A DNA stretch of 64,000 nt, from assembly GCF_033842475.1 (NCBI RefSeq), contig NZ_JAWXYB010000018.1:1347501-1411500 (forward strand). Reading direction: 5' to 3'. The position numbers were made by a program, and so were the translations under genes. The notes below the pieces were generated by a model, which was not told where the DNA came from, ran no database searches, and saw only the letters and a list, made by a program, of their open reading frames with translations. This DNA comes from Acidiphilium acidophilum. GTDB taxonomy: Bacteria > Pseudomonadota > Alphaproteobacteria > Acetobacterales > Acetobacteraceae. Positions 1 through 64,000 of the stretch are shown piece after piece. The stretch's first letter is position 1, and each line of letters begins with the position of its first letter.

Positions 1-725
1 GAGCCGGCGAGGGCGCGGGTGAAGCTGTGGATGCCGCCTTTGGTCATGGTGTAGTCGATGATGGTGGAATTGCCCATCAGCGCGGTGACCGAGCCGGAAT
101 TGACGATGGCCGCGCCCTCGCCCATGTGCGGCAGGCAGGCCTGGGCCATGTGGAAATAGCCGTAGAGATTGGTTTTGATGGTCAGGTCGAAATGCTCCTC
201 GGTGAGGTCTTCGAAGCGGCTGACATGCATCTGAAAGGCGGCGTTGTTCACCAGGATGTCGATTTTGCCGAAGGCCTCGACCACTTTGGCCACGGCGTCG
301 AAACAGGATTTGCGGTCGGTCACGTCGCCGGCGATGGTGAGGACGCGCTGGCCTTCGGCCTCGATCGCGGCTTTGACCACGTCGGCGTCTTCCTGTTCGT
401 GGGCGAGGTGGAGGATGGCGACATCGGCCCCTTCGCGGGCGAACAGGATGGCGACGGCGCGGCCGATGCCGGAATCGCCTCCGGTGATGATCGCGACGCT
501 GCCGGCGAGCTTGCCGGAGCCTTTCCAGTAGGGGGCGTCGTACATCGGCGCGAGGCTCTGGCCGGTTTCGATGCCGGGTTTCGATCGGGATTCATCGGGG
601 AAGGGCGGTTCGGGGTAGCGGCGGGCGCCGGCCTGCATGGCGCCCTGCATTTCGATCGGCGGGCGCGCCTTGTCGGCGTCGCGGACTTGCTGTTGGATCG
701 CTTTCTGGCGGGCGGTGACGTCCAT
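1..725 (-). CDS. SDR family oxidoreductase, cut by the left window edge
   Basis: NAD(P)-dependent short-chain dehydrogenase of the long-N-terminus type often annotated as glucose 1-dehydrogenase-like or YghA-like. About 241 codons are visible and the C-terminus lies outside the window. The Rossmann motif TGGDSGIG is at residues 81-88, a VNNAA segment follows near residue 165, and the catalytic Tyr-Lys pair is in DYTMTKGG. The ATG at 723-725 is preceded by AAGGAG seven bases upstream, which decides the start. The roughly 75-residue leader before the Rossmann fold (ending APMYDAPYWKGSGKL) is characteristic of this subgroup. It is divergent from the SMP-30 lactonase gene, which hints at linked carbohydrate oxidation. 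The substrate cannot be read from sequence. Confidence 0.9.
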   Translation of the reverse strand, partial: MDVTARQKAIQQQVRDADKARPPIEMQGAMQAGARRYPEPPFPDESRSKPGIETGQSLAPMYDAPYWKGSGKLAGSVAIITGGDSGIGRAVAILFAREGADVAILHLAHEQEDADVVKAAIEAEGQRVLTIAGDVTDRKSCFDAVAKVVEAFGKIDILVNNAAFQMHVSRFEDLTEEHFDLTIKTNLYGYFHMAQACLPHMGEGAAIVNSGSVTALMGNSTIIDYTMTKGGIHSFTRALAG

Positions 726-867
726 GATCGGGCTCCTTGAATGATGGTTGCCAAGTTGGGAAGGATGGGGAAATGCTTCAAATGAAAAGGCGGCAATCAG
801 GAAGGTTGACGGGCAGGATTGGCGCGTCCGGGCGTTGCGGGGTGCGGCTTTGCATGGTGGGGGCGCG

Positions 868-1812
868 ATGAGCGGGTGGGTTCCGGCGTCGCGTTATCCT
901 GATCCGGCGATCGAGACGCTCGATCCGTCATTCGCGAAATACCGGCTGTTCAATGCGGCGGTGGAACGGATTGCGGCCGGGATGCGCTGGTGCGAGGGGC
1001 CGGTGTGGTTCGGGGATGGGCGATATTTGCTGTGGAGCGACATTCCGAACGACCGGATCATGCGGTGGGATGAGACCGATGACAGCGTTTCGGTGTTTCG
1101 CGAGGGCGGGTTCGCCAATGGCAATACCCGCGACCGGCAGGGGCGGCTGGTGACGTGCGAGCACGGCGGGCGGCGGGTGGTGCGGACGGAGTATGACGGG
1201 TCGCTGACCGTGCTGGCGGATCGGTTCGAGGGCAGGCGGTTGAATTCGCCCAATGATGTGGTGGTGAAATCGGATGGCAGCATCTGGTTCACCGATCCGC
1301 CGTTCGGGTTGGGGTCGGATTACGAGGGGCGGATCGCGCGTGCGGAACTCGGGGCCCATGTGTATCGGATCGACGGGGGGAACGGGGCGGTCACGCTGGT
1401 GGCGGATGATGTGCTCGGGCCGAACGGGCTTGCGTTTTCGCCCGATGAGCGGCGGCTTTATATTGTGGAGTCGCGCGGGGTGCCGCATCGGCGCATCCTT
1501 GTGTTCGATGTGACGGGGGAGGGTGCGATCGGCAACGGGCGGGTGCTGATCGATGCCGGGACGGAGGGGACGCCGGACGGGATACGCTGCGATGTGGATG
1601 GCAATATCTGGGCGGGGTGGGGGATGGGCAGCGCGGCGCTCGACGGGGTGATGATATTCAACCCGGACGGCGCGGCGATCGGGCGGATCGCGCTGCCGGA
1701 ACGCTGTGCGAATGTGTGCTTCGGCGGGCGGCATCGCAACCGGCTGTTCATGGCGTCCAGCCGGTCGCTCTATGCGCTTTATGTCAATGCCGCGGGGGTG
1801 CCGGGTGGGTGA
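868..1812 (+). CDS. SMP-30/gluconolactonase/LRE family protein
   Basis: Six-bladed beta-propeller lactonase of 314 residues if started at the ATG at 868 (MSGWVPASRYPDP). An in-frame upstream start at 748 would add 40 residues that do not look like a family N-terminus. Family signatures visible are EGPVWFGDGRYLLWSDIPND near the start, NSPNDVVVKSDGSIWFTDPP, LGPNGLAFSPDERRLYIVES and GTPDGIRCDVDGNIW; they carry the metal-binding Glu, Asn and Asp residues of the family. It probably hydrolyses a sugar lactone to the aldonate. It is flanked by two SDR genes on the opposite strand, consistent with an oxidise-then-open-lactone route, but that link is inferred. No signal peptide, so cytoplasmic. Confidence 0.88.
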   Translation: MSGWVPASRYPDPAIETLDPSFAKYRLFNAAVERIAAGMRWCEGPVWFGDGRYLLWSDIPNDRIMRWDETDDSVSVFREGGFANGNTRDRQGRLVTCEHGGRRVVRTEYDGSLTVLADRFEGRRLNSPNDVVVKSDGSIWFTDPPFGLGSDYEGRIARAELGAHVYRIDGGNGAVTLVADDVLGPNGLAFSPDERRLYIVESRGVPHRRILVFDVTGEGAIGNGRVLIDAGTEGTPDGIRCDVDGNIWAGWGMGSAALDGVMIFNPDGAAIGRIALPERCANVCFGGRHRNRLFMASSRSLYALYVNAAGVPGG

Positions 1813-1818
1813 GCGGGG

Positions 1819-2568
1819 TCAGTAGGTGGCGCGGCCGCCTGAGATGTCGAACACGCCGCCGGTGCTGAACGAACATTCGCGCGAGGCGAGGAAGCAGATC
1901 AGCGAGGCCATTTCCTCGACGGTGCCGAACCGGCCCATCGGGATTTTCGAGAGCATGAAGTCGATGTGCTCCTGGGTCATCTGGTCGAAAATGGCGGTCC
2001 TGACGGCGGCGGGGGTGACGCAGTTGACCGTGATGCCGGTTTTCGCGAGCTCCTTGCCGAGGGATTTGGTCAGGCCGATCACCCCGGCCTTCGAGGCGCT
2101 GTAGGCGGATGCGTTGGGGTTGCCCTCCTTGCCGGCGATCGAGGCGATGTTGACGATGCGGCCGGTATTGGCTTCGAGCATGCGTTTCACCACCGCCTTG
2201 TTGGTGATGAACATGCCGATCAGGTTGATTTCGATGACCTGGCGCCAGGCATCGGTCTCGTAGGTCCATGTCGTCGTGTTGGGGCCGGTGATGCCGGCGC
2301 TGGCCACCAGGATGTCGATGCTGCCGAAGGTGGCGTGGGTGGTGCTGGCTGCCTGTTCGACGGAGGCTTCGTCGGTGACATCGACGGTGAAGCCGATCGC
2401 GGCATCGCCGAGGGTGGCGCGGGCGGCGGCGATGGCGGCGTGGTCGCGGTCCCAGATGGCGACGCGGCCGCCTTCGGCGATGATGCGGTGCGCGACGGCA
2501 TGGCCGATGCCGGCGGCGCCCCCGGTGATGACGGCGGATTGGCCTTCGAAGCGGTTCTGTTGGGTCAT
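1819..2568 (-). CDS. SDR family oxidoreductase (FabG-like)
   Basis: Classical short-chain dehydrogenase of 249 residues, full length for the family. It has the cofactor motif TGGAAGIG near residues 16-23, VASAGI in the place of NNAG, the catalytic Ser in NIASIAGKEGN and the Tyr-Lys pair in AYSASKAG. The Asp in AIWDRDHA after beta-2 suggests preference for NAD(H). The gene converges on the SMP-30 lactonase with only 6 bases between stops. FabG itself is unlikely because no acyl-carrier or fab gene is near; sugar or sugar-acid dehydrogenases of this type are common beside lactonases. Substrate not determinable. Confidence 0.9.
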   Translation of the reverse strand: MTQQNRFEGQSAVITGGAAGIGHAVAHRIIAEGGRVAIWDRDHAAIAAARATLGDAAIGFTVDVTDEASVEQAASTTHATFGSIDILVASAGITGPNTTTWTYETDAWRQVIEINLIGMFITNKAVVKRMLEANTGRIVNIASIAGKEGNPNASAYSASKAGVIGLTKSLGKELAKTGITVNCVTPAAVRTAIFDQMTQEHIDFMLSKIPMGRFGTVEEMASLICFLASRECSFSTGGVFDISGGRATY

Positions 2569-2644
2569 GGTTTCCGTCCCTTATCGATGATGGACAGGGA
2601 TAACACTTCGGGATCGGTTTGTCTTGGCCGGACGGGATGCCGGC

Positions 2645-3598
2645 TCAGGCGCGGGGGTGGGATTTCTGCCAGACCGAGATGAGCTGGGCGGTGTCGATAT
2701 CGGTGTAGCGCTGGGTGGTGGAGAGGCTGGCGTGGCCGAGGAGTTCCTGGATCGAGCGGAGATCGGCCCCGGCGGCGAGGAGGTGGGTGGCGAAGGAGTG
2801 GCGCAGGGCGTGGGGGGTGGCGTGTTCGGGCAGGCCGTTGGCGCGGCGGAAGTTTCGGAGATGGCGCTGGACCACACCGGCGTTGAGCCGCGCGCCGCGG
2901 GCCCCGAGGAAGAGGGGCGATTGCGGGGCGGCGGCGGGGTGGATGCGTCGCCATGCGGCGAGAGCTTCGCGCACGGTGGCGAGGAGGGGAACGATGCGTT
3001 GCTTGCCACCCTTGCCGCGCACGATCAGGGGCGTGGCCTCGGGCGGGAGGTCGGCGATGTTGAGCGACAGGGCTTCGTCGATCCGCAATCCGGCGCCGTA
3101 GAGCAGGGCCATCAGCGCGGTGTCGCGGATGGCGAGGGCGGTGGTGGCGGCATCATCGCCGATCGCGGTGACGACGGATTTCGCATCGGGGGTGGTGAGG
3201 GCGCGGGGCAAAGGTTTGCGGGCACGCGGGGTGAGGCTGAGGCCGGGGGCTGGGTTGGCGATGCCGTGGCGGAGGTGCAGATAGCGGTAGAAGCTGCGGA
3301 TCGCCGCGAGTTTTTTGGCACGGGTGGCGTTGCCGACGCCGTTCGTCGCGATGCGGGCGAGGTGGCTGCGCAGGTCGGTGAGGGTGAGGGCCGCGAGGTC
3401 GGCTGCGGTGGGTTCGGCGCCGAGATGGGCGGTGAGGAAGCCGAGGAATTCGGCGAGGTCGCCGCCATAGGTGATGATGGTTTTGGGAGCGGCGCGGCGT
3501 TCACTGGCCAGATAGGCCAGGAACGCCGCGCGCAGATCCTCCGCTGGCGTGTCCGCCGCCGCTGGGGCCGCGTCAGTGCTTGGTGGCGAGACCGACAT
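2645..3598 (-). CDS. xerC: Tyrosine recombinase XerC
   Basis: Site-specific tyrosine recombinase of 317 residues that would act at dif to resolve chromosome dimers with XerD. The SAM-like N-terminal domain covers about residues 20-115 and the catalytic domain about 135-310. Catalytic residues are complete: Arg172 in GAGLRIDEAL, Lys in RGKGGKQR, His263 and Arg266 in HALRHSF, His289 in LLGHASL and the nucleophile Tyr298 in TTQRYTD. The start lies 26 bases inside the end of exbD, so translation is probably coupled to the ABC/ExbBD operon. Chromosomal XerC is favoured over a phage integrase because of the XerC-type length and the absence of phage genes nearby. Confidence 0.93.
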   Translation of the reverse strand: MSVSPPSTDAAPAAADTPAEDLRAAFLAYLASERRAAPKTIITYGGDLAEFLGFLTAHLGAEPTAADLAALTLTDLRSHLARIATNGVGNATRAKKLAAIRSFYRYLHLRHGIANPAPGLSLTPRARKPLPRALTTPDAKSVVTAIGDDAATTALAIRDTALMALLYGAGLRIDEALSLNIADLPPEATPLIVRGKGGKQRIVPLLATVREALAAWRRIHPAAAPQSPLFLGARGARLNAGVVQRHLRNFRRANGLPEHATPHALRHSFATHLLAAGADLRSIQELLGHASLSTTQRYTDIDTAQLISVWQKSHPRA

Positions 3599-3977
3599 CG
3601 GTGATGCCGGATTTCCGCACCGAGTTCATCACCTGCATGATGCGCTCGTATTTCACCGATTTGTCGCCCGCGATGATCACGTCGATCTTTTTCTTGGTGT
3701 CGTACAGGCCGGTCAGGTAGGTGGTCAGCCCCGCGCGGGTGATCGACTGATTCTTGACGTGCAGGCCGCCGTTGGGGTCGATCATGATGACGATCTGGGT
3801 GGGCTTCAGCTCGTTGGCGGTCGAGGCGCCGGGGAGCTGGAGCTTGACGCCGGAATCGGGGATCATTTTCAGCACGATCATGACGAAGAACACCAGGAGA
3901 AACATCATGATGTCGATCATCGGGACGATTTCGAGCCGGGGTCGGCTGCGCTCCTGAGGGTGACGTCTGTGGCGCAT
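3573..3977 (-). CDS. exbD: ExbD/TolR family biopolymer transport protein
   Basis: Inner-membrane proton-channel partner of ExbB, 134 residues, normal length. After a basic N-terminus there is one transmembrane helix near residues 17-37 (PMIDIMMFLLVFFVMIVL) with the essential Asp in MIDIMM, followed by a periplasmic domain. It starts two bases after the exbB stop and overlaps the start of xerC. With ExbB it would couple proton flow to TonB. The TonB and two receptors encoded 9-13 kb upstream on the same strand are the natural partners, so ExbD is favoured over TolR. Confidence 0.92.
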   Translation of the reverse strand: MRHRRHPQERSRPRLEIVPMIDIMMFLLVFFVMIVLKMIPDSGVKLQLPGASTANELKPTQIVIMIDPNGGLHVKNQSITRAGLTTYLTGLYDTKKKIDVIIAGDKSVKYERIMQVMNSVRKSGITDVGLATKH

Positions 3978-3979
3978 GA

Positions 3980-4654
3980 TCAGACCCCTGCGGCGGTGTA
4001 TTCGGCGGCGCGGGTCTGGGCCATCGTGCTCGTCGCGCCGTCGCTCAGGCCGCGGGTGTGGAAACGGTTGACCAGCATGACCTTGATCAGTTCAAGCTGC
4101 TGGGTGATGCGCTGGGCGATCGAGTTGAAGTAGTTGACGAAATAGACCGCGATGATCGCGATGAGCAGGCCGGCGCCGGTGGAGATCAGCGCATCCGCGA
4201 TGCCGCCGGTAACCTTGGCCGGGCCGCCGTGCTGGGAGAGCACGTTGAAGGCCTGGATCATGCCGATGATGGTGCCGAACAGGCCGAGCAGCGGGGCGAG
4301 GGTGACCGAGGTGTCGAGAATCCAGAGGCCGCGATTGACCCGGGGCATCGCGTCCATGATTTCCTCTTCGAGGTGGAAATCGAGCTCGTCGGCGGTTTCG
4401 CCGCGCGAGGCGAGGGCGGTGACGATGAGGTGGCCCTGAAGGGTCTTGCTGTTGGCTTCCGCGAGTTCGCGCAGGCCTTCGAGATTGCCGTAGCCGATCT
4501 CGCGGAGGCGGGCGTGGATGCGGCTGCCGGAATTGATGGTCTTTTTCAGCAGCCAGAGCCGCTCGAAGGCGACCACGAGGGTGATCAGCAGCAGCACGGG
4601 CATGACGGCGAGCAGGCCACCCGTGAGCAGGACAAGTCGGACAATTTCGTTCAT
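3980..4654 (-). CDS. exbB: MotA/TolQ/ExbB proton channel family protein
   Basis: ExbB-type polytopic protein of 224 residues. One N-terminal transmembrane helix (VLLLITLVVAFERLWLL, about residues 16-36) carries the conserved FERLW segment, followed by a cytoplasmic loop and two C-terminal helices (LAPLLGLFGTIIGMIQAF and ALISTGAGLLIAIIAVYFVN) with the conserved Thr and Gly positions of the channel. The ATG at 4654 has GGAG eight bases upstream. It follows the ABC ATPase gene by 32 bases, suggesting that an ABC importer and the TonB energiser are made together. Confidence 0.92.
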   Translation of the reverse strand: MNEIVRLVLLTGGLLAVMPVLLLITLVVAFERLWLLKKTINSGSRIHARLREIGYGNLEGLRELAEANSKTLQGHLIVTALASRGETADELDFHLEEEIMDAMPRVNRGLWILDTSVTLAPLLGLFGTIIGMIQAFNVLSQHGGPAKVTGGIADALISTGAGLLIAIIAVYFVNYFNSIAQRITQQLELIKVMLVNRFHTRGLSDGATSTMAQTRAAEYTAAGV

Positions 4655-4686
4655 CGGTTCATCTCCAGAGGCTGCGCGGTCGCGGT

Positions 4687-6566
<1,880 letters not shown>

Positions 6567-6570
<4 letters not shown>

Positions 6571-7454
6571 CGTGCGGCACCGAAGCGGGCGAGCAGGCCC
6601 TGGCCGATCAGGTTGGCGGCCATGATCGAGAGAAAGATCATCAGGCCGGCGGGCAGGATCATCCACCACGGGTCGAGCGCGATCAGGTTGAGGCCGGTTT
6701 GCAGCAGGCCGCCCCAGCTGGTGTAGGGCGGCTGGACGCCGAGGCCGAGGAAGCTCAGGCCGGAGAGGGCGAGCACCATGTCACCCACCAGGAAGGTTGC
6801 GTTGACCACGAGGATGGGGGCCATCACGCGCAGGATGTGGACGCGGGCGACGTACCAGGTGCCGCCGCCGAACTGGCGGGTGGCGAGGATGAAATCGCGG
6901 TTGCGCTGGGCGATCGCTTCGTTGCGGACGATGCGGGCGAGGCCGGGCCAGGAGGTGAGGCCGAGCAGCAGGATCAGTTCGAAATTGCCCGGCTGGAACA
7001 GGGCGGAGAAGAAGATCAGCACGACGAGGCCGGGGAGGGCCAGGATCGCATCGAGCACGCGCATCAAAACCTTGTCGATCCAGGAGGGGCTGAGGGCGGC
7101 GGCGAGGCCGTAGACGATGCCGAGGCCGAAGGTGAGGATGGCGGCGGGGATGCTGACGATGAGGGTGGCGTACCCGCCGGCGATCAGGCGCGCGAGTTCG
7201 TTGCGGCCGATCTGGTCGGTGCCGAGGGGGAATGTCGCACTCGGGCCCTGCAGGGCGTGATGGCCGTGGATGGCGTAGGGGCTGGCGGTGTAGAGATAGG
7301 GACCGAGCAGGCTGAAGCCGAGGATGAGGACGGCGAGCACCAGCCCGGTGACCAGCGTGCCGCGGTCGCCCAGCCACATGGCGGCGCGTTCGGCGGCGGA
7401 GCGGCGCAGTGCGCCGCCGGGGGCGGTGATGGCGGTGGCGAGTGAATTGCTCAT
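6567..7454 (-). CDS. ABC transporter permease, DppC-like
   Basis: Inner-membrane subunit of a family-5 (peptide/opine/nickel) ABC importer, 295 residues. An N-terminal cytoplasmic stretch leads into a first helix (GTLVTGLVLAVLILGFSLLG), then a periplasmic loop with the LGTDQIGRNELARLI motif, then five helices with the coupling segment RNEAIAQRNRDFILATRQFG. It overlaps the upstream permease stop by four bases and its own stop overlaps the ATPase start by four, a strongly coupled arrangement. Its partner is the DppB-like protein immediately upstream. Confidence 0.93.
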
Positions 7455-8404
7455 TCGAAGCGCTCCCTGGGGTCGAGCAGGCCGTTGACCAGATCCGCCA
7501 GCAAGTTGCCGATGACGGTGAGCGCGCCGATCAACAGGACGATGGCGGAGATGACCGGGTAATCCTGCGATAATGCGGATCGCCAGAGCAGGTAGCCGAG
7601 GCCGGGATAGTTGAAGACGGTTTCGACCAGGACCGAGCCCGCGAAAATGCCGGGAAAGGACAGGCCGAGAATGGTGACCAGCGGGCGCAGGGCGTTGCGC
7701 AGCACGTGCTTGAACAGCACGGCGCGGAAGGTGAGGCCCTTGGCCAGAGCGGTGCGGACGTAATCCTTGCCGAGTTCCTCATGCACCGAGGTGCCGAAAT
7801 AGCGCGACAGCCCGGCGACGCCGAGCAGGCCGACGGTGAGGACCGGCAGGATGAGGTGGCGCGCATAGTCCGGCAGGCCGGGGTTTTCGAGGCGGAGATT
7901 GGTGATGCCGCCGGTGGGCAGGACGCCCCATTTCACACCGAAATACAGGATGAACATGGTGCCGACGAAGAAGGTCGGCAGGGCATAGAGCGAGAGTTGG
8001 AGGGCGCCGATGACCCGGGCGGGCCAGCGCTCGTAGGTGACGCCCTGAAGCAGGCCGAGGCCGATCGAGAGGATCAGGGCGAGCAGGATGGCGCCGATAT
8101 AGAGGGCCAGGGTGTTCATCATGTAGTCGCCGACCAGTTGGGTGACCGGGCGGTTGAGCAGGTAGGAATAGCCGAGACGGCCCTGCAGCAGATGCCACCA
8201 CCAGATGACGTATTGCTTCCAGAGCGGGGCGGCGAGGCCGAGGCGGACGTTAAGCTCGTGCACGGCGGCGGGCGTCGCTTTCTGGCCGAGGATGGAATAG
8301 GCCGGACCGCCCGGGGTGGCGTGGGTCATGAAGAAGACGATGGTGATGAGGATCGCGAGCGACAGGAGAGCGGTCAGAAGGCGGTTGACGATCATGCGCA
8401 GCAT
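7451..8404 (-). CDS. ABC transporter permease, DppB-like
   Basis: The other transmembrane subunit of the importer, 317 residues from ATG at 8404 (MLRMIVNRLLTALLSLAIL). An in-frame extension to 8560 would overlap the binding-protein gene and lacks family character. The N-terminal helix, the family segment FFMTHATPGGP and the EAA-type loop GKDYVRTALAKGLTFRAVLFKHVLRNAL are present, and the C-terminus is DLVNGLLDPRERFE, as in DppB proteins. The start lies 10 bases after the binding-protein stop with GAAGG upstream. Confidence 0.93.
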   Translation of the reverse strand: MLRMIVNRLLTALLSLAILITIVFFMTHATPGGPAYSILGQKATPAAVHELNVRLGLAAPLWKQYVIWWWHLLQGRLGYSYLLNRPVTQLVGDYMMNTLALYIGAILLALILSIGLGLLQGVTYERWPARVIGALQLSLYALPTFFVGTMFILYFGVKWGVLPTGGITNLRLENPGLPDYARHLILPVLTVGLLGVAGLSRYFGTSVHEELGKDYVRTALAKGLTFRAVLFKHVLRNALRPLVTILGLSFPGIFAGSVLVETVFNYPGLGYLLWRSALSQDYPVISAIVLLIGALTVIGNLLADLVNGLLDPRERFE

Positions 8405-8414
8405 GGCGGAGCCT

Positions 8415-10127
8415 TCACGGTGAAGATGGCGCGACGTTATCCGCGACCTGCGAGGCGCAGTCCGGCGTGGTCCAATGGAGATATTGCGGCGACCAGCCAC
8501 CGGTGGGGCTGATGAACTTGCGGATGCCGCGCAGCCCTTTCCGGGCGAGCACGACGACACCGGTATCGTTCTGGAAAATGATCGGCTGTTGCTCGACCGC
8601 GTATTTCTCGTAGGCGTACAAGGCAGACAGGCCGGGCGTGGTTGTCACCGCGGCGAGAAGTTCGTCCATCTTTTTGTCGTTGTAGCCTTCCTGATTGTAG
8701 CTGCCTTTGGAGCCGAGTTGCGCGGCATCGGACGGGAAGCTGCCGAGCGACCATCCGAACGCCATGGCTTCCCATGTGAGAGGCCGGTAATCGAGCGCCA
8801 TCAACTGATTGAACGTGACCTGGCGGATCTTCATGTCGATGCCGACCGCGCGCAAATCCTGTTGCTGGATTTCGGTCCAGAGCGTCGAGGTGGTGCCGCC
8901 GGAGGGGGTCAGGAGGGTGAAGGCGAGTTTTTTTCCGTTCTTTTCCCGGATGCCGTCGGGGCCGGGCTTCCAGCCCGCTTCGTCGAGCAATTTGCGCGCC
9001 TTGGCCGGATCGTAGCCGATCGGATATTTTCCGGCCTTTTCCGATGGGGGCAGGAACGTGGAGGGGATGACCGGGATGGGGCCGTATTCCGGTTTGGAGG
9101 CGTCATGGAACAGGACATGGACCACCTGCTCCTGATTGATGGCATCTGCCATCGCTTGCCGGACCCTGACGTCGTGAAAGAAGGGCACGGCCGGGTTTTT
9201 GTAGTTCAACTGGATGAATTGGAAGCCGAAATTCGGCGTCATCTTGATCCGGCGCACGTCTTTCAATTTTGCGACGGCATTCCAGAGCGAGAACGGGAGG
9301 TTGCTGACATCCAGCGTGCCGCTCTGCATTCCCTCGATCTCCGATCCCGACGAGTGGAGGAATGTCATGATGAACCGGCGGATCTGCGATTTATGACCCT
9401 GGTAGGTCGGGTTGGGGGCGAATTCGATGAAGCGGCCCAGCTTGAATTTCACGAGCTGATACGGGCCATCGACCACCTTGAAGAATGCCGGATCGGACTG
9501 ATGACGCCACATCTGATTGATGGTGTATTTGCCCCAGGCATGGGCCGGGTAGGGCACGAACTGGGCGAGGCCGAGCAGTTCGAACCAGTCGGGATTGACC
9601 GGGTGCTTCAGGGTGACCGAAAACGTTTCCGGACCGAGAATATCGAATGATTTGATCAGGTTCGGAACACCGCCCGAATTATACCCGGGATAGGTCGGCC
9701 CGAGGCGCTTGATCAGGTCGTAGGTGAACTTGACGTCCCTGGTGGTCACCGGGCGGCCATCCGACCATTTCCATGGTTTCATGGTGACGGTGAAAACGGT
9801 GTTATTTTTCGAGACATCGATTTTGGTGGCGAGACTGCGGGGCCAAACGATTTTGTGGTCCCGGTTGATGTAGAGCAGCCCGTAATACATCAGACTGGAC
9901 GCCTCGCCGTTATAGGCGCTGCTGATCAGGAACGGGTTGAGCGAGGTGACGGAGGCCGGAGGGGTGCCGAGGCCGACGCCGGGGGGGACGATGACGGTGC
10001 CGCAGGCTTGCGGGGCGGCGGCGAGGGCGGGGAGGGGCAGAGAGAGGGCGGCGGCGAGGAGGCAGCGGCGCAGGCGGGTGAACCGGTTGTTCGTACCTGT
10101 CTGCACATGTGCTGGCCGCATGGTCAT
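8415..10127 (-). CDS. Family-5 extracellular solute-binding protein (peptide/opine type)
   Basis: Periplasmic binding protein of 570 residues from ATG at 10127 (MTMRPAHVQTG). An n-region with RFTRLRR, a hydrophobic core CLLAAALSLPLPALAAA and a cleavable Ala-rich end make a clear Sec signal peptide. The SBP_bac_5 core follows: LNPFLISSAYNGEASSLMYY, WSDGRPVTTRDVKFTYDLIK, DVRVRQAMADAINQEQVV and KARKLLDEAGWKPG. It delivers ligand to the permeases encoded directly downstream. Longer in-frame starts at 10148 and 10229 exist but have no good ribosome site. The ligand is not determinable; short peptides, opines or peptide-like chelates are the family range. Confidence 0.92.
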   Translation of the reverse strand: MTMRPAHVQTGTNNRFTRLRRCLLAAALSLPLPALAAAPQACGTVIVPPGVGLGTPPASVTSLNPFLISSAYNGEASSLMYYGLLYINRDHKIVWPRSLATKIDVSKNNTVFTVTMKPWKWSDGRPVTTRDVKFTYDLIKRLGPTYPGYNSGGVPNLIKSFDILGPETFSVTLKHPVNPDWFELLGLAQFVPYPAHAWGKYTINQMWRHQSDPAFFKVVDGPYQLVKFKLGRFIEFAPNPTYQGHKSQIRRFIMTFLHSSGSEIEGMQSGTLDVSNLPFSLWNAVAKLKDVRRIKMTPNFGFQFIQLNYKNPAVPFFHDVRVRQAMADAINQEQVVHVLFHDASKPEYGPIPVIPSTFLPPSEKAGKYPIGYDPAKARKLLDEAGWKPGPDGIREKNGKKLAFTLLTPSGGTTSTLWTEIQQQDLRAVGIDMKIRQVTFNQLMALDYRPLTWEAMAFGWSLGSFPSDAAQLGSKGSYNQEGYNDKKMDELLAAVTTTPGLSALYAYEKYAVEQQPIIFQNDTGVVVLARKGLRGIRKFISPTGGWSPQYLHWTTPDCASQVADNVAPSSP

Positions 10128-10222
10128 TCTTTGCTCTCGCCGATCCATGGAACGCTCGTCAAGCAGAAATACCGAGGCTTGCAAAGCGGAAATGCAAAAT
10201 AAGTTAAGGTTTGGAAAACAGT

Positions 10223-10279
10223 TTCGCACATGCGAAGGGAATTGAAATTTTCAATGCCGGGGCATGATGTTTTCATGCC
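10223..10279. promoter_or_regulatory. Cluster of three perfect palindromes upstream of the ABC operon
   Basis: Within 57 bases lie TTCGCA-CA-TGCGAA (10223-10236), ATTGAAA-T-TTTCAAT (10241-10255) and GGCATGA-TGTTT-TCATGCC (10261-10279). They sit about 95-150 bases upstream of the binding-protein start on the minus strand, where the operon promoter and operator should be. Any could be a repressor or activator site. No known operator consensus was recognised. Confidence 0.55.
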
Positions 10280-10288
10280 GAATCGCAC

Positions 10289-10316
10289 GAAAGGGTGGCA
10301 CGGATGCCACCCCTTC
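10289..10316 (-). terminator. Terminator hairpin after the first TonB-dependent receptor
   Basis: Twelve-base arms (GAAAGGGTGGCA and TGCCACCCCTTC, one mismatch) around a four-base loop, 20 bases after the receptor stop on the minus strand. The run of T after the stem is short (TTTC), so it may act with Rho or as an mRNA 3' end. Confidence 0.6.
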
Positions 10317-10335
10317 GGCAGCCTCGTTCAGGTGA

Positions 10336-12951
10336 TCAGAACTTCGCCGAGACGTTGAAGAAGATCGAGCGGGGGATCACGTTGAAGGCCGAGGCGTAGC
10401 TCGGGGTCAACGCAAAGCCGCCACCCTGCGGGATTTCCGCAGGCGAGAGGAAGTAATGTTCGTAGGCGTGCAGGCCAAGCAGGTTGTGAACATTGATCGA
10501 GAACTTCAGCTCTTTCAAATGATCGTATCCGTGCAGCTTCAGATTGTAGGCCAGATAGAGATTGGTCAGCAGGTAGCCCGGCAGTTTGAAGTTCTGAATG
10601 TTCGGTTGGCCGCCCAGCGTGTTGGCCAGATTGGCCTGAGTGTTGGGATAGTAGGGCGTGGTCGCCAGAGCCAGAGCGCTGTTGGGAGCGCCGGGGACGA
10701 TGGTAGGACTGTTAGGCAACTGAGACGGCAGATCGAAGGTTATGAACTGCTGGCCGGTGTATTGGCCGCTCAGGCGAGCCTCGAACGGACCGTGATCGAA
10801 CTCGACACCGAAATTGCCCAGCCAGTTCGGCACGCCGGCCAGCGGCTGACCCTTGAACGCATATCCGAACTGCCCCTCGAATGGCGTGTCCTGCGCGAAG
10901 AAGCTGTTGAGGTATTGCGCCTGGGTGTAGGAGGCATTTCCGAAAAATTCGAGGTCGTGAGTCAGACGGAATTTTCCGGATGCTTCATAGCCGTGATACT
11001 GGCTTGCGCCGGTATTTGCGTATGTTGAAACCAGAGTTTGGTAGTTGGTATAGAACGAGAACTGGTCGTTGATTTTCTGGTAATAGACATCGGCGTTCAA
11101 ATAAAGACGTGGCGTATCGTAACGAAGACCCGCCTCGTACAGGTGAACGATTTCCGGTGTCGGAGCCTGGGTTGTGCTTCCGGTTACGCCCTGGGTGTAG
11201 TCGGTTGCGGGCGCGAACCGTGCCGATTTTCCGTAGCTGGCATAGGCAACCATATTATGCGGAAGATCGTAGCTGATTCCGAAATAGGGTTCGGCGACGG
11301 CTCCGAAATTCTGGAGTTTCGCAGGGAGGCCCTGGAGACTGTATTGGGTGATGTTGCTGGTATAGACGCCGGTAAACGTGACGCCGGGCTCAAGATGCAG
11401 CTTGTTGTCCAGCAGGTTGATCCGGTCCTGCGCGTAGGCGGAGTAGAGTGTCCGCTGGATGCCGCCGCCGAATGAATCCGAATTATACCCGATTTCGTTC
11501 GGCATATCGGCAGTCGAGTACATGAAGTCTTCACCACCGCTCGATTCCTTCGCGATGAGGGCGCCCACCGTGATGTCGTTGTGCGGCAGGAAGATGTTCG
11601 CCTTCGGCGCGAAGCCGATGGTGGTGGAGTGGCCGATATTCTCCTCTGCCGCCTCGCCGTAGGAATAGCAGGTCGGGTTGGTCGGGCTGCAGCCGGCCGG
11701 AGCGAACTGGTACGGGTCGTAGGTGAAGGCGCCGGGGCGATAGCCCGACGGGTTGGTTGACACGCCATTGGCCAGTGCCGTCGGGCCAAGTGCGCCGTAA
11801 GCGAGGTAGGGGACCTGGAAATTCACCTGATACGGAAACGATGGGTCGTAGGAGTAGGTGCCGGCCACGTTCGGGTTCATGTAGCTCGTGAACACATCCG
11901 ACGAGTGGATCATGAACAGTTTGCCGCTCAGGATCAGGTGCGGATTGACGTAGGTCTGATCGCCGAGAATGACGGTGAGGTATTTATTGTTCTCATTCGT
12001 GAAGCTGAGCGAATGCGGGAAGTTGTAGCTGTAGCTGTTCGATTGTTGCAGCGTGGTCGGGAGCGAGAACGCCGAAATGTATCCCTGGGCGCGATTGTAG
12101 ATAATGGTTGCCGAAACGTGGGAGAGGCCCTCGTTGTACGGTTTCACGAGCGAGAACAGCATGTCGCCGGAGCGGATGGAGTTGCCGTCCGGAAAACCTG
12201 CCGTGTAGCTCTGATTATAGCGCAGAAGGGCCCGCGGGGCATCGATACCGGTGCCGATGTTGCCGGTGTTTAGTTCAAAGCCGGCATGGCTGGTGTCGAA
12301 CGAGCCAATGCCGCCGAAGATTTCGGCGGAAGGCTTGTCACTCGGCTTTTTGGTCGTGTAGGCAATCGTACCGCCAACCGTTGCGAATCCCTGCTTGTCC
12401 GGCGGGGCGACGCCCGGATAGACGGTGGTGCCGGAAATTTGGCCCAGCGTGATCGGCGAGCCGATATTGTTCGAGAGGAATGCGCCCTGGCCGCCGGAGA
12501 TGAGGTCCTGAAGCGGGACGTCATCGAGCGTCTGAGCGAGCTGGCTGTTGCGGACGCCGCGAACCGTCAACACGGGAACGCCCTGGCCGATATTCTGCTG
12601 GTATTCGTTGACGGACGGAGTTTGTTTGAGCAGCGACTGGATAGAGCCCTGCTGAGTGCCCTCGGCCTCGATCTGTTTCTGGTTGACCGAAGAAACGGCG
12701 TTGGCGATGTTTTTCTCTTTGAGCAGAAGTTCTTTATAAAACTTCTTGATCTTCTGGATGTGGACCGCCTGCGCCTCGGGCGTGGTGGCGCCGCCCGGAA
12801 TGATCGGGGCGTTACCGGTGGCCGGTGTGGCGGGGATGATGATCGGGGCGGGCGCGCTTTGCGCCCAGACCCGTGCCGAAAACACCATGCCGCTCGCGAC
12901 CGAGCAGGCGGTGATCAGCAGAATGCGCTTTCGCCTCGTTCCAACTTGCAT
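10336..12951 (-). CDS. TonB-dependent outer-membrane receptor 1
   Basis: A 22-strand receptor-type protein of 871 residues. A signal peptide with RRKRILLITACSVASGMVF ends at VWAQ. A short Pro-rich linker and a helix-prone segment (residues about 55-85) precede the plug domain, which carries SIQSLLKQTPSVNEYQQNIG and PVLTVRGVRNSQLAQTLDDV. The barrel ends with the aromatic terminal strand RSIFFNVSAKF. ATG at 12951 is preferred (GGGAG upstream); a TTG two codons earlier is possible. A 13-base palindrome (12966-12978) sits just before the ribosome site. It is closely related to receptor 2 upstream and is probably a tandem duplicate. The ligand is unknown; neighbours suggest a peptide-like or metal-chelate substrate. 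Confidence 0.93.
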   Translation of the reverse strand: MQVGTRRKRILLITACSVASGMVFSARVWAQSAPAPIIIPATPATGNAPIIPGGATTPEAQAVHIQKIKKFYKELLLKEKNIANAVSSVNQKQIEAEGTQQGSIQSLLKQTPSVNEYQQNIGQGVPVLTVRGVRNSQLAQTLDDVPLQDLISGGQGAFLSNNIGSPITLGQISGTTVYPGVAPPDKQGFATVGGTIAYTTKKPSDKPSAEIFGGIGSFDTSHAGFELNTGNIGTGIDAPRALLRYNQSYTAGFPDGNSIRSGDMLFSLVKPYNEGLSHVSATIIYNRAQGYISAFSLPTTLQQSNSYSYNFPHSLSFTNENNKYLTVILGDQTYVNPHLILSGKLFMIHSSDVFTSYMNPNVAGTYSYDPSFPYQVNFQVPYLAYGALGPTALANGVSTNPSGYRPGAFTYDPYQFAPAGCSPTNPTCYSYGEAAEENIGHSTTIGFAPKANIFLPHNDITVGALIAKESSGGEDFMYSTADMPNEIGYNSDSFGGGIQRTLYSAYAQDRINLLDNKLHLEPGVTFTGVYTSNITQYSLQGLPAKLQNFGAVAEPYFGISYDLPHNMVAYASYGKSARFAPATDYTQGVTGSTTQAPTPEIVHLYEAGLRYDTPRLYLNADVYYQKINDQFSFYTNYQTLVSTYANTGASQYHGYEASGKFRLTHDLEFFGNASYTQAQYLNSFFAQDTPFEGQFGYAFKGQPLAGVPNWLGNFGVEFDHGPFEARLSGQYTGQQFITFDLPSQLPNSPTIVPGAPNSALALATTPYYPNTQANLANTLGGQPNIQNFKLPGYLLTNLYLAYNLKLHGYDHLKELKFSINVHNLLGLHAYEHYFLSPAEIPQGGGFALTPSYASAFNVIPRSIFFNVSAKF

Positions 12952-13353
12952 AGACAACTCCCAGAGCCCCTGAGGGGCGGTGAACCCGAATCCAAATTTT
13001 GATCGCGCATGTCAGCAAACGCGGTGCAGAGGCGCGCATGTCGCATGGGGGGGTTTTTGCTGGCTAGAGCGTTCAGGACACAGCTATGTCCTTTCCGCTT
13101 TCGTATCGTTACATATTCATGAAATGGGTTTTATTAAATTTCAAAAAAATATCTCAAAGTCGGCTACAAACGATTTTTATTTTCGAAAATGCGTCGATAG
13201 AGTGCCTACTCATTTCGGTGAACAGTTTTTGTCACCTTAATATCACAATTGTGTGAATTTGGATGGGTATGGAACGCAATCCGGGGCGTTTTGGAATTCC
13301 GGGTAGAAAAAAACCGGCCTATTGGCCGGTTTTTCTCAGTCGTGTCAGTTTTG
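12952..13353. other. AT-rich intergenic region between the two receptor genes
   Basis: No gene is supported here. It holds the leader of receptor 1 on the minus strand: a 13-base palindrome GCCCCT-G-AGGGGC (12966-12978), two copies of GCGCATGTC about 30 bases apart, and an 18-base imperfect palindrome from AGGACA to TGTCCT (13075-13092). Positions 13100-13260 are strongly AT-rich and most likely carry the receptor 1 promoter. The terminator of receptor 2 lies at 13307-13336. Confidence 0.6.
13307..13336 (-). terminator. Rho-independent terminator after TonB-dependent receptor 2
   Basis: Stem AAAAACCGGCC / GGCCGGTTTTT with loop TATT, flanked by further A and T runs. On the minus strand it gives a GC stem followed by an uninterrupted T tract 18 bases after the receptor stop. 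It would also work on the plus strand. Confidence 0.9.
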
Positions 13354-15963
13354 TCAGAATCGCGCGGTGACGTTGAAGAAGATCGAACGCGGGATTCCGA
13401 CATAGGACGATGCGTAGGTTGGCGTGAGTGCGAATCCGCCATTCAGGGGCAGTTCCGCCGGTGCGAGGAAGTAATGCTGATAATAATGCAGTCCCAGAAG
13501 GTTCTGTACGTTCAGCGAGAACTTGAGGTACTGAAGATGCTCGTAACCATGCATCGGAAGTTTGTAGCTGAGATATACGTTTGCCAGGAAATAGGACGGC
13601 AATTTGAAGTTCTGCGGAATCGGGCCGAAGCCGCTGAGTTTGTTGCCGAGTACGGATTGGGGCACTGCGTAGTAAGGCGTTGTTGCCAGCGCCAGGCTTG
13701 AATTGGGGCTTGGCGGTGCGATTTCCGGATTGTCCGGCAGTTGGGGTGCGAAGTCGTAGGTGATGAACTGCTGCCCGGTATAGGATGCGCTGAGGCGAGC
13801 CGAGAACGGACCGTGATCGTATTCGACGCCGAAATTACCAAGCCAGTTCGGCACACCGGCGAGGGGTTCGCCCTTGAATGCGTAGCCGAACTGCCCTTGG
13901 AACGGCGTTACGCTCGCAAAGAAATTGTTGAGATATTGGGCCTGAGTATAGGACGCATTGCCGAACAGTTCGATGTCATTGGTCAGGCGGTATTTCGTCG
14001 ACATTTCATAGCCGTGATAGGCTGACGCGCCGGTATTGGAGTAATTCGAAACGCCGGTCTGGTAGTTGGTGTAGAACGAGAACTGTGCAGTGACCTTCTG
14101 GTAGAAAGTATCGAGGTTCAGGTAGAAATCCGGCGTGTCGTAACGGATACCGGCGGTGTAGGCGTGAACGACTTCCGGCTTTGGCGCGGAGGTTGTGCTG
14201 GAAATGCCGAGGGAGTTGGCGGTGCCGAGGGTATAGTCGTCGATCGGCGCGTAGCGGGCACCTTTGCCGTATTCGGCGTATCCGACGAAATTGTGCGGGA
14301 AATCGTAGGTCACGCCCAAATAGGGGTCGGCCTGTTTGCCGTAGTTCTGCAGCTTGTAGTTGCCGGTCGGGTTGCTGGTCAGGCCGGTATTGATGTCGGC
14401 CTGCGAGTAGGAGAAGGCCGCGATCGCGCTGCTATACACGCCGGTCAACTGGATACCGGGTTCGATGTGGAGCTTGTTGTGGAACAGATTGATCTTGTCC
14501 TGAGCGAATACGGTATAGATGGTCCGTTGCGATCCGCCGCCGAACGAGATCGAGTTGTAGCCGATGATCTGCGGCATCGGTTCCGAACCATAGACGTAGC
14601 TTGCTCCGCCCAACCCCATTGACTTGGTGAAAAGTCCGCCGACCGTGATGTCGTTATGCGGCAGGAAAATGTTGGCGCGCGGGCTGAAACCGATTGTCTG
14701 GGTCCCCCCGGTAATGACTTCGGCAGACTCGCCAGCGGTATAACTACCGAAGGTGGCCAACGGATTATAGGTGAAGAAGGGCGGGTTGTAGTAGAAGCCG
14801 GTGCCGGGTCCGACCGGGCCATCGGCAAAATAGGGCACCTGGAACGTGACCTGGTAGGGGAAGGCGGGATTATAGGCGATGGTGTTGGGGTTCTGATAAC
14901 TGGTGAAGGTGCTCGGCTGACGCAGATAGAACAGGCTGCCCTCAAGGATCAGGTGCGGGTTGATATAGGTCTCGTCGTGCAATATCGCCGTCAGATACTT
15001 GTTGTTCTCCCTCGTGTAGGTCAGTGAATGAGGGAAATTGTAGCTGTAGCTGTTGGCCTGTTGGAGCGGCACCGGCAGGGGAGCGGTCGTGATGTAACCG
15101 TCCGCGCGGTTGTAGATGACGGTCGCCGACATGTGGGACAAACCCTCATCATAGGGCTTCTCGACCTGGAAATACATGTCGCCTGAGCGGATGGAGTTGC
15201 CATCCGGGAAGCCGTAAGTGTAGCTCTGGTTATACCGCAGAATGGCTCGCGGCGCATCGATCCCTTGGCCGATATCGCCGGTGTTGATTTCGAAACCGGC
15301 ATTGCTGGAGTCGAACGACCCGATGCCGCCGAAAATCTCGGCGTAAGGCTTGGCGGTCGGCTTTTTGGATTCGTAAGCGATGGTGCCGCCGATGGTCGCG
15401 AAGCCCTGCTTGTCCGGCGGCGCGACGCCCGGATAGACCGTGGTGCTTTCCAACTGGCCAAGCGTGATGGGCGACCCGAGATTGTTATTCAAAAAGGCGC
15501 CCTGGCCGCCTGAGAGCAGATCCTGCAAGGGAATCAGCCCATTCAAGGTCGAGGCCAACTGGGAGTTGCGGACACCGCGAACCGTGAGAACGGGGACGCC
15601 CTGACCGATATTCTGCTGGTATTCGTTGACCGACGGCGTCTGTTTCAACAGGGACTGGATCGAGCCCTGCTGCGTGCCGGTCGATTCGATCTGCTTTTTG
15701 TCGATATGGGACACTGCTGTGGAGACGTTCTTTTCCTTCAGCAGCAATTCCCGATAATATTTTTTGATTTTCGCAATATGAACGGCCTGTGCTTCGGGCG
15801 TTGCCGGACCGCCCGGAATGATCGGGCCGGCACCGGTATCGGGAACGATCACGGGGGCCGGTGCGGTTTGCGCCCAGACTCTGGCCGAGAACACCATGCC
15901 GCTCGCGACCGAGCAGGCGGTGAGCAGGATTATTCGGTGACGGCCGGATCGCGATATCATCAT
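13354..15963 (-). CDS. TonB-dependent outer-membrane receptor 2
   Basis: A paralogue of receptor 1, 869 residues, same layout. The signal peptide RIILLTACSVASGMVFSARV ends at WAQ, the plug contains SIQSLLKQTPSVNEYQQNIG and PVLTVRGVRNSQLASTLNGL, and the long barrel ends at RSIFFNVTARF. ATG at 15963 has GGGAG upstream. Plug, first strands and final strands are nearly identical to receptor 1, while surface-loop regions differ in length and sequence (for example around residues 330-430), the pattern expected if ligand specificity has diverged. It ends in a strong terminator, so each receptor gene is probably transcribed separately. Confidence 0.93.
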   Translation of the reverse strand: MMISRSGRHRIILLTACSVASGMVFSARVWAQTAPAPVIVPDTGAGPIIPGGPATPEAQAVHIAKIKKYYRELLLKEKNVSTAVSHIDKKQIESTGTQQGSIQSLLKQTPSVNEYQQNIGQGVPVLTVRGVRNSQLASTLNGLIPLQDLLSGGQGAFLNNNLGSPITLGQLESTTVYPGVAPPDKQGFATIGGTIAYESKKPTAKPYAEIFGGIGSFDSSNAGFEINTGDIGQGIDAPRAILRYNQSYTYGFPDGNSIRSGDMYFQVEKPYDEGLSHMSATVIYNRADGYITTAPLPVPLQQANSYSYNFPHSLTYTRENNKYLTAILHDETYINPHLILEGSLFYLRQPSTFTSYQNPNTIAYNPAFPYQVTFQVPYFADGPVGPGTGFYYNPPFFTYNPLATFGSYTAGESAEVITGGTQTIGFSPRANIFLPHNDITVGGLFTKSMGLGGASYVYGSEPMPQIIGYNSISFGGGSQRTIYTVFAQDKINLFHNKLHIEPGIQLTGVYSSAIAAFSYSQADINTGLTSNPTGNYKLQNYGKQADPYLGVTYDFPHNFVGYAEYGKGARYAPIDDYTLGTANSLGISSTTSAPKPEVVHAYTAGIRYDTPDFYLNLDTFYQKVTAQFSFYTNYQTGVSNYSNTGASAYHGYEMSTKYRLTNDIELFGNASYTQAQYLNNFFASVTPFQGQFGYAFKGEPLAGVPNWLGNFGVEYDHGPFSARLSASYTGQQFITYDFAPQLPDNPEIAPPSPNSSLALATTPYYAVPQSVLGNKLSGFGPIPQNFKLPSYFLANVYLSYKLPMHGYEHLQYLKFSLNVQNLLGLHYYQHYFLAPAELPLNGGFALTPTYASSYVGIPRSIFFNVTARF

Positions 15964-16378
15964 TCAAGTCTCCCAGACTGATCAGAGAAAAATTCGACAG
16001 CCATCACCGCTTTGCATGGCTGACCTCCGTATAATTTAGGGTGCGTGATTTTTTCGCTAGGGCAATTCGGCCACATTCTGAAAACTTCGTAAGAGATTGC
16101 GGCTTGGCACTGCGTTCCATGCCGATTGGCGGATCGGCTCGACAGTTTCGGTCATTCACAAGAAGATGGGAGTAACATAATTCCGAAGACGATGACGGTT
16201 TTGTTACTTGGATTACGAATGGCTAAATTATCACGATTTTGTGAAGTGAGCGAGCTTTGATGTTTGGTAGAAAAAGATGACTAATTATTGGGCGTATTTT
16301 GCATAGGTGGAGTTTATTTTGCACAAAAAAACCCCGCCAGATGGCGGGGTTGATTGGACTCGTTGCAGCCTGTCCGTC
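15964..16378. other. Intergenic leader of receptor 2 and 3' end of tonB
   Basis: No gene supported. The leader of receptor 2 (minus strand) contains an inverted repeat CAGCCAT / ATGGCTG (15998-16022, 11-base loop) shortly upstream of the start. The stretch 16150-16320 is AT-rich and is the likely promoter zone. The tonB terminator is at 16325-16351. Confidence 0.55.
16325..16351 (-). terminator. Rho-independent terminator after tonB
   Basis: Stem AACCCCGCC / GGCGGGGTT with loop AGAT, followed on the minus strand by a run of seven T. It lies about 28 bases downstream of the tonB stop. Confidence 0.9.
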
Positions 16379-17062
16379 TTATCCTTCGGGCAGGATCTCG
16401 ATCGGCAAGGCGAAGGTCTTGTTTGCGCTGCCCGGAAATCCCGGGAAGTGCATGCGTTCCACGGCTTCGAGGCCGGCTTTGTCGATCAGGGGGTTGCCGC
16501 TGCTTTTGTAGATGCTGGCGGAAATCAGCCGGCCGGCGGGGGTGAGGGAGAACTCGATATAGACCGTGCCTTGCAGCTTCAGCATCCGCATCGCGCGGCT
16601 GACGTGGACGAGGTGCTGGATCGGGGCGCGGAGGCCGGCGGCATAATTGGCGAAATTATAGGCGGGCGCCGGTGGCGGGGCCGGGGGCGGCGGCGGCTTT
16701 TTCAGGGGCGGCGGCGGCGGGTGGTGGATCACGACGTGTTTCACCGGCACCGGGATTTTGGTCGGTTTCGGCGAGACGTGATGCACGATCGGGTGCGGAA
16801 TGGGTTTGGGTACCGGCACCGGGACCGGCGGCGGCGGTTTGGGCAGCGGCGGTGGTGGTTTCGGTTTGGGGAGCTGCACCATATGGACGAAGGTGGTCGG
16901 CACCACCGGCTTTTTGACGTGCGGCATGTGGTTGGCGGCATAGAAAATGCCGCCGAATACCGCCGCCATCAGCACGATGCTGAAAATGCCGGCCCGTGGC
17001 AGGCCGAGTTCATCGGGTTCCCAGGGCGGCAGGCCGCCATTCATGGTCGCGCCATCAAGCAT
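16379..17062 (-). CDS. tonB: TonB family energy transducer
   Basis: A 227-residue TonB. A short cytoplasmic N-terminus is followed by one transmembrane helix (AGIFSIVLMAAVFGGIFYAA, about residues 24-43), a long Pro/Lys/His-rich periplasmic spanner (about residues 50-145, with repeated KPPPP and VPVPKP units) and the C-terminal TonB domain (LQGTVYIEFSLTPAGRLISA to the end). It transmits energy from ExbB-ExbD to the outer-membrane receptors. The downstream tandem receptors and the ExbBD genes further along the same strand are its probable partners. ATG at 17062 is used; an ATG six codons later is possible. Confidence 0.93.
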   Translation of the reverse strand: MLDGATMNGGLPPWEPDELGLPRAGIFSIVLMAAVFGGIFYAANHMPHVKKPVVPTTFVHMVQLPKPKPPPPLPKPPPPVPVPVPKPIPHPIVHHVSPKPTKIPVPVKHVVIHHPPPPPLKKPPPPPAPPPAPAYNFANYAAGLRAPIQHLVHVSRAMRMLKLQGTVYIEFSLTPAGRLISASIYKSSGNPLIDKAGLEAVERMHFPGFPGSANKTFALPIEILPEG

Positions 17063-17325
17063 CAGCGGGCTCTCCAGCCAGTTTATGGCCTAATCGTGAA
17101 TTGAAGACCGGGTGGCGGCAGCCATGCCCGATCGATGATTTCGGTGTCTGTAATCCGTTTGCCATATGGGCTGTCAAGCAATGCCTGTGCCGAAATGCCG
17201 CATTGCACCAGCGCGGGACGCAATGATGGGCTGCGTGTGAGGGAGGCGTTGCGCCGGGTGGCATTTTTGCTTGTCATCCCTTGCGTAATCGGTGGCAGGC
17301 AAGCAATTTTCAACAAAAATAAATT

Positions 17326-18201
17326 TTATGAAAAATCGGCATCCGCCATCGTGATATCGTGGCCGAGGCGGCCGGCGAGATCGCTGATGAACTGCCACGC
17401 CACCCGCCCCGAGCGGGCACCGCGGGTGACCGACCATTCGATCGCCTCGGCGTGGAGCGGCTCGCGCTCGATCGGCAGGCGGAATTTTTCGGCGTAGCCT
17501 TCGACCATCGCGAGAAATTGTGCCTGGTCGCATTTGTGAAAGCCGATCCAGATGCCGAACCGGTCCGACAGAGAGACTTTTTCCTCGGTCGCCTCGGAAG
17601 GGTTGATGGCGGTGCTGCGCTCGTTTTCGATCATGTCGCGCGGCATCAGGTGGCGGCGGTTGGAGGTCGCGTAGAACAGCACGGTTTCGGGCCGGCCTTT
17701 GATGCCGCCGTCGAGCACCGATTTGAGGGCTTTGTAGTCGGCATCCTCGCGTTCGAAGGACAAATCGTCGCACAGAACGAGGGCGCGGCGGGAGTCGCGG
17801 CGGAGGATGTCGAGCAGGGCGGGGAGGGTGCCGATATCCTCGCGGTGGATTTCGATCAGGGCGAGGCTGCCGGGGATTTCGCGATTGGCGGCGGCGTGGG
17901 CGGCTTTGACCAGGGAGGATTTGCCCATGCCGCGCGAACCCCACAGCATCGCGTTGTTGGCGGGGAGACCGCGCGCGAAGCGGATCGTGTTGTCGAGCAG
18001 GATCTGCTTCTGGCGTTCGACGCCCTTGAGGAGATCGATATCGACGCGGGCGACGTGATCGACCGGTTCGAGCACCTGGCGGGACGGATGCCAGACGAAG
18101 GCATCGTGGTCGGCGAGCGAGGCACGGGGTGGGGCCGGTGGTGCGAGCCGTTCCAGAGCGTCGGCGATGCGGGCGAGCAGATCGGTCACGGCGTGGTCCA
18201 T
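17326..18201 (-). CDS. DUF815 family ATP-binding protein
   Basis: AAA-type ATPase of the DUF815 family, 291 residues from ATG at 18201 (MDHAVTDLLARIADALERL). The P-loop GSRGMGKSS is at residues 88-96, and a Walker B-like ALVLCDDLSFE and the sensor-type segment LFYATSNRRHLMPRDMIEN follow. A 20-residue longer reading from 18261 is less likely. The biological role of DUF815 is not established; it is usually a single housekeeping-type gene in alphaproteobacteria. It is divergent from yajC. Confidence 0.9.
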   Translation of the reverse strand: MDHAVTDLLARIADALERLAPPAPPRASLADHDAFVWHPSRQVLEPVDHVARVDIDLLKGVERQKQILLDNTIRFARGLPANNAMLWGSRGMGKSSLVKAAHAAANREIPGSLALIEIHREDIGTLPALLDILRRDSRRALVLCDDLSFEREDADYKALKSVLDGGIKGRPETVLFYATSNRRHLMPRDMIENERSTAINPSEATEEKVSLSDRFGIWIGFHKCDQAQFLAMVEGYAEKFRLPIEREPLHAEAIEWSVTRGARSGRVAWQFISDLAGRLGHDITMADADFS

Positions 18202-18291
18202 GCAGGGTCCTGACTTGACGGGGCGGGCGGCCAAACTATGGTCCCGCGCGACCAAGGGCAACCATCACCGTTTCAGATCAGGGTATCATTC

Positions 18292-18654
18292 ATGTTCATC
18301 GCCACCGCCTATGCCGCAACCACCGCTGCCGATTCGGGCGGTATGTCGGCGCTCATCAATTTCGCGCCGCTCGTTCTGATCGTTATCGTTTTCTATTTCA
18401 TTCTGATCCGTCCGCAGCAGCAGCAGGCCAAGGCGCAGAAGATCCGGCTGACCGCGATCAAGCGCGGCGACAAGGTGGTGACCGGGGGCGGGTTCATCGG
18501 GCAGGTCGCCAAGGCGGTGGACGGCGCGGAGGAAATCGAGGTGGATATCGCGCCCAATGTGCGGGTGACGGTGCTGCGAAGCACGATCAGCACAGTGTTG
18601 GGCGATCCGAAGCCAGCGGGCAAGGTGGCTGAGGTGAAGAAGGCCACGAAATAA
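18292..18654 (+). CDS. yajC: Preprotein translocase subunit YajC
   Basis: Small single-pass inner-membrane protein of 120 residues. The N-terminus is periplasmic and Ala-rich, one helix (LINFAPLVLIVIVFYFILI) spans the membrane, then the hallmark RPQQQQAKAQK leads into the cytoplasmic domain with GDKVVTGGGFIGQVAK. It associates with SecDF in other bacteria. ATG at 18292 is chosen because the membrane helix lies at the expected distance. Unlike the common yajC-secD-secF order, no secD follows here; a repeat element and sodB come next. That separation is notable but not unusual enough to doubt the call. Confidence 0.92.
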   Translation: MFIATAYAATTAADSGGMSALINFAPLVLIVIVFYFILIRPQQQQAKAQKIRLTAIKRGDKVVTGGGFIGQVAKAVDGAEEIEVDIAPNVRVTVLRSTISTVLGDPKPAGKVAEVKKATK

Positions 18655-18747
18655 GGAAGCGGTTCTTTTTTGCAAAAAAGAACCAAAAAACTCTTGTCGA
18701 TTCAGGAATTTTTTTGCTTCTTTTTTATAAAAAAGAAGCGCTTCCTT
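18653..18747. repeat. Double-hairpin repeat, copy A (short form)
   Basis: Two perfect 24-base palindromes, GGTTCTTTTTTG / CAAAAAAGAACC (18661-18684) and GCTTCTTTTTTA / TAAAAAAGAAGC (18716-18739), are bounded by terminal inverted repeats AAGGAAGCG (18653-18661) and CGCTTCCTT (18739-18747). The centre is only about 30 bases and lacks the GGG...CCC core of the other copies. It lies between the convergent yajC and sodB genes and could end both transcripts. Confidence 0.9.
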
Positions 18748-18754
18748 GGCGTTG

Positions 18755-19360
18755 TTACGCCATGAGGTGTTCGGCGTAGGCGTAATGCGCGATCTTATCG
18801 AGCCAGTTGGTCACATAATCCGGACGGCGGTTGCGGAAATCGAGGTAGTAGGAGTGTTCCCACACATCGATGCCGAGGAGGGCCTTGCCTTCCTTCGTGG
18901 CGAGCGGGTTGGAGCCGTTGGGGGTCTTGGTCACCGCCAGCTTGCCATCGGGTTTCAGGATCAACCAGGCCCAGCCGGAGCCGAACTGGGTGGTGGCGGC
19001 GGTTTTGAACGCTTCCTTGAATTTCTCGACCGAACCGAAATCCTCGGTCAGTTTGGCTTCGAGCCGGGCGGGGATTTTGCCGCCGTCGGTCGGTGACATC
19101 ATCGGCCAGAACAGATTATGGTTCCAATGCTGGCCGGCATTGTTGAACACCGGGGCCATGTCGGCCTTGCCGTGGGTGTGGTGAATGATCTCTTCGAGGG
19201 ATTTGCCTTGGAGTTCGGCATGTTTTTCAACGAAGCCGTTCAGTGCCGTGACATAGGCCTGGTGGTGCTTGTCGTGATGGAGTTCCATGGTCTCCTGGCA
19301 CATGCCGTGGCCCGCCAGGGCTGCGTGGGGATAGGGTAATGCGGGGAGTTCGAACGCCAT
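18755..19360 (-). CDS. sodB: Superoxide dismutase, Fe type
   Basis: Cytoplasmic superoxide dismutase of 201 residues. Metal ligands are visible in HHDKHHQAYV (about residues 28-37), NAGQHWNHNLFW and DVWEHSYYLDFRNRRPDYV. The ALPYPHAAL start, AGQHWNH and GSGWAWLI features indicate the iron or cambialistic class rather than a strict Mn enzyme. Stand-alone gene; its 3' end faces yajC across repeat copy A. Confidence 0.94.
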   Translation of the reverse strand: MAFELPALPYPHAALAGHGMCQETMELHHDKHHQAYVTALNGFVEKHAELQGKSLEEIIHHTHGKADMAPVFNNAGQHWNHNLFWPMMSPTDGGKIPARLEAKLTEDFGSVEKFKEAFKTAATTQFGSGWAWLILKPDGKLAVTKTPNGSNPLATKEGKALLGIDVWEHSYYLDFRNRRPDYVTNWLDKIAHYAYAEHLMA

Positions 19361-19481
19361 TGTGGCATCTCCGATCCGGTTTGAGGATTCTGCTTGACCG
19401 CCGGCACGCGAGCCGCACCGGTTGCGTCACCGGTAGCTATGGTCGGGCGATGGCCGCGTCAAGCATCGATCGCCTGATGCA

Positions 19482-20201
19482 ATGACTGATGCCGAGTTGG
19501 CCGCGCTGGTGCGCCGGGCCGATCCGGACCGGTTTATCGGTGCCTTATTCGCACCACCGGAGCGGCGGCGATGGCTGCTGACGCTTTATGCTTTCAATCA
19601 TGAACTGGCGCGGGCGCGCGAGGTGGCGCATTCGGCCCCGCTCGCGCTGATCCGGCTGCACTGGTGGCGCGAGGTGGTGGAAGGGGCGACGCGCGATCAT
19701 CCGGTTGCCAACCTTGTGCGCGAGGCGATCGGGGCGGGCGCGCTCGATCCGGTAGCGTTGGCGGCGCTGGTCGATGCGCGGGAGGCCGAGGCGGAGCCGA
19801 TTGCGGGCGGGGCCGCGTTCATGGCCTATGTGCGCGGGACCGCCGGAGGGCTGGGCCGGATGGCCGGACGGTGCCTCGGAGTGGATGATGCGGCGGGGCT
19901 GGGGTGCCTCGATGATCTCGGGACCGGGTATGGGATCGTGGCGATTTTGCGAGCCGGTGATGCGCTCAGGGCGCACGGACGGGTGCTGCTGCCCGAGGAT
20001 GCGGGGGTGCTGCGCGATCTGCCCGATATTGCCCGGCTCCTGCTGGCGAACCGGCCACCGCGCGCTGCACTCGCGGCGGCACTGCCGGCCGTGCTGGCGC
20101 GGCGGGATTTGCAGCGGGTGCGACGCGGCGACCCAATGCGGCCGCGCAGCCTGGGTGATCGGCTCGCGGTGATCGCCGCGGGGCTTTCCGGCCGGATGTG
20201 A
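19482..20201 (+). CDS. Squalene/phytoene synthase family protein
   Basis: A 239-residue member of the trans-isoprenyl diphosphate synthase-like family, shorter than true phytoene or squalene synthases (about 280-350). Recognisable parts are LTLYAFNHELARAREVAHSA, IRLHWWREVVEG and GRMAGRCLGVDD. The Asp-rich motifs needed for prenyl-diphosphate catalysis are weak or absent, so it resembles the NDUFAF6-type complex I assembly factors found in alphaproteobacteria more than a carotenoid enzyme. This assignment is inferred. It is divergent from sodB and converges on the porin gene with 6 bases between stops. Confidence 0.78.
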   Translation: MTDAELAALVRRADPDRFIGALFAPPERRRWLLTLYAFNHELARAREVAHSAPLALIRLHWWREVVEGATRDHPVANLVREAIGAGALDPVALAALVDAREAEAEPIAGGAAFMAYVRGTAGGLGRMAGRCLGVDDAAGLGCLDDLGTGYGIVAILRAGDALRAHGRVLLPEDAGVLRDLPDIARLLLANRPPRAALAAALPAVLARRDLQRVRRGDPMRPRSLGDRLAVIAAGLSGRM

Positions 20202-20207
20202 GACGGA

Positions 20208-21527
20208 TCAGAACCGGTAGGCCAGCATCACCCGGTTATAGATGAAATCGTGTGATCCGTAGGTGTTGGTTTCGTTGCATAGATTATTCGCGCATTTGTT
20301 GATGACCATGCGGTCGCGGATGGTGAGGTTCTTCAGCTTCGTCGGGCGATACTGCACGCTGGCATAAAGCGCATGGATATCGCCGCTGTAATAGGTGTTG
20401 AAATCGGCGATCGCGCCCATCAGCGACAGGCGGCGGTCGAGGGCGGTGTAGTCCGCGCCCAGGGCTATGGCGTGTCCCGGTCCGAAGGTGACGAGGCTGG
20501 TCGACATGAAGGAGGCGTACATCACCTTGTAGTTCTCGTAGGGCGAAACCAGCGCGCCGCCGCCGAAGGCGCCGGGGTGGGGTTGGAGGACGTCGTACCC
20601 GAGGAAGAGCTTGCCGTGCGGGATGTTCACCCCGCCTTCGATGCCTTCGAGCGTGGTATCGACATCGTGACCGGGCTGATGGAACATGACCGCATCATAG
20701 CGGGAGAACATGCCGGCGCCGGACCATTCGCGCAGGAACTGGCCGCTGACGAAAGGTGTCACCGCGCCGTCATGGCCGAAATCGTAGGTGCCCTGCGTGT
20801 AGAACATCCGGGCGAACTGGTAGAAATTATAATACCATGCGGTCGCGTCCACCCTGTGGGTTTTGTAGGTGGCCCCGAAGGCGAGCGTGCCCGGGGCGGG
20901 GGCTGCGGTGCGGGGCAGGACGCCTTCCGTGCCGTAAAGATCGTCGTTCTGGTACTGCGTCGCGTAATAGAGGTTGTCCTGAGCATACCGTGACGAGGTG
21001 CGCGACTGCCAGGCGAATACCCGGGTGCCGACCAGAGTGATGTCCCTGACCGGTTTCACCGCCACGAACACGCCCTGATAAGTCTGGGGGAACATTCGCG
21101 AATCGCGCGGGCCCATCCAGGGGGTCTTGATGATCTGATCGCCGGCGCGGAGCAGCAGGAAATCGTTCCGGTATTGCAGATAGGCCTGACCGAGCGATGC
21201 CAGGGTGGGGCCGGTGCCCATCAGGGTCGAATCGATGGTCGCCGGATTGCGCCCGTTGGCCCCGAGGGAGTTGGCGTAGAACAGGCTCGCCGTTGCGCTG
21301 AAGCCGCCCAGAACCGGTTCGGTGCTGACGTTCAGGATGCCGCCGAGGCTGTAGGCGTTCTGATTGTCCTTGCGCGGCGATCCGGTCAGGCGGCTGAAAT
21401 AATAGGAGCGGATCTGGCCGCTGATATGGATGAAATCGGGGCTCGTGGCCGCCTGGGCGTGTGCCCGCATCGGCAGCGCCATTGTTGCGCATGCCAGCGC
21501 GCCTGCCGCGAGACTGTGGATTCGCAT
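20208..21527 (-). CDS. Outer membrane porin, OprD-like
   Basis: A 439-residue beta-barrel protein from ATG at 21527. The signal peptide is RIHSLAAGALACATMALPM with cleavage after AHAQA. The mature start DFIHISGQIRSYYFSRLTG, the segment QNAYSLGGILNVSTEPVLGG, alternating aromatic strands and the final strand NRVMLAYRF fit the OprD substrate-specific porin family. A 27-residue upstream extension in frame has no signal character. The gene is divergent from gyrA. Its substrate is not predictable. Confidence 0.78.
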   Translation of the reverse strand: MRIHSLAAGALACATMALPMRAHAQAATSPDFIHISGQIRSYYFSRLTGSPRKDNQNAYSLGGILNVSTEPVLGGFSATASLFYANSLGANGRNPATIDSTLMGTGPTLASLGQAYLQYRNDFLLLRAGDQIIKTPWMGPRDSRMFPQTYQGVFVAVKPVRDITLVGTRVFAWQSRTSSRYAQDNLYYATQYQNDDLYGTEGVLPRTAAPAPGTLAFGATYKTHRVDATAWYYNFYQFARMFYTQGTYDFGHDGAVTPFVSGQFLREWSGAGMFSRYDAVMFHQPGHDVDTTLEGIEGGVNIPHGKLFLGYDVLQPHPGAFGGGALVSPYENYKVMYASFMSTSLVTFGPGHAIALGADYTALDRRLSLMGAIADFNTYYSGDIHALYASVQYRPTKLKNLTIRDRMVINKCANNLCNETNTYGSHDFIYNRVMLAYRF

Positions 21528-21673
21528 ATCCTTGATCCCCCCTTTTGTGGCCACCCCCACCGGCGGCTCCGGCGACGGAAATGGGGATGGAGCCACCCAT
21601 ATGTCCAATCACGAATATATGCTTGATTGGGCGTCCTCTCGCCGGTGTTCACCATAAATGATATGACATCCGC

Positions 21674-24409
21674 ATGACCGACCAATCCGAGACTACCGAA
21701 GGCCCGCGCGGCCTGTCGCCCGTGACCATCGAGCAGGAAATGCGCCGTTCCTATCTCGATTATGCCATGTCCGTGATCGTTTCGCGCGCGCTGCCGGATG
21801 CACGGGACGGGTTGAAGCCGGTGCATCGGCGGATTTTGTATGCCATGGCCGAATCGGGCAACACGCCGGACAAGCCGTATCGCAAATCGGCCCGCATGGT
21901 CGGTGATGTGATGGGCAAGTATCATCCGCATGGCGATGCCGCGATTTATGATGCCGCCGTGCGGATGGCGCAGGGATTTTCGATGCGGGTGCCGCTGATC
22001 GACGGTCAGGGCAATTTCGGCTCGGTCGATGGCGATCCGCCGGCGGCGATGCGCTATACCGAGGCGCGGCTGGCCGATGCGGCGATGGCGCTGCTGACCG
22101 ATATCGATCGCGATACCGTCGATTTCCAGCCGACCTACGATGAATCCGACAATGAGCCGCGTGTGTTGCCCGCCGCCTATCCCAATCTGCTGGTCAATGG
22201 CGGCAACGGCATCGCGGTGGGCATGGCGACCAATATTCCGCCGCACAACCCGACCGAGATCATCGATGCGACGCTGCATCTGCTCGAACACCCCGAGGCG
22301 ACGCTGGATGATCTGATGAAGATCGTCCCCGGGCCGGATTTTCCGACCGGTGCCATGATTCTCGGGCGTTCGGGCATTCGCAATGCGTTCGAAACCGGGC
22401 GGGGGTCGATCGTGGTGCGGGCGCGCGCGGCGATCGAGGAGATTCGCAAGGACCGGCTTGCCATCGTGGTCAGCGAGCTGCCGTATCAGGTCAACAAGGC
22501 GACGCTGCTGGAACGGATCGCCGAACTGGTCCGCAACAAGGAGGTCGAGGGGATTTCCGATCTGCGCGACGAGAGCGACCGCGACGGGATGCGCATGGTG
22601 GTGGAACTCAAGCGCGATGCGACGCCGGAGGTGGTGCTCAACCAGTTGTACCGGTTCACCCAGTTGCAGACCGGCTTCGCCATCAACATGCTGGCGCTGG
22701 ATGCGGGGCGGCCCCGGCAACTCGGGCTGCGCGATGCGCTCGATTGTTTCATCGCGTTCCGTGAGGACGTGATTTTGCGCCGCGCGCGGTTCGATCTGAA
22801 CAAGGCGCGCGACCGGGCGCATATTCTGGTCGGGCTCGGGATTGCGGTTGCGAATATCGACGATGTCATCGCCCTGATCCGCGCCGCGCCGGATGCGGCG
22901 GCGGCGCGGGTGGCGTTGATGGCGCGGGACTGGCCGGCGGGCGATGTGATGCCGCTGCTCGCGCTGATCGATGATCACGGCAACCAGGTGACCGAGGCCG
23001 GCACGGTGCGGCTGACCGAAGCGCAGGCGCGGGGCATTCTGGAATTGCGCCTGCAACGCCTGACCGGGTTGGAGCGCGACAAGATCCAGGGCGAGTTGCG
23101 CGAGGTCGGGGAAAAAATCGGGGAATTGCTTGCGATCATTGGCTCGCGGCCGCGCCGGCTGGAAGTGATGCGCGAGGAACTGGTGGCGGTGCGGGCGCGG
23201 ATCGGCTCGCCCCGACGCACCAGCATCGAGGACAGCGTCGCCGATCAGGACGATGAAAGCCTGATCGAGCCCGGCCAGATGGTCGTGACCATGACACGGG
23301 ACGGGTTCATCAAGCGCACCCCGCTGGAAGCGTTCCGCGCCCAGAATCGGGGCGGACGGGGCCGGGCGGCGGCTTCGATGCGCGGGGATGACGTGATCAC
23401 CCGCAGCTTCAACGCCCATACCCATCAGTTCGTGCTGTTTTTCAGCAAGGGCGGCAAGGTGTTTCGCGAAAAGGTCTGGCGCCTGCCGGAATCCGCCCCT
23501 GCCGCGAAGGGGCGCGCGATCGTCAATATCCTGCCGGAACTCAATGGCGATGCGGTGACCACCGTGCTGCCGTTGCCGCAGGACGAGAGCCTGTGGAACG
23601 ATCTGCACCTCGTGTTCGCCACCGCTGCGGGCAATGTCCGGCGCAACCGGCTGGCGGATTTCCGCAATGTCCGCTCGTCCGGGTTGATCGCGATGAAGCT
23701 GGATGAGGGGGATCATCTGGTGGGTGTTGCGACCTGCCGGGAGGGGGATGACGTGTTTCTGGCCACCCGGCTTGCGCGGTGCATCCGGTTTCAGATCACC
23801 GATGAGACGTTGCGGGTGTTCGCGGGGCGGGATTCCAACGGGGTGCGTGGCATCCGGCTCGGCAGTGAGGACGAGGTGATCTCGCTTTCGGTGCTGCGTC
23901 ATGTCGATGCCGACGTCGATCAGCGCGCCGCTTACCTCAAACTCGCCGCCGCCCAGCGCCGGAACAATGGCGAGGATGCCGATGTCGAAACCGTCGAGCC
24001 CGAGGAGGTCACGGCTGAGATCACCTTGTCGCCGGAACGGGCCGCCGAACTCGCGGCGGCTGAAGAGATGCTGCTGACCGTCACCACCGGCGGGTTCGGC
24101 AAACGGTCCTCGGCCTATGAATATCGCGTCACCGGCAGGGGCGGGCAGGGGATTACCAATATCGCCCTTGCCGCGCGCAATGGCCGCGCGGTGGTTGCGA
24201 GTTTCCCGGTGCGCGCCGGGGACGACATCATGCTCGTGACCGATCATGGCAAGCTGATCCGCGCGCCGGTCGATCAGGTGCGGATCACGGGGCGGCAGGC
24301 GATGGGGGTGACGCTCGTGCGGGTCGATAAGGATGAACAGGTGACCAGCGTGTTTCCGGTGCTCGATGACGGCGGGGATGCTCCGGGCGAGGACGAATCC
24401 GGTGGCTGA
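21674..24409 (+). CDS. gyrA: DNA gyrase subunit A
   Basis: Type II topoisomerase subunit of 911 residues. The N-terminal breakage-reunion domain has the catalytic Tyr127 in MRYTEAR. The quinolone region reads [17 protein letters not shown], so Ala89 is at the E. coli Ser83 position and Asp93 at the Asp87 position. The C-terminal beta-pinwheel begins near residue 520 and has the GyrA-box-like QNRGGRGR, which together with the end [20 protein letters not shown] distinguishes it from the ParC gene at 47.5 kb. It overlaps coaD. Confidence 0.97.
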
Positions 24410-24914
24410 GCGCGGGCTGACCGGGCTTTATCCCGGGACGTTCGATCCGATCACCAATGGCCATGTCGATATCATCAGCCGGGCCGCAACGCTGTGTGCG
24501 CGGCTGGTGATCGGGGTGGCGCGCAATGCCGGGAAGGGGCCGCTGTTTCCGAGCGACGAGCGGGTGGAACTGGTGCGTGCGGAGATCGAGCCGATTGCGG
24601 CGCGGACCGGTACCATCATCGAGGTGCGCGCTTTCGATTCGCTGTTGATCGGATTCGCGCAGGAGCTTGGCGCGCATGTGATCGTGCGCGGGTTGCGCGC
24701 GGTCTCGGATTTCGACTACGAATTCCAGATGGCCGGTATGAACGCCCGTCTCGATCCGAAAATCGAGACGATTTTCCTGATGGCGAGCGAGCGCCAGCAA
24801 TTCATCTCGTCACGTTTCGTCAAGGAAATCGCCCAACTGGGCGGCGACATATCGAGTTTCGTCCCGAAACTGACTTTGGAGAGAACCCTGCGAAGGGTTG
24901 GCAGAACAAAATGA
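24402..24914 (+). CDS. coaD: Pantetheine-phosphate adenylyltransferase
   Basis: Makes dephospho-CoA from 4'-phosphopantetheine and ATP, the penultimate step of CoA synthesis. 170 residues from a GTG at 24402 that overlaps the gyrA stop; this gives the family start [20 protein letters not shown]. The nucleotidyltransferase motif is in [11 protein letters not shown], with [19 protein letters not shown] and the C-terminal [17 protein letters not shown] also typical. An ATG at 24366 inside gyrA would add 12 residues. The stop overlaps the next start (ATGA). A second CoA-pathway gene, panB, lies at 43.2 kb. Confidence 0.95.
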
Positions 24915-25468
24915 TCACACGACGTACCATTCTTGCCGCCACGGCGGCTTCCCCCCTCGCTGGAGTTTTCATGTCCGATACCGCCACTGCCGCACCCGCC
25001 GATCTGGCCAACACGATTTATATGACCCTGCCGTTCGGCCGCGTCACCATTGTGCTCCGCCCCGATCTGGCACCCAAGACCTGCACCCAGATCAAGACCC
25101 TGACCGGGCGTGGATTTTATAATGGATGCGAGTTCTTTCGCGTGATCGCGGGCTTCATGGCGCAGACCGGCGACCCGACCAACACCGGCACCGGCGGCAG
25201 CGATCTGCCGAACGTTCCCGCCGAGTTCACCACCAAGGCGAGCTTTCTCACGGGCGCCCTCGGCATGGCCCGCGCCAACGACCCCAACAGCGGCAACAGC
25301 CAGTTCTTCATCTGCTTCGATCCCGCCACGTTCCTCGATGACAAATACACCCTGTTCGGTCAGGTCACCGAGGGCATGGAGTACGTCAATCAGATCAAGA
25401 AGGGCCACGGGCAGAGCGGTCGTGTGACCGATCCGACCAAGATCATCAAGATGGAACTCGCCGCCTGA
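24911..25468 (+). CDS. Cyclophilin-type peptidylprolyl isomerase, exported
   Basis: Catalyses cis-trans isomerisation of Xaa-Pro bonds. 185 residues. The N-terminus [20 protein letters not shown] has a twin Arg before a hydrophobic stretch and an Ala-rich cleavage region, so it is probably exported, perhaps by Tat. The cyclophilin core includes RGFYNGCEFFRVIAGFMAQT, GTGGSDLPNVPAEF, ALGMARANDPNSGNSQFFIC and LDDKYTLFGQVTEGM, with the active-site Arg and Phe present. The start overlaps the coaD stop by four bases, completing a gyrA-coaD-ppi overlapping trio. Confidence 0.93.
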   Translation: MITRRTILAATAASPLAGVFMSDTATAAPADLANTIYMTLPFGRVTIVLRPDLAPKTCTQIKTLTGRGFYNGCEFFRVIAGFMAQTGDPTNTGTGGSDLPNVPAEFTTKASFLTGALGMARANDPNSGNSQFFICFDPATFLDDKYTLFGQVTEGMEYVNQIKKGHGQSGRVTDPTKIIKMELAA

Positions 25469-25503
25469 TCTGATCGGGAATCGTAAAGCCCTGCCGGCTT
25501 CAT

Positions 25504-25538
25504 GGCCGCCTTGCGCCGATAATCCGCGCAGGGCGGCC
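25504..25538 (+). terminator. Strong stem-loop after the gyrA-coaD-ppi unit
   Basis: Arms GGCCGCC-T-TGCGC and GCGCA-G-GGCGGCC pair over 12 base pairs around one mismatch, with a nine-base loop. No T tract follows, so Rho-independent termination is uncertain; it may stabilise the mRNA end. Confidence 0.55.
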
Positions 25539-25557
25539 CTTGGTGGGCAAGCCGGGG

Positions 25558-25586
25558 TTGACGAAAGCCGCGCGATCTAGTCTTAG
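25558..25586 (+). promoter_or_regulatory. Probable sigma-70 promoter of tRNA-Lys
   Basis: TTGACG (25558-25563), a 17-base spacer and TCTTAG (25581-25586) lie about 20 bases upstream of the tRNA. The -35 is near consensus and the -10 is weak. Confidence 0.45.
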
Positions 25587-25607
25587 CGTGGCATCCTGTT
25601 TTGGTGA

Positions 25608-25683
25608 GAGCCTGTAGCTCAGCTGGTAGAGCACGAGACTTTTAATCTTGGGGTCGAGGGTTCGATTCCCTCCGGGCTCACCA
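25608..25683 (+). tRNA. tRNA-Lys(TTT), CCA encoded
   Basis: A 76-base cloverleaf. Acceptor arms GAGCCTG / CGGGCTC pair fully (one T-G), the D-loop contains AGCTCAGCTGGTAGAGC, the anticodon stem CGAGA / TCTTG carries loop CTTTTAA with anticodon TTT, and the T arm has GGTTCGATTCC. CCA at 25681-25683 is encoded. Confidence 0.97.
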
Positions 25684-25776
25684 AACTTCCGGAAGTGTCA
25701 GCGTGGCTATATTCGTGGCGCTTTTGGTCAGGCAACGATCCTTCGATCGGCGTGGACCGCGAATCCGGAGCCAATC

Positions 25777-25971
25777 GTGACGATCGGTATAATTTTTCGT
25801 AGTCTCATCGCCTTGATGATGCTGGTCACGTTGATCCGCATGTTGATTGCGATGCCGCGAAAAGAAATCGCTGCCCGGATGGCGGAGAATCCGGGACTTT
25901 CTGCGATCGCGGCGATTCTGCTGATTTTCGCGCTGATGATCGGTGTTCTGGCGATCGCCAATTCGGGGTAG
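25777..25971 (+). CDS. Small two-helix membrane protein, unknown function
   Basis: A 64-residue protein from GTG at 25777, which has GGAG six bases upstream; the longer reading from 25648 starts inside the tRNA and is rejected. Two hydrophobic helices (IIFRSLIALMMLVTLIRML and LSAIAAILLIFALMIGVLAI) flank a charged loop MPRKEIAARMAENPG. No family recognised. It lies just downstream of tRNA-Lys and converges on the CbbY-like gene 16 bases away. Confidence 0.6.
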   Translation: MTIGIIFRSLIALMMLVTLIRMLIAMPRKEIAARMAENPGLSAIAAILLIFALMIGVLAIANSG

Positions 25972-25987
25972 CGCCTCGCCGCTTTCT

Positions 25988-26719
25988 CTACCGCCGCATC
26001 GTCTCCAGCATGGCCAGTGTGACCATTCCGCCTTCCACCGCTGCATTCGGGGTCTCATGATCGCCGAGATGATCGACGATCCGCAAGGCTGCCGAAAAAT
26101 CCTGGCCATCGGTGTAGGGGCTGACCGTGATGATGCAGTCCAGCCCCGCCGCGCGGGCTGACTCAAGCCCGTTGCGGGAATCCTCGATCGCGAGGCACTC
26201 TTCCGGCGCGAGGCCCAGCCGTTCCAGCGCGAGGGTGTAGACATCGGGGGCCGGCTTCTTGCGGGCGACTTCGTCACCGGCGGCGATCGCGTCGAACCAG
26301 GAGACCGCATCCGGTGCGAAGGCCGATTGGAGCAGCGCGTCGATGTTGGGGCGGCTCGTGGTGGTTGCGATCGCGCATTTGACCCCGGCCTCGCGCGCCT
26401 CGTGGATCAGCCGCAGAATGCCCGGCCGGGGTGCCAGCGCGCCTTCGGCCATGCGGGATGTGTAGATCGCAGTTTTGCGCTCATGGATCTGCCTGATCCG
26501 CTCGGGTGCGAGATCTACGCTTTGATAGAAGGAGTCGATATAATATCTGATCCGTTCCTTGCCGCCGGTTACCGCCAGCAGGTCGCGGTACATGGCGCGA
26601 TCCCACTCCCAATCGAGCCCGACCTCGGCAAAGGTGGCGTTGAAGCTGATCCGGTGGAGTTCCTCGGTTTCGGCGAGGGTTCCGTCGACGTCGAAAATCA
26701 GGGCGCGCAGTTTCATCAT
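25988..26719 (-). CDS. HAD-family phosphatase, CbbY-like
   Basis: HAD hydrolase subfamily I of 243 residues. The nucleophile motif is FDVDGTLAETEELHRISFN near residues 8-26, a helical cap with LLAVTGGKERIRYYIDSF follows, then motif II ATTTSRPNI and motif III/IV AIEDSRNGLESARAAGLD. ELHR and VTGGKERI are hallmarks of CbbY, the xylulose-1,5-bisphosphate phosphatase that protects Rubisco in Calvin-cycle bacteria; no other cbb gene is in the window. The start at 26719 follows the transporter stop by four bases. Alternative: a phosphoglycolate- or beta-phosphoglucomutase-like enzyme. Confidence 0.85.
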   Translation of the reverse strand: MMKLRALIFDVDGTLAETEELHRISFNATFAEVGLDWEWDRAMYRDLLAVTGGKERIRYYIDSFYQSVDLAPERIRQIHERKTAIYTSRMAEGALAPRPGILRLIHEAREAGVKCAIATTTSRPNIDALLQSAFAPDAVSWFDAIAAGDEVARKKPAPDVYTLALERLGLAPEECLAIEDSRNGLESARAAGLDCIITVSPYTDGQDFSAALRIVDHLGDHETPNAAVEGGMVTLAMLETMRR

Positions 26720-26723
26720 GCAA

Positions 26724-27974
26724 TCAGAATATCCCGGCTCCTGAAATACCGCCATAGACCCCGAGGCCCGCAGTCAGCGTTGCCAGAAACAGAGTGAGCC
26801 AGAGATACCATCCCCGCAGGCGGATATGCGCGGGCAAGGCGCGCACCGCGAGGGCGATCAGGAAGCCCAGCACCAGCGGCAGGAGTAGCGCGTTCATTAC
26901 CTCGACCGCGATGTTGAGGAAAACGAGGTTGGGTACCAGAGCGACCAGCAAGGCGCCCGCGATAAGGCAGAACGCATAGACTCCGTAGAACCATTTGGCC
27001 TGCAACGGGTGGTCTTCGAGCGAGCGGCGATAGCCGGCGACCTCGCCGAGCCCCCAGGCCAGCGCGAGGGAGGCGACGATGGCGGCGATCAGGGCCGCTC
27101 CCAGCACGCCGATGCCGAATACCAGATTCCCCACCGTCTTGCCGAGGAAGGGGGTCAGCGCGTGGGCGATGTCACCCACGCTGTTCAGGCTCGCCTGATG
27201 GTTTTTGGCGCCGATCGTTGCCGCAGCGGCGACCAGCACGGCGGCCATCACCAATTGCGTCACCACTGCGCCGATCGCGGTATCCCAGCGGGCGTAGCGG
27301 AAATCGGCCGGGATGAGTTTTTTGTCCGCGACCGCCGATTGCTGATAGAAAATCATCCACGGCATGATCACCGCGCCGATGTTGGCCGCCACGAGATAGA
27401 GGTAGTTGGCGTTGCCGAGCGCCGGGTTGAGCGCCTGCGCCGCCATTTCATGGAGGCTCGGATGGGCGAGATAGGCGATCGCGAAGAACACGAATTCGAA
27501 CAGGCCGAGTGCGATCGCGATGCGTTCGACCCGCCGGTATGATCCGGTCAGCGCGATGATCAGCAGGAAAATCGCTGCCAGCCCGACCGAAACGCCGCGC
27601 GGCACGCCATAGAGTTCACCGACCCCGGCGACGCCGGAAAACTCGGTGAGCAGCGCGCCGATCGCGGCGACCGTCAGCCCCGCCGCCGAAAGCCAGGCCC
27701 AACTGGCACCGAAGGTCTCGCGGATCAACTCGCCGTGGCCCTTGCCGGTGAAAATGCCCAGCCGCACGGTCAGTTCCTGGACCACGTAGAGGATCGGCAT
27801 CAGAATGAATTGCAGCAGCAGCAGCCGGTAGCCCCAGGCGACGCCGGATTGTGCGGCGGTAATGACGGACCCGACATCGGTATCCGCCAGCATGACCACG
27901 AGCCCGGGTCCGAACACCGCGAGAAACGGCAGGCGCGAGCGGCGGCGCACGGGCGCGGTGGTTGTTTCTGACAT
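26724..27974 (-). CDS. Divergent NRAMP-family divalent metal transporter
   Basis: A polytopic protein of 416 residues with about eleven helices and clear NRAMP architecture (GPGLVVMLADTDVGSVITAA, then TGKGHGELIRETFG). The canonical helix-1 metal motif DPGN reads DVGS here, and the helix-6 MPH motif reads MPW (GAVIMPWMIFYQQSAV), so the metal site is altered and the substrate is uncertain. ATG at 27974 is preferred because GGAGGA sits just upstream; a start five codons earlier includes that site. A near-perfect Fur-type operator lies 17 bases upstream of the start. The CbbY-like gene follows within four bases. Confidence 0.85.
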   Translation of the reverse strand: MSETTTAPVRRRSRLPFLAVFGPGLVVMLADTDVGSVITAAQSGVAWGYRLLLLQFILMPILYVVQELTVRLGIFTGKGHGELIRETFGASWAWLSAAGLTVAAIGALLTEFSGVAGVGELYGVPRGVSVGLAAIFLLIIALTGSYRRVERIAIALGLFEFVFFAIAYLAHPSLHEMAAQALNPALGNANYLYLVAANIGAVIMPWMIFYQQSAVADKKLIPADFRYARWDTAIGAVVTQLVMAAVLVAAAATIGAKNHQASLNSVGDIAHALTPFLGKTVGNLVFGIGVLGAALIAAIVASLALAWGLGEVAGYRRSLEDHPLQAKWFYGVYAFCLIAGALLVALVPNLVFLNIAVEVMNALLLPLVLGFLIALAVRALPAHIRLRGWYLWLTLFLATLTAGLGVYGGISGAGIF

Positions 27975-27990
27975 GCATTCCTCCGGCATT

Positions 27991-28017
27991 ATATGAGAAT
28001 GAGAACCATTCTCATAT
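27991..28017. promoter_or_regulatory. Fur-type operator palindrome upstream of the NRAMP gene
   Basis: Perfect inverted repeat with 11-base arms ATATGAGAATG and CATTCTCATAT around AGAAC. Its inner 19 bases match the classical Fur box (GATAATGATAATCATTATC) at 15 of 19 positions. It sits between the divergent NRAMP gene (start 27974) and cysS (start 28102). A Fur/Mur-type repressor sensing Fe or Mn is the expected binder. Confidence 0.8.
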
Positions 28018-28101
28018 GGTGACGGAATTGATACCGGACCGGTTTGGTCCTGTCAATCGAGGATGGTTGACTTCCCTGAAGCCGGGTAGGACATCCGCGC
28101 C

Positions 28102-29454
28102 ATGCTACAAATCAAGCTGCACAATACCAGAACCCGTCGTCGCGAGGTGTTTGCCCCGCTCGATCCCGAACATGTGAAGATCTATGTGTGCGGGCCGACG
28201 GTGTACGACCGCGCCCATATCGGCAATGCCCGTGCGGTCGTGGTGTTCGATGTTCTGGTTCGGTTGCTGCGGCTTGTGTACCCGCGCGTGACCTATGTGC
28301 GGAACATCACCGACATCGATGACAAGATCAACGCCCGCGCCCGCGAGAGCGGGGAGTCCATCGGGGCCATCACCGCCCGCACCGCCGAATGGTTTCACAA
28401 CGACATGGCCGCGCTGTATGCCCTGCCACCCGACATCGAACCCCGCGCGACCGGGAGCATTCCCGAGATCATCGCGATGGTGGAACGGCTGATCGCGGGG
28501 GGTCATGCCTATGCCGCCGAAGGCCACGTGCTGTTCGCGGTTGCCTCCGACCCCGATTATGGCAAGTTTTCGGGGCGCTCGACCGATGAGTTGCTGGCGG
28601 GTGCGCGGGTCGATGTCGCCGCTTACAAACGCGATCCCGGCGATTTCGTGCTGTGGAAACCCTCGCCGGATGATCTGCCGGGGTGGGACAGCCCGTGGGG
28701 ACGGGGGCGGCCCGGTTGGCACATCGAATGCTCGGCGATGATCCATCAGCATCTCGGCGAGACCATCGACATTCACGGCGGCGGCACCGATCTGATCTTT
28801 CCGCACCATGAGAACGAGATTGCCCAATCGTGCTGCGCGTTTCCCGGTTCGGAATTTTCGCGGGTCTGGATGCATAATGCGATGCTTCAGGTCGACGGCG
28901 AGAAAATGTCGAAATCGCTCGGCAATTTCAGGACCGTGCAGGATGTGCTGGCCATCGCGCCGGGTGAGGCGGTGCGGTTTCTGCTGTTGAAAACCCATTA
29001 TCGCGGCGTGCTGGATTTCACCGATGCCGCGCTGGCCGACGCGAAGCGCGAATTGGACCGGTTTTATCGCGCTTTAGAGGCGCATCCAAAGGCTACTGAA
29101 GCAATGGAGCCCCCTCCAGCGTTCGTTGATGTCTTGGTGGACGACGTTAATACGCCGGGGGCGATTGCCGTAATGCATATGCTCGCTGATGGTGCCATGA
29201 AAGGTGATTCGGGCAGAGCGTCGGAACTTTACGCAGCGGGCAAATTGTTGGGGTTATTTAATCAGTCTGCAGATCACTGGTTTCGCGGTGGTATTGACCA
29301 GAACCGCCTTGATCAACTTTTAAACGAGCGAATGCTTGCCAAATATCGCAAAGATTATGTGACCGCTGACCGTATAAGGAGCGAAATCGAGAGCATGGGG
29401 TTGATCGTCGAGGATTTTGCTGGGGGCACGGGCACTGCGGTCCGGAAGCGTTGA
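28102..29454 (+). CDS. cysS: Cysteinyl-tRNA synthetase
   Basis: Class I aminoacyl-tRNA synthetase of 450 residues that charges tRNA-Cys. The zinc Cys is in KIYVCGPTVYDRAHIGNA, which also holds the HIGH motif as HIGN. GGGTDLIFPHHENE and the KMSKS motif GEKMSKSLGNFR follow, and the C-terminal DALR-type domain ends ESMGLIVEDFAGG. From about residue 325 (base 29075) on, the coding sequence changes abruptly to about 47 percent GC by hand count of 29221-29400, with TTA, ATA and AGG codons that are rare elsewhere. The protein itself remains full length and family-like. Confidence 0.96.
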   Translation: MLQIKLHNTRTRRREVFAPLDPEHVKIYVCGPTVYDRAHIGNARAVVVFDVLVRLLRLVYPRVTYVRNITDIDDKINARARESGESIGAITARTAEWFHNDMAALYALPPDIEPRATGSIPEIIAMVERLIAGGHAYAAEGHVLFAVASDPDYGKFSGRSTDELLAGARVDVAAYKRDPGDFVLWKPSPDDLPGWDSPWGRGRPGWHIECSAMIHQHLGETIDIHGGGTDLIFPHHENEIAQSCCAFPGSEFSRVWMHNAMLQVDGEKMSKSLGNFRTVQDVLAIAPGEAVRFLLLKTHYRGVLDFTDAALADAKRELDRFYRALEAHPKATEAMEPPPAFVDVLVDDVNTPGAIAVMHMLADGAMKGDSGRASELYAAGKLLGLFNQSADHWFRGGIDQNRLDQLLNERMLAKYRKDYVTADRIRSEIESMGLIVEDFAGGTGTAVRKR

Positions 29455-29458
29455 CCCG

Positions 29459-30253
29459 ATGACCGCCCGCGACGAAGGAGCCGATCTCCGCCCGATCGAT
29501 CCCTCGCCGGTCGTCGTGCTGATCCGCCCGCAACTTGCCGAGAATATCGGCTCGGTTGCCCGCGCCATGGGCAATGGCGGGTTGTTTCACCTCCGCCTGG
29601 TCGCTCCGCGCGACGGCTGGCCGCAGGATCGGGCGATGCGGACCGCCTCCGGGGCCTATCGCATCCTCGAAGCCGCCACCGTGCATGAGAGCGTGGCCGA
29701 TGCCGTGGCCGACCTCCATCGCGTGTTCGCGACCTGCCCACGGCCACGCCACATCGTCAAACCCCTGCTCACCGCGCGCGGTGCCGCCGCCGAGCTTCGC
29801 GAGATCGGCAATCGCGGTCTGCGCATGGGTCTTCTGTTCGGCCCGGAACGCGCCGGGCTCGACAATGACGATATCGCCCATGCCGACAGCCTGATCCGCT
29901 ACCCGCTCAACCCGGATTTCATGTCCCTCAACCTCGCCCAGGCGGTGATGGTGATGGCGCATGAATGGTGGATGGCGTGCGATGAGACCCCGGCGCGCGA
30001 CATGATCACCCATAAGACCCATGTCGCGACCAAGGGCGAACTCGAAAACTTCCTCACCCACCTGATCGCCGAATGCGATGCGTCGGGCTTTCTGCGCAAT
30101 GCGCCGAAGCGCCCCGGCATGGTGCGCAACCTGCGGCATTTTTTCCAGCGTGGCGAAGTGACCGAACAGGAACTGCGCACCCTGCACGGGGTGATCACCG
30201 AACTTGCCCATAGCCGCCACCAGCCTTCGCCGGAGCCCGAACATGGCGAGTGA
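29459..30253 (+). CDS. trmJ: SpoU/TrmH-family RNA methyltransferase, TrmJ-like
   Basis: SAM-dependent 2'-O-ribose methyltransferase of 264 residues, probably modifying position 32 of tRNA. The knotted SPOUT fold shows VVVLIRPQLAENIGSVARAM at the start, LLFGPERAGLDNDDI in the middle and PDFMSLNLAQAVMVMAHEW as the SAM-binding C-terminal knot. It begins four bases after the cysS stop, so both tRNA-related genes probably share a transcript. The 3' end overlaps the next gene. Confidence 0.9.
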   Translation: MTARDEGADLRPIDPSPVVVLIRPQLAENIGSVARAMGNGGLFHLRLVAPRDGWPQDRAMRTASGAYRILEAATVHESVADAVADLHRVFATCPRPRHIVKPLLTARGAAAELREIGNRGLRMGLLFGPERAGLDNDDIAHADSLIRYPLNPDFMSLNLAQAVMVMAHEWWMACDETPARDMITHKTHVATKGELENFLTHLIAECDASGFLRNAPKRPGMVRNLRHFFQRGEVTEQELRTLHGVITELAHSRHQPSPEPEHGE

Positions 30254-30875
30254 CCCCACCCCAGCCGGGCGGCGCGATCACTGGAACGCCGCCTATACCC
30301 GCAATCCGCCCGACCGGGTCAGCTGGTTCGAAGCCGAGCCCACAACGTCGCTCGACCTCGTCGAGACCTGCTCTCTCGCGCCTGACGCCCCGATCATCGA
30401 CATCGGCGGCGGGGCCTCGCGACTGACGGAAGCTTTGTACGCGCGGGGGTATCGCGATCTTTCGATCCTCGATATCTCGCGGATCGCGCTCGATGAGGCC
30501 GCGCGCTCCCTGCCGGCCACGGTCACGCTGATCGAGGCCGACATCACCGCATGGCAACCGCAAAAGCACTATGCGCTCTGGCACGATCGGGCCGTGTTCC
30601 ATTTCCTGACCGATCCGCAGGACCGCGCGTCCTACCTCGCCACGCTGCGCCGCGCGGTGATGCCCCACGGACATGTGATCCTCGCGACCTTCGCGCCCGA
30701 CGGGCCGGAGCGTTGCAGCGGCTTGCCGGTGGTGCGTTACGACGCCGATCGTATGGCTGAATTGCTGGCACCGGACTTCACCCTGATCGCCCGACGCGCC
30801 CATACCCACAACACGCCCGGTGGCGCGGCGCAGCGTTTCATCTATGCTCATCTGCAACGAACCGGACCGGGCTGA
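30243..30875 (+). CDS. Class I SAM-dependent methyltransferase
   Basis: A 210-residue Rossmann-fold methyltransferase. It begins RRDHWNAAYTRNPPDRVSWF, has the SAM motif IIDIGGGASRLTEALYARGY near residues 50-70, an acidic end of beta-2 (LSILDISRIALDEA) and motif IV WHDRAVFHFLTDPQDR. The VSWFEAEP segment is typical of a group annotated only as methyltransferase type 11/12. The start overlaps the trmJ stop by 11 bases. The substrate is not predictable. Confidence 0.85.
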   Translation: MASDPTPAGRRDHWNAAYTRNPPDRVSWFEAEPTTSLDLVETCSLAPDAPIIDIGGGASRLTEALYARGYRDLSILDISRIALDEAARSLPATVTLIEADITAWQPQKHYALWHDRAVFHFLTDPQDRASYLATLRRAVMPHGHVILATFAPDGPERCSGLPVVRYDADRMAELLAPDFTLIARRAHTHNTPGGAAQRFIYAHLQRTGPG

Positions 30876-30900
30876 ACGATACCTTCAACGGGGACACACG

Positions 30901-32304
30901 ATGCCAAGAATGGATCACGACAGTCTCGGGCCGATCGAAGTGCCGGACGACGTCTACTGGGGCGCCTCCACCGCCCGCGCCTTGCGCAATTTCCCGATCT
31001 CGGAACTCACCATCGGCCAGCATCACCATCTGCTCGTCGCGTTCGCGATGGTGAAAACCGCTGCCGCCCGTGCCAATGCGCGTCTCGGCAAGCTCGATCC
31101 CGCGATTGCGGAGGCGATCGACAAGGCGGGGCGTGAAATCATCGAGGGCAAATGGCACGACCAGTTTCCGGTGGATGTCATTCAGGGCGGGGCAGGGACC
31201 TCGACCAACATGAACATGAACGAGGTGCTGGCCAACCGCGCCTCGGAACTGCTCGGCGGGGTGCGCGGCGATTTCCGGGTCCACCCGAACGATCACGTCA
31301 ACATGTCGCAATCGACCAACGACGCCTATCCCACCGCGGTCCGCCTTGCCGTGCTGCTCGGCAAGGATGCGCTGAGTGCCCGGCTCGATCAGCTGGCGAC
31401 CTCGTTCGAGCGCAAATCGGGCGAATTCGCCGATGTGATCAAGCTGGGCCGCACCGAGATGCAGGATGCGGTGCCGATGACGCTGGGCCAGGAATTCGGC
31501 GCGTTCGCCTCCACCATCCGCGAAGACATCCAGCGGCTCGACGAAGCGGCCAGGCTGCTCACCGAGATCAATCTCGGCGGCACGGCGATCGGCACCCGGA
31601 TCAACGCCGATCCTGCCTATGGGCCGTTCGCGATCGATTCGCTCGCGCATCTCAGTGGTATCCCCTTCGTGCAGTCGGCCAACCTGCTCGAAGCCAGCTG
31701 GGACATGGGCGGGTTCATCATGTTTTCCGCCGTGCTCAAGCGCATCGCCACCAAGCTCTCGAAAATCGCCAACGATCTGCGCCTGCTCTCCTCGGGTCCG
31801 CGCGGCGGGTTCGGCGAGATCAGCCTGCCTGCGCTGCAACCCGGCTCCTCGATCATGCCCGGCAAGGTCAATCCGGTCATTCCGGAAATGATCACGATCG
31901 TCTGCTATCAGGTGATCGGCCATGACGTCGCGATCACTCTCGCGGCCGAGGCCGGGCAGTTGCAGCTCAACGCCTTCGAGCCGCTGATCGCCCATAACAC
32001 GCTCGACTCGATGAAAATGATCCGCAATGCGGTGGAGGTTTTCGCGACCCTCTGCGTCGATGGCATTCAGGCAAATCCGGCGAACTGTCTGAAACATCTT
32101 GAAGCCAGCACCGCGACCGTGACTGCTCTGGTCCCTTATATCGGTTACGAGCGCGCCTCCGCCCTCGCGAAAATCGCGCTTGCCACCGGGCGGACCGTGC
32201 GCGAACTCGCCGCCGAGGCGCTCCCGGGGGCCGATCTCGACCGGATTCTCGATGCCCGCAATCTGGTCGGCGAGGTCGTGCGCACCCAGAGCGCGCTGAC
32301 GTGA
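30901..32304 (+). CDS. aspA: Aspartate ammonia-lyase
   Basis: Fumarase/aspartase superfamily enzyme of 467 residues converting aspartate to fumarate and ammonia. Aspartase-type choices at diagnostic positions are EGKWHDQFPVDVIQGGAGTS, NMNMNEVLANRASE, HPNDHVNMSQSTNDAYPT and EAGQLQLNAFEP. Class II fumarases have GSGTQ, HPNDDVN.SQSSND and NFELN instead. The signature GSSIMPGKVNPVIPE with the catalytic Ser loop is present. ATG at 30901 gives the normal start MPRMDHDSLGPIEVPDDVYW. It is followed by the GT2 gene with a GTGA stop/start overlap. Fumarase is the main alternative. Confidence 0.85.
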   Translation: MPRMDHDSLGPIEVPDDVYWGASTARALRNFPISELTIGQHHHLLVAFAMVKTAAARANARLGKLDPAIAEAIDKAGREIIEGKWHDQFPVDVIQGGAGTSTNMNMNEVLANRASELLGGVRGDFRVHPNDHVNMSQSTNDAYPTAVRLAVLLGKDALSARLDQLATSFERKSGEFADVIKLGRTEMQDAVPMTLGQEFGAFASTIREDIQRLDEAARLLTEINLGGTAIGTRINADPAYGPFAIDSLAHLSGIPFVQSANLLEASWDMGGFIMFSAVLKRIATKLSKIANDLRLLSSGPRGGFGEISLPALQPGSSIMPGKVNPVIPEMITIVCYQVIGHDVAITLAAEAGQLQLNAFEPLIAHNTLDSMKMIRNAVEVFATLCVDGIQANPANCLKHLEASTATVTALVPYIGYERASALAKIALATGRTVRELAAEALPGADLDRILDARNLVGEVVRTQSALT

Positions 32305-33158
32305 AACCTCTTGCCATCATCTGCAAATTCTACAACGAGGCGGGGTATCTGCCGATCTGGCTGGCACATTACCGCCGTCAGGTCGGGCTCGAAAACTGCT
32401 ACTTGCTCGATCACGGCAGCGACGATGGCTCGCAGGGCGAAACCGGCGGGGCCAATGTGGTCCGCCTGCTGCGCTCGCCGCAGGACGACAACCACCATCT
32501 CGATCTCATCCGCCGGTTCGCGCGGAGCCTGCTCGGGCGGTACCGCTATGTCCTGCATGTCGATATCGACGAGCTGGTGGTCGCCGATCCGGCGCATTAC
32601 CCCGATCTCGCCCATTATGCCGCCGCGTGCCGGCACGATGTCGTTTCGATGATCGGGCTCGAACTCCAGCATGTCGAGGAGGAACCGGGGCTCGATCCGC
32701 ACCGCCCGGTTCTGGCGCAACGACGCTACGTGTGGTTCGATAGCGCCATGTGCAAACCCGCTCTGACCAACCGCAGGCTCGACTGGTCGCCCGGATTTCA
32801 TTGCATGCCGGATGCAGCGCCGTTCGATGACCTTTATTTGTTCCATCTGCGCTACGCCGATCGCGATATCGGGCTTAGGCGGCTGCAGCGGTCCCGGGCG
32901 CAACCGTGGTCGCATCCCGATCAGGCGCGCCATCAGCGGATGGGCGATGCGGATTGGCTTGCCCTCCTCGCGGGGTTCGGGGACGCATCGCGGATCGGCG
33001 AAACCCGTGCCGAGCGGCATGATCCAGTAGTTGCGGCGCATCTTGAACGGGTGACGGCGAGCCGGGCCGGTCGCGAGTCGCAGGATTACCGGATCGACCT
33101 CGGCATTCACAGCGCGGAGCTCTGGCGGGTGCCCGAGCGTTTCGCGGCCCTCTTCTGA
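32301..33158 (+). CDS. Glycosyltransferase family 2-like protein
   Basis: A 285-residue GT-A protein of the Glyco_tranf_2_4 type. It opens with AIICKFYNEAGYLPIWLAHY, then LLDHGSDDGS and the metal-binding stretch YVLHVDIDELVVADPAHYPD, followed by FHCMPDAAPFDDLYLFHLRY. The start is a GTG at 32301 that overlaps the aspA stop. Proteins of this kind add sugars to surface polysaccharide or act on secondary substrates; no polysaccharide cluster adjoins it, so its role is open. Confidence 0.85.
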   Translation: MKPLAIICKFYNEAGYLPIWLAHYRRQVGLENCYLLDHGSDDGSQGETGGANVVRLLRSPQDDNHHLDLIRRFARSLLGRYRYVLHVDIDELVVADPAHYPDLAHYAAACRHDVVSMIGLELQHVEEEPGLDPHRPVLAQRRYVWFDSAMCKPALTNRRLDWSPGFHCMPDAAPFDDLYLFHLRYADRDIGLRRLQRSRAQPWSHPDQARHQRMGDADWLALLAGFGDASRIGETRAERHDPVVAAHLERVTASRAGRESQDYRIDLGIHSAELWRVPERFAALF

Positions 33159-33161
33159 TCG

Positions 33162-33902
33162 ATGGCCGATAGCGAGGACGATTCCGGTGCTCCGGCGCGC
33201 CTGCCGCTCTACCAGCAGGTCAAGAACGACCTCGTCCGCCGCATCGCCGCCGGGGTCTGGGGTGCGGAAGGACGGTTGCCGTCGGAGCACGAACTCACCG
33301 CTGCATTCGGGGTTTCGCGCATGACCGTACATCGCGCCCTGCGCGAGCTGTCGGCGGAGGGGATCGTCTCGCGGATCCAGGGGGTCGGCACCTTCGCCTG
33401 CGCGGTGCGGCCGCGGCAGGAGTTTCTGCATGTTCATGACATTGCCGAGGACATCACCGCCCGTGGCCATCGCCACCGGTTGCGGCTGATCACCCTCGAA
33501 TCGGTGCGCGCTTCGGCAGCGCAGGCGATGGGGTTCGACCTGCGGGCCGGGGCCAAGATTTTTCACTCGGTGGTGCTGCATTTCGAGGACGATGTGCCGG
33601 TTCAGCTCGAAGACCGGCTGGTGTCGCCGAAATTCGCGCCCGATTACCTCGATGCCGACTTCACCAGTGAAACGACCGCGCGCTACCTCCTGCGGATCGG
33701 CCCGGCCACCGAGGTCGAGCACACCGCTTTTGCCGCCACGCCGGACGCCGATATCCGCGCACTGCTCGAATTAGGCCCGACCGACGATCCCGCCTGCCTG
33801 ATCCTGTGGCGGCGGACCTGGAGCCATGGCGTTCCGGCGACGCAGAGCCAGTTCGTCCATCCCGGCACGCGTTACAGCCTCGGCAGCCGCTCCACCGTCT
33901 GA
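33162..33902 (+). CDS. hutC: GntR-family regulator of HutC type
   Basis: A 246-residue repressor. The winged helix at the N-terminus has LPLYQQVKNDLVRRIAAGVW and FGVSRMTVHRALRELSAEGI, the UTRA effector domain follows with HVHDIAEDITARGHRHRLRL, HSVVLHFEDDVPVQLEDRLV and YLLRIGPATEVEH, and the end is VPATQSQFVHPGTRYSLGSR. This pattern is that of the histidine-utilisation repressor, which responds to urocanate. No hutUHIG gene is in the window, so its targets are elsewhere or it has been recruited to another pathway. It begins three bases after the GT2 stop. Confidence 0.85.
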   Translation: MADSEDDSGAPARLPLYQQVKNDLVRRIAAGVWGAEGRLPSEHELTAAFGVSRMTVHRALRELSAEGIVSRIQGVGTFACAVRPRQEFLHVHDIAEDITARGHRHRLRLITLESVRASAAQAMGFDLRAGAKIFHSVVLHFEDDVPVQLEDRLVSPKFAPDYLDADFTSETTARYLLRIGPATEVEHTAFAATPDADIRALLELGPTDDPACLILWRRTWSHGVPATQSQFVHPGTRYSLGSRSTV

Positions 33903-34283
33903 TCCGGGCGGCGACACTTGCGCGAACGTCGCAATTGCGTCATTGAATAAAGCTATCAACGGGTTCGGCGCAGAGCTTCAGTTCGAACGACGCTTCCCCT
34001 TGATCATTTCCTTCTATCCACGCCGTATTTTCAGCAGGATAGGTCCACCGCCACCCAGGGTTGCGCCGATCGTTCGGCGTCCCCCCACGAGATAAGGACC
34101 GATGCACGCGTCTTTTGTCGCATTCACACCCAGCAATGCCCCGCGCGAGGGGTTTGCCGCGACGAGCGCTCCGGCCCTTGACCATGAATGACCAAGCCAT
34201 AATTCGCTTCACACACAATCACCCGCGCCTGCACGCTGGCGACCTTTCGGTCCCGCCGCCGGCGCGCAGGAGTTTTTTCGTCG
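33903..34283. other. Long leader upstream of the RNase E gene
   Basis: No gene is supported in this 380-base stretch; short open frames here lack family character and ribosome sites. It probably contains the rne promoter and a long 5' untranslated region, as in other bacteria where rne mRNA is autoregulated through its leader. No terminator or operator was recognised. Confidence 0.5.
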
Positions 34284-37019
34284 ATGACCAAAACAATGCT
34301 GATCGATGCCAGCCACGCGGAAGAAACCCGCGTGGTGGTGCTGGATAACAACCGCCTCGATGATTTCGATATCGAGACCGCCGATAAAAAACAGATCAAG
34401 GGCAATATCTATCTTGCCAAGGTGATCCGGGTCGAACCCAGCCTGCAGGCCGCTTTTGTCGAGTACGGCGGCAACCGCCACGGCTTTCTGGCCTTTGCGG
34501 AAATCCATCCCGATTATTATCAGATCCCGGTCGCGGACCGCCAGAAGCTGCTGGCGATGGAGGCTGAGGAAGCCCGTCGCCGCGTCGAGGCCGAGGATGC
34601 CGAGGACAATGACGGTCCGGCTCAGGCTTTGGCGGCGCGTCGCCCGGCGAGTGTTTCTGAAATCGCGATCGGGGATGCGCCACCTCCTTCTGATCAGAAC
34701 GGGGCCGATCCGGTAGGGATCGACGGCGATATCGAGGCGGAGCGGGTGGGTTATGACACTGCGGACCGGATCGATGATCACGCCGAACCCGAGCGGGTCT
34801 CCGGCGCGGCTGCCGAAATCGAGGCCGAACTCGCCAGCAACGGGCCGCCGCCCGAGGATCTGACCGATGCAGCCCCCGCTGCCCCGCCCGAACAGGTTGG
34901 CGGAACCGATGACGGGGCGGACGAAGCGCGCGAGCGGCGGCGGATGCGCGCTCTGCGCTCCTATAAGATCCAGGAGGTCATCCATCGCCGCCAGATCATT
35001 CTGATTCAGGTCGTCAAGGAGGAACGCGGCTCCAAAGGGGCGGCGCTGACGACCTATATTTCGCTCGCCGGACGCTTCTCGGTGCTGATGCCCAATTCGC
35101 CGAACGGCGGCGGCGTGTCGCGCAAGATTACCTCGGTCGCGGATCGCCGCCGCCTCAAGGAGGTGATGACCGAGCTCGATATTCCGGATGGCATGGGCAT
35201 GATCGTCCGCACCGCCGGGGCCGCGCGGCCCAAGCCGGAAATCAAGCGCGACTGCGAATATCTGCTGCGCCTGTGGGATGATATACGCGAGAAGACCCTT
35301 GCTTCGATCGCTCCTGCTCTGGTCTATGAGGAAGCGACGCTGATCAAGCGCACCATTCGCGATGTCTATACCCGCGATATCGACACGGTGCTGGTCGAGG
35401 GCGAGGAGGGTTACCGGACCGCGCGCGACTTCATGCGGATGCTGATGCCTGCCGCGGTCAAGAAAGTCATTCCGTGGAATGATCGCCAGCCGCTCTATGC
35501 CAAATACCAGGTCGAGCAGATGCTCGATCAGATGTTCCAGCCCACGGTGCAGTTGCGTTCCGGCGGGTATCTCGTGATCAACCAGACCGAGGCGCTGGTC
35601 GCGATCGACGTCAACTCGGGGCGTGCCACCCGCGAGCGCAATATCGAGGACACCGCACTTCGCACCAATATGGAAGCTGCCGAGGAAGTCGCCCGCCAGC
35701 TCCGCCTGCGCGACCTCGCCGGGTTGATCGTGATCGACTTCATCGACATGGAGGTTCGCCGCAACAACGCGATGGTCGAGCGCAAGCTCAAGGACGCGCT
35801 GAAAAACGATCGTGCGCGCATTCAGGTCGGCAGCATCAGCCATTTCGGACTGATGGAAATGAGCCGCCAGCGCCTGCGCCCCTCGATTTCCGAGACCATG
35901 CTGATCCCGTGCCCGCATTGCGCGGGGGTTGGCCATATTCGCAGCACGGCGAGCACGGCGCTCGCGGTTCTCCGCGCGATCGAGGACGAGGCCGCCCGCC
36001 AGGCCGCCGAGATTTCGGTGCATCTCGCCCCGGAGGTGGCTCTCTATATATTCAACCACAAGCGCGCCCAGCTCGCCGCCACCGAGGCCCGGTTCGACAT
36101 GACCGTGCATTTCGTGGCCGACGGGCAGGTCCCCGCCGAGTTCAAGGTTGAGAAACTCCGGACCCAGACGAGCCCCCGCCCGATCGAAACCACCCCTGAC
36201 CGCGCCATCGCGCCCCCCGCGTTCGACGGCGATGATACGGCGGAGGCGGATGAGGATGTCGAGACTGAAACCGGGAGCGGTGAACGCAACGTCAGCATGA
36301 CCGGCGAGCAGAAGACGGCGGAGGAGGCCGAACGGGGCCGCCGTCGCCGTCGCCGTCGCCGCCGTGGCGGCCGTCGCGACGATGTCGCTCCGGCAGCCGA
36401 CGCCGAACAGCCCGATCTTGCGGAACTGCCGGCGGAATTTGCCGCCCGCCTCGGCCAGCCGGTCGCCGACCGCATCGAGGCTGACGCGACGATCGACGAC
36501 GAGCGGGTCCAAATCTCCGAGCCTGTGGCGGATGTCGCAATACCGGACGTGGCGTCTCCCGCAGTCGAGCCGGTCAGCGAACCGGCCGAACCACTGCTGC
36601 TCGACCCGAACGCGGAGACCGAGCAGGGCGACCGGCCCAAGCGTCGCGCGCCGCGCCGTCGCCGTGCCGCCACGCCGGGCGAGGCGCCCGCACCCGCGCC
36701 GGTGCTGCCGGTCTTCACCGATATTGCGGATATTTTCGAGGCGGCCGAACAGGCGGAAGCCAAGGTGGTCAAGCCACGGCGCCCCTCGCGGGCTAAAGCC
36801 GCGCAGGCCGTTCCTGAGTCTGTCAGTCCAGAACCCGAACCGCAGCGGTCGCCGCCGGAGCAGCCGCCCGCACCGGCACCGGAACCCGAGCCGGCACCCG
36901 CCCCGGTCAAGGAACCGGAACCCGCGCCGGAACCGGTCAAAGCCGTGATACAACCCGTGGTGATCGGGGCGGATGAACCGGTCGCGGCCCCCAAGCGCGG
37001 CTGGTGGAAGCGCGCCTGA
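34284..37019 (+). CDS. rne: Ribonuclease E
   Basis: Endoribonuclease of 911 residues, core of the RNA degradosome. The start MTKTMLIDASHAEETRVVVL leads into an S1 domain interrupted by a long acidic/Ala-rich insertion (about residues 100-225) that is typical of alphaproteobacteria. The DNase I-like catalytic part has ALVAIDVNSGRATRERN and LAGLIVIDFIDME with the two metal-binding Asp. The Zn-link is CPHCAGVGHI. After residue about 660 the tail is disordered: an Arg-rich patch (RRRRRRRRGGRR) and Pro/Glu/Ala repeats likely bind RNA and partners. The C-terminal GWWKRA end is common in this group. Confidence 0.96.
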   Translation: MTKTMLIDASHAEETRVVVLDNNRLDDFDIETADKKQIKGNIYLAKVIRVEPSLQAAFVEYGGNRHGFLAFAEIHPDYYQIPVADRQKLLAMEAEEARRRVEAEDAEDNDGPAQALAARRPASVSEIAIGDAPPPSDQNGADPVGIDGDIEAERVGYDTADRIDDHAEPERVSGAAAEIEAELASNGPPPEDLTDAAPAAPPEQVGGTDDGADEARERRRMRALRSYKIQEVIHRRQIILIQVVKEERGSKGAALTTYISLAGRFSVLMPNSPNGGGVSRKITSVADRRRLKEVMTELDIPDGMGMIVRTAGAARPKPEIKRDCEYLLRLWDDIREKTLASIAPALVYEEATLIKRTIRDVYTRDIDTVLVEGEEGYRTARDFMRMLMPAAVKKVIPWNDRQPLYAKYQVEQMLDQMFQPTVQLRSGGYLVINQTEALVAIDVNSGRATRERNIEDTALRTNMEAAEEVARQLRLRDLAGLIVIDFIDMEVRRNNAMVERKLKDALKNDRARIQVGSISHFGLMEMSRQRLRPSISETMLIPCPHCAGVGHIRSTASTALAVLRAIEDEAARQAAEISVHLAPEVALYIFNHKRAQLAATEARFDMTVHFVADGQVPAEFKVEKLRTQTSPRPIETTPDRAIAPPAFDGDDTAEADEDVETETGSGERNVSMTGEQKTAEEAERGRRRRRRRRRGGRRDDVAPAADAEQPDLAELPAEFAARLGQPVADRIEADATIDDERVQISEPVADVAIPDVASPAVEPVSEPAEPLLLDPNAETEQGDRPKRRAPRRRRAATPGEAPAPAPVLPVFTDIADIFEAAEQAEAKVVKPRRPSRAKAAQAVPESVSPEPEPQRSPPEQPPAPAPEPEPAPAPVKEPEPAPEPVKAVIQPVVIGADEPVAAPKRGWWKRA

Positions 37020-37041
37020 GACGCCTTTTCTGAATCTTTCC

Positions 37042-37089
37042 ATGACCGGCCAAGGAGCGTCGCCGATCGACGCGACCCTGGCCGGTCAT
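37042..37089 (+). terminator. Nested stem-loop after rne
   Basis: Outer arms ATGACCGGCCA (37042-37052) and TGGCCGGTCAT (37079-37089) enclose an inner stem GCGTCG / CGACGC. No T run follows, so Rho-independent termination is uncertain, but it lies 23 bases after the rne stop and would fold strongly. Confidence 0.55.
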
Positions 37090-37158
37090 CACGCAACCGC
37101 CTCTTGAACAACCTTTGGTTGATCTGTACGCTCCGGGTTTCACTGCGCCGGAGTCGCC

Positions 37159-40100
37159 ATGAGTTCGACATTGCAGATCATCGGTCCGGCCGCCATCGAC
37201 CTGATCGACGGGCTGACCCTCTCATCGCTCAATCTTTTGCCCCCCGGCGGACTTGCGCTCATTGATGGCAACACGAGCGCAAGCATCAGCATCACCCTGA
37301 CAAGTTCGATCGCGCTTGCCGCGAGCAGCAGCGGCGGTGCAACCATCATCGACGGCGGTGGTGGCCTCACCCTCAGCGGCAGTCTCGCCGAGATCAACGC
37401 CGGTCTCGCCAGCCTGACGTTCAGCCCGACCGCAACGGGCAGCGCCATCCTCGGTGTCACCGCGACCGACGGCAGTGCGAGCGCGACCACGGCAATCGCG
37501 GTCGATGTCCTGCCCGACAATCCCCCGGCCTTCATCACCCCGCCGACCAGCCTCGCGCTCGCCTCGGGTATTGCCACACCGCTCGGGCTCACCCTCGCGG
37601 ATGATCCTGCCAGCGCGCTCGGCCAGATCGGCGCATCACCGGAAACCCTGACGGTCACGCTCGACGCCACTGCCGGTATCCTTCTGCTCGACCCCGCTGC
37701 GGCTCCGGGTATTGGCATTACCGGCAATGCGACCGACGCGATCACCCTGTCCGCGACCAGTGCCCAATTCGCGGCACTTGGCGCCGCGATCGGCGCGGTT
37801 ACCCTCGATTCCGCCACCGGCGGCGTCCTGCAATACGTCGCTCGCCAGACGGGCGGCCCGTTGCCGATCACCGATACCTCGGGCAGTCTCAGCTACAGCA
37901 CCACCGGCAGTCTCGCGACCAGCCAGGCCAGTTTCACCGCGACCAGCGGCGCCTGGCAGACCGCTGCCGCGTGGTCCGACGGGCAGAGCCCGGCCCTCGG
38001 CACCGGCGTGACCATTGCCAGCGCCACCATCACCGGCCAGGGTGTCGCGCAGAGCCTAATCCTCACCGGGACCGCCGATCTCGAAGCTGCGATCGGGATT
38101 GCCGGGAATACGTCCCTCGACACGGCGAGCGCCCTGCGTCTGGGGTCGGCCTATCTCGATATCGGCGGCAATTTGATCCTGACCGGCGCCAGCCTGTTCG
38201 TGGGCGCGAGCGCCACGCTTGGCGCCGGTAACGTCACCCTCGGCGCCGGTGCGGCGCTGACCGATTTCGGGACCATGACGATCGCGGGACTCGACGCCAT
38301 CGGCACCGCCCTGCTGCCGGGGGGCGCGACGCTTGCGGGCCCGATCGGCATCGCCGCCGGGGGCCTGATCGACTTCGCCGGCACGTTGCAGGCCGATTCC
38401 GCCGCGACCAGTCTCGGGATCACCGCCCTGTCGCTGGCGACCAATGCCACTTTGGCCGGGGCCGGCACGCTGATTGCCGGCAATTTCAGCATTTCGGAGA
38501 ATATCGTCGGCCCCGGCACGGTCATCGCCCTGGGTCCGTCGCCGTTCGAGGTTCTGGCCGGAAGCGTCGGCGGTGGCGCGCAATTCATCGTTGACCCCGG
38601 CGCCTCGCTCGAATTCGGCGCGGTTCCCTCGCTTTACGGCGTGTTCAACCCGACCCCGATCACGGTGGGGAACGACGCCACGATCAGTTTCGCCCCCGGT
38701 GCCTCGAACGGGCAGGACACCACCACCTACGCCAGCACGCTCGGCGAACAGGGTGGCGTGCTGGTGCTCGACAATCCCGAGAGCTTCGCCGGCACCATTC
38801 TCGGCTTCCTGCCGGGCGACCGGATCGACCTGTCCACCCTCACCAGCCTGTCGATTTTCAACATCACGGCAAATTCCTTCGAGGTCGAAGGGGCGGTGAT
38901 CGGCAACACCGCCAGCAGCGAAATCGTCACGCTCCATGCGAGTCTTGCTGCGGGCCTTTCGCCGCAGGTCGAGACCGATCAGGCCGGCAATCAGGTCATC
39001 GGCCTGCGCGCTGACACCGCCGCCCTCACGCTGAACGATACCGCCGCCGGCAGCGCGATCATCGATGCGGTCAATGGGGTCGCCACGCCGATCGAAGGTC
39101 TCGGCCTGATCGTGCCGGGCAATGGCAGTGCCGGGCTGGTCCTGACCATCAGCGCCAGCCACGGCGCGCTCAGCGACGGCGGTGCGGCCACCAGCGCGCT
39201 CACTTTGTCCGCCGCCACCGCGCTCGGCCTCAATGGCGAACTCGGCACGCTCGCCTACACCGCGCCTGCGACCGGCAGCGGCGATGTTTTGAATTTTACC
39301 GGCGGCACCGGGCTTGCGGGATTAAGTGCGGCCATTGCGGTCGATCTCGCCCCTGCCGCCACGCTCGATTTCACCGCGGCGAGCGGGGCCCGGTTCGATG
39401 CCGGCAATTCGTGGTCCGCCGGCATCGGTCCCGCTGCCGGCAACATCGCGAGCTTCGCGAGCCATGCCGGTGCGCCGCTGCTGGTGATCGGCCCAGGTGT
39501 TGCGAGCGAAGCCTCGATCGCGGGCGGCTACGATTTTACCGGCGAATTCGATCTTGCCGGCACCGCAGGGACCGCGCTGGCGATCGACCATGGCGGATTC
39601 GCCCTGTTCGACGCCGATGCGGTCGTTACCCTCGGGGGCGCTGCCGTTATCGGTGATACCAGCGGCAGCGGCACGCTGGGGATTGCCGGCACCGTCTACG
39701 CGCTGGGCAACCTCATTGCGGGCGGCAATGCCGCTGCCGCGTCCAGCCTGATCGACATCACCGGCAGCCTCCTGCTCGGCCAGACCCTCGATCTCGGTGC
39801 GGAGGGCAACGCCACGCTCGATCTCGCGGGCGATGCCGGATTCGCCGCCGCCACGCTCGGGGGTGCCGCCGCCGGGTTGATCCGCGCCGGGGGCACCGCC
39901 ACGCTCAGACTCGGTACGCTCGATCTCGTCGCGGGAACCATCGCGCTGAATGGCGCTGCCCAGGCGATCATCGATGCCGCCACCATCGCCAGCGGTGTCA
40001 TTACCCTGTCGGGCAGCGCCGCGCTCGAAACCCCCTTTGGTATCGACTTCGCGGGAGGCACCTTGGCGATCGGCGGTCAGGCCAGCCAGACGCTCGGCGG

Positions 40101-41670
40101 TGGCACGATCACCATCGCCGCCGCCGCCAGCCTCGACCTCGCGGGCACGCTTACCGCCGACTCTCTGGACCAATCCGGCCAGGCTACCCTGACGGGCGGG
40201 GCCGCGACCATTCTGAGTGCGGCCAGTCTCGCCGCCGGCGCCATGCTCGATCTCGCCGCCGGTACTCTCGCCGCTGGCAGCCTCACCATCGCGACGACCG
40301 CGACGATCGCGGGCAATGGCATCATCGGTGCCATCCCGACCGGTGTCGGTCTGATCTCGCTGGTCGCGAACGGTGTGCTCGAAGCCAGCGGCGGTACGCT
40401 CGATCTCGGTGCCGCCCTGACCGGCAACGCCACCATCGCCACCGGCGCCACGCTCGATCTCGCGGGTTCGGAGAGCGGCGGGACGATCAGCTTCGCCGGC
40501 GGGGCCGGAATGCTGGTGATCGGCAATGTCGCCGCCCTGCAGGATGCGGTCGCGGGTTTTGCCGCGGGCGATGCGGTCGATCTGATCGGCATCGCTCCCT
40601 CGCTGGTCAGCGTATCGGGCAACATTGTGAGCATCGCCCAGCCCTCGGAGGAATTCGCGCTCGATGGGGGAACGCCGACCATCGCCGCCGACGGGACCGG
40701 TGGAACCCTGCTCACGGTCGGCGGGGCGATGCCGTGCTTCACCCGCGGCACCAGCCTGCTTACCCCGAACGGCTACCGCGCGGTCGAAACCCTCCGCCCC
40801 GGCGATGCGCTGGTCACGAGCGACGGCATTCCGCGTGCGATCCGCTGGATCGGCTGGCGCACGATTGACCTTGCGCGCGATCCCGCCGCGCACCTGCTTC
40901 GCCCGGTGGTCGTCGCTCCCGGTGCTTTCGGCCCGGGCCGTCCGCGCCGACCTCTCGCGGTCTCGCCGCTTCACGCTATCCTTGGTGCCGGTGCGCTGGT
41001 CCCGGCGATCCTGCTGGTCAACAACGCGACCATCACCCGCGATGACACCGGTTTCGCGGTGACCTATTACCATGTCGAACTCGACCGTCACACGATCGTC
41101 TTCGCCGAAGGGCTGCAGACCGAAACCTATCGCGACAATGGCAATCGCGACCGCTTCCTCGAACATCTCGGCACACCCGGCGCACCGATGCCCTCATGCG
41201 CTCCGCTCATCCTCGGCGGGGTCGAACTCCGCGCCGCCCGCGCTGCCCTGCACCGCCGTGCCACCGCGCTCGGGCATAAAATCGTGCATGGCCCGGTGGC
41301 CGAAGCGATCCTGCCCTCGATGCCGCGCCGCATCGCCCCGCGCCGCCATGGACAGCGCCTGATCTTCGATCTGCCCCATCCCGCCACGCGCCTCACCCTG
41401 CGCTGCCGCACCGGCATGGCGAGCGATACCGATCCGGCCTCGGAAGATCGCCGCGCGCTTGGCCTCTGCGCCGGTACGCTCCGTGCCGATGGCCGCAAAA
41501 TCGCGAACTGGGCAGGGCAGGGGTGGCATCCTCGTGCGCCGGGCGACCGGGGCCTCTGGAGTACCGATCGCGCCGAACTGACCCTGCCGCGCGCCGCCAC
41601 CAGCATCAGCCTCGAATTGCTCGGCAGCGTCCCGCGCTGGGTCCGCGATCGGGCCGACCTGTCGATCTGA
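37159..41670 (+). CDS. Giant Hint-domain protein with beta-helix-like repeats
   Basis: A 1503-residue protein. Residues 1 to about 1185 are Gly/Ala/Ser/Thr-rich with many irregular repeats of the type GG(T/A)LTLxG and ATLDLAG, resembling adhesin or autotransporter passenger beta-helices. A Hint_2 domain (intein/Hedgehog-like) begins at Cys1193: PCFTRGTSLLTPNGYRAVET, LRPGDALVTSDG and IRWIGWRTIDL, ending with YYHVELDRHTIVFAEGLQTE near residue 1315. A further beta-rich C-terminal part follows. No signal peptide is visible, so export, if any, would be by type I or another route. Hint domains of this type are frequent in Acetobacteraceae; self-cleavage is possible but unproven. Confidence 0.85.
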   Translation: MSSTLQIIGPAAIDLIDGLTLSSLNLLPPGGLALIDGNTSASISITLTSSIALAASSSGGATIIDGGGGLTLSGSLAEINAGLASLTFSPTATGSAILGVTATDGSASATTAIAVDVLPDNPPAFITPPTSLALASGIATPLGLTLADDPASALGQIGASPETLTVTLDATAGILLLDPAAAPGIGITGNATDAITLSATSAQFAALGAAIGAVTLDSATGGVLQYVARQTGGPLPITDTSGSLSYSTTGSLATSQASFTATSGAWQTAAAWSDGQSPALGTGVTIASATITGQGVAQSLILTGTADLEAAIGIAGNTSLDTASALRLGSAYLDIGGNLILTGASLFVGASATLGAGNVTLGAGAALTDFGTMTIAGLDAIGTALLPGGATLAGPIGIAAGGLIDFAGTLQADSAATSLGITALSLATNATLAGAGTLIAGNFSISENIVGPGTVIALGPSPFEVLAGSVGGGAQFIVDPGASLEFGAVPSLYGVFNPTPITVGNDATISFAPGASNGQDTTTYASTLGEQGGVLVLDNPESFAGTILGFLPGDRIDLSTLTSLSIFNITANSFEVEGAVIGNTASSEIVTLHASLAAGLSPQVETDQAGNQVIGLRADTAALTLNDTAAGSAIIDAVNGVATPIEGLGLIVPGNGSAGLVLTISASHGALSDGGAATSALTLSAATALGLNGELGTLAYTAPATGSGDVLNFTGGTGLAGLSAAIAVDLAPAATLDFTAASGARFDAGNSWSAGIGPAAGNIASFASHAGAPLLVIGPGVASEASIAGGYDFTGEFDLAGTAGTALAIDHGGFALFDADAVVTLGGAAVIGDTSGSGTLGIAGTVYALGNLIAGGNAAAASSLIDITGSLLLGQTLDLGAEGNATLDLAGDAGFAAATLGGAAAGLIRAGGTATLRLGTLDLVAGTIALNGAAQAIIDAATIASGVITLSGSAALETPFGIDFAGGTLAIGGQASQTLGGGTITIAAAASLDLAGTLTADSLDQSGQATLTGGAATILSAASLAAGAMLDLAAGTLAAGSLTIATTATIAGNGIIGAIPTGVGLISLVANGVLEASGGTLDLGAALTGNATIATGATLDLAGSESGGTISFAGGAGMLVIGNVAALQDAVAGFAAGDAVDLIGIAPSLVSVSGNIVSIAQPSEEFALDGGTPTIAADGTGGTLLTVGGAMPCFTRGTSLLTPNGYRAVETLRPGDALVTSDGIPRAIRWIGWRTIDLARDPAAHLLRPVVVAPGAFGPGRPRRPLAVSPLHAILGAGALVPAILLVNNATITRDDTGFAVTYYHVELDRHTIVFAEGLQTETYRDNGNRDRFLEHLGTPGAPMPSCAPLILGGVELRAARAALHRRATALGHKIVHGPVAEAILPSMPRRIAPRRHGQRLIFDLPHPATRLTLRCRTGMASDTDPASEDRRALGLCAGTLRADGRKIANWAGQGWHPRAPGDRGLWSTDRAELTLPRAATSISLELLGSVPRWVRDRADLSI

Positions 41671-41706
41671 GCTTGTTTCGGCCCGGGGTCGGCGTATCTG
41701 CAAGCG

Positions 41707-42108
41707 ATGACCAAACTCACCCGCCGCAACCTGCAGATCGCCATCGCTATCGCGGGCATCGTTCCCGTGGGCGCGGGCCTCGGCGGTATTCTGCTCGGGC
41801 CGGGCTTCGTCGGGGAACCCAATGCCTTGCCGGACATCACCAGCATGTTCGCTTATTTGTCCGGCCTGCTCCTCGCGATCGGCCTGATTTTTTACGCCAG
41901 CATCCCGCATATCGAGCACCATACCAACCGCATCCGGTTGCTGACGCTCATCGTGTTCATCGGCGGCCTGTCCCGTCTCGCCAGCGTGTTCCTCCACGGC
42001 AGCCCCGGTGGCACCATGTGGTTCGGCATGGTGATGGAACTGCTGGTCACCCCCTTCATCTGCTGGTGGCAGTCGCGCATCGCGATCGTTCCGGTGCCCG
42101 CGATTTGA
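41707..42108 (+). CDS. DUF4345-type small membrane protein
   Basis: A 133-residue protein with four predicted helices (LQIAIAIAGIVPVGAGLGGI, SMFAYLSGLLLAIGLIFYAS, IRLLTLIVFIGGLSRLASVF and WFGMVMELLVTPFICWW). The spacing and the segment RLLTLIVFIGGLSRL followed by G..G match the DUF4345 family, whose function is unknown. It lies 37 bases after the Hint protein and before the S4 leader. Confidence 0.78.
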   Translation: MTKLTRRNLQIAIAIAGIVPVGAGLGGILLGPGFVGEPNALPDITSMFAYLSGLLLAIGLIFYASIPHIEHHTNRIRLLTLIVFIGGLSRLASVFLHGSPGGTMWFGMVMELLVTPFICWWQSRIAIVPVPAI

Positions 42109-42206
42109 CTTTCCGGGCCACCCTGCCTAATCCCCGATCATTGCTGGGAACGTGGACGCATCCCCCATTTAGGTGGCGGTCGGTGTGGGCCCGTTTTGTC
42201 GCGCCT

Positions 42207-42256
42207 GCGGGCGGGGCGAAACCTACCGGTGCAACATGAGGCGAAATCTCGCCCGC
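42207..42256 (+). promoter_or_regulatory. Possible structured leader of rpsD
   Basis: Complementary GCGGGCG (42207-42213) and CGCCCGC (42250-42256) could form a stem directly upstream of the ribosome site GAAGGAG (42261-42267) and the S4 start. Ribosomal protein S4 represses its own mRNA in E. coli, so a leader target is plausible, but no known motif was recognised. Confidence 0.35.
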
Positions 42257-42277
42257 TAACGAAGGAGTCCGGCGCGC

Positions 42278-42892
42278 ATGACCAAGCGTACCGAAAGCAA
42301 GTACAAGATCAACCGCCGCCTCGGCGTCAATCTCTGGGGCCGCGCCAAATCCCCGATCAACAAGCGCGATTACGGTCCCGGCCAGCACGGTCAGCGCCGC
42401 AAGAAGCCGTCGGATTTCGGCGTGCAGCTGATGGCCAAGCAGAAACTGCGCGGCTATTACGGCAATATCGGCGAAAAGCAGTTCTACAAATACTATGAGG
42501 AAGCCGTGCGCCGCCGGGGCGATACCTCGGAAAACCTTATCGAATTGCTGGAGCGTCGGCTCGATGCCGTGATCTACCGGATGAAATTCGCGATCACCCC
42601 CTTCGCCGCCCGCCAGTTCGTCAGCCACGGCCACGTTCTGGTCAACGGCAAGCGCGTGAATATCGCCTCCTATCAGGTCCGCGATGACGACACGATCGAA
42701 GTGCGCGAAAAATCCAAGCAACTCGCCGTCGTGCTCGATGCTACCCAGAGCGCCGAACGCGACGTGCCGGAATACATGGAAGTCGATCACCGCGCGATGA
42801 AGGGCCGCTTCACCCGCGCCCCGAAACTCGCCGACGTGCCCTATCCGGTCCAGATGGAACCGAATCTGGTCGTCGAATTCTACTCGCGCTGA
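42278..42892 (+). CDS. rpsD: 30S ribosomal protein S4
   Basis: Primary 16S rRNA-binding protein of 204 residues, typical of alphaproteobacteria. It starts [20 protein letters not shown], contains [20 protein letters not shown] and the S4 RNA-binding fold [20 protein letters not shown] through [15 protein letters not shown], and ends with [11 protein letters not shown]. The ribosome site GAAGGAG precedes the ATG by 10 bases. Here it is a single gene outside the alpha operon, the usual arrangement in this class. Confidence 0.97.
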
Positions 42893-42900
42893 ACGAACAG

Positions 42901-42927
42901 GACCGGAGGAGCAGCCGCCCTCCGGTC
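42901..42927 (+). terminator. Stem-loop after rpsD
   Basis: Arms GACCGGAG and CTCCGGTC, 11-base loop, eight bases after the S4 stop. The following GATTTCGCTC is only weakly T-rich. Confidence 0.6.
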
Positions 42928-43027
42928 GATTTCGCTCATTCCACCGCTCCCGCGCCGGTCCTGCCATTGCCAAACCGGCCAATCATGTGAATATCGCTCC
43001 CGAATACCGCGCAATCGGGAGGCAGCC

Positions 43028-43213
43028 ATGCAAGAAAACGATATGAACCGGAATACGAGGGCCGGGCAGCGGAGCGGCACCGTCGTCATGCTGGTGATCG
43101 GCGCGATCCTCGCGGCCACTCTTTCCGGCTGCGGCATCTTCGGTGCGGGACCTACCGCGTCGAAAACCTATATCGAAATTCCCCAGAATACCGGGCCGAC
43201 CGCGCCCGGCTGA
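43028..43213 (+). CDS. Small predicted lipoprotein
   Basis: A 61-residue protein started at ATG 43028 with GGGAGG upstream. A basic n-region, the hydrophobic segment TVVMLVIGAILAATLSGC with lipobox LSGC, and a short mature part CGIFGAGPTASKTYIEIPQN suggest lipidation and export. No family recognised. It converges on panB with four bases between stops. Confidence 0.65.
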   Translation: MQENDMNRNTRAGQRSGTVVMLVIGAILAATLSGCGIFGAGPTASKTYIEIPQNTGPTAPG

Positions 43214-43217
43214 TCCG

Positions 43218-44018
43218 CTATTGCGGGAACCGCCGCGCGCGCACGTCGGTGGCGTAGGTTTCGATCGCCTCGCGCACGAGGCGCGATCCATCGAGGTAGG
43301 TTCGTGCGAAACCAGGCACGTAGCCGCTGGTCAGCCCCAGAACGTCGTGCAGCACCAGAATTTGCGCATCGGTCCCGCCGCCCGCTCCGATCCCGACAGT
43401 CGGCACCGGCACCGCCCGCGTGATCTCCGCCGCCAGATCGGCGGGGATCGCTTCCATCAGGACCATGCGCGCTCCTGCCTCGGCAAGGTCGACAGCATCC
43501 GTCCGCAGCCGCGCCGCCGCATCGGCGGTCTTGCCCTGCTTGCGGAACCCGCCGAACTGGCGAACATGCTGCGGCGTCAGCCCGATATGAGCGCAGACCG
43601 GCACCGCCCGCGCGCTCAGAAACCCCACCGTCTCGACCATCGCCGCCCCGCCTTCGAGCTTGACGATATCGGCGCCGGCCTTGAGCAATAATGTCGCACT
43701 ATCAAACGCTTTTGACGGTGAGCTCTCAAACGACCCGAACGGCAGATCGGCCATGATCAGACACTCCGGCGCCGCGCGCGCGACGATCTCGGTATGGTAG
43801 ATCATCTGCTCCAGACTCACGCGCAGGGTATCCTCATGGCCCTGAACGGTCATTCCCAGAGAATCGCCGATCAGAATACCATCGATCCCCGCCTCGCTCG
43901 CCAGCCGGGCGAACGGATAGTCGTAGGCCGTGATCAGGGCGCGCACCCGACCGTCGCGCTTGGCGCGATCCCACGCGGCGATCGATTTCCGGTCCGGCTT
44001 CGGCACTGGCTTATCCAT
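43218..44018 (-). CDS. panB: 3-methyl-2-oxobutanoate hydroxymethyltransferase
   Basis: First committed step of pantothenate synthesis: ketopantoate from alpha-ketoisovalerate and methylene-tetrahydrofolate. 266 residues, full length. The TIM-barrel motifs are ALITAYDYPFARLASEAGID, ILIGDSLGMTVQGHEDTLRV, LIMADLPFGSFE, GADIVKLEGG and PVCAHIGLTPQ with the metal-binding Asp residues, and IGIGAGGGTDAQILVLHDVL appears near the end (as VGIGAGGGTDAQI). No panC is adjacent. Together with coaD it feeds CoA synthesis. Confidence 0.95.
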   Translation of the reverse strand: MDKPVPKPDRKSIAAWDRAKRDGRVRALITAYDYPFARLASEAGIDGILIGDSLGMTVQGHEDTLRVSLEQMIYHTEIVARAAPECLIMADLPFGSFESSPSKAFDSATLLLKAGADIVKLEGGAAMVETVGFLSARAVPVCAHIGLTPQHVRQFGGFRKQGKTADAAARLRTDAVDLAEAGARMVLMEAIPADLAAEITRAVPVPTVGIGAGGGTDAQILVLHDVLGLTSGYVPGFARTYLDGSRLVREAIETYATDVRARRFPQ

Positions 44019-44295
44019 ATTTGCGTTTCCCGTGAGGCGAGGCGGTCAAAGGCTTTAACGTCGGTCTTACGCCGGCACCCGGTTCCGGGCGACTATTTTT
44101 TCCGCATCCCCGGTGATCTTTTGCAGCGTGCCGTTCGCCTTGGGCCATCGTGGTGCCGTGATTTCGCGTGGCCCTGGCTTGGGGAGGCGCTGGATTGGTG
44201 GGCTCGACCACTGTGAACAACGAGCCCACTTCGACAACCCCTTGCCGAGCCGCGAACCGGGGGCTTATCCTTATATCTCAACGACAGGTGCCCGC

Positions 44296-45447
44296 ATGCC
44301 CGACTCCCTTGCCGACCGCATTGCTCCGCTTCTCACCGAATGGCGTCATCACCTTCATCGTCATCCCGAACTCTCACTCCACGAGAAGCAAACCGCGTCC
44401 TTCGTCTGTGCGAGGCTCGGTGAACTCGGCATCCCGTTCGAAAGCGATATCGGCGGCCACGGGGTGGTGGCGACGCTGCGGCGCGGCGGCAATCGCAGCG
44501 TCGGGCTTCGTGCGGACATGGATGCGCTGCCGATCGCCGAGGCCACCAACCTGCCTTATGCCTCGCAAAATCCCGGCGTGATGCACGCGTGCGGGCACGA
44601 TGGCCACACCGCCTCCCTGCTCGGTGCGGCCCTGCTGTTGCGGGATGATCCCTCATGGTCCGGCACCGTCCATTTCGTGTTTCAGCCCGCCGAGGAAGGC
44701 TATGGCGGCGCGCGGGCGATGATGGAGGACGGGTTGTTCTCGCGCTTTCCGATGGAGCGGATCTTCGGCTACCATAACTGGCCCGGCCTCGATGCCGGCA
44801 CGGTGATGATCCATGACGGCCCGATGATGGCGCAGGGCGAACGGCTCGGCATCACCATTCACGGTCACGGGGGCCACGCCGCCATGCCCCATCTCACCGC
44901 CGATCCGGTGGTTGCGGCTGGTCACGTCATCGTCGCGTTGCAATCGATCGTGGCGCGCAGCATCAACCCGCTCGATGCTGCTGTGGTTTCACTCTGCATC
45001 CTGCAGGGCGCCGAAGCCGAAAATCAAATCCCCGAAACCGTCACCATGCGCGGCACCTTCCGCGCCCTGATCCCGGCCGTGTTCGACCGGGTCGCCGAAC
45101 GCATCCGCGAGGTCGCGACCGGGACGGCCGCGGCGCTGGGTTGCCAGGCCGAGGTCACGTTCGAACGCACCGTCGCTGCGACCATCAACCACGCCGACGA
45201 GGCCGCTCTCGGCCGCAGTGTCGCGGCGGCGCTGGGCATGCCGGTCCGCACCGATCTGCCGCCGACCATGGCGAGCGAGGATTTCGGCTGGTACCTTCGC
45301 GAAATTCCCGGCGCCTATGCCTGGATCGGCAACGGCCCCGCCGCATCGGGGGCTTTCCTGCATAACCAGAACTACGATTTCAACGACGCCATCCTGCCCC
45401 GTGCCGCCACCTACCTCGCCGGCATCGCGAAAGCCGCGATAGGGTGA
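44296..45447 (+). CDS. M20-family amidohydrolase (hippurate-hydrolase-like)
   Basis: Metal-dependent N-acyl amino-acid amidohydrolase of 383 residues from ATG at 44296 (MPDSLADRIAPLLTEWRHHL). The start has AGGTG upstream; a longer reading from 44113 is not family-like. Metal ligands and signatures are RADMDALPIAEATNLPY, MHACGHDGHTA, FVFQPAEEGYGGA and HNWPGLDAGTV, with the dimerisation domain from about residue 180 and the final His in FLHNQNYDFND. Substrates in the family include hippurate, N-acetyl-diaminopimelate and IAA conjugates. The stop overlaps the next start (GTGA). Confidence 0.93.
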   Translation: MPDSLADRIAPLLTEWRHHLHRHPELSLHEKQTASFVCARLGELGIPFESDIGGHGVVATLRRGGNRSVGLRADMDALPIAEATNLPYASQNPGVMHACGHDGHTASLLGAALLLRDDPSWSGTVHFVFQPAEEGYGGARAMMEDGLFSRFPMERIFGYHNWPGLDAGTVMIHDGPMMAQGERLGITIHGHGGHAAMPHLTADPVVAAGHVIVALQSIVARSINPLDAAVVSLCILQGAEAENQIPETVTMRGTFRALIPAVFDRVAERIREVATGTAAALGCQAEVTFERTVAATINHADEAALGRSVAAALGMPVRTDLPPTMASEDFGWYLREIPGAYAWIGNGPAASGAFLHNQNYDFNDAILPRAATYLAGIAKAAIG

Positions 45448-46568
45448 GCGCCGCGACCCTGCCATTCGCCACCCGCCAGCGTCTCGCCCGCCAACTGGCC
45501 GGTGACGATCAGCCGCCAGCGGAGCCCGCCGATCTGATCGTGCCTGCCGATCAGATCGGTCTGATCGCGAGCCATTGGCCCGGCATTTCCGAGGCGCTCT
45601 GGCTGCGGGCCGGCGGCTCTGATGCCGCGCATCTCACCGAAGCGATGCAGCACGCGATTCCCCGCCTCAAGCTCGATTTCACCCCGTTCCGGATCATCGA
45701 GATCGGCGCCGGTTGCGGCTATCGCAGTGTCGCCCTCGCGCACGCGTTTCCAGGTGCGACCATTGCGAGCGTCGAACCTTTTCCGGCCAATGCCCGGCTT
45801 CACGCGCTCAATACCTTGCCCTGGCGGCGCATCATCGGGCTGCGGACCGCAATCACCGCTCACCCCACCCGCTTTACCGCCATCGCGGATCCTGCAACCG
45901 GTATCCCGGCCCTGCGGCCCGACCCCCGGGGCGGCATCGGCAGCATGTCGCTTTCCGATCTCCACCGCCTGCTCGGCTGGGACCATGCCGACCTTCTGCT
46001 GATCGATCAGCGCGTCTGCCCGGACCTCGACGATCCCGACATCACCGCTGGCTTTGCCGGCACCCGTCTCGTCGCCCTGCGCCGTACCGGCGAAAACACC
46101 GAAACCATCATCCGCCACGATGTCCCCTCCGCTGCCCATGGCCATCCCCGCCCCGTTTTCGATCTCGGCGGTCCGCCGATGAAAATGGCACGCCACAATA
46201 TCGCCCCCGACGCCTGGGCTTTCTTCCCGATCGGCGACACCGGGTTTCGCCTGCACCCCAATCCCCATGGCCAGCAACCGCCCCGGCTCGTTCTCCACAT
46301 TACCCTCGCCGGCGAACGCCAACTCGAAACGCAGCTTCGGGTCAACCACGAAGCGGCGAACCCCGTCCGGTTCCGTATCACCGTCACCTGCGAGACCGGC
46401 ATCATCGCTACCGGTGAAACCATCCTCCCCGCCAACTCCCAGCAAATGGTGAAAGTCGATCTACCCCCCATCAATGCGCCGGCGACAGTCGAATTCAGCA
46501 CCGAAATGGCGCACGCCCAGTCCAACGGCTTCGCATGGGCCGAAGTGCTGGGGTCGGGCATTAGATGA
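45444..46568 (+). CDS. FkbM-like SAM-dependent methyltransferase
   Basis: A 374-residue protein from GTG at 45444, translationally coupled to the amidohydrolase. A SAM-binding core is at about residues 75-170: FRIIEIGAGCGYRSVALAHA, then ASVEPFPANARLHALNTLPW, then ADLLLIDQ. The EPFPANA segment resembles FkbM O-methyltransferases. The C-terminal 150 residues are beta-rich (LVLHITLAGERQLETQLRVN) without a recognised domain. Substrate unknown. The gene is followed by repeat copy B. Confidence 0.7.
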   Translation: MSAATLPFATRQRLARQLAGDDQPPAEPADLIVPADQIGLIASHWPGISEALWLRAGGSDAAHLTEAMQHAIPRLKLDFTPFRIIEIGAGCGYRSVALAHAFPGATIASVEPFPANARLHALNTLPWRRIIGLRTAITAHPTRFTAIADPATGIPALRPDPRGGIGSMSLSDLHRLLGWDHADLLLIDQRVCPDLDDPDITAGFAGTRLVALRRTGENTETIIRHDVPSAAHGHPRPVFDLGGPPMKMARHNIAPDAWAFFPIGDTGFRLHPNPHGQQPPRLVLHITLAGERQLETQLRVNHEAANPVRFRITVTCETGIIATGETILPANSQQMVKVDLPPINAPATVEFSTEMAHAQSNGFAWAEVLGSGIR

Positions 46569-46587
46569 CGGGTGAGGGGTAGAAGAA

Positions 46588-46716
46588 AGTATTTCTTTTT
46601 TTATAAAAAAAAGAAACAAAAAAATTTTTGTTTGTTGGGCTCGTCGCTGTGAAGTTACCCGTGCCCTGGATTGGACAAAGGTTTTGCTTCTTTTTTACAA
46701 GCAAGAAGTGCCCTTC
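46588..46716. repeat. Double-hairpin repeat, copy B
   Basis: Hairpin 1 is a long AT-only palindrome (46593-46617, TTTCTTTTTTT / AAAAAAAGAAA), followed by CAAAAAAATTTTTG. The spacer includes GGGCTCGT and GTGCCCTGG, then hairpin 2 (46687-46710, GCTTCTT / AAGAAGT, imperfect). It lies between the FkbM-like gene and recO, and the recO ATG follows 18 bases later. Confidence 0.85.
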
Positions 46717-46733
46717 TTACCCTGAGCGCATTT

Positions 46734-47477
46734 ATGGAATGGTCCAGCCCCGCCATCGTCCTCAGCCTCAACCCCTACGGTGAGGGCGATCAACGCGCCG
46801 TGGTGCTCACCGAAGCACATGGCGCCTGGCACGGCCTTGCGCGCGGGGGTGCCTCGCGCAAGGGTGCGGCCATCTGGCAGGAAGGCAATCTCATCGCCGC
46901 CCGCTGGGTCGCCCGCCTGCCCGAACAGCTCGGCACGCTGACCGGCGAACTGGTCCACCCCGCCGCCGCCCTGGCGATGAACGATACGCTGGCCCTCGCC
47001 GTGCTCCGGGCCGCCTGCGCGGTTGCCGCAGGGGTATTGCCAGAGCGCGAAGCCCACCCCGCCGCGTTCCTCGGCCTCGCCCGCCTGTTCGCCGGAATTG
47101 CCATTCCGGATGCCGCTTTGCCTGCACTGGTCCGCTTCGAAATCGAGTTGCTCCGCGAACTCGGCTACGGGCTCGACCTGACGGGTTGTGCCGTCACCGG
47201 CGCCACCGAAGACCTCGCCTTCGTCTCCCCGCGCACCGGTCGCGCCGTCTCGCGCGCTGCCGCAGGAATCTGGCAATCCCGCCTGCTCCCCCTGCCGTCC
47301 TTCCTGATCGCCGATGAACCGGCGAATTTTCCCGCCTGCCGTGACGGTCTGGCTTTGACCGGTCACTTCCTCGCCCGCGATGCCTTCGGTGCCCGTCACG
47401 CGCCGCTTCCCTCCGCGCGGGTCGCCCTCTATGACCTCGTGACACGACGGATAAACGGAGACACGAATGCCGGATGA
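46734..47477 (+). CDS. recO: DNA repair protein RecO
   Basis: Recombination mediator that loads RecA with RecR, 247 residues from ATG at 46734. The N-terminal OB fold shows the family opening [20 protein letters not shown], and the helical C-terminal part includes [20 protein letters not shown]. An upstream in-frame reading to 46671 passes through repeat copy B and is probably not used. The stop overlaps the parC start by 11 bases, so the two are cotranscribed. The usual four-Cys zinc site is reduced to one or two Cys here, as in many alphaproteobacterial RecO. Confidence 0.92.
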
Positions 47478-49701
47478 TCTGACCGGAACCATCCAGGACA
47501 CCCCGCTCGCCACGGCCCTGTCCGAGCGCTACCTCGCCTATGCGCTCTCCACCATCATGTCCCGTTCGTTGCCGGACGTGCGGGACGGGCTGAAACCGGT
47601 TCACCGCCGCCTGATCTACGCGATGCGTCAGCTCAAGCTCGACCCCGGTTCCGGGTTTAAAAAATGCGCCCGCGTCGTGGGCGACGTGATGGGCAAGTTC
47701 CACCCGCATGGCGACATGTCGATCTATGAAGCCCTCGTGCGCCTCGCGCAGGATTTCGCGTCGCGCTACCCCCTGATCGAAGGGCAGGGGAATTTCGGCA
47801 ATATCGACGGCGATAACGCCGCTGCCATGCGTTACACCGAAAGCCGCATGACCGAGATCGCCGCCGCCCTGCTCGACGGGATCGACGAGGACACGGTGGA
47901 TTTCCGCCCGACCTACGACAATGAGGATTCCGAGCCCGTCGTTCTGCCCGGCGCCTTCCCCAACCTGCTCGCCAACGGCGCCGCCGGCATCGCGGTCGGG
48001 ATGGCGACCTCGATTCCGCCGCATAATGCGGGCGAACTCTGCGCCGCCGCCATCCATCTGATCCGCAACCCCGCGTCCAAGGTCGCCGACCTCCTCGCTT
48101 TCGTTCAGGGCCCGGATTTTCCGACCGGCGGCGAACTGGTCGAAGACCGCGAAACCCTCCGCGTCGCCTACGAAACCGGGCGCGGCAGTCTCCGGGTCCG
48201 TGCCCGCTGGAGCAAATCCGACCTCAAGGGCGGCATGTGGCAGATCGTCGTCACAGAAATTCCCTACCAGGTCCAGAAATCCCGCCTGATCGAACAGGTC
48301 GCCGAACTCCTCGCCGAGAAAAAACTCCCCCTGCTCGCCGATATCCGGGACGAAAGCACCGAGCACGTCCGCATCGTGCTGGAACCCAAATCGCGCACCG
48401 TCGATCCCGACATGCTGATGGCCAGCCTGTTCCGTGCGACCGCGCTCGAACAGCGCTTCAGCATGAACATGAACGTGCTGGACGCCAACCGCACCCCGCG
48501 CGTCATGAATCTAGTCGAAATGCTCCAGGCGTGGCTGGATCATCGCCACGTCGTGCTCGAACGCCGCTCCCGCCATCGCCTCGCCGCCATCGCCCGCCGC
48601 CTCGAAATCCTCGATGGCTACATCAAGGCCTTCCTCAATCTCGACGAGGTCATCCGCATCATCCGTACCGAGGACGAACCCAAGCCCGTCCTGATCGCGG
48701 CCTTTGTGCTCACCGATACCCAGGCCGAAGCCATTCTCAACATGCGCCTGCGCAGCCTGCGCAAGCTTGAGGAAATGGAACTCCGCCGCGAACACAAGAC
48801 CCTGTCCGCCGAACAGAAAGCCCTCAATGCCATGCTCGACGATCCGGCAAAGCGCTGGGCGCGGATCGAGGCCGAGATCGAAGCCACCGGCAAAAAATTC
48901 GGCACCGGGCCGCTCGGTGCCCGCCGCACCAGCATCGGCGTTGCTCCCAGCGTCATCGACGTCGCCGCAGAGGCGTTCATCGAACGCGAGCCGCTTACCA
49001 TCATTCTCTCGGAAAAGGGTTGGGTTCGCGCACTCAAGGGCCACGCCGTCGCCGATGCCGACCTCAAGTTCAAGGAAGGCGACCGGCTGAAATTCCTGCT
49101 CCGCTGCTCCAGCGTTGATCGTGTCGCGGTCTTCGCCTCCAATGGCCGTATCTACACCATCCGCGCGGCCGACCTGCCGCGTGGCCGGGGGGACGGTCAG
49201 GCGATCCGCCTGATGATCGAACTCGGCAACGACGACGATATCGTCACGCTCTTCGTGGCCGACCCCGCCGCCCGCTACCTCGTCGCGAACACCCAGGGGC
49301 GCGGCTTCATCGTGAGCGGTGCCGAACTCGCCGCCGAAAAGCGCACCGGCAAGCAGATTCTTACCACCAAACCCGGGGAAGACGCCAAACTCTGCCTGCC
49401 ACTGATGGGCGACCACCTCGCCATCATCGGGCAGAACCGCAAGCTCCTCGTCTTCCCGGTCGACCAGATTCCCGAAATGGCTCGCGGAGCCGGCGTTATT
49501 TTGCAGAAATACAAGGATGGCGGCCTTGCCGACGCCAAGGGCTTCACGCTCGCGGAGGGCCTGACCTGGAAACTCGGCGACAAAATTCGTACCGAACCCA
49601 AACTCACCGAATGGCTCGGCGCGCGCGGTCAGGCTGGTCGCCTGCCGCCGAATGGCTTTCCCCGCTCCGGCGTGTTCGGGTCGAGCGATGGCGCGGGGTG
49701 A
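47467..49701 (+). CDS. parC: DNA topoisomerase IV subunit A
   Basis: Decatenating type II topoisomerase subunit of 744 residues. The catalytic Tyr123 is in MRYTESRM and the quinolone region is [17 protein letters not shown], with Met84 at the E. coli Ser80 position. The opening [20 protein letters not shown], the shorter C-terminal propeller without a GyrA box, and ARRTSIGVA separate it from GyrA at 21.7 kb. It follows recO with an 11-base overlap. The partner parE is not in the window. Repeat copy C follows its stop. Confidence 0.96.
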
Positions 49702-49720
49702 TCGGGCGCTTGATAAAGGT

Positions 49721-49857
49721 AAGCAAGCACTTCTTTTTGTGAACAAAAAGAAACAAAAAAACTTTTCTCCTCCGGGTCCGTGCCGTCAAAGGCGCCCATG
49801 CCCCAGATAAAGAATGTTTTTTGTTTCTTTTTTACAAAAAAGAAGCCTTCTTCTTCC
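49721..49857. repeat. Double-hairpin repeat, copy C
   Basis: Hairpin 1 TTCTTTTTGT-GA-ACAAAAAGAA (49731-49752), then CAAAAAAACTTTT. A spacer contains GGGTCCGTGCCGTC and CCATGCCCCAGA, and hairpin 2 is TTCTTTTTT-AC-AAAAAAGAA (49825-49844). It lies between parC and the FUSC gene; the FUSC reading frame is open through hairpin 2. Confidence 0.88.
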
Positions 49858-51936
49858 CTGTTCTCATCCCCCCCAGCCGAGTCCCGCGCGGGCCTCCCCG
49901 CCCTCGCGGGACTCACTCTCAATTTCCGCGCGATTTCCCTGCTTGAAGGCATTCGCGCCGCCATTGCGGTTGCCGGCACCATGGCGCTGGGGTCCCTGCT
50001 CGGCCTGCCGCAACTCGGTCTTGCCGCGCTGGGCGCTCTGCTCGCCTGTTTTGCCGATCCGGGCGGTGCGGTGCGCGATCGTCTTCCGCCGATGCTGGTG
50101 TTCGGGGTGTTGGGTGCGATCAGCTTCTCCGGCTTCAGTCTGATCCTCGCCTACAGCCCGGTCATCGCCATCCTCGCCGCAGGCCTCGCGATCTTTGCGT
50201 GCAGTTTTGCCCGGATTTATGGTCAGGCCGGGCTCCAGACCGGCAACCTGCTCGCGGTTGCCATCGTTCTCGCGCTCGATGCCCCGCTGCCCTCGCTTCG
50301 CGCCGCCATTGCACCCGGTATCGCCTTCTGGGCGGGCGCGACGGGTGCGGCCATTCTTACGCTCGCCCTCTGGCGCATTCGTCCGTTCCATCCCGCCCGT
50401 GCGGCCCTCGCCGATCTCGCGGTCGCTTTGTCCGCTTTGGCTGGCGACCTGATCGACCTCGCCGATGATCGGGTCATCGACGAGGACGGGTTCGACCATC
50501 ACGCGCGGGGGCATCGCCGGATCGTGCGCGACACGATCGAGCGCGCACGCGGCATCGCGCTTGCCACCATCCGCCGGCGTGGTGCCGCAAGCCGGCGCGC
50601 CAATGCCCTCGCACTCCGCCTCGCCACTTTCGATCAGATGTTCGGCGCGATGATCGCGGTCGGCGAAGCCATGGCGGTCGATCCCGCTCATGCCCCGACG
50701 GCGCGAAAGGCGCTCGCCGACCTCGCGCCGCTGCTCGCCACCCTGGCGCCCGCGATCGAGGCCGATCGCTCGCTCGACACGCCGCCGATCCGCGCCGCCC
50801 TGCGCGGCCTGCGCGACGACATCGCAACGATCGATCCTGCCGTTCCGATCCGCCGGCTCCTCGATATCGTGGCCGACCGGCTATCGGTTATCGTCACCGT
50901 CTCCAATGCGCCTGGCCCGGTCGCGCTCGCGGAGGGCGGCACCACCGGCTGGCGCGAAGCTGTCAGTGGCCCGATCCGCGCGAACGCGACCCTTTCCTCG
51001 GTGCCGCTGCGCCATGCCCTGCGCACCGCCATCGTCACCACGCCGGTGCTTGGCTTCGTCTTCTGGCTCGGTAACCCGTTCGGCCACTGGCTTGCCATCA
51101 CTGTGATCTTCGTGCTCCAGCCGCATTTCTCGGCAACCTGGATCAGGGCGATTGAACGCGTCGGCGGCACTGCGGCGGGGGGCGTCATCGCCGCCCTGAT
51201 CGGTCTGGTCTGCCACACCCGCATGGAACTCGCCTTGTCCATGATCCCGCTCACCCTCGCAGCCTTCGCGATCCGCGGGGTCAATTACAGCGCCTATGTC
51301 GCGGTTCTCACGCCGATGATCGTGCTGCTGATCGAACAGATCGAACCGGGGCTGGATCAATGGACCATCGCGGTCTCGCGTGTCGGCTTTACCCTTGCCG
51401 GCGGCCTGCTCGCGGTTGCTGCCAACCTCGTCCTGTGGCCGAGTTTCGAGGGCAACCGCCTTGGTGCCGCGCGCGATGCCGCGATCGCCGCCCATCGCGC
51501 CTATCTCGGTGCGAGTTTCGCGGCCCTGCTCGATCGCGTATCGCCGCCCGAAGCCGCCCGCCGTCAGGCTGGTCTTGCCAGCAACAACCTCGAAGCATCG
51601 ATCTCGCGCGCCCTGATGGAACCGCACCGGGGGCACGATCCGCTGCTCCGCTCCGCCCTGGTGACCGATGCCGCGCTGCGCCGCACCGCCGGACGCCTCG
51701 CAATCCTCAACCTCGACAAATCGCCCCCCGAAGCCGAGCGCGCTCTGTGGTTGCGCTGGCGCGACTGGCTGGACGCCGCGTTCGACCCTGCGCGCGGTCC
51801 TGCTTTGCCCACACCCGGCGATGTCGCCACCCCATCAGCCGCCGAAAGCCTGCGCCGTCTGGCGCGTCAGGCCGAACTGGTGTTCGATGCCGCCCGCCTG
51901 GAGATTTCCGATGCCCGAACCCGAACCCAAGACTGA
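49798..51936 (+). CDS. FUSC-family inner-membrane protein
   Basis: Aromatic-acid-exporter-like (FUSC/YccS) protein of about 712 residues. Two blocks of five to six helices (about residues 60-170, beginning AISLLEGIRAAIAVAGTMAL, and again about 400-530 with LRTAIVTTPVLGFVFWLGNP and FGHWLAITVIFVLQPHFSAT) are separated by cytoplasmic helical domains. Family homology appears to begin near residue 40 (TLNFRAISLLEGIR). The only ATG or GTG starts (49798, 49780) fall inside repeat copy C, so the first residues (IKNVFCFFFTKKKPSSSLF) are encoded by the repeat, or a non-standard start is used. The 3' end overlaps the next gene by 26 bases. Confidence 0.82.
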   Translation: MPQIKNVFCFFFTKKKPSSSLFSSPPAESRAGLPALAGLTLNFRAISLLEGIRAAIAVAGTMALGSLLGLPQLGLAALGALLACFADPGGAVRDRLPPMLVFGVLGAISFSGFSLILAYSPVIAILAAGLAIFACSFARIYGQAGLQTGNLLAVAIVLALDAPLPSLRAAIAPGIAFWAGATGAAILTLALWRIRPFHPARAALADLAVALSALAGDLIDLADDRVIDEDGFDHHARGHRRIVRDTIERARGIALATIRRRGAASRRANALALRLATFDQMFGAMIAVGEAMAVDPAHAPTARKALADLAPLLATLAPAIEADRSLDTPPIRAALRGLRDDIATIDPAVPIRRLLDIVADRLSVIVTVSNAPGPVALAEGGTTGWREAVSGPIRANATLSSVPLRHALRTAIVTTPVLGFVFWLGNPFGHWLAITVIFVLQPHFSATWIRAIERVGGTAAGGVIAALIGLVCHTRMELALSMIPLTLAAFAIRGVNYSAYVAVLTPMIVLLIEQIEPGLDQWTIAVSRVGFTLAGGLLAVAANLVLWPSFEGNRLGAARDAAIAAHRAYLGASFAALLDRVSPPEAARRQAGLASNNLEASISRALMEPHRGHDPLLRSALVTDAALRRTAGRLAILNLDKSPPEAERALWLRWRDWLDAAFDPARGPALPTPGDVATPSAAESLRRLARQAELVFDAARLEISDARTRTQD

Positions 51937-52444
51937 ACCAAAACCCAATCAACTGGTCCGTATCGTCGAAGCTTTGCTGTTCGGCGGCCGCTGGCTGCTC
52001 GCGCCGCTCTACCTCGCCATGCTGGTGCTGCTGGCCCTGCTGGTGGTCCGCTTCGTGATCGAACTGATCCACGCCGCGCCCGAACTGCCGACCATGACCG
52101 AAACCAAGGTCATCATGACGACGCTCTCGCTGATCGACCTCTCGCTCACCGCCAATCTCGTCGTCCTGGTCATTCTTACCGGGTACGAAAATTTCGTCGC
52201 CCGCATCGTCCTCGCCGCCGGGGACCGCCGCCCGGAATGGATGGGCAATATCGATTTCGGCGGATTGAAACTCAAGCTGATGGGCTCGATCACCGCGATC
52301 GCCGCGGTCCACGTCCTGCGCGTGTTTCTCGAAATCCGCGATGAACCCGACCGTGTGGTGATGTTCCAAGGCGGCCTGATGATCGCCTTCGTCGTCACCG
52401 GCCTGCTCCTCGCGTTGACCGACCGCATCGCCGGTCACGGCTGA
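51911..52444 (+). CDS. UPF0114 (YqhA-like) membrane protein
   Basis: A 177-residue protein with four helices (WLLAPLYLAMLVLLALLVVR, SLIDLSLTANLVVLVILTGY, LMGSITAIAAVHVLRVFLEI and GGLMIAFVVTGLLLALTDRI). The segments SLIDLSLTANLVVLV and GYENFVARI are hallmarks of UPF0114, a family of unknown function. ATG at 51911 overlaps the FUSC stop, implying coupled translation. It converges on the GT61 gene with a 10-base overlap. Confidence 0.88.
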   Translation: MPEPEPKTEPKPNQLVRIVEALLFGGRWLLAPLYLAMLVLLALLVVRFVIELIHAAPELPTMTETKVIMTTLSLIDLSLTANLVVLVILTGYENFVARIVLAAGDRRPEWMGNIDFGGLKLKLMGSITAIAAVHVLRVFLEIRDEPDRVVMFQGGLMIAFVVTGLLLALTDRIAGHG

Positions 52445-53478
52445 TCGAGCAGCGCCTCGACGAACCGGGTGAACAGCGCGGGATCGGCGTGATACACGGC
52501 GGGTTCGGTCTCGCTCACCCCTTCGGTCAGATACGCGATCCGCTGCCCCCGCAAAGCCGCGATCGCCGATTGGTCCGGTGCAGGAAACCTGATCATCCCG
52601 ACCCGCGCGCCCGCCTGTGCGAACAGCGCATTATGCATCCCCGATCCTGCCTGCCCGATGATGACCCGTGCCTGTCCGAACAGCCCGACCTGTGCCGCGA
52701 AATCCAACTGCTCCGGGCGCACCATCCGGAACCCGAACCGCGCGCACGCGATCTCCGCAAGTGCCGCCTCGTTGGCCAGATGCCGTTGCGGTGCCGCCGG
52801 ATTACTGAAATCGCCGCGTGCGACGAACAAACGCTCCGGCGTTCCATCCGCCACCACTCCGACCCGTGAGGCGAAGCCGTCGATCAACCCGGACGTCACC
52901 GGATGATATCCTGCCGACCGGGTCAGCAGGGGCAGCACCACCGCCCGCTCCAGCGCCAGCTGTTCCACCGCTGAATCGAACCAGATTGCCCGTTCCGGAT
53001 CGATATCACAATGATCCTGCAAAATCCGGATCAGCCACGGCGCCATCTGCCGGTCGAGCACCGGCGGTATCCGCTCGAACAGGGCCGGGAACCGCGCCGC
53101 GAGCAGCAGCTTCGGCAGCATTTCGATCAGGAAATGCCCATAGACCCGCACGCCCCAGCCGTGAAATACCAGCCCGGTTCGCGCCTCGCGTCGCACCGGC
53201 AGCGCTGCCAGCCGTTCGCGTGTGGCCGAACCATCCCGATCGATTTCGGGCCGCACGTAAACCGGCAGAAACTCGTTATCATCGAGCAAATGCTCGTCCG
53301 ACCAGATCAACCCCGGCCCGTTGAGCCGTACCGGCATCGGCCCATGCGCCGCCAGATCGAACGCCTCGGGCTGCGCCGCTTCGGCATGAAAGCGCACCCA
53401 GTGCTCCGAAACCAGCGCCGGCGAGTCGATCGCGAGCCGGGGCAGGGGCTTCGGTGTCGCCGCCGCCGCCAGCCGCAC
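52435..53478 (-). CDS. Glycosyltransferase family 61 protein (DUF563)
   Basis: A 347-residue protein from GTG at 53478. The DUF563/GT61 core includes GLVFHGWGVRVYGHFLIEML (with the conserved HFLIEMLPKL), AIWFDSAVEQLALERAVVLP, ERLFVARGDFSN, RMVRPEQLDFAAQVGLFGQA and RVIIGQAGSGMHNALFAQAG. It likely transfers a sugar to a surface glycan. The frame is open a little further upstream, so the true start may be earlier. It sits directly downstream of pepA on the same strand, 49 bases away. Confidence 0.87.
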   Translation of the reverse strand: MRLAAAATPKPLPRLAIDSPALVSEHWVRFHAEAAQPEAFDLAAHGPMPVRLNGPGLIWSDEHLLDDNEFLPVYVRPEIDRDGSATRERLAALPVRREARTGLVFHGWGVRVYGHFLIEMLPKLLLAARFPALFERIPPVLDRQMAPWLIRILQDHCDIDPERAIWFDSAVEQLALERAVVLPLLTRSAGYHPVTSGLIDGFASRVGVVADGTPERLFVARGDFSNPAAPQRHLANEAALAEIACARFGFRMVRPEQLDFAAQVGLFGQARVIIGQAGSGMHNALFAQAGARVGMIRFPAPDQSAIAALRGQRIAYLTEGVSETEPAVYHADPALFTRFVEALLDQP

Positions 53479-53527
53479 ACGCGGCGCACCCCCGGGCAGA
53501 ACGCCGGAGATGCAGCCACCCCGCGTG

Positions 53528-55036
53528 TTAATGCTCGTAATGATCCGCGACGAGCCGGTCGAGCAACCGCACCCCGAACCCGGTCGCGCCCTTGGGCGCC
53601 ACGGCGCCGTCCTTGCCCGCCCAGGCCATGCCCGCGATATCCAGATGCGCCCAGGGCACCTTGTTGACGAAGCGCTGCAGGAACTGCGCCGCGGTGATCG
53701 AGCCGCCGGCCCGACCGCCGCCGATATTCTTCATATCCGCGATATCACAATCGATCATCTTGTCATAAGCCTCGCCCAGCGGCATCCGCCACAAGCCTTC
53801 GCCGGTCGCCTTCGCGGCATCGAGCAGGTTCTGCGCCAGAGCCTCGTCGTTCGCGAACAGGCCCGCGTTCTCGTTACCGAGTGCCACGATGATCGCCCCG
53901 GTCAACGTCGCGAGATCGACCATGAAGCGCGGCTTGAACCGATCCTGCGCGTACCAGAGCACGTCCGCCAGCACGAGCCGTCCTTCGGCGTCGGTATTCA
54001 GCACCTCGATCGTCTGTCCCGATGCGGATTTCACCACATCTCCCGGCCGTTGCGCGGTGCCGGACGGCATGTTCTCGACCAGCCCGACCAGCCCGATCGC
54101 ATCCACCTTCGCCTTGCGCCCGGCCAGAGCCGCCATCAGCCCGATCACGGTGCCGGCGCCGGCCATGTCCCATTTCATGTCCTCCATGCCGCTCGCCGGC
54201 TTGATCGAAATCCCGCCGGTATCGAACGTGACGCCCTTGCCGACGAACACGATCGGGTCTTTCGGCGCGATCTTGCCCTTCTTGGCCTTGCTGGTCCCCT
54301 CCGGATCGGATGCGCCGAGCCAGCTCATGACCACCATGCGCGGTTCGCAGTCGCTGCCCATGGCAACCCCGAGCAGCGCGCCGAATCCGAGCTTTTCCAT
54401 ATCCCGCCGGTCGAAGATCTCGACCTTGACGCCGAGTGTCCGCAGCGCCTTGGTCCGGTCCGCCATTTCCGCGGGAAACAGCACGTTCGCCGGCTCCGAA
54501 ACCAGATCGCGGGTGAGTTCCACACCGGCGGCCAGTGCCGCGAGCGGCTGATACGCCGTCCCCGTCGCCGCTTCGTCACCGGCCAAAATCCGCAGCTTCG
54601 CCAGTTTAGGCTTCTGCTCCTCCTTCATCGTCGTGCGATATTTATCGAACCGATACCGCCGCAGCCGCGCCCCCAGCGCAACGTGGGCAAGCATTGTGGC
54701 GCTCAAACCATCCGCGCCGATCGCCGCCGCCTCGTCGCGCATCAGCGCCGCCACCGCCTTCGCGCCGGCGATCTCGGCCTGATGGGCGGTCATTTCCGTG
54801 GACTTGCCCAACCCCACCAGCACGACCCGATCGAGCCCGGCCCCCGGTGCCAGCAGCGTCGCACTCTGGCCTCGCTTGCTCTTGAACGCAGCCGCCGCCA
54901 TCGCCCGGCCCAATCCGCCGTCCAGCGCCGCATCGAGTGCGGCGGCCAGGCCGGTCAATCCCCCATCCTCACCGAGCAGCAGGGCTAAGGCGCCGGATTT
55001 CGGCAGCTCCGCACGGGTAAAAGCGATATCGATCAT
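53528..55036 (-). CDS. pepA: Leucyl aminopeptidase (PepA, M17)
   Basis: Cytoplasmic metallo-aminopeptidase of 502 residues from ATG at 55036 (MIDIAFTRAELPKSGALAL). The N-terminal macro-like domain is followed by the catalytic domain. Metal and active-site motifs visible are IVFVGKGVTFDTGGISIKPA, MKWDMAGAGTVIGLMAALA and the M17 signature NTDAEGRLVLADVLWYA, and the C-terminus has PWAHLDIAGMAW. Longer upstream starts cross into the cysQ promoter region and lack homology. It hydrolyses N-terminal residues and in some bacteria also acts as a DNA-binding Xer cofactor. Confidence 0.95.
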   Translation of the reverse strand: MIDIAFTRAELPKSGALALLLGEDGGLTGLAAALDAALDGGLGRAMAAAAFKSKRGQSATLLAPGAGLDRVVLVGLGKSTEMTAHQAEIAGAKAVAALMRDEAAAIGADGLSATMLAHVALGARLRRYRFDKYRTTMKEEQKPKLAKLRILAGDEAATGTAYQPLAALAAGVELTRDLVSEPANVLFPAEMADRTKALRTLGVKVEIFDRRDMEKLGFGALLGVAMGSDCEPRMVVMSWLGASDPEGTSKAKKGKIAPKDPIVFVGKGVTFDTGGISIKPASGMEDMKWDMAGAGTVIGLMAALAGRKAKVDAIGLVGLVENMPSGTAQRPGDVVKSASGQTIEVLNTDAEGRLVLADVLWYAQDRFKPRFMVDLATLTGAIIVALGNENAGLFANDEALAQNLLDAAKATGEGLWRMPLGEAYDKMIDCDIADMKNIGGGRAGGSITAAQFLQRFVNKVPWAHLDIAGMAWAGKDGAVAPKGATGFGVRLLDRLVADHYEH

Positions 55037-55131
55037 GCTGATGCGTTCCATTCCTGAGCAGTCGTTGCAATCGTGGATCGCATCATGCAACCCAATTTGC
55101 GGATTTCCAACCCCGGCGATAAGCACGCCGC

Positions 55132-55893
55132 ATGAACGAACCCGCATTGCTCGAACTCGCCGCCTCCCTCGCCGAAGCCGCCGGGCGGGAGATTCTCGCC
55201 GTCCGCGCCGCCGGCTTCACCATCGACAGCAAATCCGACGATTCCCCGGTCACCCGCGCCGATATGAACGCCGAACGCATCATCCTCGCCGGGCTGCGCG
55301 AAGCCACGCCCGACATTCCGGTGATCGCGGAGGAAGAGGTTGCCGCTGGCCGCCTGACCGATCCCGGACCCCGCTTCTGGCTGGTCGATCCGTTGGACGG
55401 CACCCGCGAATTCGCTGCCGGACGCGATGAATTCGCTGTCTGCGTCGGCCTGGTCGTCGAGGGCCGCGTCCGCCTCGGCGCGGTCGGCGCTCCCGCCCAA
55501 TCCACCATCTATGGCGGCATCGTCGGCCAGGGTGCCTGGCGCCAGACCGCTGCCGGCCGTGAACCGATCGCCGCCCGCCGCCCGCCCGCCGAAGGCATCA
55601 CCGTCTACGCCTCGCGCCACTATGCGGACGACCCGAAACTCGCCGAATACCTCGCCCGCTACAAAATCGCCCACCTGACCAATATCGGCTCGGCCCTCAA
55701 ATTCTGCCGCCTTGCCGAAGGTGTCGCCGATTTCTACCCCCGCCTCGGCCGAACCATGGAATGGGACACCGCCGCCCCGCAGGCACTGCTCGAAGCCGCA
55801 GGCGGGCGCGTCGTCACCATGGACGACCGGCCGATGACCTACGGCAAGCACGGTTTTGAAAATCCCCATTTCCTCTGCTTTGGACGCGACTGA
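55132..55893 (+). CDS. cysQ: 3'(2'),5'-bisphosphate nucleotidase CysQ
   Basis: Inositol-monophosphatase-superfamily enzyme of 253 residues that removes 3'-phosphate from PAP in sulfur metabolism. Metal-binding motifs are VIAEEEVAAG (Glu) and WLVDPLDGTREF (Asp residues); WDTAAPQALLEAAGG is near the end, and the C-terminal YGKHGFENPHFLCFG resembles CysQ rather than true inositol phosphatases. It is divergent from pepA. An HutC-like operator and the NCS1 permease follow. Confidence 0.9.
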   Translation: MNEPALLELAASLAEAAGREILAVRAAGFTIDSKSDDSPVTRADMNAERIILAGLREATPDIPVIAEEEVAAGRLTDPGPRFWLVDPLDGTREFAAGRDEFAVCVGLVVEGRVRLGAVGAPAQSTIYGGIVGQGAWRQTAAGREPIAARRPPAEGITVYASRHYADDPKLAEYLARYKIAHLTNIGSALKFCRLAEGVADFYPRLGRTMEWDTAAPQALLEAAGGRVVTMDDRPMTYGKHGFENPHFLCFGRD

Positions 55894-55912
55894 TCCGGAC
55901 GATTTTTGCCCG

Positions 55913-55926
55913 CTTGTATAGACATG
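55913..55926 (+). promoter_or_regulatory. HutC-like operator upstream of the NCS1 permease
   Basis: CTTGTATAGACATG is an imperfect dyad (10 of 14 positions symmetric) with the TGTATA-GACA core typical of HutC sites. It is followed by a longer inverted repeat CATGTC / GACATG (55923-55943). It lies 68 bases upstream of the permease start. Regulation by the HutC-type protein at 33.2 kb is an inference. Confidence 0.5.
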
Positions 55927-55993
55927 TCTTTTCAATTGACATGACCGGAAATTTTGGGTCTTCATAACGCTTCGAATAGCAAGGACCCGTCCC

Positions 55994-57370
55994 ATGCTCG
56001 AACGTCGCGCCATCGAGTTCATTCCCGAAAGCGAACGGCACGGCAAGCCCGCCTCGCTGTTCACCCTCTGGTTCTCCGCCAATATGCAGATGACGACGGT
56101 GGCGACCGGCCTCGTGGCCGGGTCCCTCGGTCTCGGGTTGGTCTCCGGCCTCGCCGCGATTATTCTCGGCAACGTCATCGGCGGCATCTTCATGGCCTAC
56201 CACGCCGCGCAGGGCCCGAAACTCGGCATTCCGCAAATGATCCAGTCGCGCGCCCAGTTCGGCGTCATCGGCGCCAACCTGCCGGTCGTGCTCGTCATCA
56301 TCCTCTATGTCGGCTTCTTCACCCTCAGCGCGGTATTGGGTGGCGAGGCCGCCGCGCACCTGTTCGGCGTGCCGCAAGCCATCGGCATCGTCATCACCGA
56401 TGCCGCGACCTTCCTGCTGCTGATCTTCGGCTACGATCTGATCCACCGCTACGAGCGGATCATGGCACTGGTGTTTCTGATCGTCTTCGCGATCGTCACG
56501 ATCGTTCTGCTGCGCACCTACATCGCAGCACCGCTCGCTCCCGCCAAACCCGCCCCGCTTGCCATGATCGTGCTCGGCATCTCGATCTATGCGACATGGC
56601 AGATCACCTACGCCCCCTACGTTGCCGATTATTCCCGTTACCTGCCAGCCAACACCTCGTTCCTTCGCAGTTCCGCCTACACCTACGCAGGTTCCGTGAT
56701 CGCCTCGATCTGGATGATGGCGCTCGGCCTGCTCGCCGGATTGATCGCGAGCAAGGCCGCCAATGCCGATACCACCGGCTATTTCGCGTCCCTGCTCGGT
56801 GCCTCCTGGACCTGGCTGATGCTGCTGGTGATCCTGTTGGGCATCATCGGTGCCAACGTGCTCAACCTGTACGGCACCGCCATGTCGGTCGCGACCGTCC
56901 TGACCTCCGGCGGCGATACCGGCTTCACCCGCACCATTCTGGCCCAGGGAATGGCATTGCGCGTCGCGGTCGGTGCCGCTGCCGCCGTCATCGGCAGCGC
57001 CCTGGCGATCGGTGCCGGCGGCAATTTCGTCGGCGCCATGACCAATTTCCTGCTTCTGCTGCTCTACGTCTTCGTGCCCTGGACCGCGATCAACCTGACC
57101 GATTTCTATCTCGTCCGCCGCGCCCGCTACGACATCAAGGCGATCTACGACCCGCGCGGCATCTACGGTGCGATCAACTGGAAGACCATGGCGGTCTACG
57201 CCATCGGCATTCTGGTCGAAATCCCGTTCATGAACGCCGATCTCTACGAGGGGCCGATCGCCAAGGCGCTCGGCGGGGCCGACATCTCCTGGATCGTCGG
57301 CCTGATCGTCCCCTCGGTTCTCTACATTCTGGTCAACCGCCGCATCACGGTTCAGGCCGTCGCCAGATAA
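55994..57370 (+). CDS. NCS1-family purine/cytosine permease
   Basis: Twelve-helix cation symporter of 458 residues. The family opening RRAIEFIPESERHGKPASLF is followed by LWFSANMQMTTVATGLVAG, a substrate-site segment, GPKLGIPQMIQSRAQFGVIG and the C-terminal WTAINLTDFYLVRRARYDIK. Members carry cytosine, purines, allantoin, hydantoins or thiamine precursors. The upstream HutC-like site and the convergent aminotransferase point to use of a nitrogen compound as nutrient. Its 3' end overlaps the aminotransferase gene by 19 bases on the opposite strand. Confidence 0.9.
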   Translation: MLERRAIEFIPESERHGKPASLFTLWFSANMQMTTVATGLVAGSLGLGLVSGLAAIILGNVIGGIFMAYHAAQGPKLGIPQMIQSRAQFGVIGANLPVVLVIILYVGFFTLSAVLGGEAAAHLFGVPQAIGIVITDAATFLLLIFGYDLIHRYERIMALVFLIVFAIVTIVLLRTYIAAPLAPAKPAPLAMIVLGISIYATWQITYAPYVADYSRYLPANTSFLRSSAYTYAGSVIASIWMMALGLLAGLIASKAANADTTGYFASLLGASWTWLMLLVILLGIIGANVLNLYGTAMSVATVLTSGGDTGFTRTILAQGMALRVAVGAAAAVIGSALAIGAGGNFVGAMTNFLLLLLYVFVPWTAINLTDFYLVRRARYDIKAIYDPRGIYGAINWKTMAVYAIGILVEIPFMNADLYEGPIAKALGGADISWIVGLIVPSVLYILVNRRITVQAVAR

Positions 57371-58539
57371 TCGATCGCGGCATCCACCCCGCCGCGCGCA
57401 TGCGGCACATGCGCCAGCCGCAGCGACATCTCGACCACGCCGAGTGTGCCCAGAATCATCGGCTCGTTCAGATCGCCCATATGCCCGATCCGAAACAGCT
57501 TGCCGCCCAACGGCTCCAACCCGCCGCCGAGCGAGACATTGAACCGGTCATAGGCGATCGCCCGCACCGCCTCGGCGTCGTGACCGTCGGGCATCTTGAC
57601 CGCCGTCACCGAATCCGAGCGGCGCTTGGGATCGGCGCAATAGAAACTCACCCCCTCGTTGCCGCTCCAGATCGAAACCGCCCGTCGCGTCGCCTCTGCC
57701 AGCCGGTGATGCCGGTGCCACACGGCCTCGATCCCCTCGGCCTCGATCAACCGCACCGATTCCCGCAGCCCGTAGAAGGGTGAAACCGGCACGGTGCCGA
57801 CGAAACTCCGGTGCCGCCGCGCCATCATCTTGGTCCAGTCGAAATAGAACCGCGTGATCGTCGCCCGTTTGTGCGCCTCCAGCGCCTTCGCGCTAACGGC
57901 GGTGAATGCCAGCCCGGCGGGCAGCATCAGCCCCTTCTGGCTGCCGCCCACCACACCATCGATCCCCCACTCCTTCATCCGGAACTCGAACGAGCCGAAC
58001 GAGGAAATCGTGTCGACGAGAAACAGCGCCGGATGCCCCGCCGCGTCGATCGCCTCGCGGATCGTCTTCAGATCGAGCGCCACCCCGGTCGATGTCTCGT
58101 TGTGAACGATGCACACCGCCTTGATCTCGTGCCCCTTATCCGCCACCAGCCGCTCGGTGATCCGCGCCGCCTCCGGCCCGCGCCGCCAATCGGTCTCCGG
58201 CATCTCGACCTCGATCCCGTATTGCCGCGCCATCGCCCCCCAGGTCCGCGAAAAATAGCCGGCTTCCGGCATCAATATCCGGTCCCCCGGCGAAAACAGG
58301 TTCTGCAGCGTCGCTTCCCACGCCCCATGCCCGCTGGACGTGTAGACGAACACCTCGCCCTCGGTGAACAACAGCCGCTTCAGCCCGGCCACCGCCTCAT
58401 CATAGACTTCGAGGAAATCGCTCCCCATGAAATCCACCGTCGCCCGGTCCATCGCCCGCAGCACGCTGTCGGGAATATTGGTCGGGCCGGGATTGGCAAA
58501 AAACAGGCGTCCCGGCTTGCGGGCTGACGTGGTGCTCAT
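57352..58539 (-). CDS. Class V PLP aminotransferase (serine/alanine-glyoxylate type)
   Basis: Pyridoxal-phosphate enzyme of 395 residues. It opens RLFFANPGPTNIPDSVLRAM, has VYTSSGHGAWEATLQNLFSP for the phosphate cup, VDTISSFGSFEFRMKEWGID with the PLP-binding Asp, and the Schiff-base Lys in VVGGSQKGLMLPAGLAF. This is the serine-glyoxylate / alanine-glyoxylate / ureidoglycine-glyoxylate aminotransferase group. Beside an NCS1 permease, a ureidoglycine (PucG-like) role is possible, but serine-glyoxylate transfer is the safer call. GGAG precedes the ATG. Confidence 0.88.
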   Translation of the reverse strand: MSTTSARKPGRLFFANPGPTNIPDSVLRAMDRATVDFMGSDFLEVYDEAVAGLKRLLFTEGEVFVYTSSGHGAWEATLQNLFSPGDRILMPEAGYFSRTWGAMARQYGIEVEMPETDWRRGPEAARITERLVADKGHEIKAVCIVHNETSTGVALDLKTIREAIDAAGHPALFLVDTISSFGSFEFRMKEWGIDGVVGGSQKGLMLPAGLAFTAVSAKALEAHKRATITRFYFDWTKMMARRHRSFVGTVPVSPFYGLRESVRLIEAEGIEAVWHRHHRLAEATRRAVSIWSGNEGVSFYCADPKRRSDSVTAVKMPDGHDAEAVRAIAYDRFNVSLGGGLEPLGGKLFRIGHMGDLNEPMILGTLGVVEMSLRLAHVPHARGGVDAAIDYLATA

Positions 58540-58602
58540 GGCTTCGCTCTCCTGATCGGTCGTGTCTGATATCGCATTGCCGCGCGCGGCGGCAATCCGG
58601 CT

Positions 58603-59490
58603 TTATTGCATGAGACGTGTGACGGTCGGCGCGATCGCCCGCGCAATCCGCCGCATCCCCGTCGCATCCGGGTGCAGCGCCGGCTCCGGCGGCGTCATCC
58701 GTGGATCGACATAGAGCGACGCAAGCGGCTTGCCATCCACCTCCAGCACCGATCCCACATTCCTGAACGTCACCAGCCGGCTATGCGCATAAACCAGCGC
58801 CAACTCCCGGTTGATCTTCGTCGTCTCGGCCGAAATCCACGCCGATCGGATCGACGGCAAAATCCCCAGCAGCAAGATCTTCGCCCCCGGCACATGCCGG
58901 TGCAGATCATTTACCACCGCCTCGATCCCCGGCATAGTCAAATGCGCGCCCCAATGCGTCGCACCGAGGTTGTTCGCCCCGATCATCAGAATCACCAGCT
59001 TCGGATGCAGCCCATCGAACTCGCCATGATCGATCCGCCAGATCACGCTCGACGTCGTATCCCCGATGAACCCGAAATTCAGCGGATCATACTTGCCGTA
59101 ATACCGGTCCCACACCGGCTTGACCTGCAGATACGGTTTGTCCCCCGTCCGCAGCCAATATTGCGTGATCGAGTCCCCCAGCCATACCAGCTTCGCCCCC
59201 CGATCCGCCCGCGCCTCGGCCAGCGTATGCTCGAACCGCGCGCGCCACCACGGCAGATCCATCCGCCCGATCGGTACGGCCGCGAGGTTCACCGCAGCTT
59301 GCGCCGTGATGGGGAGAAGCATGGCAAGTAACAGGGCAGGGAAGGGGAGGGCTTCTTTTTTGGAAAAAAGAAGCAAAAAACTTTTTGTAATTTGGGTCGT
59401 TGTTGGTTTCACCTGCACTGCCCCAGAAAAATCAAAGTTTTTTTGTTTCTTTTTTTTCAAAAAAAGAAATGCTTGCTTAACCAACCTCAT
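58603..59490 (-). CDS. SGNH/GDSL-family hydrolase, exported
   Basis: Esterase/acyl-hydrolase-like protein. Block I is KLVWLGDSITQYW, block II FGFIGDTTSSVIWRI, block III VILMIGANNLG and block V PALHPDATGMRRIARAI, giving the Ser, Gly, Asn and His of the SGNH site. A signal-peptide core ALPFPALLLAMLLPITAQA precedes the mature part. The start is unsettled: the frame is open from ATG 59490 through all of repeat copy D, with GTG at 59418 and 59412, a TTG at 59376 inside hairpin 1, and ATG 59322, which would leave too short a signal peptide. So the repeat probably supplies the start. Upstream on the same strand are the MFS and uppP genes. Confidence 0.8.
   Translation of the reverse strand: MRLVKQAFLFLKKKKQKNFDFSGAVQVKPTTTQITKSFLLLFSKKEALPFPALLLAMLLPITAQAAVNLAAVPIGRMDLPWWRARFEHTLAEARADRGAKLVWLGDSITQYWLRTGDKPYLQVKPVWDRYYGKYDPLNFGFIGDTTSSVIWRIDHGEFDGLHPKLVILMIGANNLGATHWGAHLTMPGIEAVVNDLHRHVPGAKILLLGILPSIRSAWISAETTKINRELALVYAHSRLVTFRNVGSVLEVDGKPLASLYVDPRMTPPEPALHPDATGMRRIARAIAPTVTRLMQ
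59346..59478. repeat. Double-hairpin repeat, copy D
   Basis: Hairpin 1 GCTTCTTTTTT-GG-AAAAAAGAAGC (59351-59374), then CAAAAAACTTTTTG. A spacer has TTTGGGTCGTTG and TGCCCCAGAAAAATC, then CAAAG, and hairpin 2 has arms TTTCTTTTTTT / AAAAAAAGAAA (59446-59469). It lies between the MFS gene stop and the SGNH hydrolase on the minus strand. Confidence 0.9.
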
Positions 59491-59502
59491 CCCATCCTCA
59501 CT

Positions 59503-60675
59503 TCATGGCCGCGACGGATCATGCCCGCCGAACACTCTCGGATACAGCAGCAGATACACACCCTGAAACACCCCCGCCAGCAGGAAGGGCGCTGCCAGCA
59601 GCCCGGAATCGAACAGCACCCCCGCCAGCGCCGGCGCAATCCCGCGCGGCACCATCACCGAAACATTATTCACGCTCGCCGCCAACCCGCGCCGATCCCC
59701 GCGCACGATCCCCAGTGCCACCGCCTGCCGCGCCCCGGCGGTACCCCGGTTGAACGCCGAACGCACCGCATAAATCCCGGTCGCGACCGCGAAACTCGGC
59801 GCAAACGGCAGCGCGAACAGGCTCACCAGCCCGATCCCGCGCATCAGCACCACCGTCCGCACCGTGCCCAACCGCCGGGTCAACTGCCCCGAGGTCAACG
59901 AAGCTCCCGCCGCGGCAAACAACGCAATCGCCAGCGCCGGACCCACCGCACTCACCGGCGCATGAAACTTCGTCGCGAACCACCACGACATGAACGGCCC
60001 GCTCAGCCCGATCCCGGTGCCGTTCAGCACATTCAGCCCCGCGAGCTTCCACAACAGCCCGTTCTCCGCCTTCGCATCCGCTGCCTCGTTCACCCGCACC
60101 GCCTCCGGCCGCGAAACCCGGTCCGGCGTCATGATCAGCAACGCCCCCGCCACCAGCGACGCCGCCAGCGGCAACAAAAACAAATCCCGCCCCAGCCCGA
60201 TCGTCCCGGCCAGCAGCGCGCCGAGCCCCATCCCGCCAAACCCGATCGCGACATTGATCGACAGGACGGAACCGAAATCCCGCCGCGCGACATACCCCGA
60301 CAGCCATGATTGCTCCGCCGGCCCGAACGGCCCGGCCGACCCGTTCGCCCCGCGCCCGAACCCGCCGATTATCGCGGCGAACGCCAGCAGCAGCGGCGCC
60401 TGACTGGTCAGCCCGATCACCGCCGCAACGATCGAAATCGCCTCGTACACCAGCACGAACCGCCTGCGCCCCAGCCGGTCGCTCAACGGCCCGATCGTCG
60501 CGGTAATCGCCACCGAAACCAGTATCGCCAGCGCGAACACCACACCGAGATACGTCGCACTCCACCCGAGCTTGGTGACATAAAGCGCGAAATCCACCAC
60601 CAGCGCCCCTTGGGCGAGGCTTCGCGCCAGCCGCGCGGCCATCAGCCGCTTCGCCTCGGGTGCGAGTGGCGGCAT
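59503..60675 (-). CDS. MFS transporter
   Basis: Major facilitator protein of 390 residues from ATG at 60675 (MPPLAPEAKRLMAARLARSL), about twelve helices. The loop 2-3 signature reads GPLSDRLGRRRFVLVYEA, and the second half repeats it as GQLTRRLGTVRTVVLMRGIG. The longer reading from 60753 overlaps uppP and is rejected; the chosen ATG overlaps the uppP stop (TGATG), indicating coupling. The substrate is unknown. Drug/proton antiport or a sugar exporter are possible. Confidence 0.88.
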   Translation of the reverse strand: MPPLAPEAKRLMAARLARSLAQGALVVDFALYVTKLGWSATYLGVVFALAILVSVAITATIGPLSDRLGRRRFVLVYEAISIVAAVIGLTSQAPLLLAFAAIIGGFGRGANGSAGPFGPAEQSWLSGYVARRDFGSVLSINVAIGFGGMGLGALLAGTIGLGRDLFLLPLAASLVAGALLIMTPDRVSRPEAVRVNEAADAKAENGLLWKLAGLNVLNGTGIGLSGPFMSWWFATKFHAPVSAVGPALAIALFAAAGASLTSGQLTRRLGTVRTVVLMRGIGLVSLFALPFAPSFAVATGIYAVRSAFNRGTAGARQAVALGIVRGDRRGLAASVNNVSVMVPRGIAPALAGVLFDSGLLAAPFLLAGVFQGVYLLLYPRVFGGHDPSRP

Positions 60676-61523
60676 CAGATCCCGGCGGACAGCAGCACGA
60701 GGCTCAGTACCCCGAACGCCCCGCAATACGCCGCGAACGGCCCCAGAGCCCACCGGTCATGATCCCGGAAATATTTCATCAGGAACGCGGTCGACAAATA
60801 CGCCACCACCCCGGCCACCACCGCCGCCAGAACCGCCATCCCGAACATACCGTGCAGCGCCGCCGAATGATGCAACAGCTTCGGCACCTCCACCACCGTC
60901 GCCCCGGCGATCACCGGGGTTGCCATCAGAAACGCGAACCGCGCCGCCGCCTCATGATCGATCCCCCGCGTCAACCCGCCCACGATCGCGGCACCCGACC
61001 GCGAGAGACCGGGCAGAAACGCAAGGCACTGAAACAACCCGATCACGAACGCATCGAACAGCGTCAACTGCCCGATCCCGAATCCGCCCGCCGCCCGCCG
61101 CCGCCGCAACTGCTCGCCCGCCAGCAGCAACCCGCCATTGATGATAATGAACCCCGCCGCGATCATCGGGCTCGCGAACAAATGGGCAATCGGCTTCTTG
61201 AGCGCGAACCCGATCACCACCGCCGGGATCGTCGCCACCACCAGCCGCAGCAACAACCCCCGCTCCGCATTCACCGCCCGCGCATCGCCCTGCCCGAGCA
61301 CGCCGCGCAGCATGTTCCACCAATCCCGCCAGAAATAGGCGAGCAGGGCGGTCGCTGTCCCCACATGCAGCATCACCACGAACGGCAGAAACGTCGCCGC
61401 ATGCTGGTCAATATGCCAATGCAACAGCTTCGGCACGATCACCGCATGCCCCAGGCTGGAAACCGGAAACAACTCGGTCGCCCCCTGCATCACGGCGAAC
61501 AGAACGGCAATCAAAGGCGTCAT
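60675..61523 (-). CDS. uppP: Undecaprenyl-diphosphatase UppP
   Basis: Inner-membrane phosphatase of 282 residues that recycles undecaprenyl diphosphate for cell-wall and glycan synthesis. The catalytic segments are QGATELFPVSSLGHAVIVPK (family consensus EG-TEF-P-SS-GH, with Gln replacing the first Glu) and FLPGLSRSGAAIVGGLTRG. About eight helices. GGAG precedes the ATG. It is coupled to the MFS gene. The Gln at the usual first Glu position is a variation to note. Confidence 0.92.
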   Translation of the reverse strand: MTPLIAVLFAVMQGATELFPVSSLGHAVIVPKLLHWHIDQHAATFLPFVVMLHVGTATALLAYFWRDWWNMLRGVLGQGDARAVNAERGLLLRLVVATIPAVVIGFALKKPIAHLFASPMIAAGFIIINGGLLLAGEQLRRRRAAGGFGIGQLTLFDAFVIGLFQCLAFLPGLSRSGAAIVGGLTRGIDHEAAARFAFLMATPVIAGATVVEVPKLLHHSAALHGMFGMAVLAAVVAGVVAYLSTAFLMKYFRDHDRWALGPFAAYCGAFGVLSLVLLSAGI

Positions 61524-61599
61524 CCCAACATCTCCCGGTGAACCCCCTGTCTGGCCAAGCCATCGGCAAAAGGCAAATGCCGCGCGACCGCACGTCAGA

Positions 61600-63036
61600 T
61601 CATCCGAGACAGAAGCGTTGCGCCATCAACCCCGGAAGATAAAACATGTCGATCACCGCCATGATGACAGCGGGAACGACACTTGCGGCAACCATCACGC
61701 GTGAGAATCGCCCTCCCAAACGGGGGATCGCAAGCATCAGAAAGGGAAGGAATAAAAGATAATACCGGCCTTGCGGCCCATATATCACGGCGCTGCCTAC
61801 TTTATCCCAACTCAGATAGACCGCGAGTTCGATGGCTATCACGCTGCAAGAGACGAGGACGATTGAAAACACCGAGTCGAGCCAGTTCCAACGCGCCCCG
61901 TCCGAGGCTCGCGCGGCAATCACCCCGGCTCCGGCGGCAGCAAGTGCTAATCCCCACCCGACATACGCCCATCGCGCCAAATCTACCGTCAGCCACCCCA
62001 GCATGCCGATCCCGGATTTGATCAGAAATCCGCCGCTATCGATCAATAAGCCAACGGTCAATGTCACGATCCGAAGTGGATCTGCGGTCAGAACCCGCAA
62101 TTGGGCGAGGGGGGCCGTCGTGGTGAACACCGCCCCGGCTTGCCCAGGCCAGAGCGGCCCGGGTTTGTAGGGGCCGAGCAGATACGGCATCAATGACACG
62201 TGAGCCATCACGACGACCCAGATCAGGGGGGGGATGCCCCAGATCGCTATAAGGAACGCGCGCCGCCACCGGTGTGGTGCCGCCAGAGGTGTCAGCGCCA
62301 TGAACAGCAGAAGACCGTAGGGTGGCTTGGAAGCGATCACCAGCATGAAGATCGGCAAAAACCACCAGCGCGTTTTAGGGTGCCGCACCGGATCAATTGT
62401 TAGAATTGCCCCTGCGAGCGCACTGAGCGCGATCAGCAGACCATCCTGATTGAAGGACGCGCCCAGACTGAGCGCCATGGGCAGCGAGAGGGTCGCAAAG
62501 ATCACCCCAGCCCCGAATCGCGCCACTCCGACCGCCAGCGCCCCGATCAGCACGTAAGCGAGCAGCATCCCTATTCGTCCGGAAAACAGCGCTGCCAGCG
62601 GGCGTTGACCAAGGAGGCGACCTATCGCGATCCCGATCGTTCCGGGCAGATACAGAGCCGGAAAATACTGGACCGTATTGTAATCGATGTCGATGATTTG
62701 ATTGCGCGTCCATGGCAGATCGGCTGTCCGCACGGCAGTGCCGGGATGGGCGCACGATGCGCCCATTTCACCGATCGACGCATTCAGCAATCCGTAATCG
62801 ACGCGCACCGCCGGCACGGTCACAGTCGACTTGCCCGGCGGCGTGAACGGTACCCGCTGACCGAGCAACTGCCCATGCAGCAGCGCCGCAGCGCGCGCAA
62901 TATGAGCTGGCTCGTCGGCAACCTGCCCGATCGGCGTGAGCACGGCCAACCGGAAACCTGTCACCATCGTAAGCACGACGAAAAGGGCGACCAGAATGAT
63001 CCGGTCGAGACGCAGAGCCCTTCGGCTGGGCTTCAT
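61600..63036 (-). CDS. DUF2142-type large membrane protein
   Basis: A 478-residue protein from ATG at 63036 (MKPSRRALRLDRIILVALFV) with about eleven hydrophobic helices. The first periplasmic loop has the DUF2142 feature PIGQVADEPAHIARAAALLHGQL, and ASFNQDGLLIALSALAGA and SKPPYGLLL follow. The family is GT-C-like in layout (an Asp/Glu pair in the first loop) and may use polyprenyl-linked sugars, which would fit the uppP neighbour, but the function is not established. It is divergent from the YfhO-like gene. Confidence 0.85.
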   Translation of the reverse strand: MKPSRRALRLDRIILVALFVVLTMVTGFRLAVLTPIGQVADEPAHIARAAALLHGQLLGQRVPFTPPGKSTVTVPAVRVDYGLLNASIGEMGASCAHPGTAVRTADLPWTRNQIIDIDYNTVQYFPALYLPGTIGIAIGRLLGQRPLAALFSGRIGMLLAYVLIGALAVGVARFGAGVIFATLSLPMALSLGASFNQDGLLIALSALAGAILTIDPVRHPKTRWWFLPIFMLVIASKPPYGLLLFMALTPLAAPHRWRRAFLIAIWGIPPLIWVVVMAHVSLMPYLLGPYKPGPLWPGQAGAVFTTTAPLAQLRVLTADPLRIVTLTVGLLIDSGGFLIKSGIGMLGWLTVDLARWAYVGWGLALAAAGAGVIAARASDGARWNWLDSVFSIVLVSCSVIAIELAVYLSWDKVGSAVIYGPQGRYYLLFLPFLMLAIPRLGGRFSRVMVAASVVPAVIMAVIDMFYLPGLMAQRFCLG

Positions 63037-63180
63037 TGGCTCACTGTGCGAGTGGAACGCTTGGCGAAACATTGCTCGCGCCACTTCCGGGACTTACTCA
63101 TTCCGTGCATATGACCATGACTGAAATGTTCTTGCTGCCAAGGGGTATAAAGTTTGAGGATTGACCTACGTGGGCCTCGA

Positions 63181-64000
63181 ATGTCGAGTATGTCTATGTT
63201 TTTCTCGACCCATCGCGCCACGCTGCTAAGCGTTCTCGTTCTAATCGTCGCACCTCTGCTAGGTCAATCGGCCTCCCTACTCACAGGCCTCAGCTCAAAT
63301 CCAATCTGGACAGTTTCGGGAGTCGTCTCGGGAGTTGGTCCGCAAATGGTCGCGGGCTGGCCCTTCGGTGATCCGAATGTCGGCTGGACCAACCAAGCCC
63401 TCGGCAAGCTGGCCGCGATCGATTGGCTCCATGGCCGCATTCCGTGGTGGAACCCATACTCCGGTATAGGCTTGCCTCTCGCCGGCGAAATGCAGCCCGC
63501 AGCGATGTTTCTGCCCTTCGTTCTCCTGTTGGCATTTCAGAATGGCATATTCTGGTTAGAACTGGTGTTGCAGAGCTTCGCCGGACTCATGACATTCGCA
63601 CTCCTTCGGCAAATGGGGTTCGGTAGGGCAACGTCGATCGTCGGAGCCTTGCTCTACGAATTCAACGGCACATTCCAAGCCGTTCCTGGCGAAACGATAC
63701 TGAACGTCATCCCGTTCCTGCCGTTGCTGTTGCTCGGAATTGAGCGTGCCCGCACCAGCGGAGACCATTCGGACTCCCGGAAAAATCCACGCGAGGGCCG
63801 GACAGCGATCGTTCTGATCGCCTGCGGCATCGGCGGTTCCATTCTGGGCGGGTTTCCCGAAGCCGCCTATATCGATGGATTGATGGCCCTCCTATGGGCA
63901 ACATTCCGGCTCTACGCCGATGCTGATCGACTAAGGTTCATTCGCCGGGTCGCTATCGGCGGTATCCTCGGCCTCTTTATCGCTGGCCCTCAAATTATCG
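63181..64000 (+). CDS. YfhO-like membrane protein, cut by the right window edge
   Basis: Open frame from ATG at 63181 to the window end (273 codons seen, no stop). An N-terminal helix (LLSVLVLIVAPLLGQSASLL) is followed by an extracytoplasmic loop with FGDPNVGWTNQALGKLAAID and GRIPWWNPYSGIGLPLAGEM, then several helices. The WNPY...G.PL..E segment is typical of large YfhO/DUF6044-like GT-C membrane proteins thought to modify surface polymers. No clear ribosome site; ATGs at 63190 and 63196 are alternatives. Its codon use (CTA, ATA, AGG, TCA) looks less biased than neighbours, suggesting acquisition. Confidence 0.75.
   Translation, partial: MSSMSMFFSTHRATLLSVLVLIVAPLLGQSASLLTGLSSNPIWTVSGVVSGVGPQMVAGWPFGDPNVGWTNQALGKLAAIDWLHGRIPWWNPYSGIGLPLAGEMQPAAMFLPFVLLLAFQNGIFWLELVLQSFAGLMTFALLRQMGFGRATSIVGALLYEFNGTFQAVPGETILNVIPFLPLLLLGIERARTSGDHSDSRKNPREGRTAIVLIACGIGGSILGGFPEAAYIDGLMALLWATFRLYADADRLRFIRRVAIGGILGLFIAGPQII

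Follow-up and report, generated by a model that had tools for sequence, protein, structure and literature searches.

The window analysed here, a stretch of 64,000 nt of Acidiphilium acidophilum DNA (GCF_033842475.1, contig NZ_JAWXYB010000018.1, positions 1,347,501-1,411,500 of the forward strand), carries as its largest gene-like ORF the gene of a 1503-residue Hint-domain protein; both the size ranking and the nature of the product had been proposed in a preliminary description and are borne out by the ORF and by its Pfam match. The protein consists of a long N-terminal region, hereafter the passenger (residues 1-1192), followed by a Hint_2 domain and a C-terminal tail (Table 1).

Table 1. Features of the Hint_2 gene, its product and the adjoining landmark gene (row counts refer to the 92-row Hint_2 alignment)
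Feature	Coordinates	Strand	Basis
Hint_2 protein P0001, 1503 aa	37159..41670	+	ORF and Pfam; ATG start, no internal stop
Two predicted Ig/cadherin-like beta-sandwich domains, residues 1-250; 0 Lys, 1 Arg	37159..37908	+	Model me3937cf05559, VIA, composition
First predicted beta-helix-like stretch, residues 251-640, with "GDxIDL"-type cap at its end	37909..39078	+	Predicted model, modest confidence
Further predicted beta-rich segment, residues 641-740	39079..39378	+	Predicted model, low to middling confidence
Second predicted beta-helix, residues 741-1190, stopping just N-terminal of Hint	39379..40728	+	Predicted model and VIA
Hint_2 domain (PF13403), residues 1192-1326	40732..41136	+	Pfam, E 1.1e-42; fold match
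Cys1193, predicted nucleophile, aligned with intein residue 1	40735..40737	+	Alignment and fold match
His1272 in S-P-x-H motif	40972..40974	+	90/90 alignment rows
His1305, Glu1307, His1311	41071..41091	+	91/91, 91/91 and 88/91 rows
Tail I (C-terminal), residues 1346-1503; a helix and a beta domain, bearing D-x-R-x-L-G and W-[TS] motifs	41194..41667	+	Sequence and model
rpsD, conserved landmark 3' of the Hint_2 gene, outside the proposed system	42278..42892	+	Comparison of ortholog loci

The ORF can be regarded as genuine and not as a chance product, since its orthologs align well and dN/dS is below 1 in all segments compared; in most full-length orthologs the ATG start falls in the same alignment column. 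In Acidiphilium and Acidocella the orthologs lie directly 5' of rpsD in 16 of 17 loci (in the 17th the sequence stretch ends) and these rpsD-adjacent genes form one clade, the identity of Hint plus tail among the aligned orthologs ranging from 57 to 97% for Acidiphilium with its close relatives and from 43 to 46% for Acidocella with its relatives. Judging from the substitution pattern, the Hint domain usually appears to be the most constrained segment in distant ortholog pairs: dN/dS is lowest there for L027, L030, L033 and L037, is tied with that of segment 641-740 for L028 and is lower in segment 641-740 for L031, while for L026, which is 97% identical, the values are noisy (0.62 in the tail).

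The gene belongs to a large family, whose breadth had escaped the preliminary description: there are 11 Hint_2 genes in the same genome, and the domain is present in 119 of 150 genomes of the bacterial family, several of which have more than 20 copies. Within the A. acidophilum genome the passengers vary, comprising a GH5 cellulase (L012), an AIDA-like protein, encoded behind a TibC-like heptosyltransferase gene, and beta-helices; such a combination of interchangeable passenger and constant Hint is what is expected of a processing module.

The passenger region had been described as rich in G, A, T and S, and indeed these residues make up 52-58% of the stretch preceding Hint, which is nearly all-beta in the predicted model. 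In its 1192 residues there is neither Lys nor Cys, as opposed to 2.9% Lys and 0.6% Cys in 14 ORFs of the window. The beta-helix-like repeat region initially recognized is recovered in the form of two predicted stretches, but the two domains that precede them, for which VIA suggests matches with Ig/cadherin/pilin-type domains (Z about 7-12), had been overlooked. In the first beta-helical stretch, whose terminal cap bears a motif name coined in this analysis, the model displays short, regularly spaced strands; no separate fold match was obtained for residues 251-640. The second resembles, as a predicted structure, the beta-helical passengers of autotransporters: residues 781-1172, modelled with moderate confidence, match Hbp (1wxr) with a VIA Z of 15.0 (336 aligned residues, rmsd 5.4), and further matches are SepA (Z 12.1), Ag43 (Z 10.6) and IgA1 protease (Z 9.5), whereas the pLDDT of residues 720-782 is under 50. 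Searches with the whole protein by phmmer against solved structures and against NCBIfam yielded no match.

Pfam identifies Hint_2 as the sole family in the whole protein, with 146.4 bits compared to a curated cut-off of 28.4. Since the match starts at residue 1192, the intein/Hedgehog-type domain can be said to begin, as originally proposed, at Cys1193. This residue is Cys in 87 of the 88 rows having a letter in this column; the sole exception, L026, is misplaced in the alignment and its sequence contains PCF, and the four gapped rows are truncated or partial sequences. Loss of the catalytic positions, which would have argued against the initial proposal, is thus not what the alignment reveals, the His and Glu residues being similarly conserved (Table 1). 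The S-P-x-H motif is presumably the equivalent of the TxxH of intein block B, and His1305, Glu1307 and His1311 are taken to represent the block F region. The domain is modelled with a pLDDT of 92.2 in an intein/BIL fold that places Cys1193 at intein residue 1, and the model matches both the Clostridium thermocellum BIL domain (2lwy; Z 13.2, 117 aligned, rmsd 2.3) and the MchDnaB intein (6riy; Z 13.1, 113 aligned, rmsd 2.2). By its predicted fold, its Cys nucleophile and its block B His, the domain is a member of the Hint/intein superfamily. On the other hand, the C-terminal His-Asn of inteins or A-type BIL domains is lacking, the terminal-Asn position being occupied by Ser in 61 and by Thr in 28 of the 92 rows; therefore only N-side cleavage is expected and the tail should stay on Hint. 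A point against cleavage is that residue -1 is Pro (35 of 88 rows), which is unfavourable for the N-S shift in some inteins.

The tail, indicated as beta-rich from the beginning, is beta-rich also in the predicted model, where it constitutes a domain separate from Hint. It has no match in Pfam when searched alone at E up to 5, and a fold search with the tail, modelled together with Hint, gave at best a Z of 3.3 to 5x7g, which is not meaningful. It is, however, conserved across paralogs and orthologs and, a circumstance previously missed, occurs also in proteins devoid of Hint. From the matches listed, 26 tail regions were chosen, mostly for a late start of the tail match (L159 being an exception) so as to enrich for Hint-less proteins, and they are accordingly a non-random sample. 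At least 16 Hint-less tail ORFs were found, five having been dropped as fragments (L134, L135, L138 and two in L145); among the matches listed, the tail is borne by glycosyltransferases, by NRPS-like proteins, directly after their carrier-protein domain, and by one methyltransferase and one hydrolase. Glycosyltransferase models matched L133 and L141 weakly, below the cut-off (E 0.002-0.004), and L136 and L140, for which there is no Pfam match, are termed glycosyltransferase-like on account of an identity of 38-42% to L141 across some 650 residues. A second type of Hint tail is likewise associated with glycosyltransferases. The Hint-less recurrence on glycan-related enzymes of a tail without Pfam family is new here.

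As to export, the protein had been described as lacking a signal peptide, with which its sequence is compatible, the first Lys or Arg being found only at residue 229. The type I secretion machinery, a search for which had been suggested, is encoded in the genome, where the HlyD and TolC families pass their curated cut-offs, although this does not prove its use by the protein under study. Besides the HlyD/C39-ABC pair described below, there is a second pair, HlyB/HlyD. A type I-like pair of HlyD and C39-type ABC genes adjoins two Hint_2 genes of this genome, and an equivalent arrangement adjoins L062 of a close relative; strong neighbours of this type occur in only 1 of 79 external loci and 1 of 9 own-genome stretches, these two being near-copies, and none lies alongside the Hint_2 gene of the window. 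Co-occurrence of HlyD and Hint_2 is uninformative because HlyD passes the cut-off in 142 of 150 family genomes irrespective of Hint_2; G126, one of seven genomes that lack a strong HlyD match, has 12 Hint_2 matches and an HlyD-like match in pieces. No RTX repeats (calcium-binding nonapeptides) are matched by Pfam in the whole protein, and a double-glycine leader of the C39 type, for which PPGG close to residue 32 had been considered, was dropped because this motif is not kept in the Acidocella-type orthologs L032, L037 and L038.

The architecture is partly reminiscent of several known systems. With type I-secreted RTX adhesins the protein shares the Cys-free passenger, the apparent absence of an N-terminal signal and the presence of type I genes in the genome, but it lacks the repeats and its export is only predicted. 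With the AIDA/Ag43/SPATE autotransporters it would share the beta-helical passenger, Hint and tail taking the place of the beta-barrel translocator; since the last 318 residues comprise Hint and a beta domain and no translocator family is found by Pfam, a classical type Va autotransporter is rejected. Genes of BAHT heptosyltransferases often precede an autotransporter gene (PMC4358343). Similarly, L009 and L065 each have a TibC-like gene ahead of that of a Hint protein, whereas none is seen beside the window gene. In Hedgehog, Hint starts with Cys-Phe, as it does here, and cholesterol is the acceptor to which the passenger is transferred from the thioester. Also the layout of Hedgehog, i.e., passenger, Hint and a C-terminal region left attached (PMC7765530), appears from the sequence to recur here, including the expected N-side cleavage, but the tail is a beta domain common to glycan enzymes and not a sterol region; neither a Hedge signal domain nor a sterol-recognition region was matched by Pfam in the whole protein or the tail alone. 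Type B BIL domains, which the same source describes as devoid of the terminal His-Asn, endowed with N-side reaction motifs and found in variable hosts, have these properties and the Hint fold in common with the present family, a likeness by description, from which the conserved tail of about 160-200 aa after Hint sets the family apart.

Taken together, sequence and models make it somewhat probable that the protein is an adhesin-like surface or secreted protein, exported by a non-Sec, probably type I route, and self-cleaving; the nearly invariant Cys/His set, the interchangeable passengers, the Lys- and Cys-free, autotransporter-like passenger of the window protein and the type I-like pair beside two other Hint_2 genes speak for this reading. 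Against it stand the lack of such transport genes beside the window gene, the rarity of the pair among the loci compared and the absence of RTX repeats and of an evident C39-type leader. Made without a Sec/Tat signal, it would leave the cell probably through ABC/HlyD/TolC, its first 1192 residues folding into Ig-like domains and beta-helices. Hint would then convert the peptide bond between residues 1192 and 1193 into a thioester with Cys1193, attack on which would free the passenger, while Hint and tail would remain together with neither C-side cleavage nor splicing, and the tail may bring either the protein itself or the acceptor that attacks into position at a glycan.

The nature of the attacking group is where the readings diverge. 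Since the tail is found also on sugar-transferring enzymes, the cut end may pass to a surface sugar instead of being merely released, in which case a glycan acceptor held by the tail would take the passenger from the thioester in what, by analogy, would be a bacterial counterpart of Hedgehog. In this rather speculative extension the acceptor would be a surface polysaccharide or a lipid-linked precursor reacting via a hydroxyl or amine, adhesins and enzymes would become covalently fixed to cell-surface sugar, and the tail, placed after thioester-carrying carrier-protein domains and next to those of glycosyltransferases as though it presented acceptors, could be a general module for acyl or glycosyl transfer. 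Less daring, and possible although not the preferred outcome, is plain hydrolytic shedding, with water taking the thioester and the tail having only a part in folding or secretion: 26 of the 92 Hint_2 ORFs end less than 60 residues past Hint, which indicates that Hint is usable without a tail, and a GH5 cellulase is sensible as a free enzyme, but the occurrence of two different Hint tails both with glycosyltransferases is then left unexplained. It is also conceivable, though doubtful, that Hint and tail serve mainly for retention at the surface or for type I export, with cleavage proceeding slowly or not at all and the tail held to surface polysaccharide by non-covalent binding; the sharing of the tail with glycan enzymes and the absence from Pfam results of any other anchor family agree with this, yet the nearly invariant Cys/His set would be unneeded.

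Two other possibilities were rejected. Hint domains are known from secreted competition proteins such as MafB, and Hint could by the same token release the C-terminal tail as a polymorphic toxin; this is very improbable, considering that the tail is conserved instead of variable, that it recurs as an accessory domain in glycosyltransferases and NRPS-like proteins and that the DUF4345 gene found downstream, 3' of the window gene, could be recognized at no more than 4 of the 17 ortholog loci, so that neither a variable toxin domain nor an immunity gene is recognized. A mobile or decaying intein, for which the fold itself would speak, is hardly credible for a Hint that is always C-terminal to diverse passengers, lacks a C-extein junction Asn and any Pfam endonuclease family and is kept vertically at one site. 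The proposed self-cleaving, exported protein is the reading that we retain, in which passenger, Hint, beta-rich tail, catalytic positions and possible attachment chemistry stand as first outlined.

Hint_2 is abundant yet almost unstudied: PF13403 is named in just two open-licence papers, and no account of the passenger-Hint-tail architecture was found in the open-licence PMC literature on Hint/BIL domains, type I secretion, glycosyltransferases and alphaproteobacteria. The present finding provides the Hint_2 tail with a context, that of glycan enzymes, and narrows the question from the role of a bacterial Hedgehog-type domain to what sits on the new C-terminus of the passenger. Should this be a sugar, bacteria would have a new means of fixing proteins to their surfaces, one that might also be put to use in the production of protein-glycan conjugates.

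The only Pfam family recognized in the window protein is Hint_2 (PF13403; residues 1192–1326, E 1.1e-42), which separates the preceding residues, hereafter the passenger, from a C-terminal domain, the tail (1346–1503). The AlphaFold2 model of Hint and tail has a mean pLDDT of 92.2 (51 sequences) and its initial 140 residues align with a bacterial intein-like (BIL) domain (Z 13.2) and with inteins (Z about 13), Cys1193 falling on intein residue 1. In the alignment of 92 Hint ORFs this cysteine is present in 87 of the 88 rows having a letter, the lone exception being a misplaced row, while His1272 is found in 90/90 rows, His1305 and Glu1307 each in 91/91 and His1311 in 88/91; the window protein has its full complement of catalytic positions. 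The position of the intein terminal Asn, as we read it from the structural alignment (intein residue 145 lies near model residue 138), is occupied by Ser in 61 and by Thr in 28 of the 92 rows; since established intein chemistry permits the first N–S shift and not Asn cyclisation when this Asn is missing, the same would be expected here. Cleavage would be placed at 1192/1193; residue −1 is Pro in the window protein and in 35/88 rows, and Pro directly before the predicted nucleophile is unusual for N–S shift chemistry.

The model of residues 1–1190 is of moderate confidence (pLDDT 75.1, 17 sequences); in it, residues 1–250 resemble two Ig/cadherin-type domains and residues 781–1172 match the Hbp beta-helix (Z 15.0), with SepA (Z 12.1), Ag43 (Z 10.6) and IgA1 protease (Z 9.5) as further matches of the latter region. 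The 1192-residue passenger (37159–40734) contains 0 Lys and 0 Cys. It has 7 Arg versus 83 acidic residues, the charge switching at the Hint boundary; mean contents in a comparison set of 14 long window ORFs are 2.9% Lys and 0.6% Cys. In the 73 Hint proteins whose passenger is 150 residues or longer, Lys makes up 0.6% and Arg 0.9% of the passengers, as against 9.8% Arg in Hint and tail; 53 of these 73 passengers lack Cys and 11 lack Lys.

Export would proceed without Sec, type I being by elimination the likeliest route. In the genome, HlyD-type (328.7 bits, cut-off 208.65) and TolC-type (266.6 bits, cut-off 225.15) genes score above their cut-offs, and the HlyB–HlyD pair at 1177825–1181395 is followed by Sel1-repeat and glycosyltransferase genes. 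Among the fetched loci Hint genes are rarely linked to HlyD/ABC-type pairs, and HlyD presence does not separate the family genomes with Hint_2 from those without it. The own-genome stretch L009 (G000:C18:751000-766000) carries, in this order, a TibC-like heptosyltransferase, an AIDA-like Hint protein, an IS110 transposase, a short Hint protein, HlyD and a C39-type ABC transporter. The C39 part contains an ECG...H...D pattern of catalytic appearance. A TibC-like gene also lies 5′ of a Hint protein at L065. According to the TibC paper, genes for autotransporter heptosyltransferases (BAHT) often have an autotransporter next downstream (PMC4358343), whereas at L009 and L065 a Hint protein occupies its place.

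The window gene is preceded by an RNase E/G gene and followed by a DUF4345 gene and rpsD, and its closest genome records are from Acidiphilium. One scan of species genomes gave 79 loci, 17 of them (L026–L042) with orthologs; rpsD is 3′ in 16 of these, the L035 stretch stopping too early to tell, and an RNase E gene is seen 5′ in three (L027, L028, L029). The window protein and the 17 orthologs group as a single clade (support 100/90) in the tree built from 92 Hint domains, and Acidocella-type passengers (1064–1112 residues) are 33–38% identical to that of the window. The 3′ rpsD, the single clade and the passenger identity argue that the gene is old and vertically kept in the Acidiphilium/Acidocella group, and against a recent insertion, which we reject.

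Eleven Hint_2 genes are present in the A. acidophilum genome and ten paralogs were inspected (Table); the passengers ahead of Hint are interchangeable. At L016 Hint could split the glycosyltransferase from the passenger. The L014 paralog (6888–8426) has a third-position G+C of 0.41, one neighbour having 0.37 and most about 0.7–0.8; because its value is far under that of most neighbours, it was probably acquired from a foreign source.

Table. Hint proteins of the genome and surveyed Hint-less tail proteins
Locus	Coordinates	Strand	Feature
Window	37159-41670	+	Hint_2 protein; frame open over 1503 residues
L009			Two proteins: AIDA-like-Hint-tail and short Hint-tail
L010, L011, L015			Beta-helix-like passengers (our reading of the sequences)
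L012	6959-8998		GH5 cellulase-Hint-tail fusion; signal peptide not obvious by eye
L013			Hint protein similar to that of L016, adjoining a glycosyltransferase gene
L014, L017			Remaining two of the ten inspected paralogs
L016	6535-10038		1167 residues: repetitive passenger, Hint, second tail type, glycosyltransferase domain (Glyco_trans_1_4, E 2.2e-18)
L133, L143			Hint-less; 51% identity over 375 residues; L143 also with GT2 domain (E 7.7e-26)
L136, L140, L141			Hint-less; single glycosyltransferase-like family, model matches weak
L146			Hint-less; tail and unnamed last domain of the L149/L151/L156 type
L149	4783-9345		Hint-less, NRPS-like: adenylation and carrier-protein domains, tail directly behind carrier protein
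L151	2112-5480		As L149
L156	4315-8811		As L149
L157			Hint-less; with methyltransferase
L158			Hint-less; with alpha/beta hydrolase

The tail profile (A3, built from 25 rows) finds ten places in the own genome, namely nine Hint proteins and one Hint-less, glycosyltransferase-2-like protein with a C-terminal tail, and has matches in at least 33 of 40 family genomes. L133 and 26 further stretches, taken among the matches listed and chosen to favour Hint-less cases, yielded 29 tail ORFs, 13 with Hint and 16 without, five of the latter being fragments, so that 11 intact Hint-less proteins are left. Two of the three NRPS-like proteins (L149, L156) also have a condensation domain, and in all three an unnamed domain with the motif FESLGxxCEFGFxQ lies C-terminal to the tail. 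Profile–profile comparison of Hint and Hint-less tails (probability 99.8, E 6.8e-29, 133 columns) firmly indicates their homology. The second tail type, that of L013 and L016, recurs with E 2.5e-14 in the glycosyltransferase adjoining the L013 Hint protein. It is also present in L143 (E 1.5e-11), so that this protein has both types. Since both types are shared with glycosyltransferases, both kinds of post-Hint extension are, judging from sequence, side domains of glycan enzymes. No Pfam family matched the tail, and the comparison with solved folds, in which it was barely probed, gave no clear match.

Published work already describes bacterial Hint domains, their cleavage and their variable hosts as BIL types A and B (PMC7765530, PMC2362128). 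PF13403 is named in two open-licence papers, in one of them for its enrichment in fast-growing marine bacteria (PMC12487129); an account of the Hint–tail architecture was not found in the open-licence literature searched. Many Hint_2 proteins of L083–L099 (Rhodoblastus, Ancylobacter and others) stop shortly past Hint and have no tail.

In Hint proteins as in the NRPS-like proteins, the tail comes after a thioester-forming unit (Hint and carrier protein, respectively), and its ligand may be a glycan. The fusions with enzymes could signify only surface localisation or protein–protein contact, and the enzyme partners include a methyltransferase and a hydrolase, which do not necessarily act on glycans. 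Furthermore, fewer than 60 residues follow Hint in 26 of the 92 Hint_2 ORFs, so that Hint can work without the tail, which counts against glycan transfer. As for the glycan reading itself, in Hedgehog, according to PMC7765530, the region behind Hint delivers cholesterol to the thioester; the tail would likewise be the part that brings the acceptor, the putative acceptor being here a glycan instead of cholesterol, and on the boldest reading, drawn by analogy, the passenger would be handed over to a glycan.
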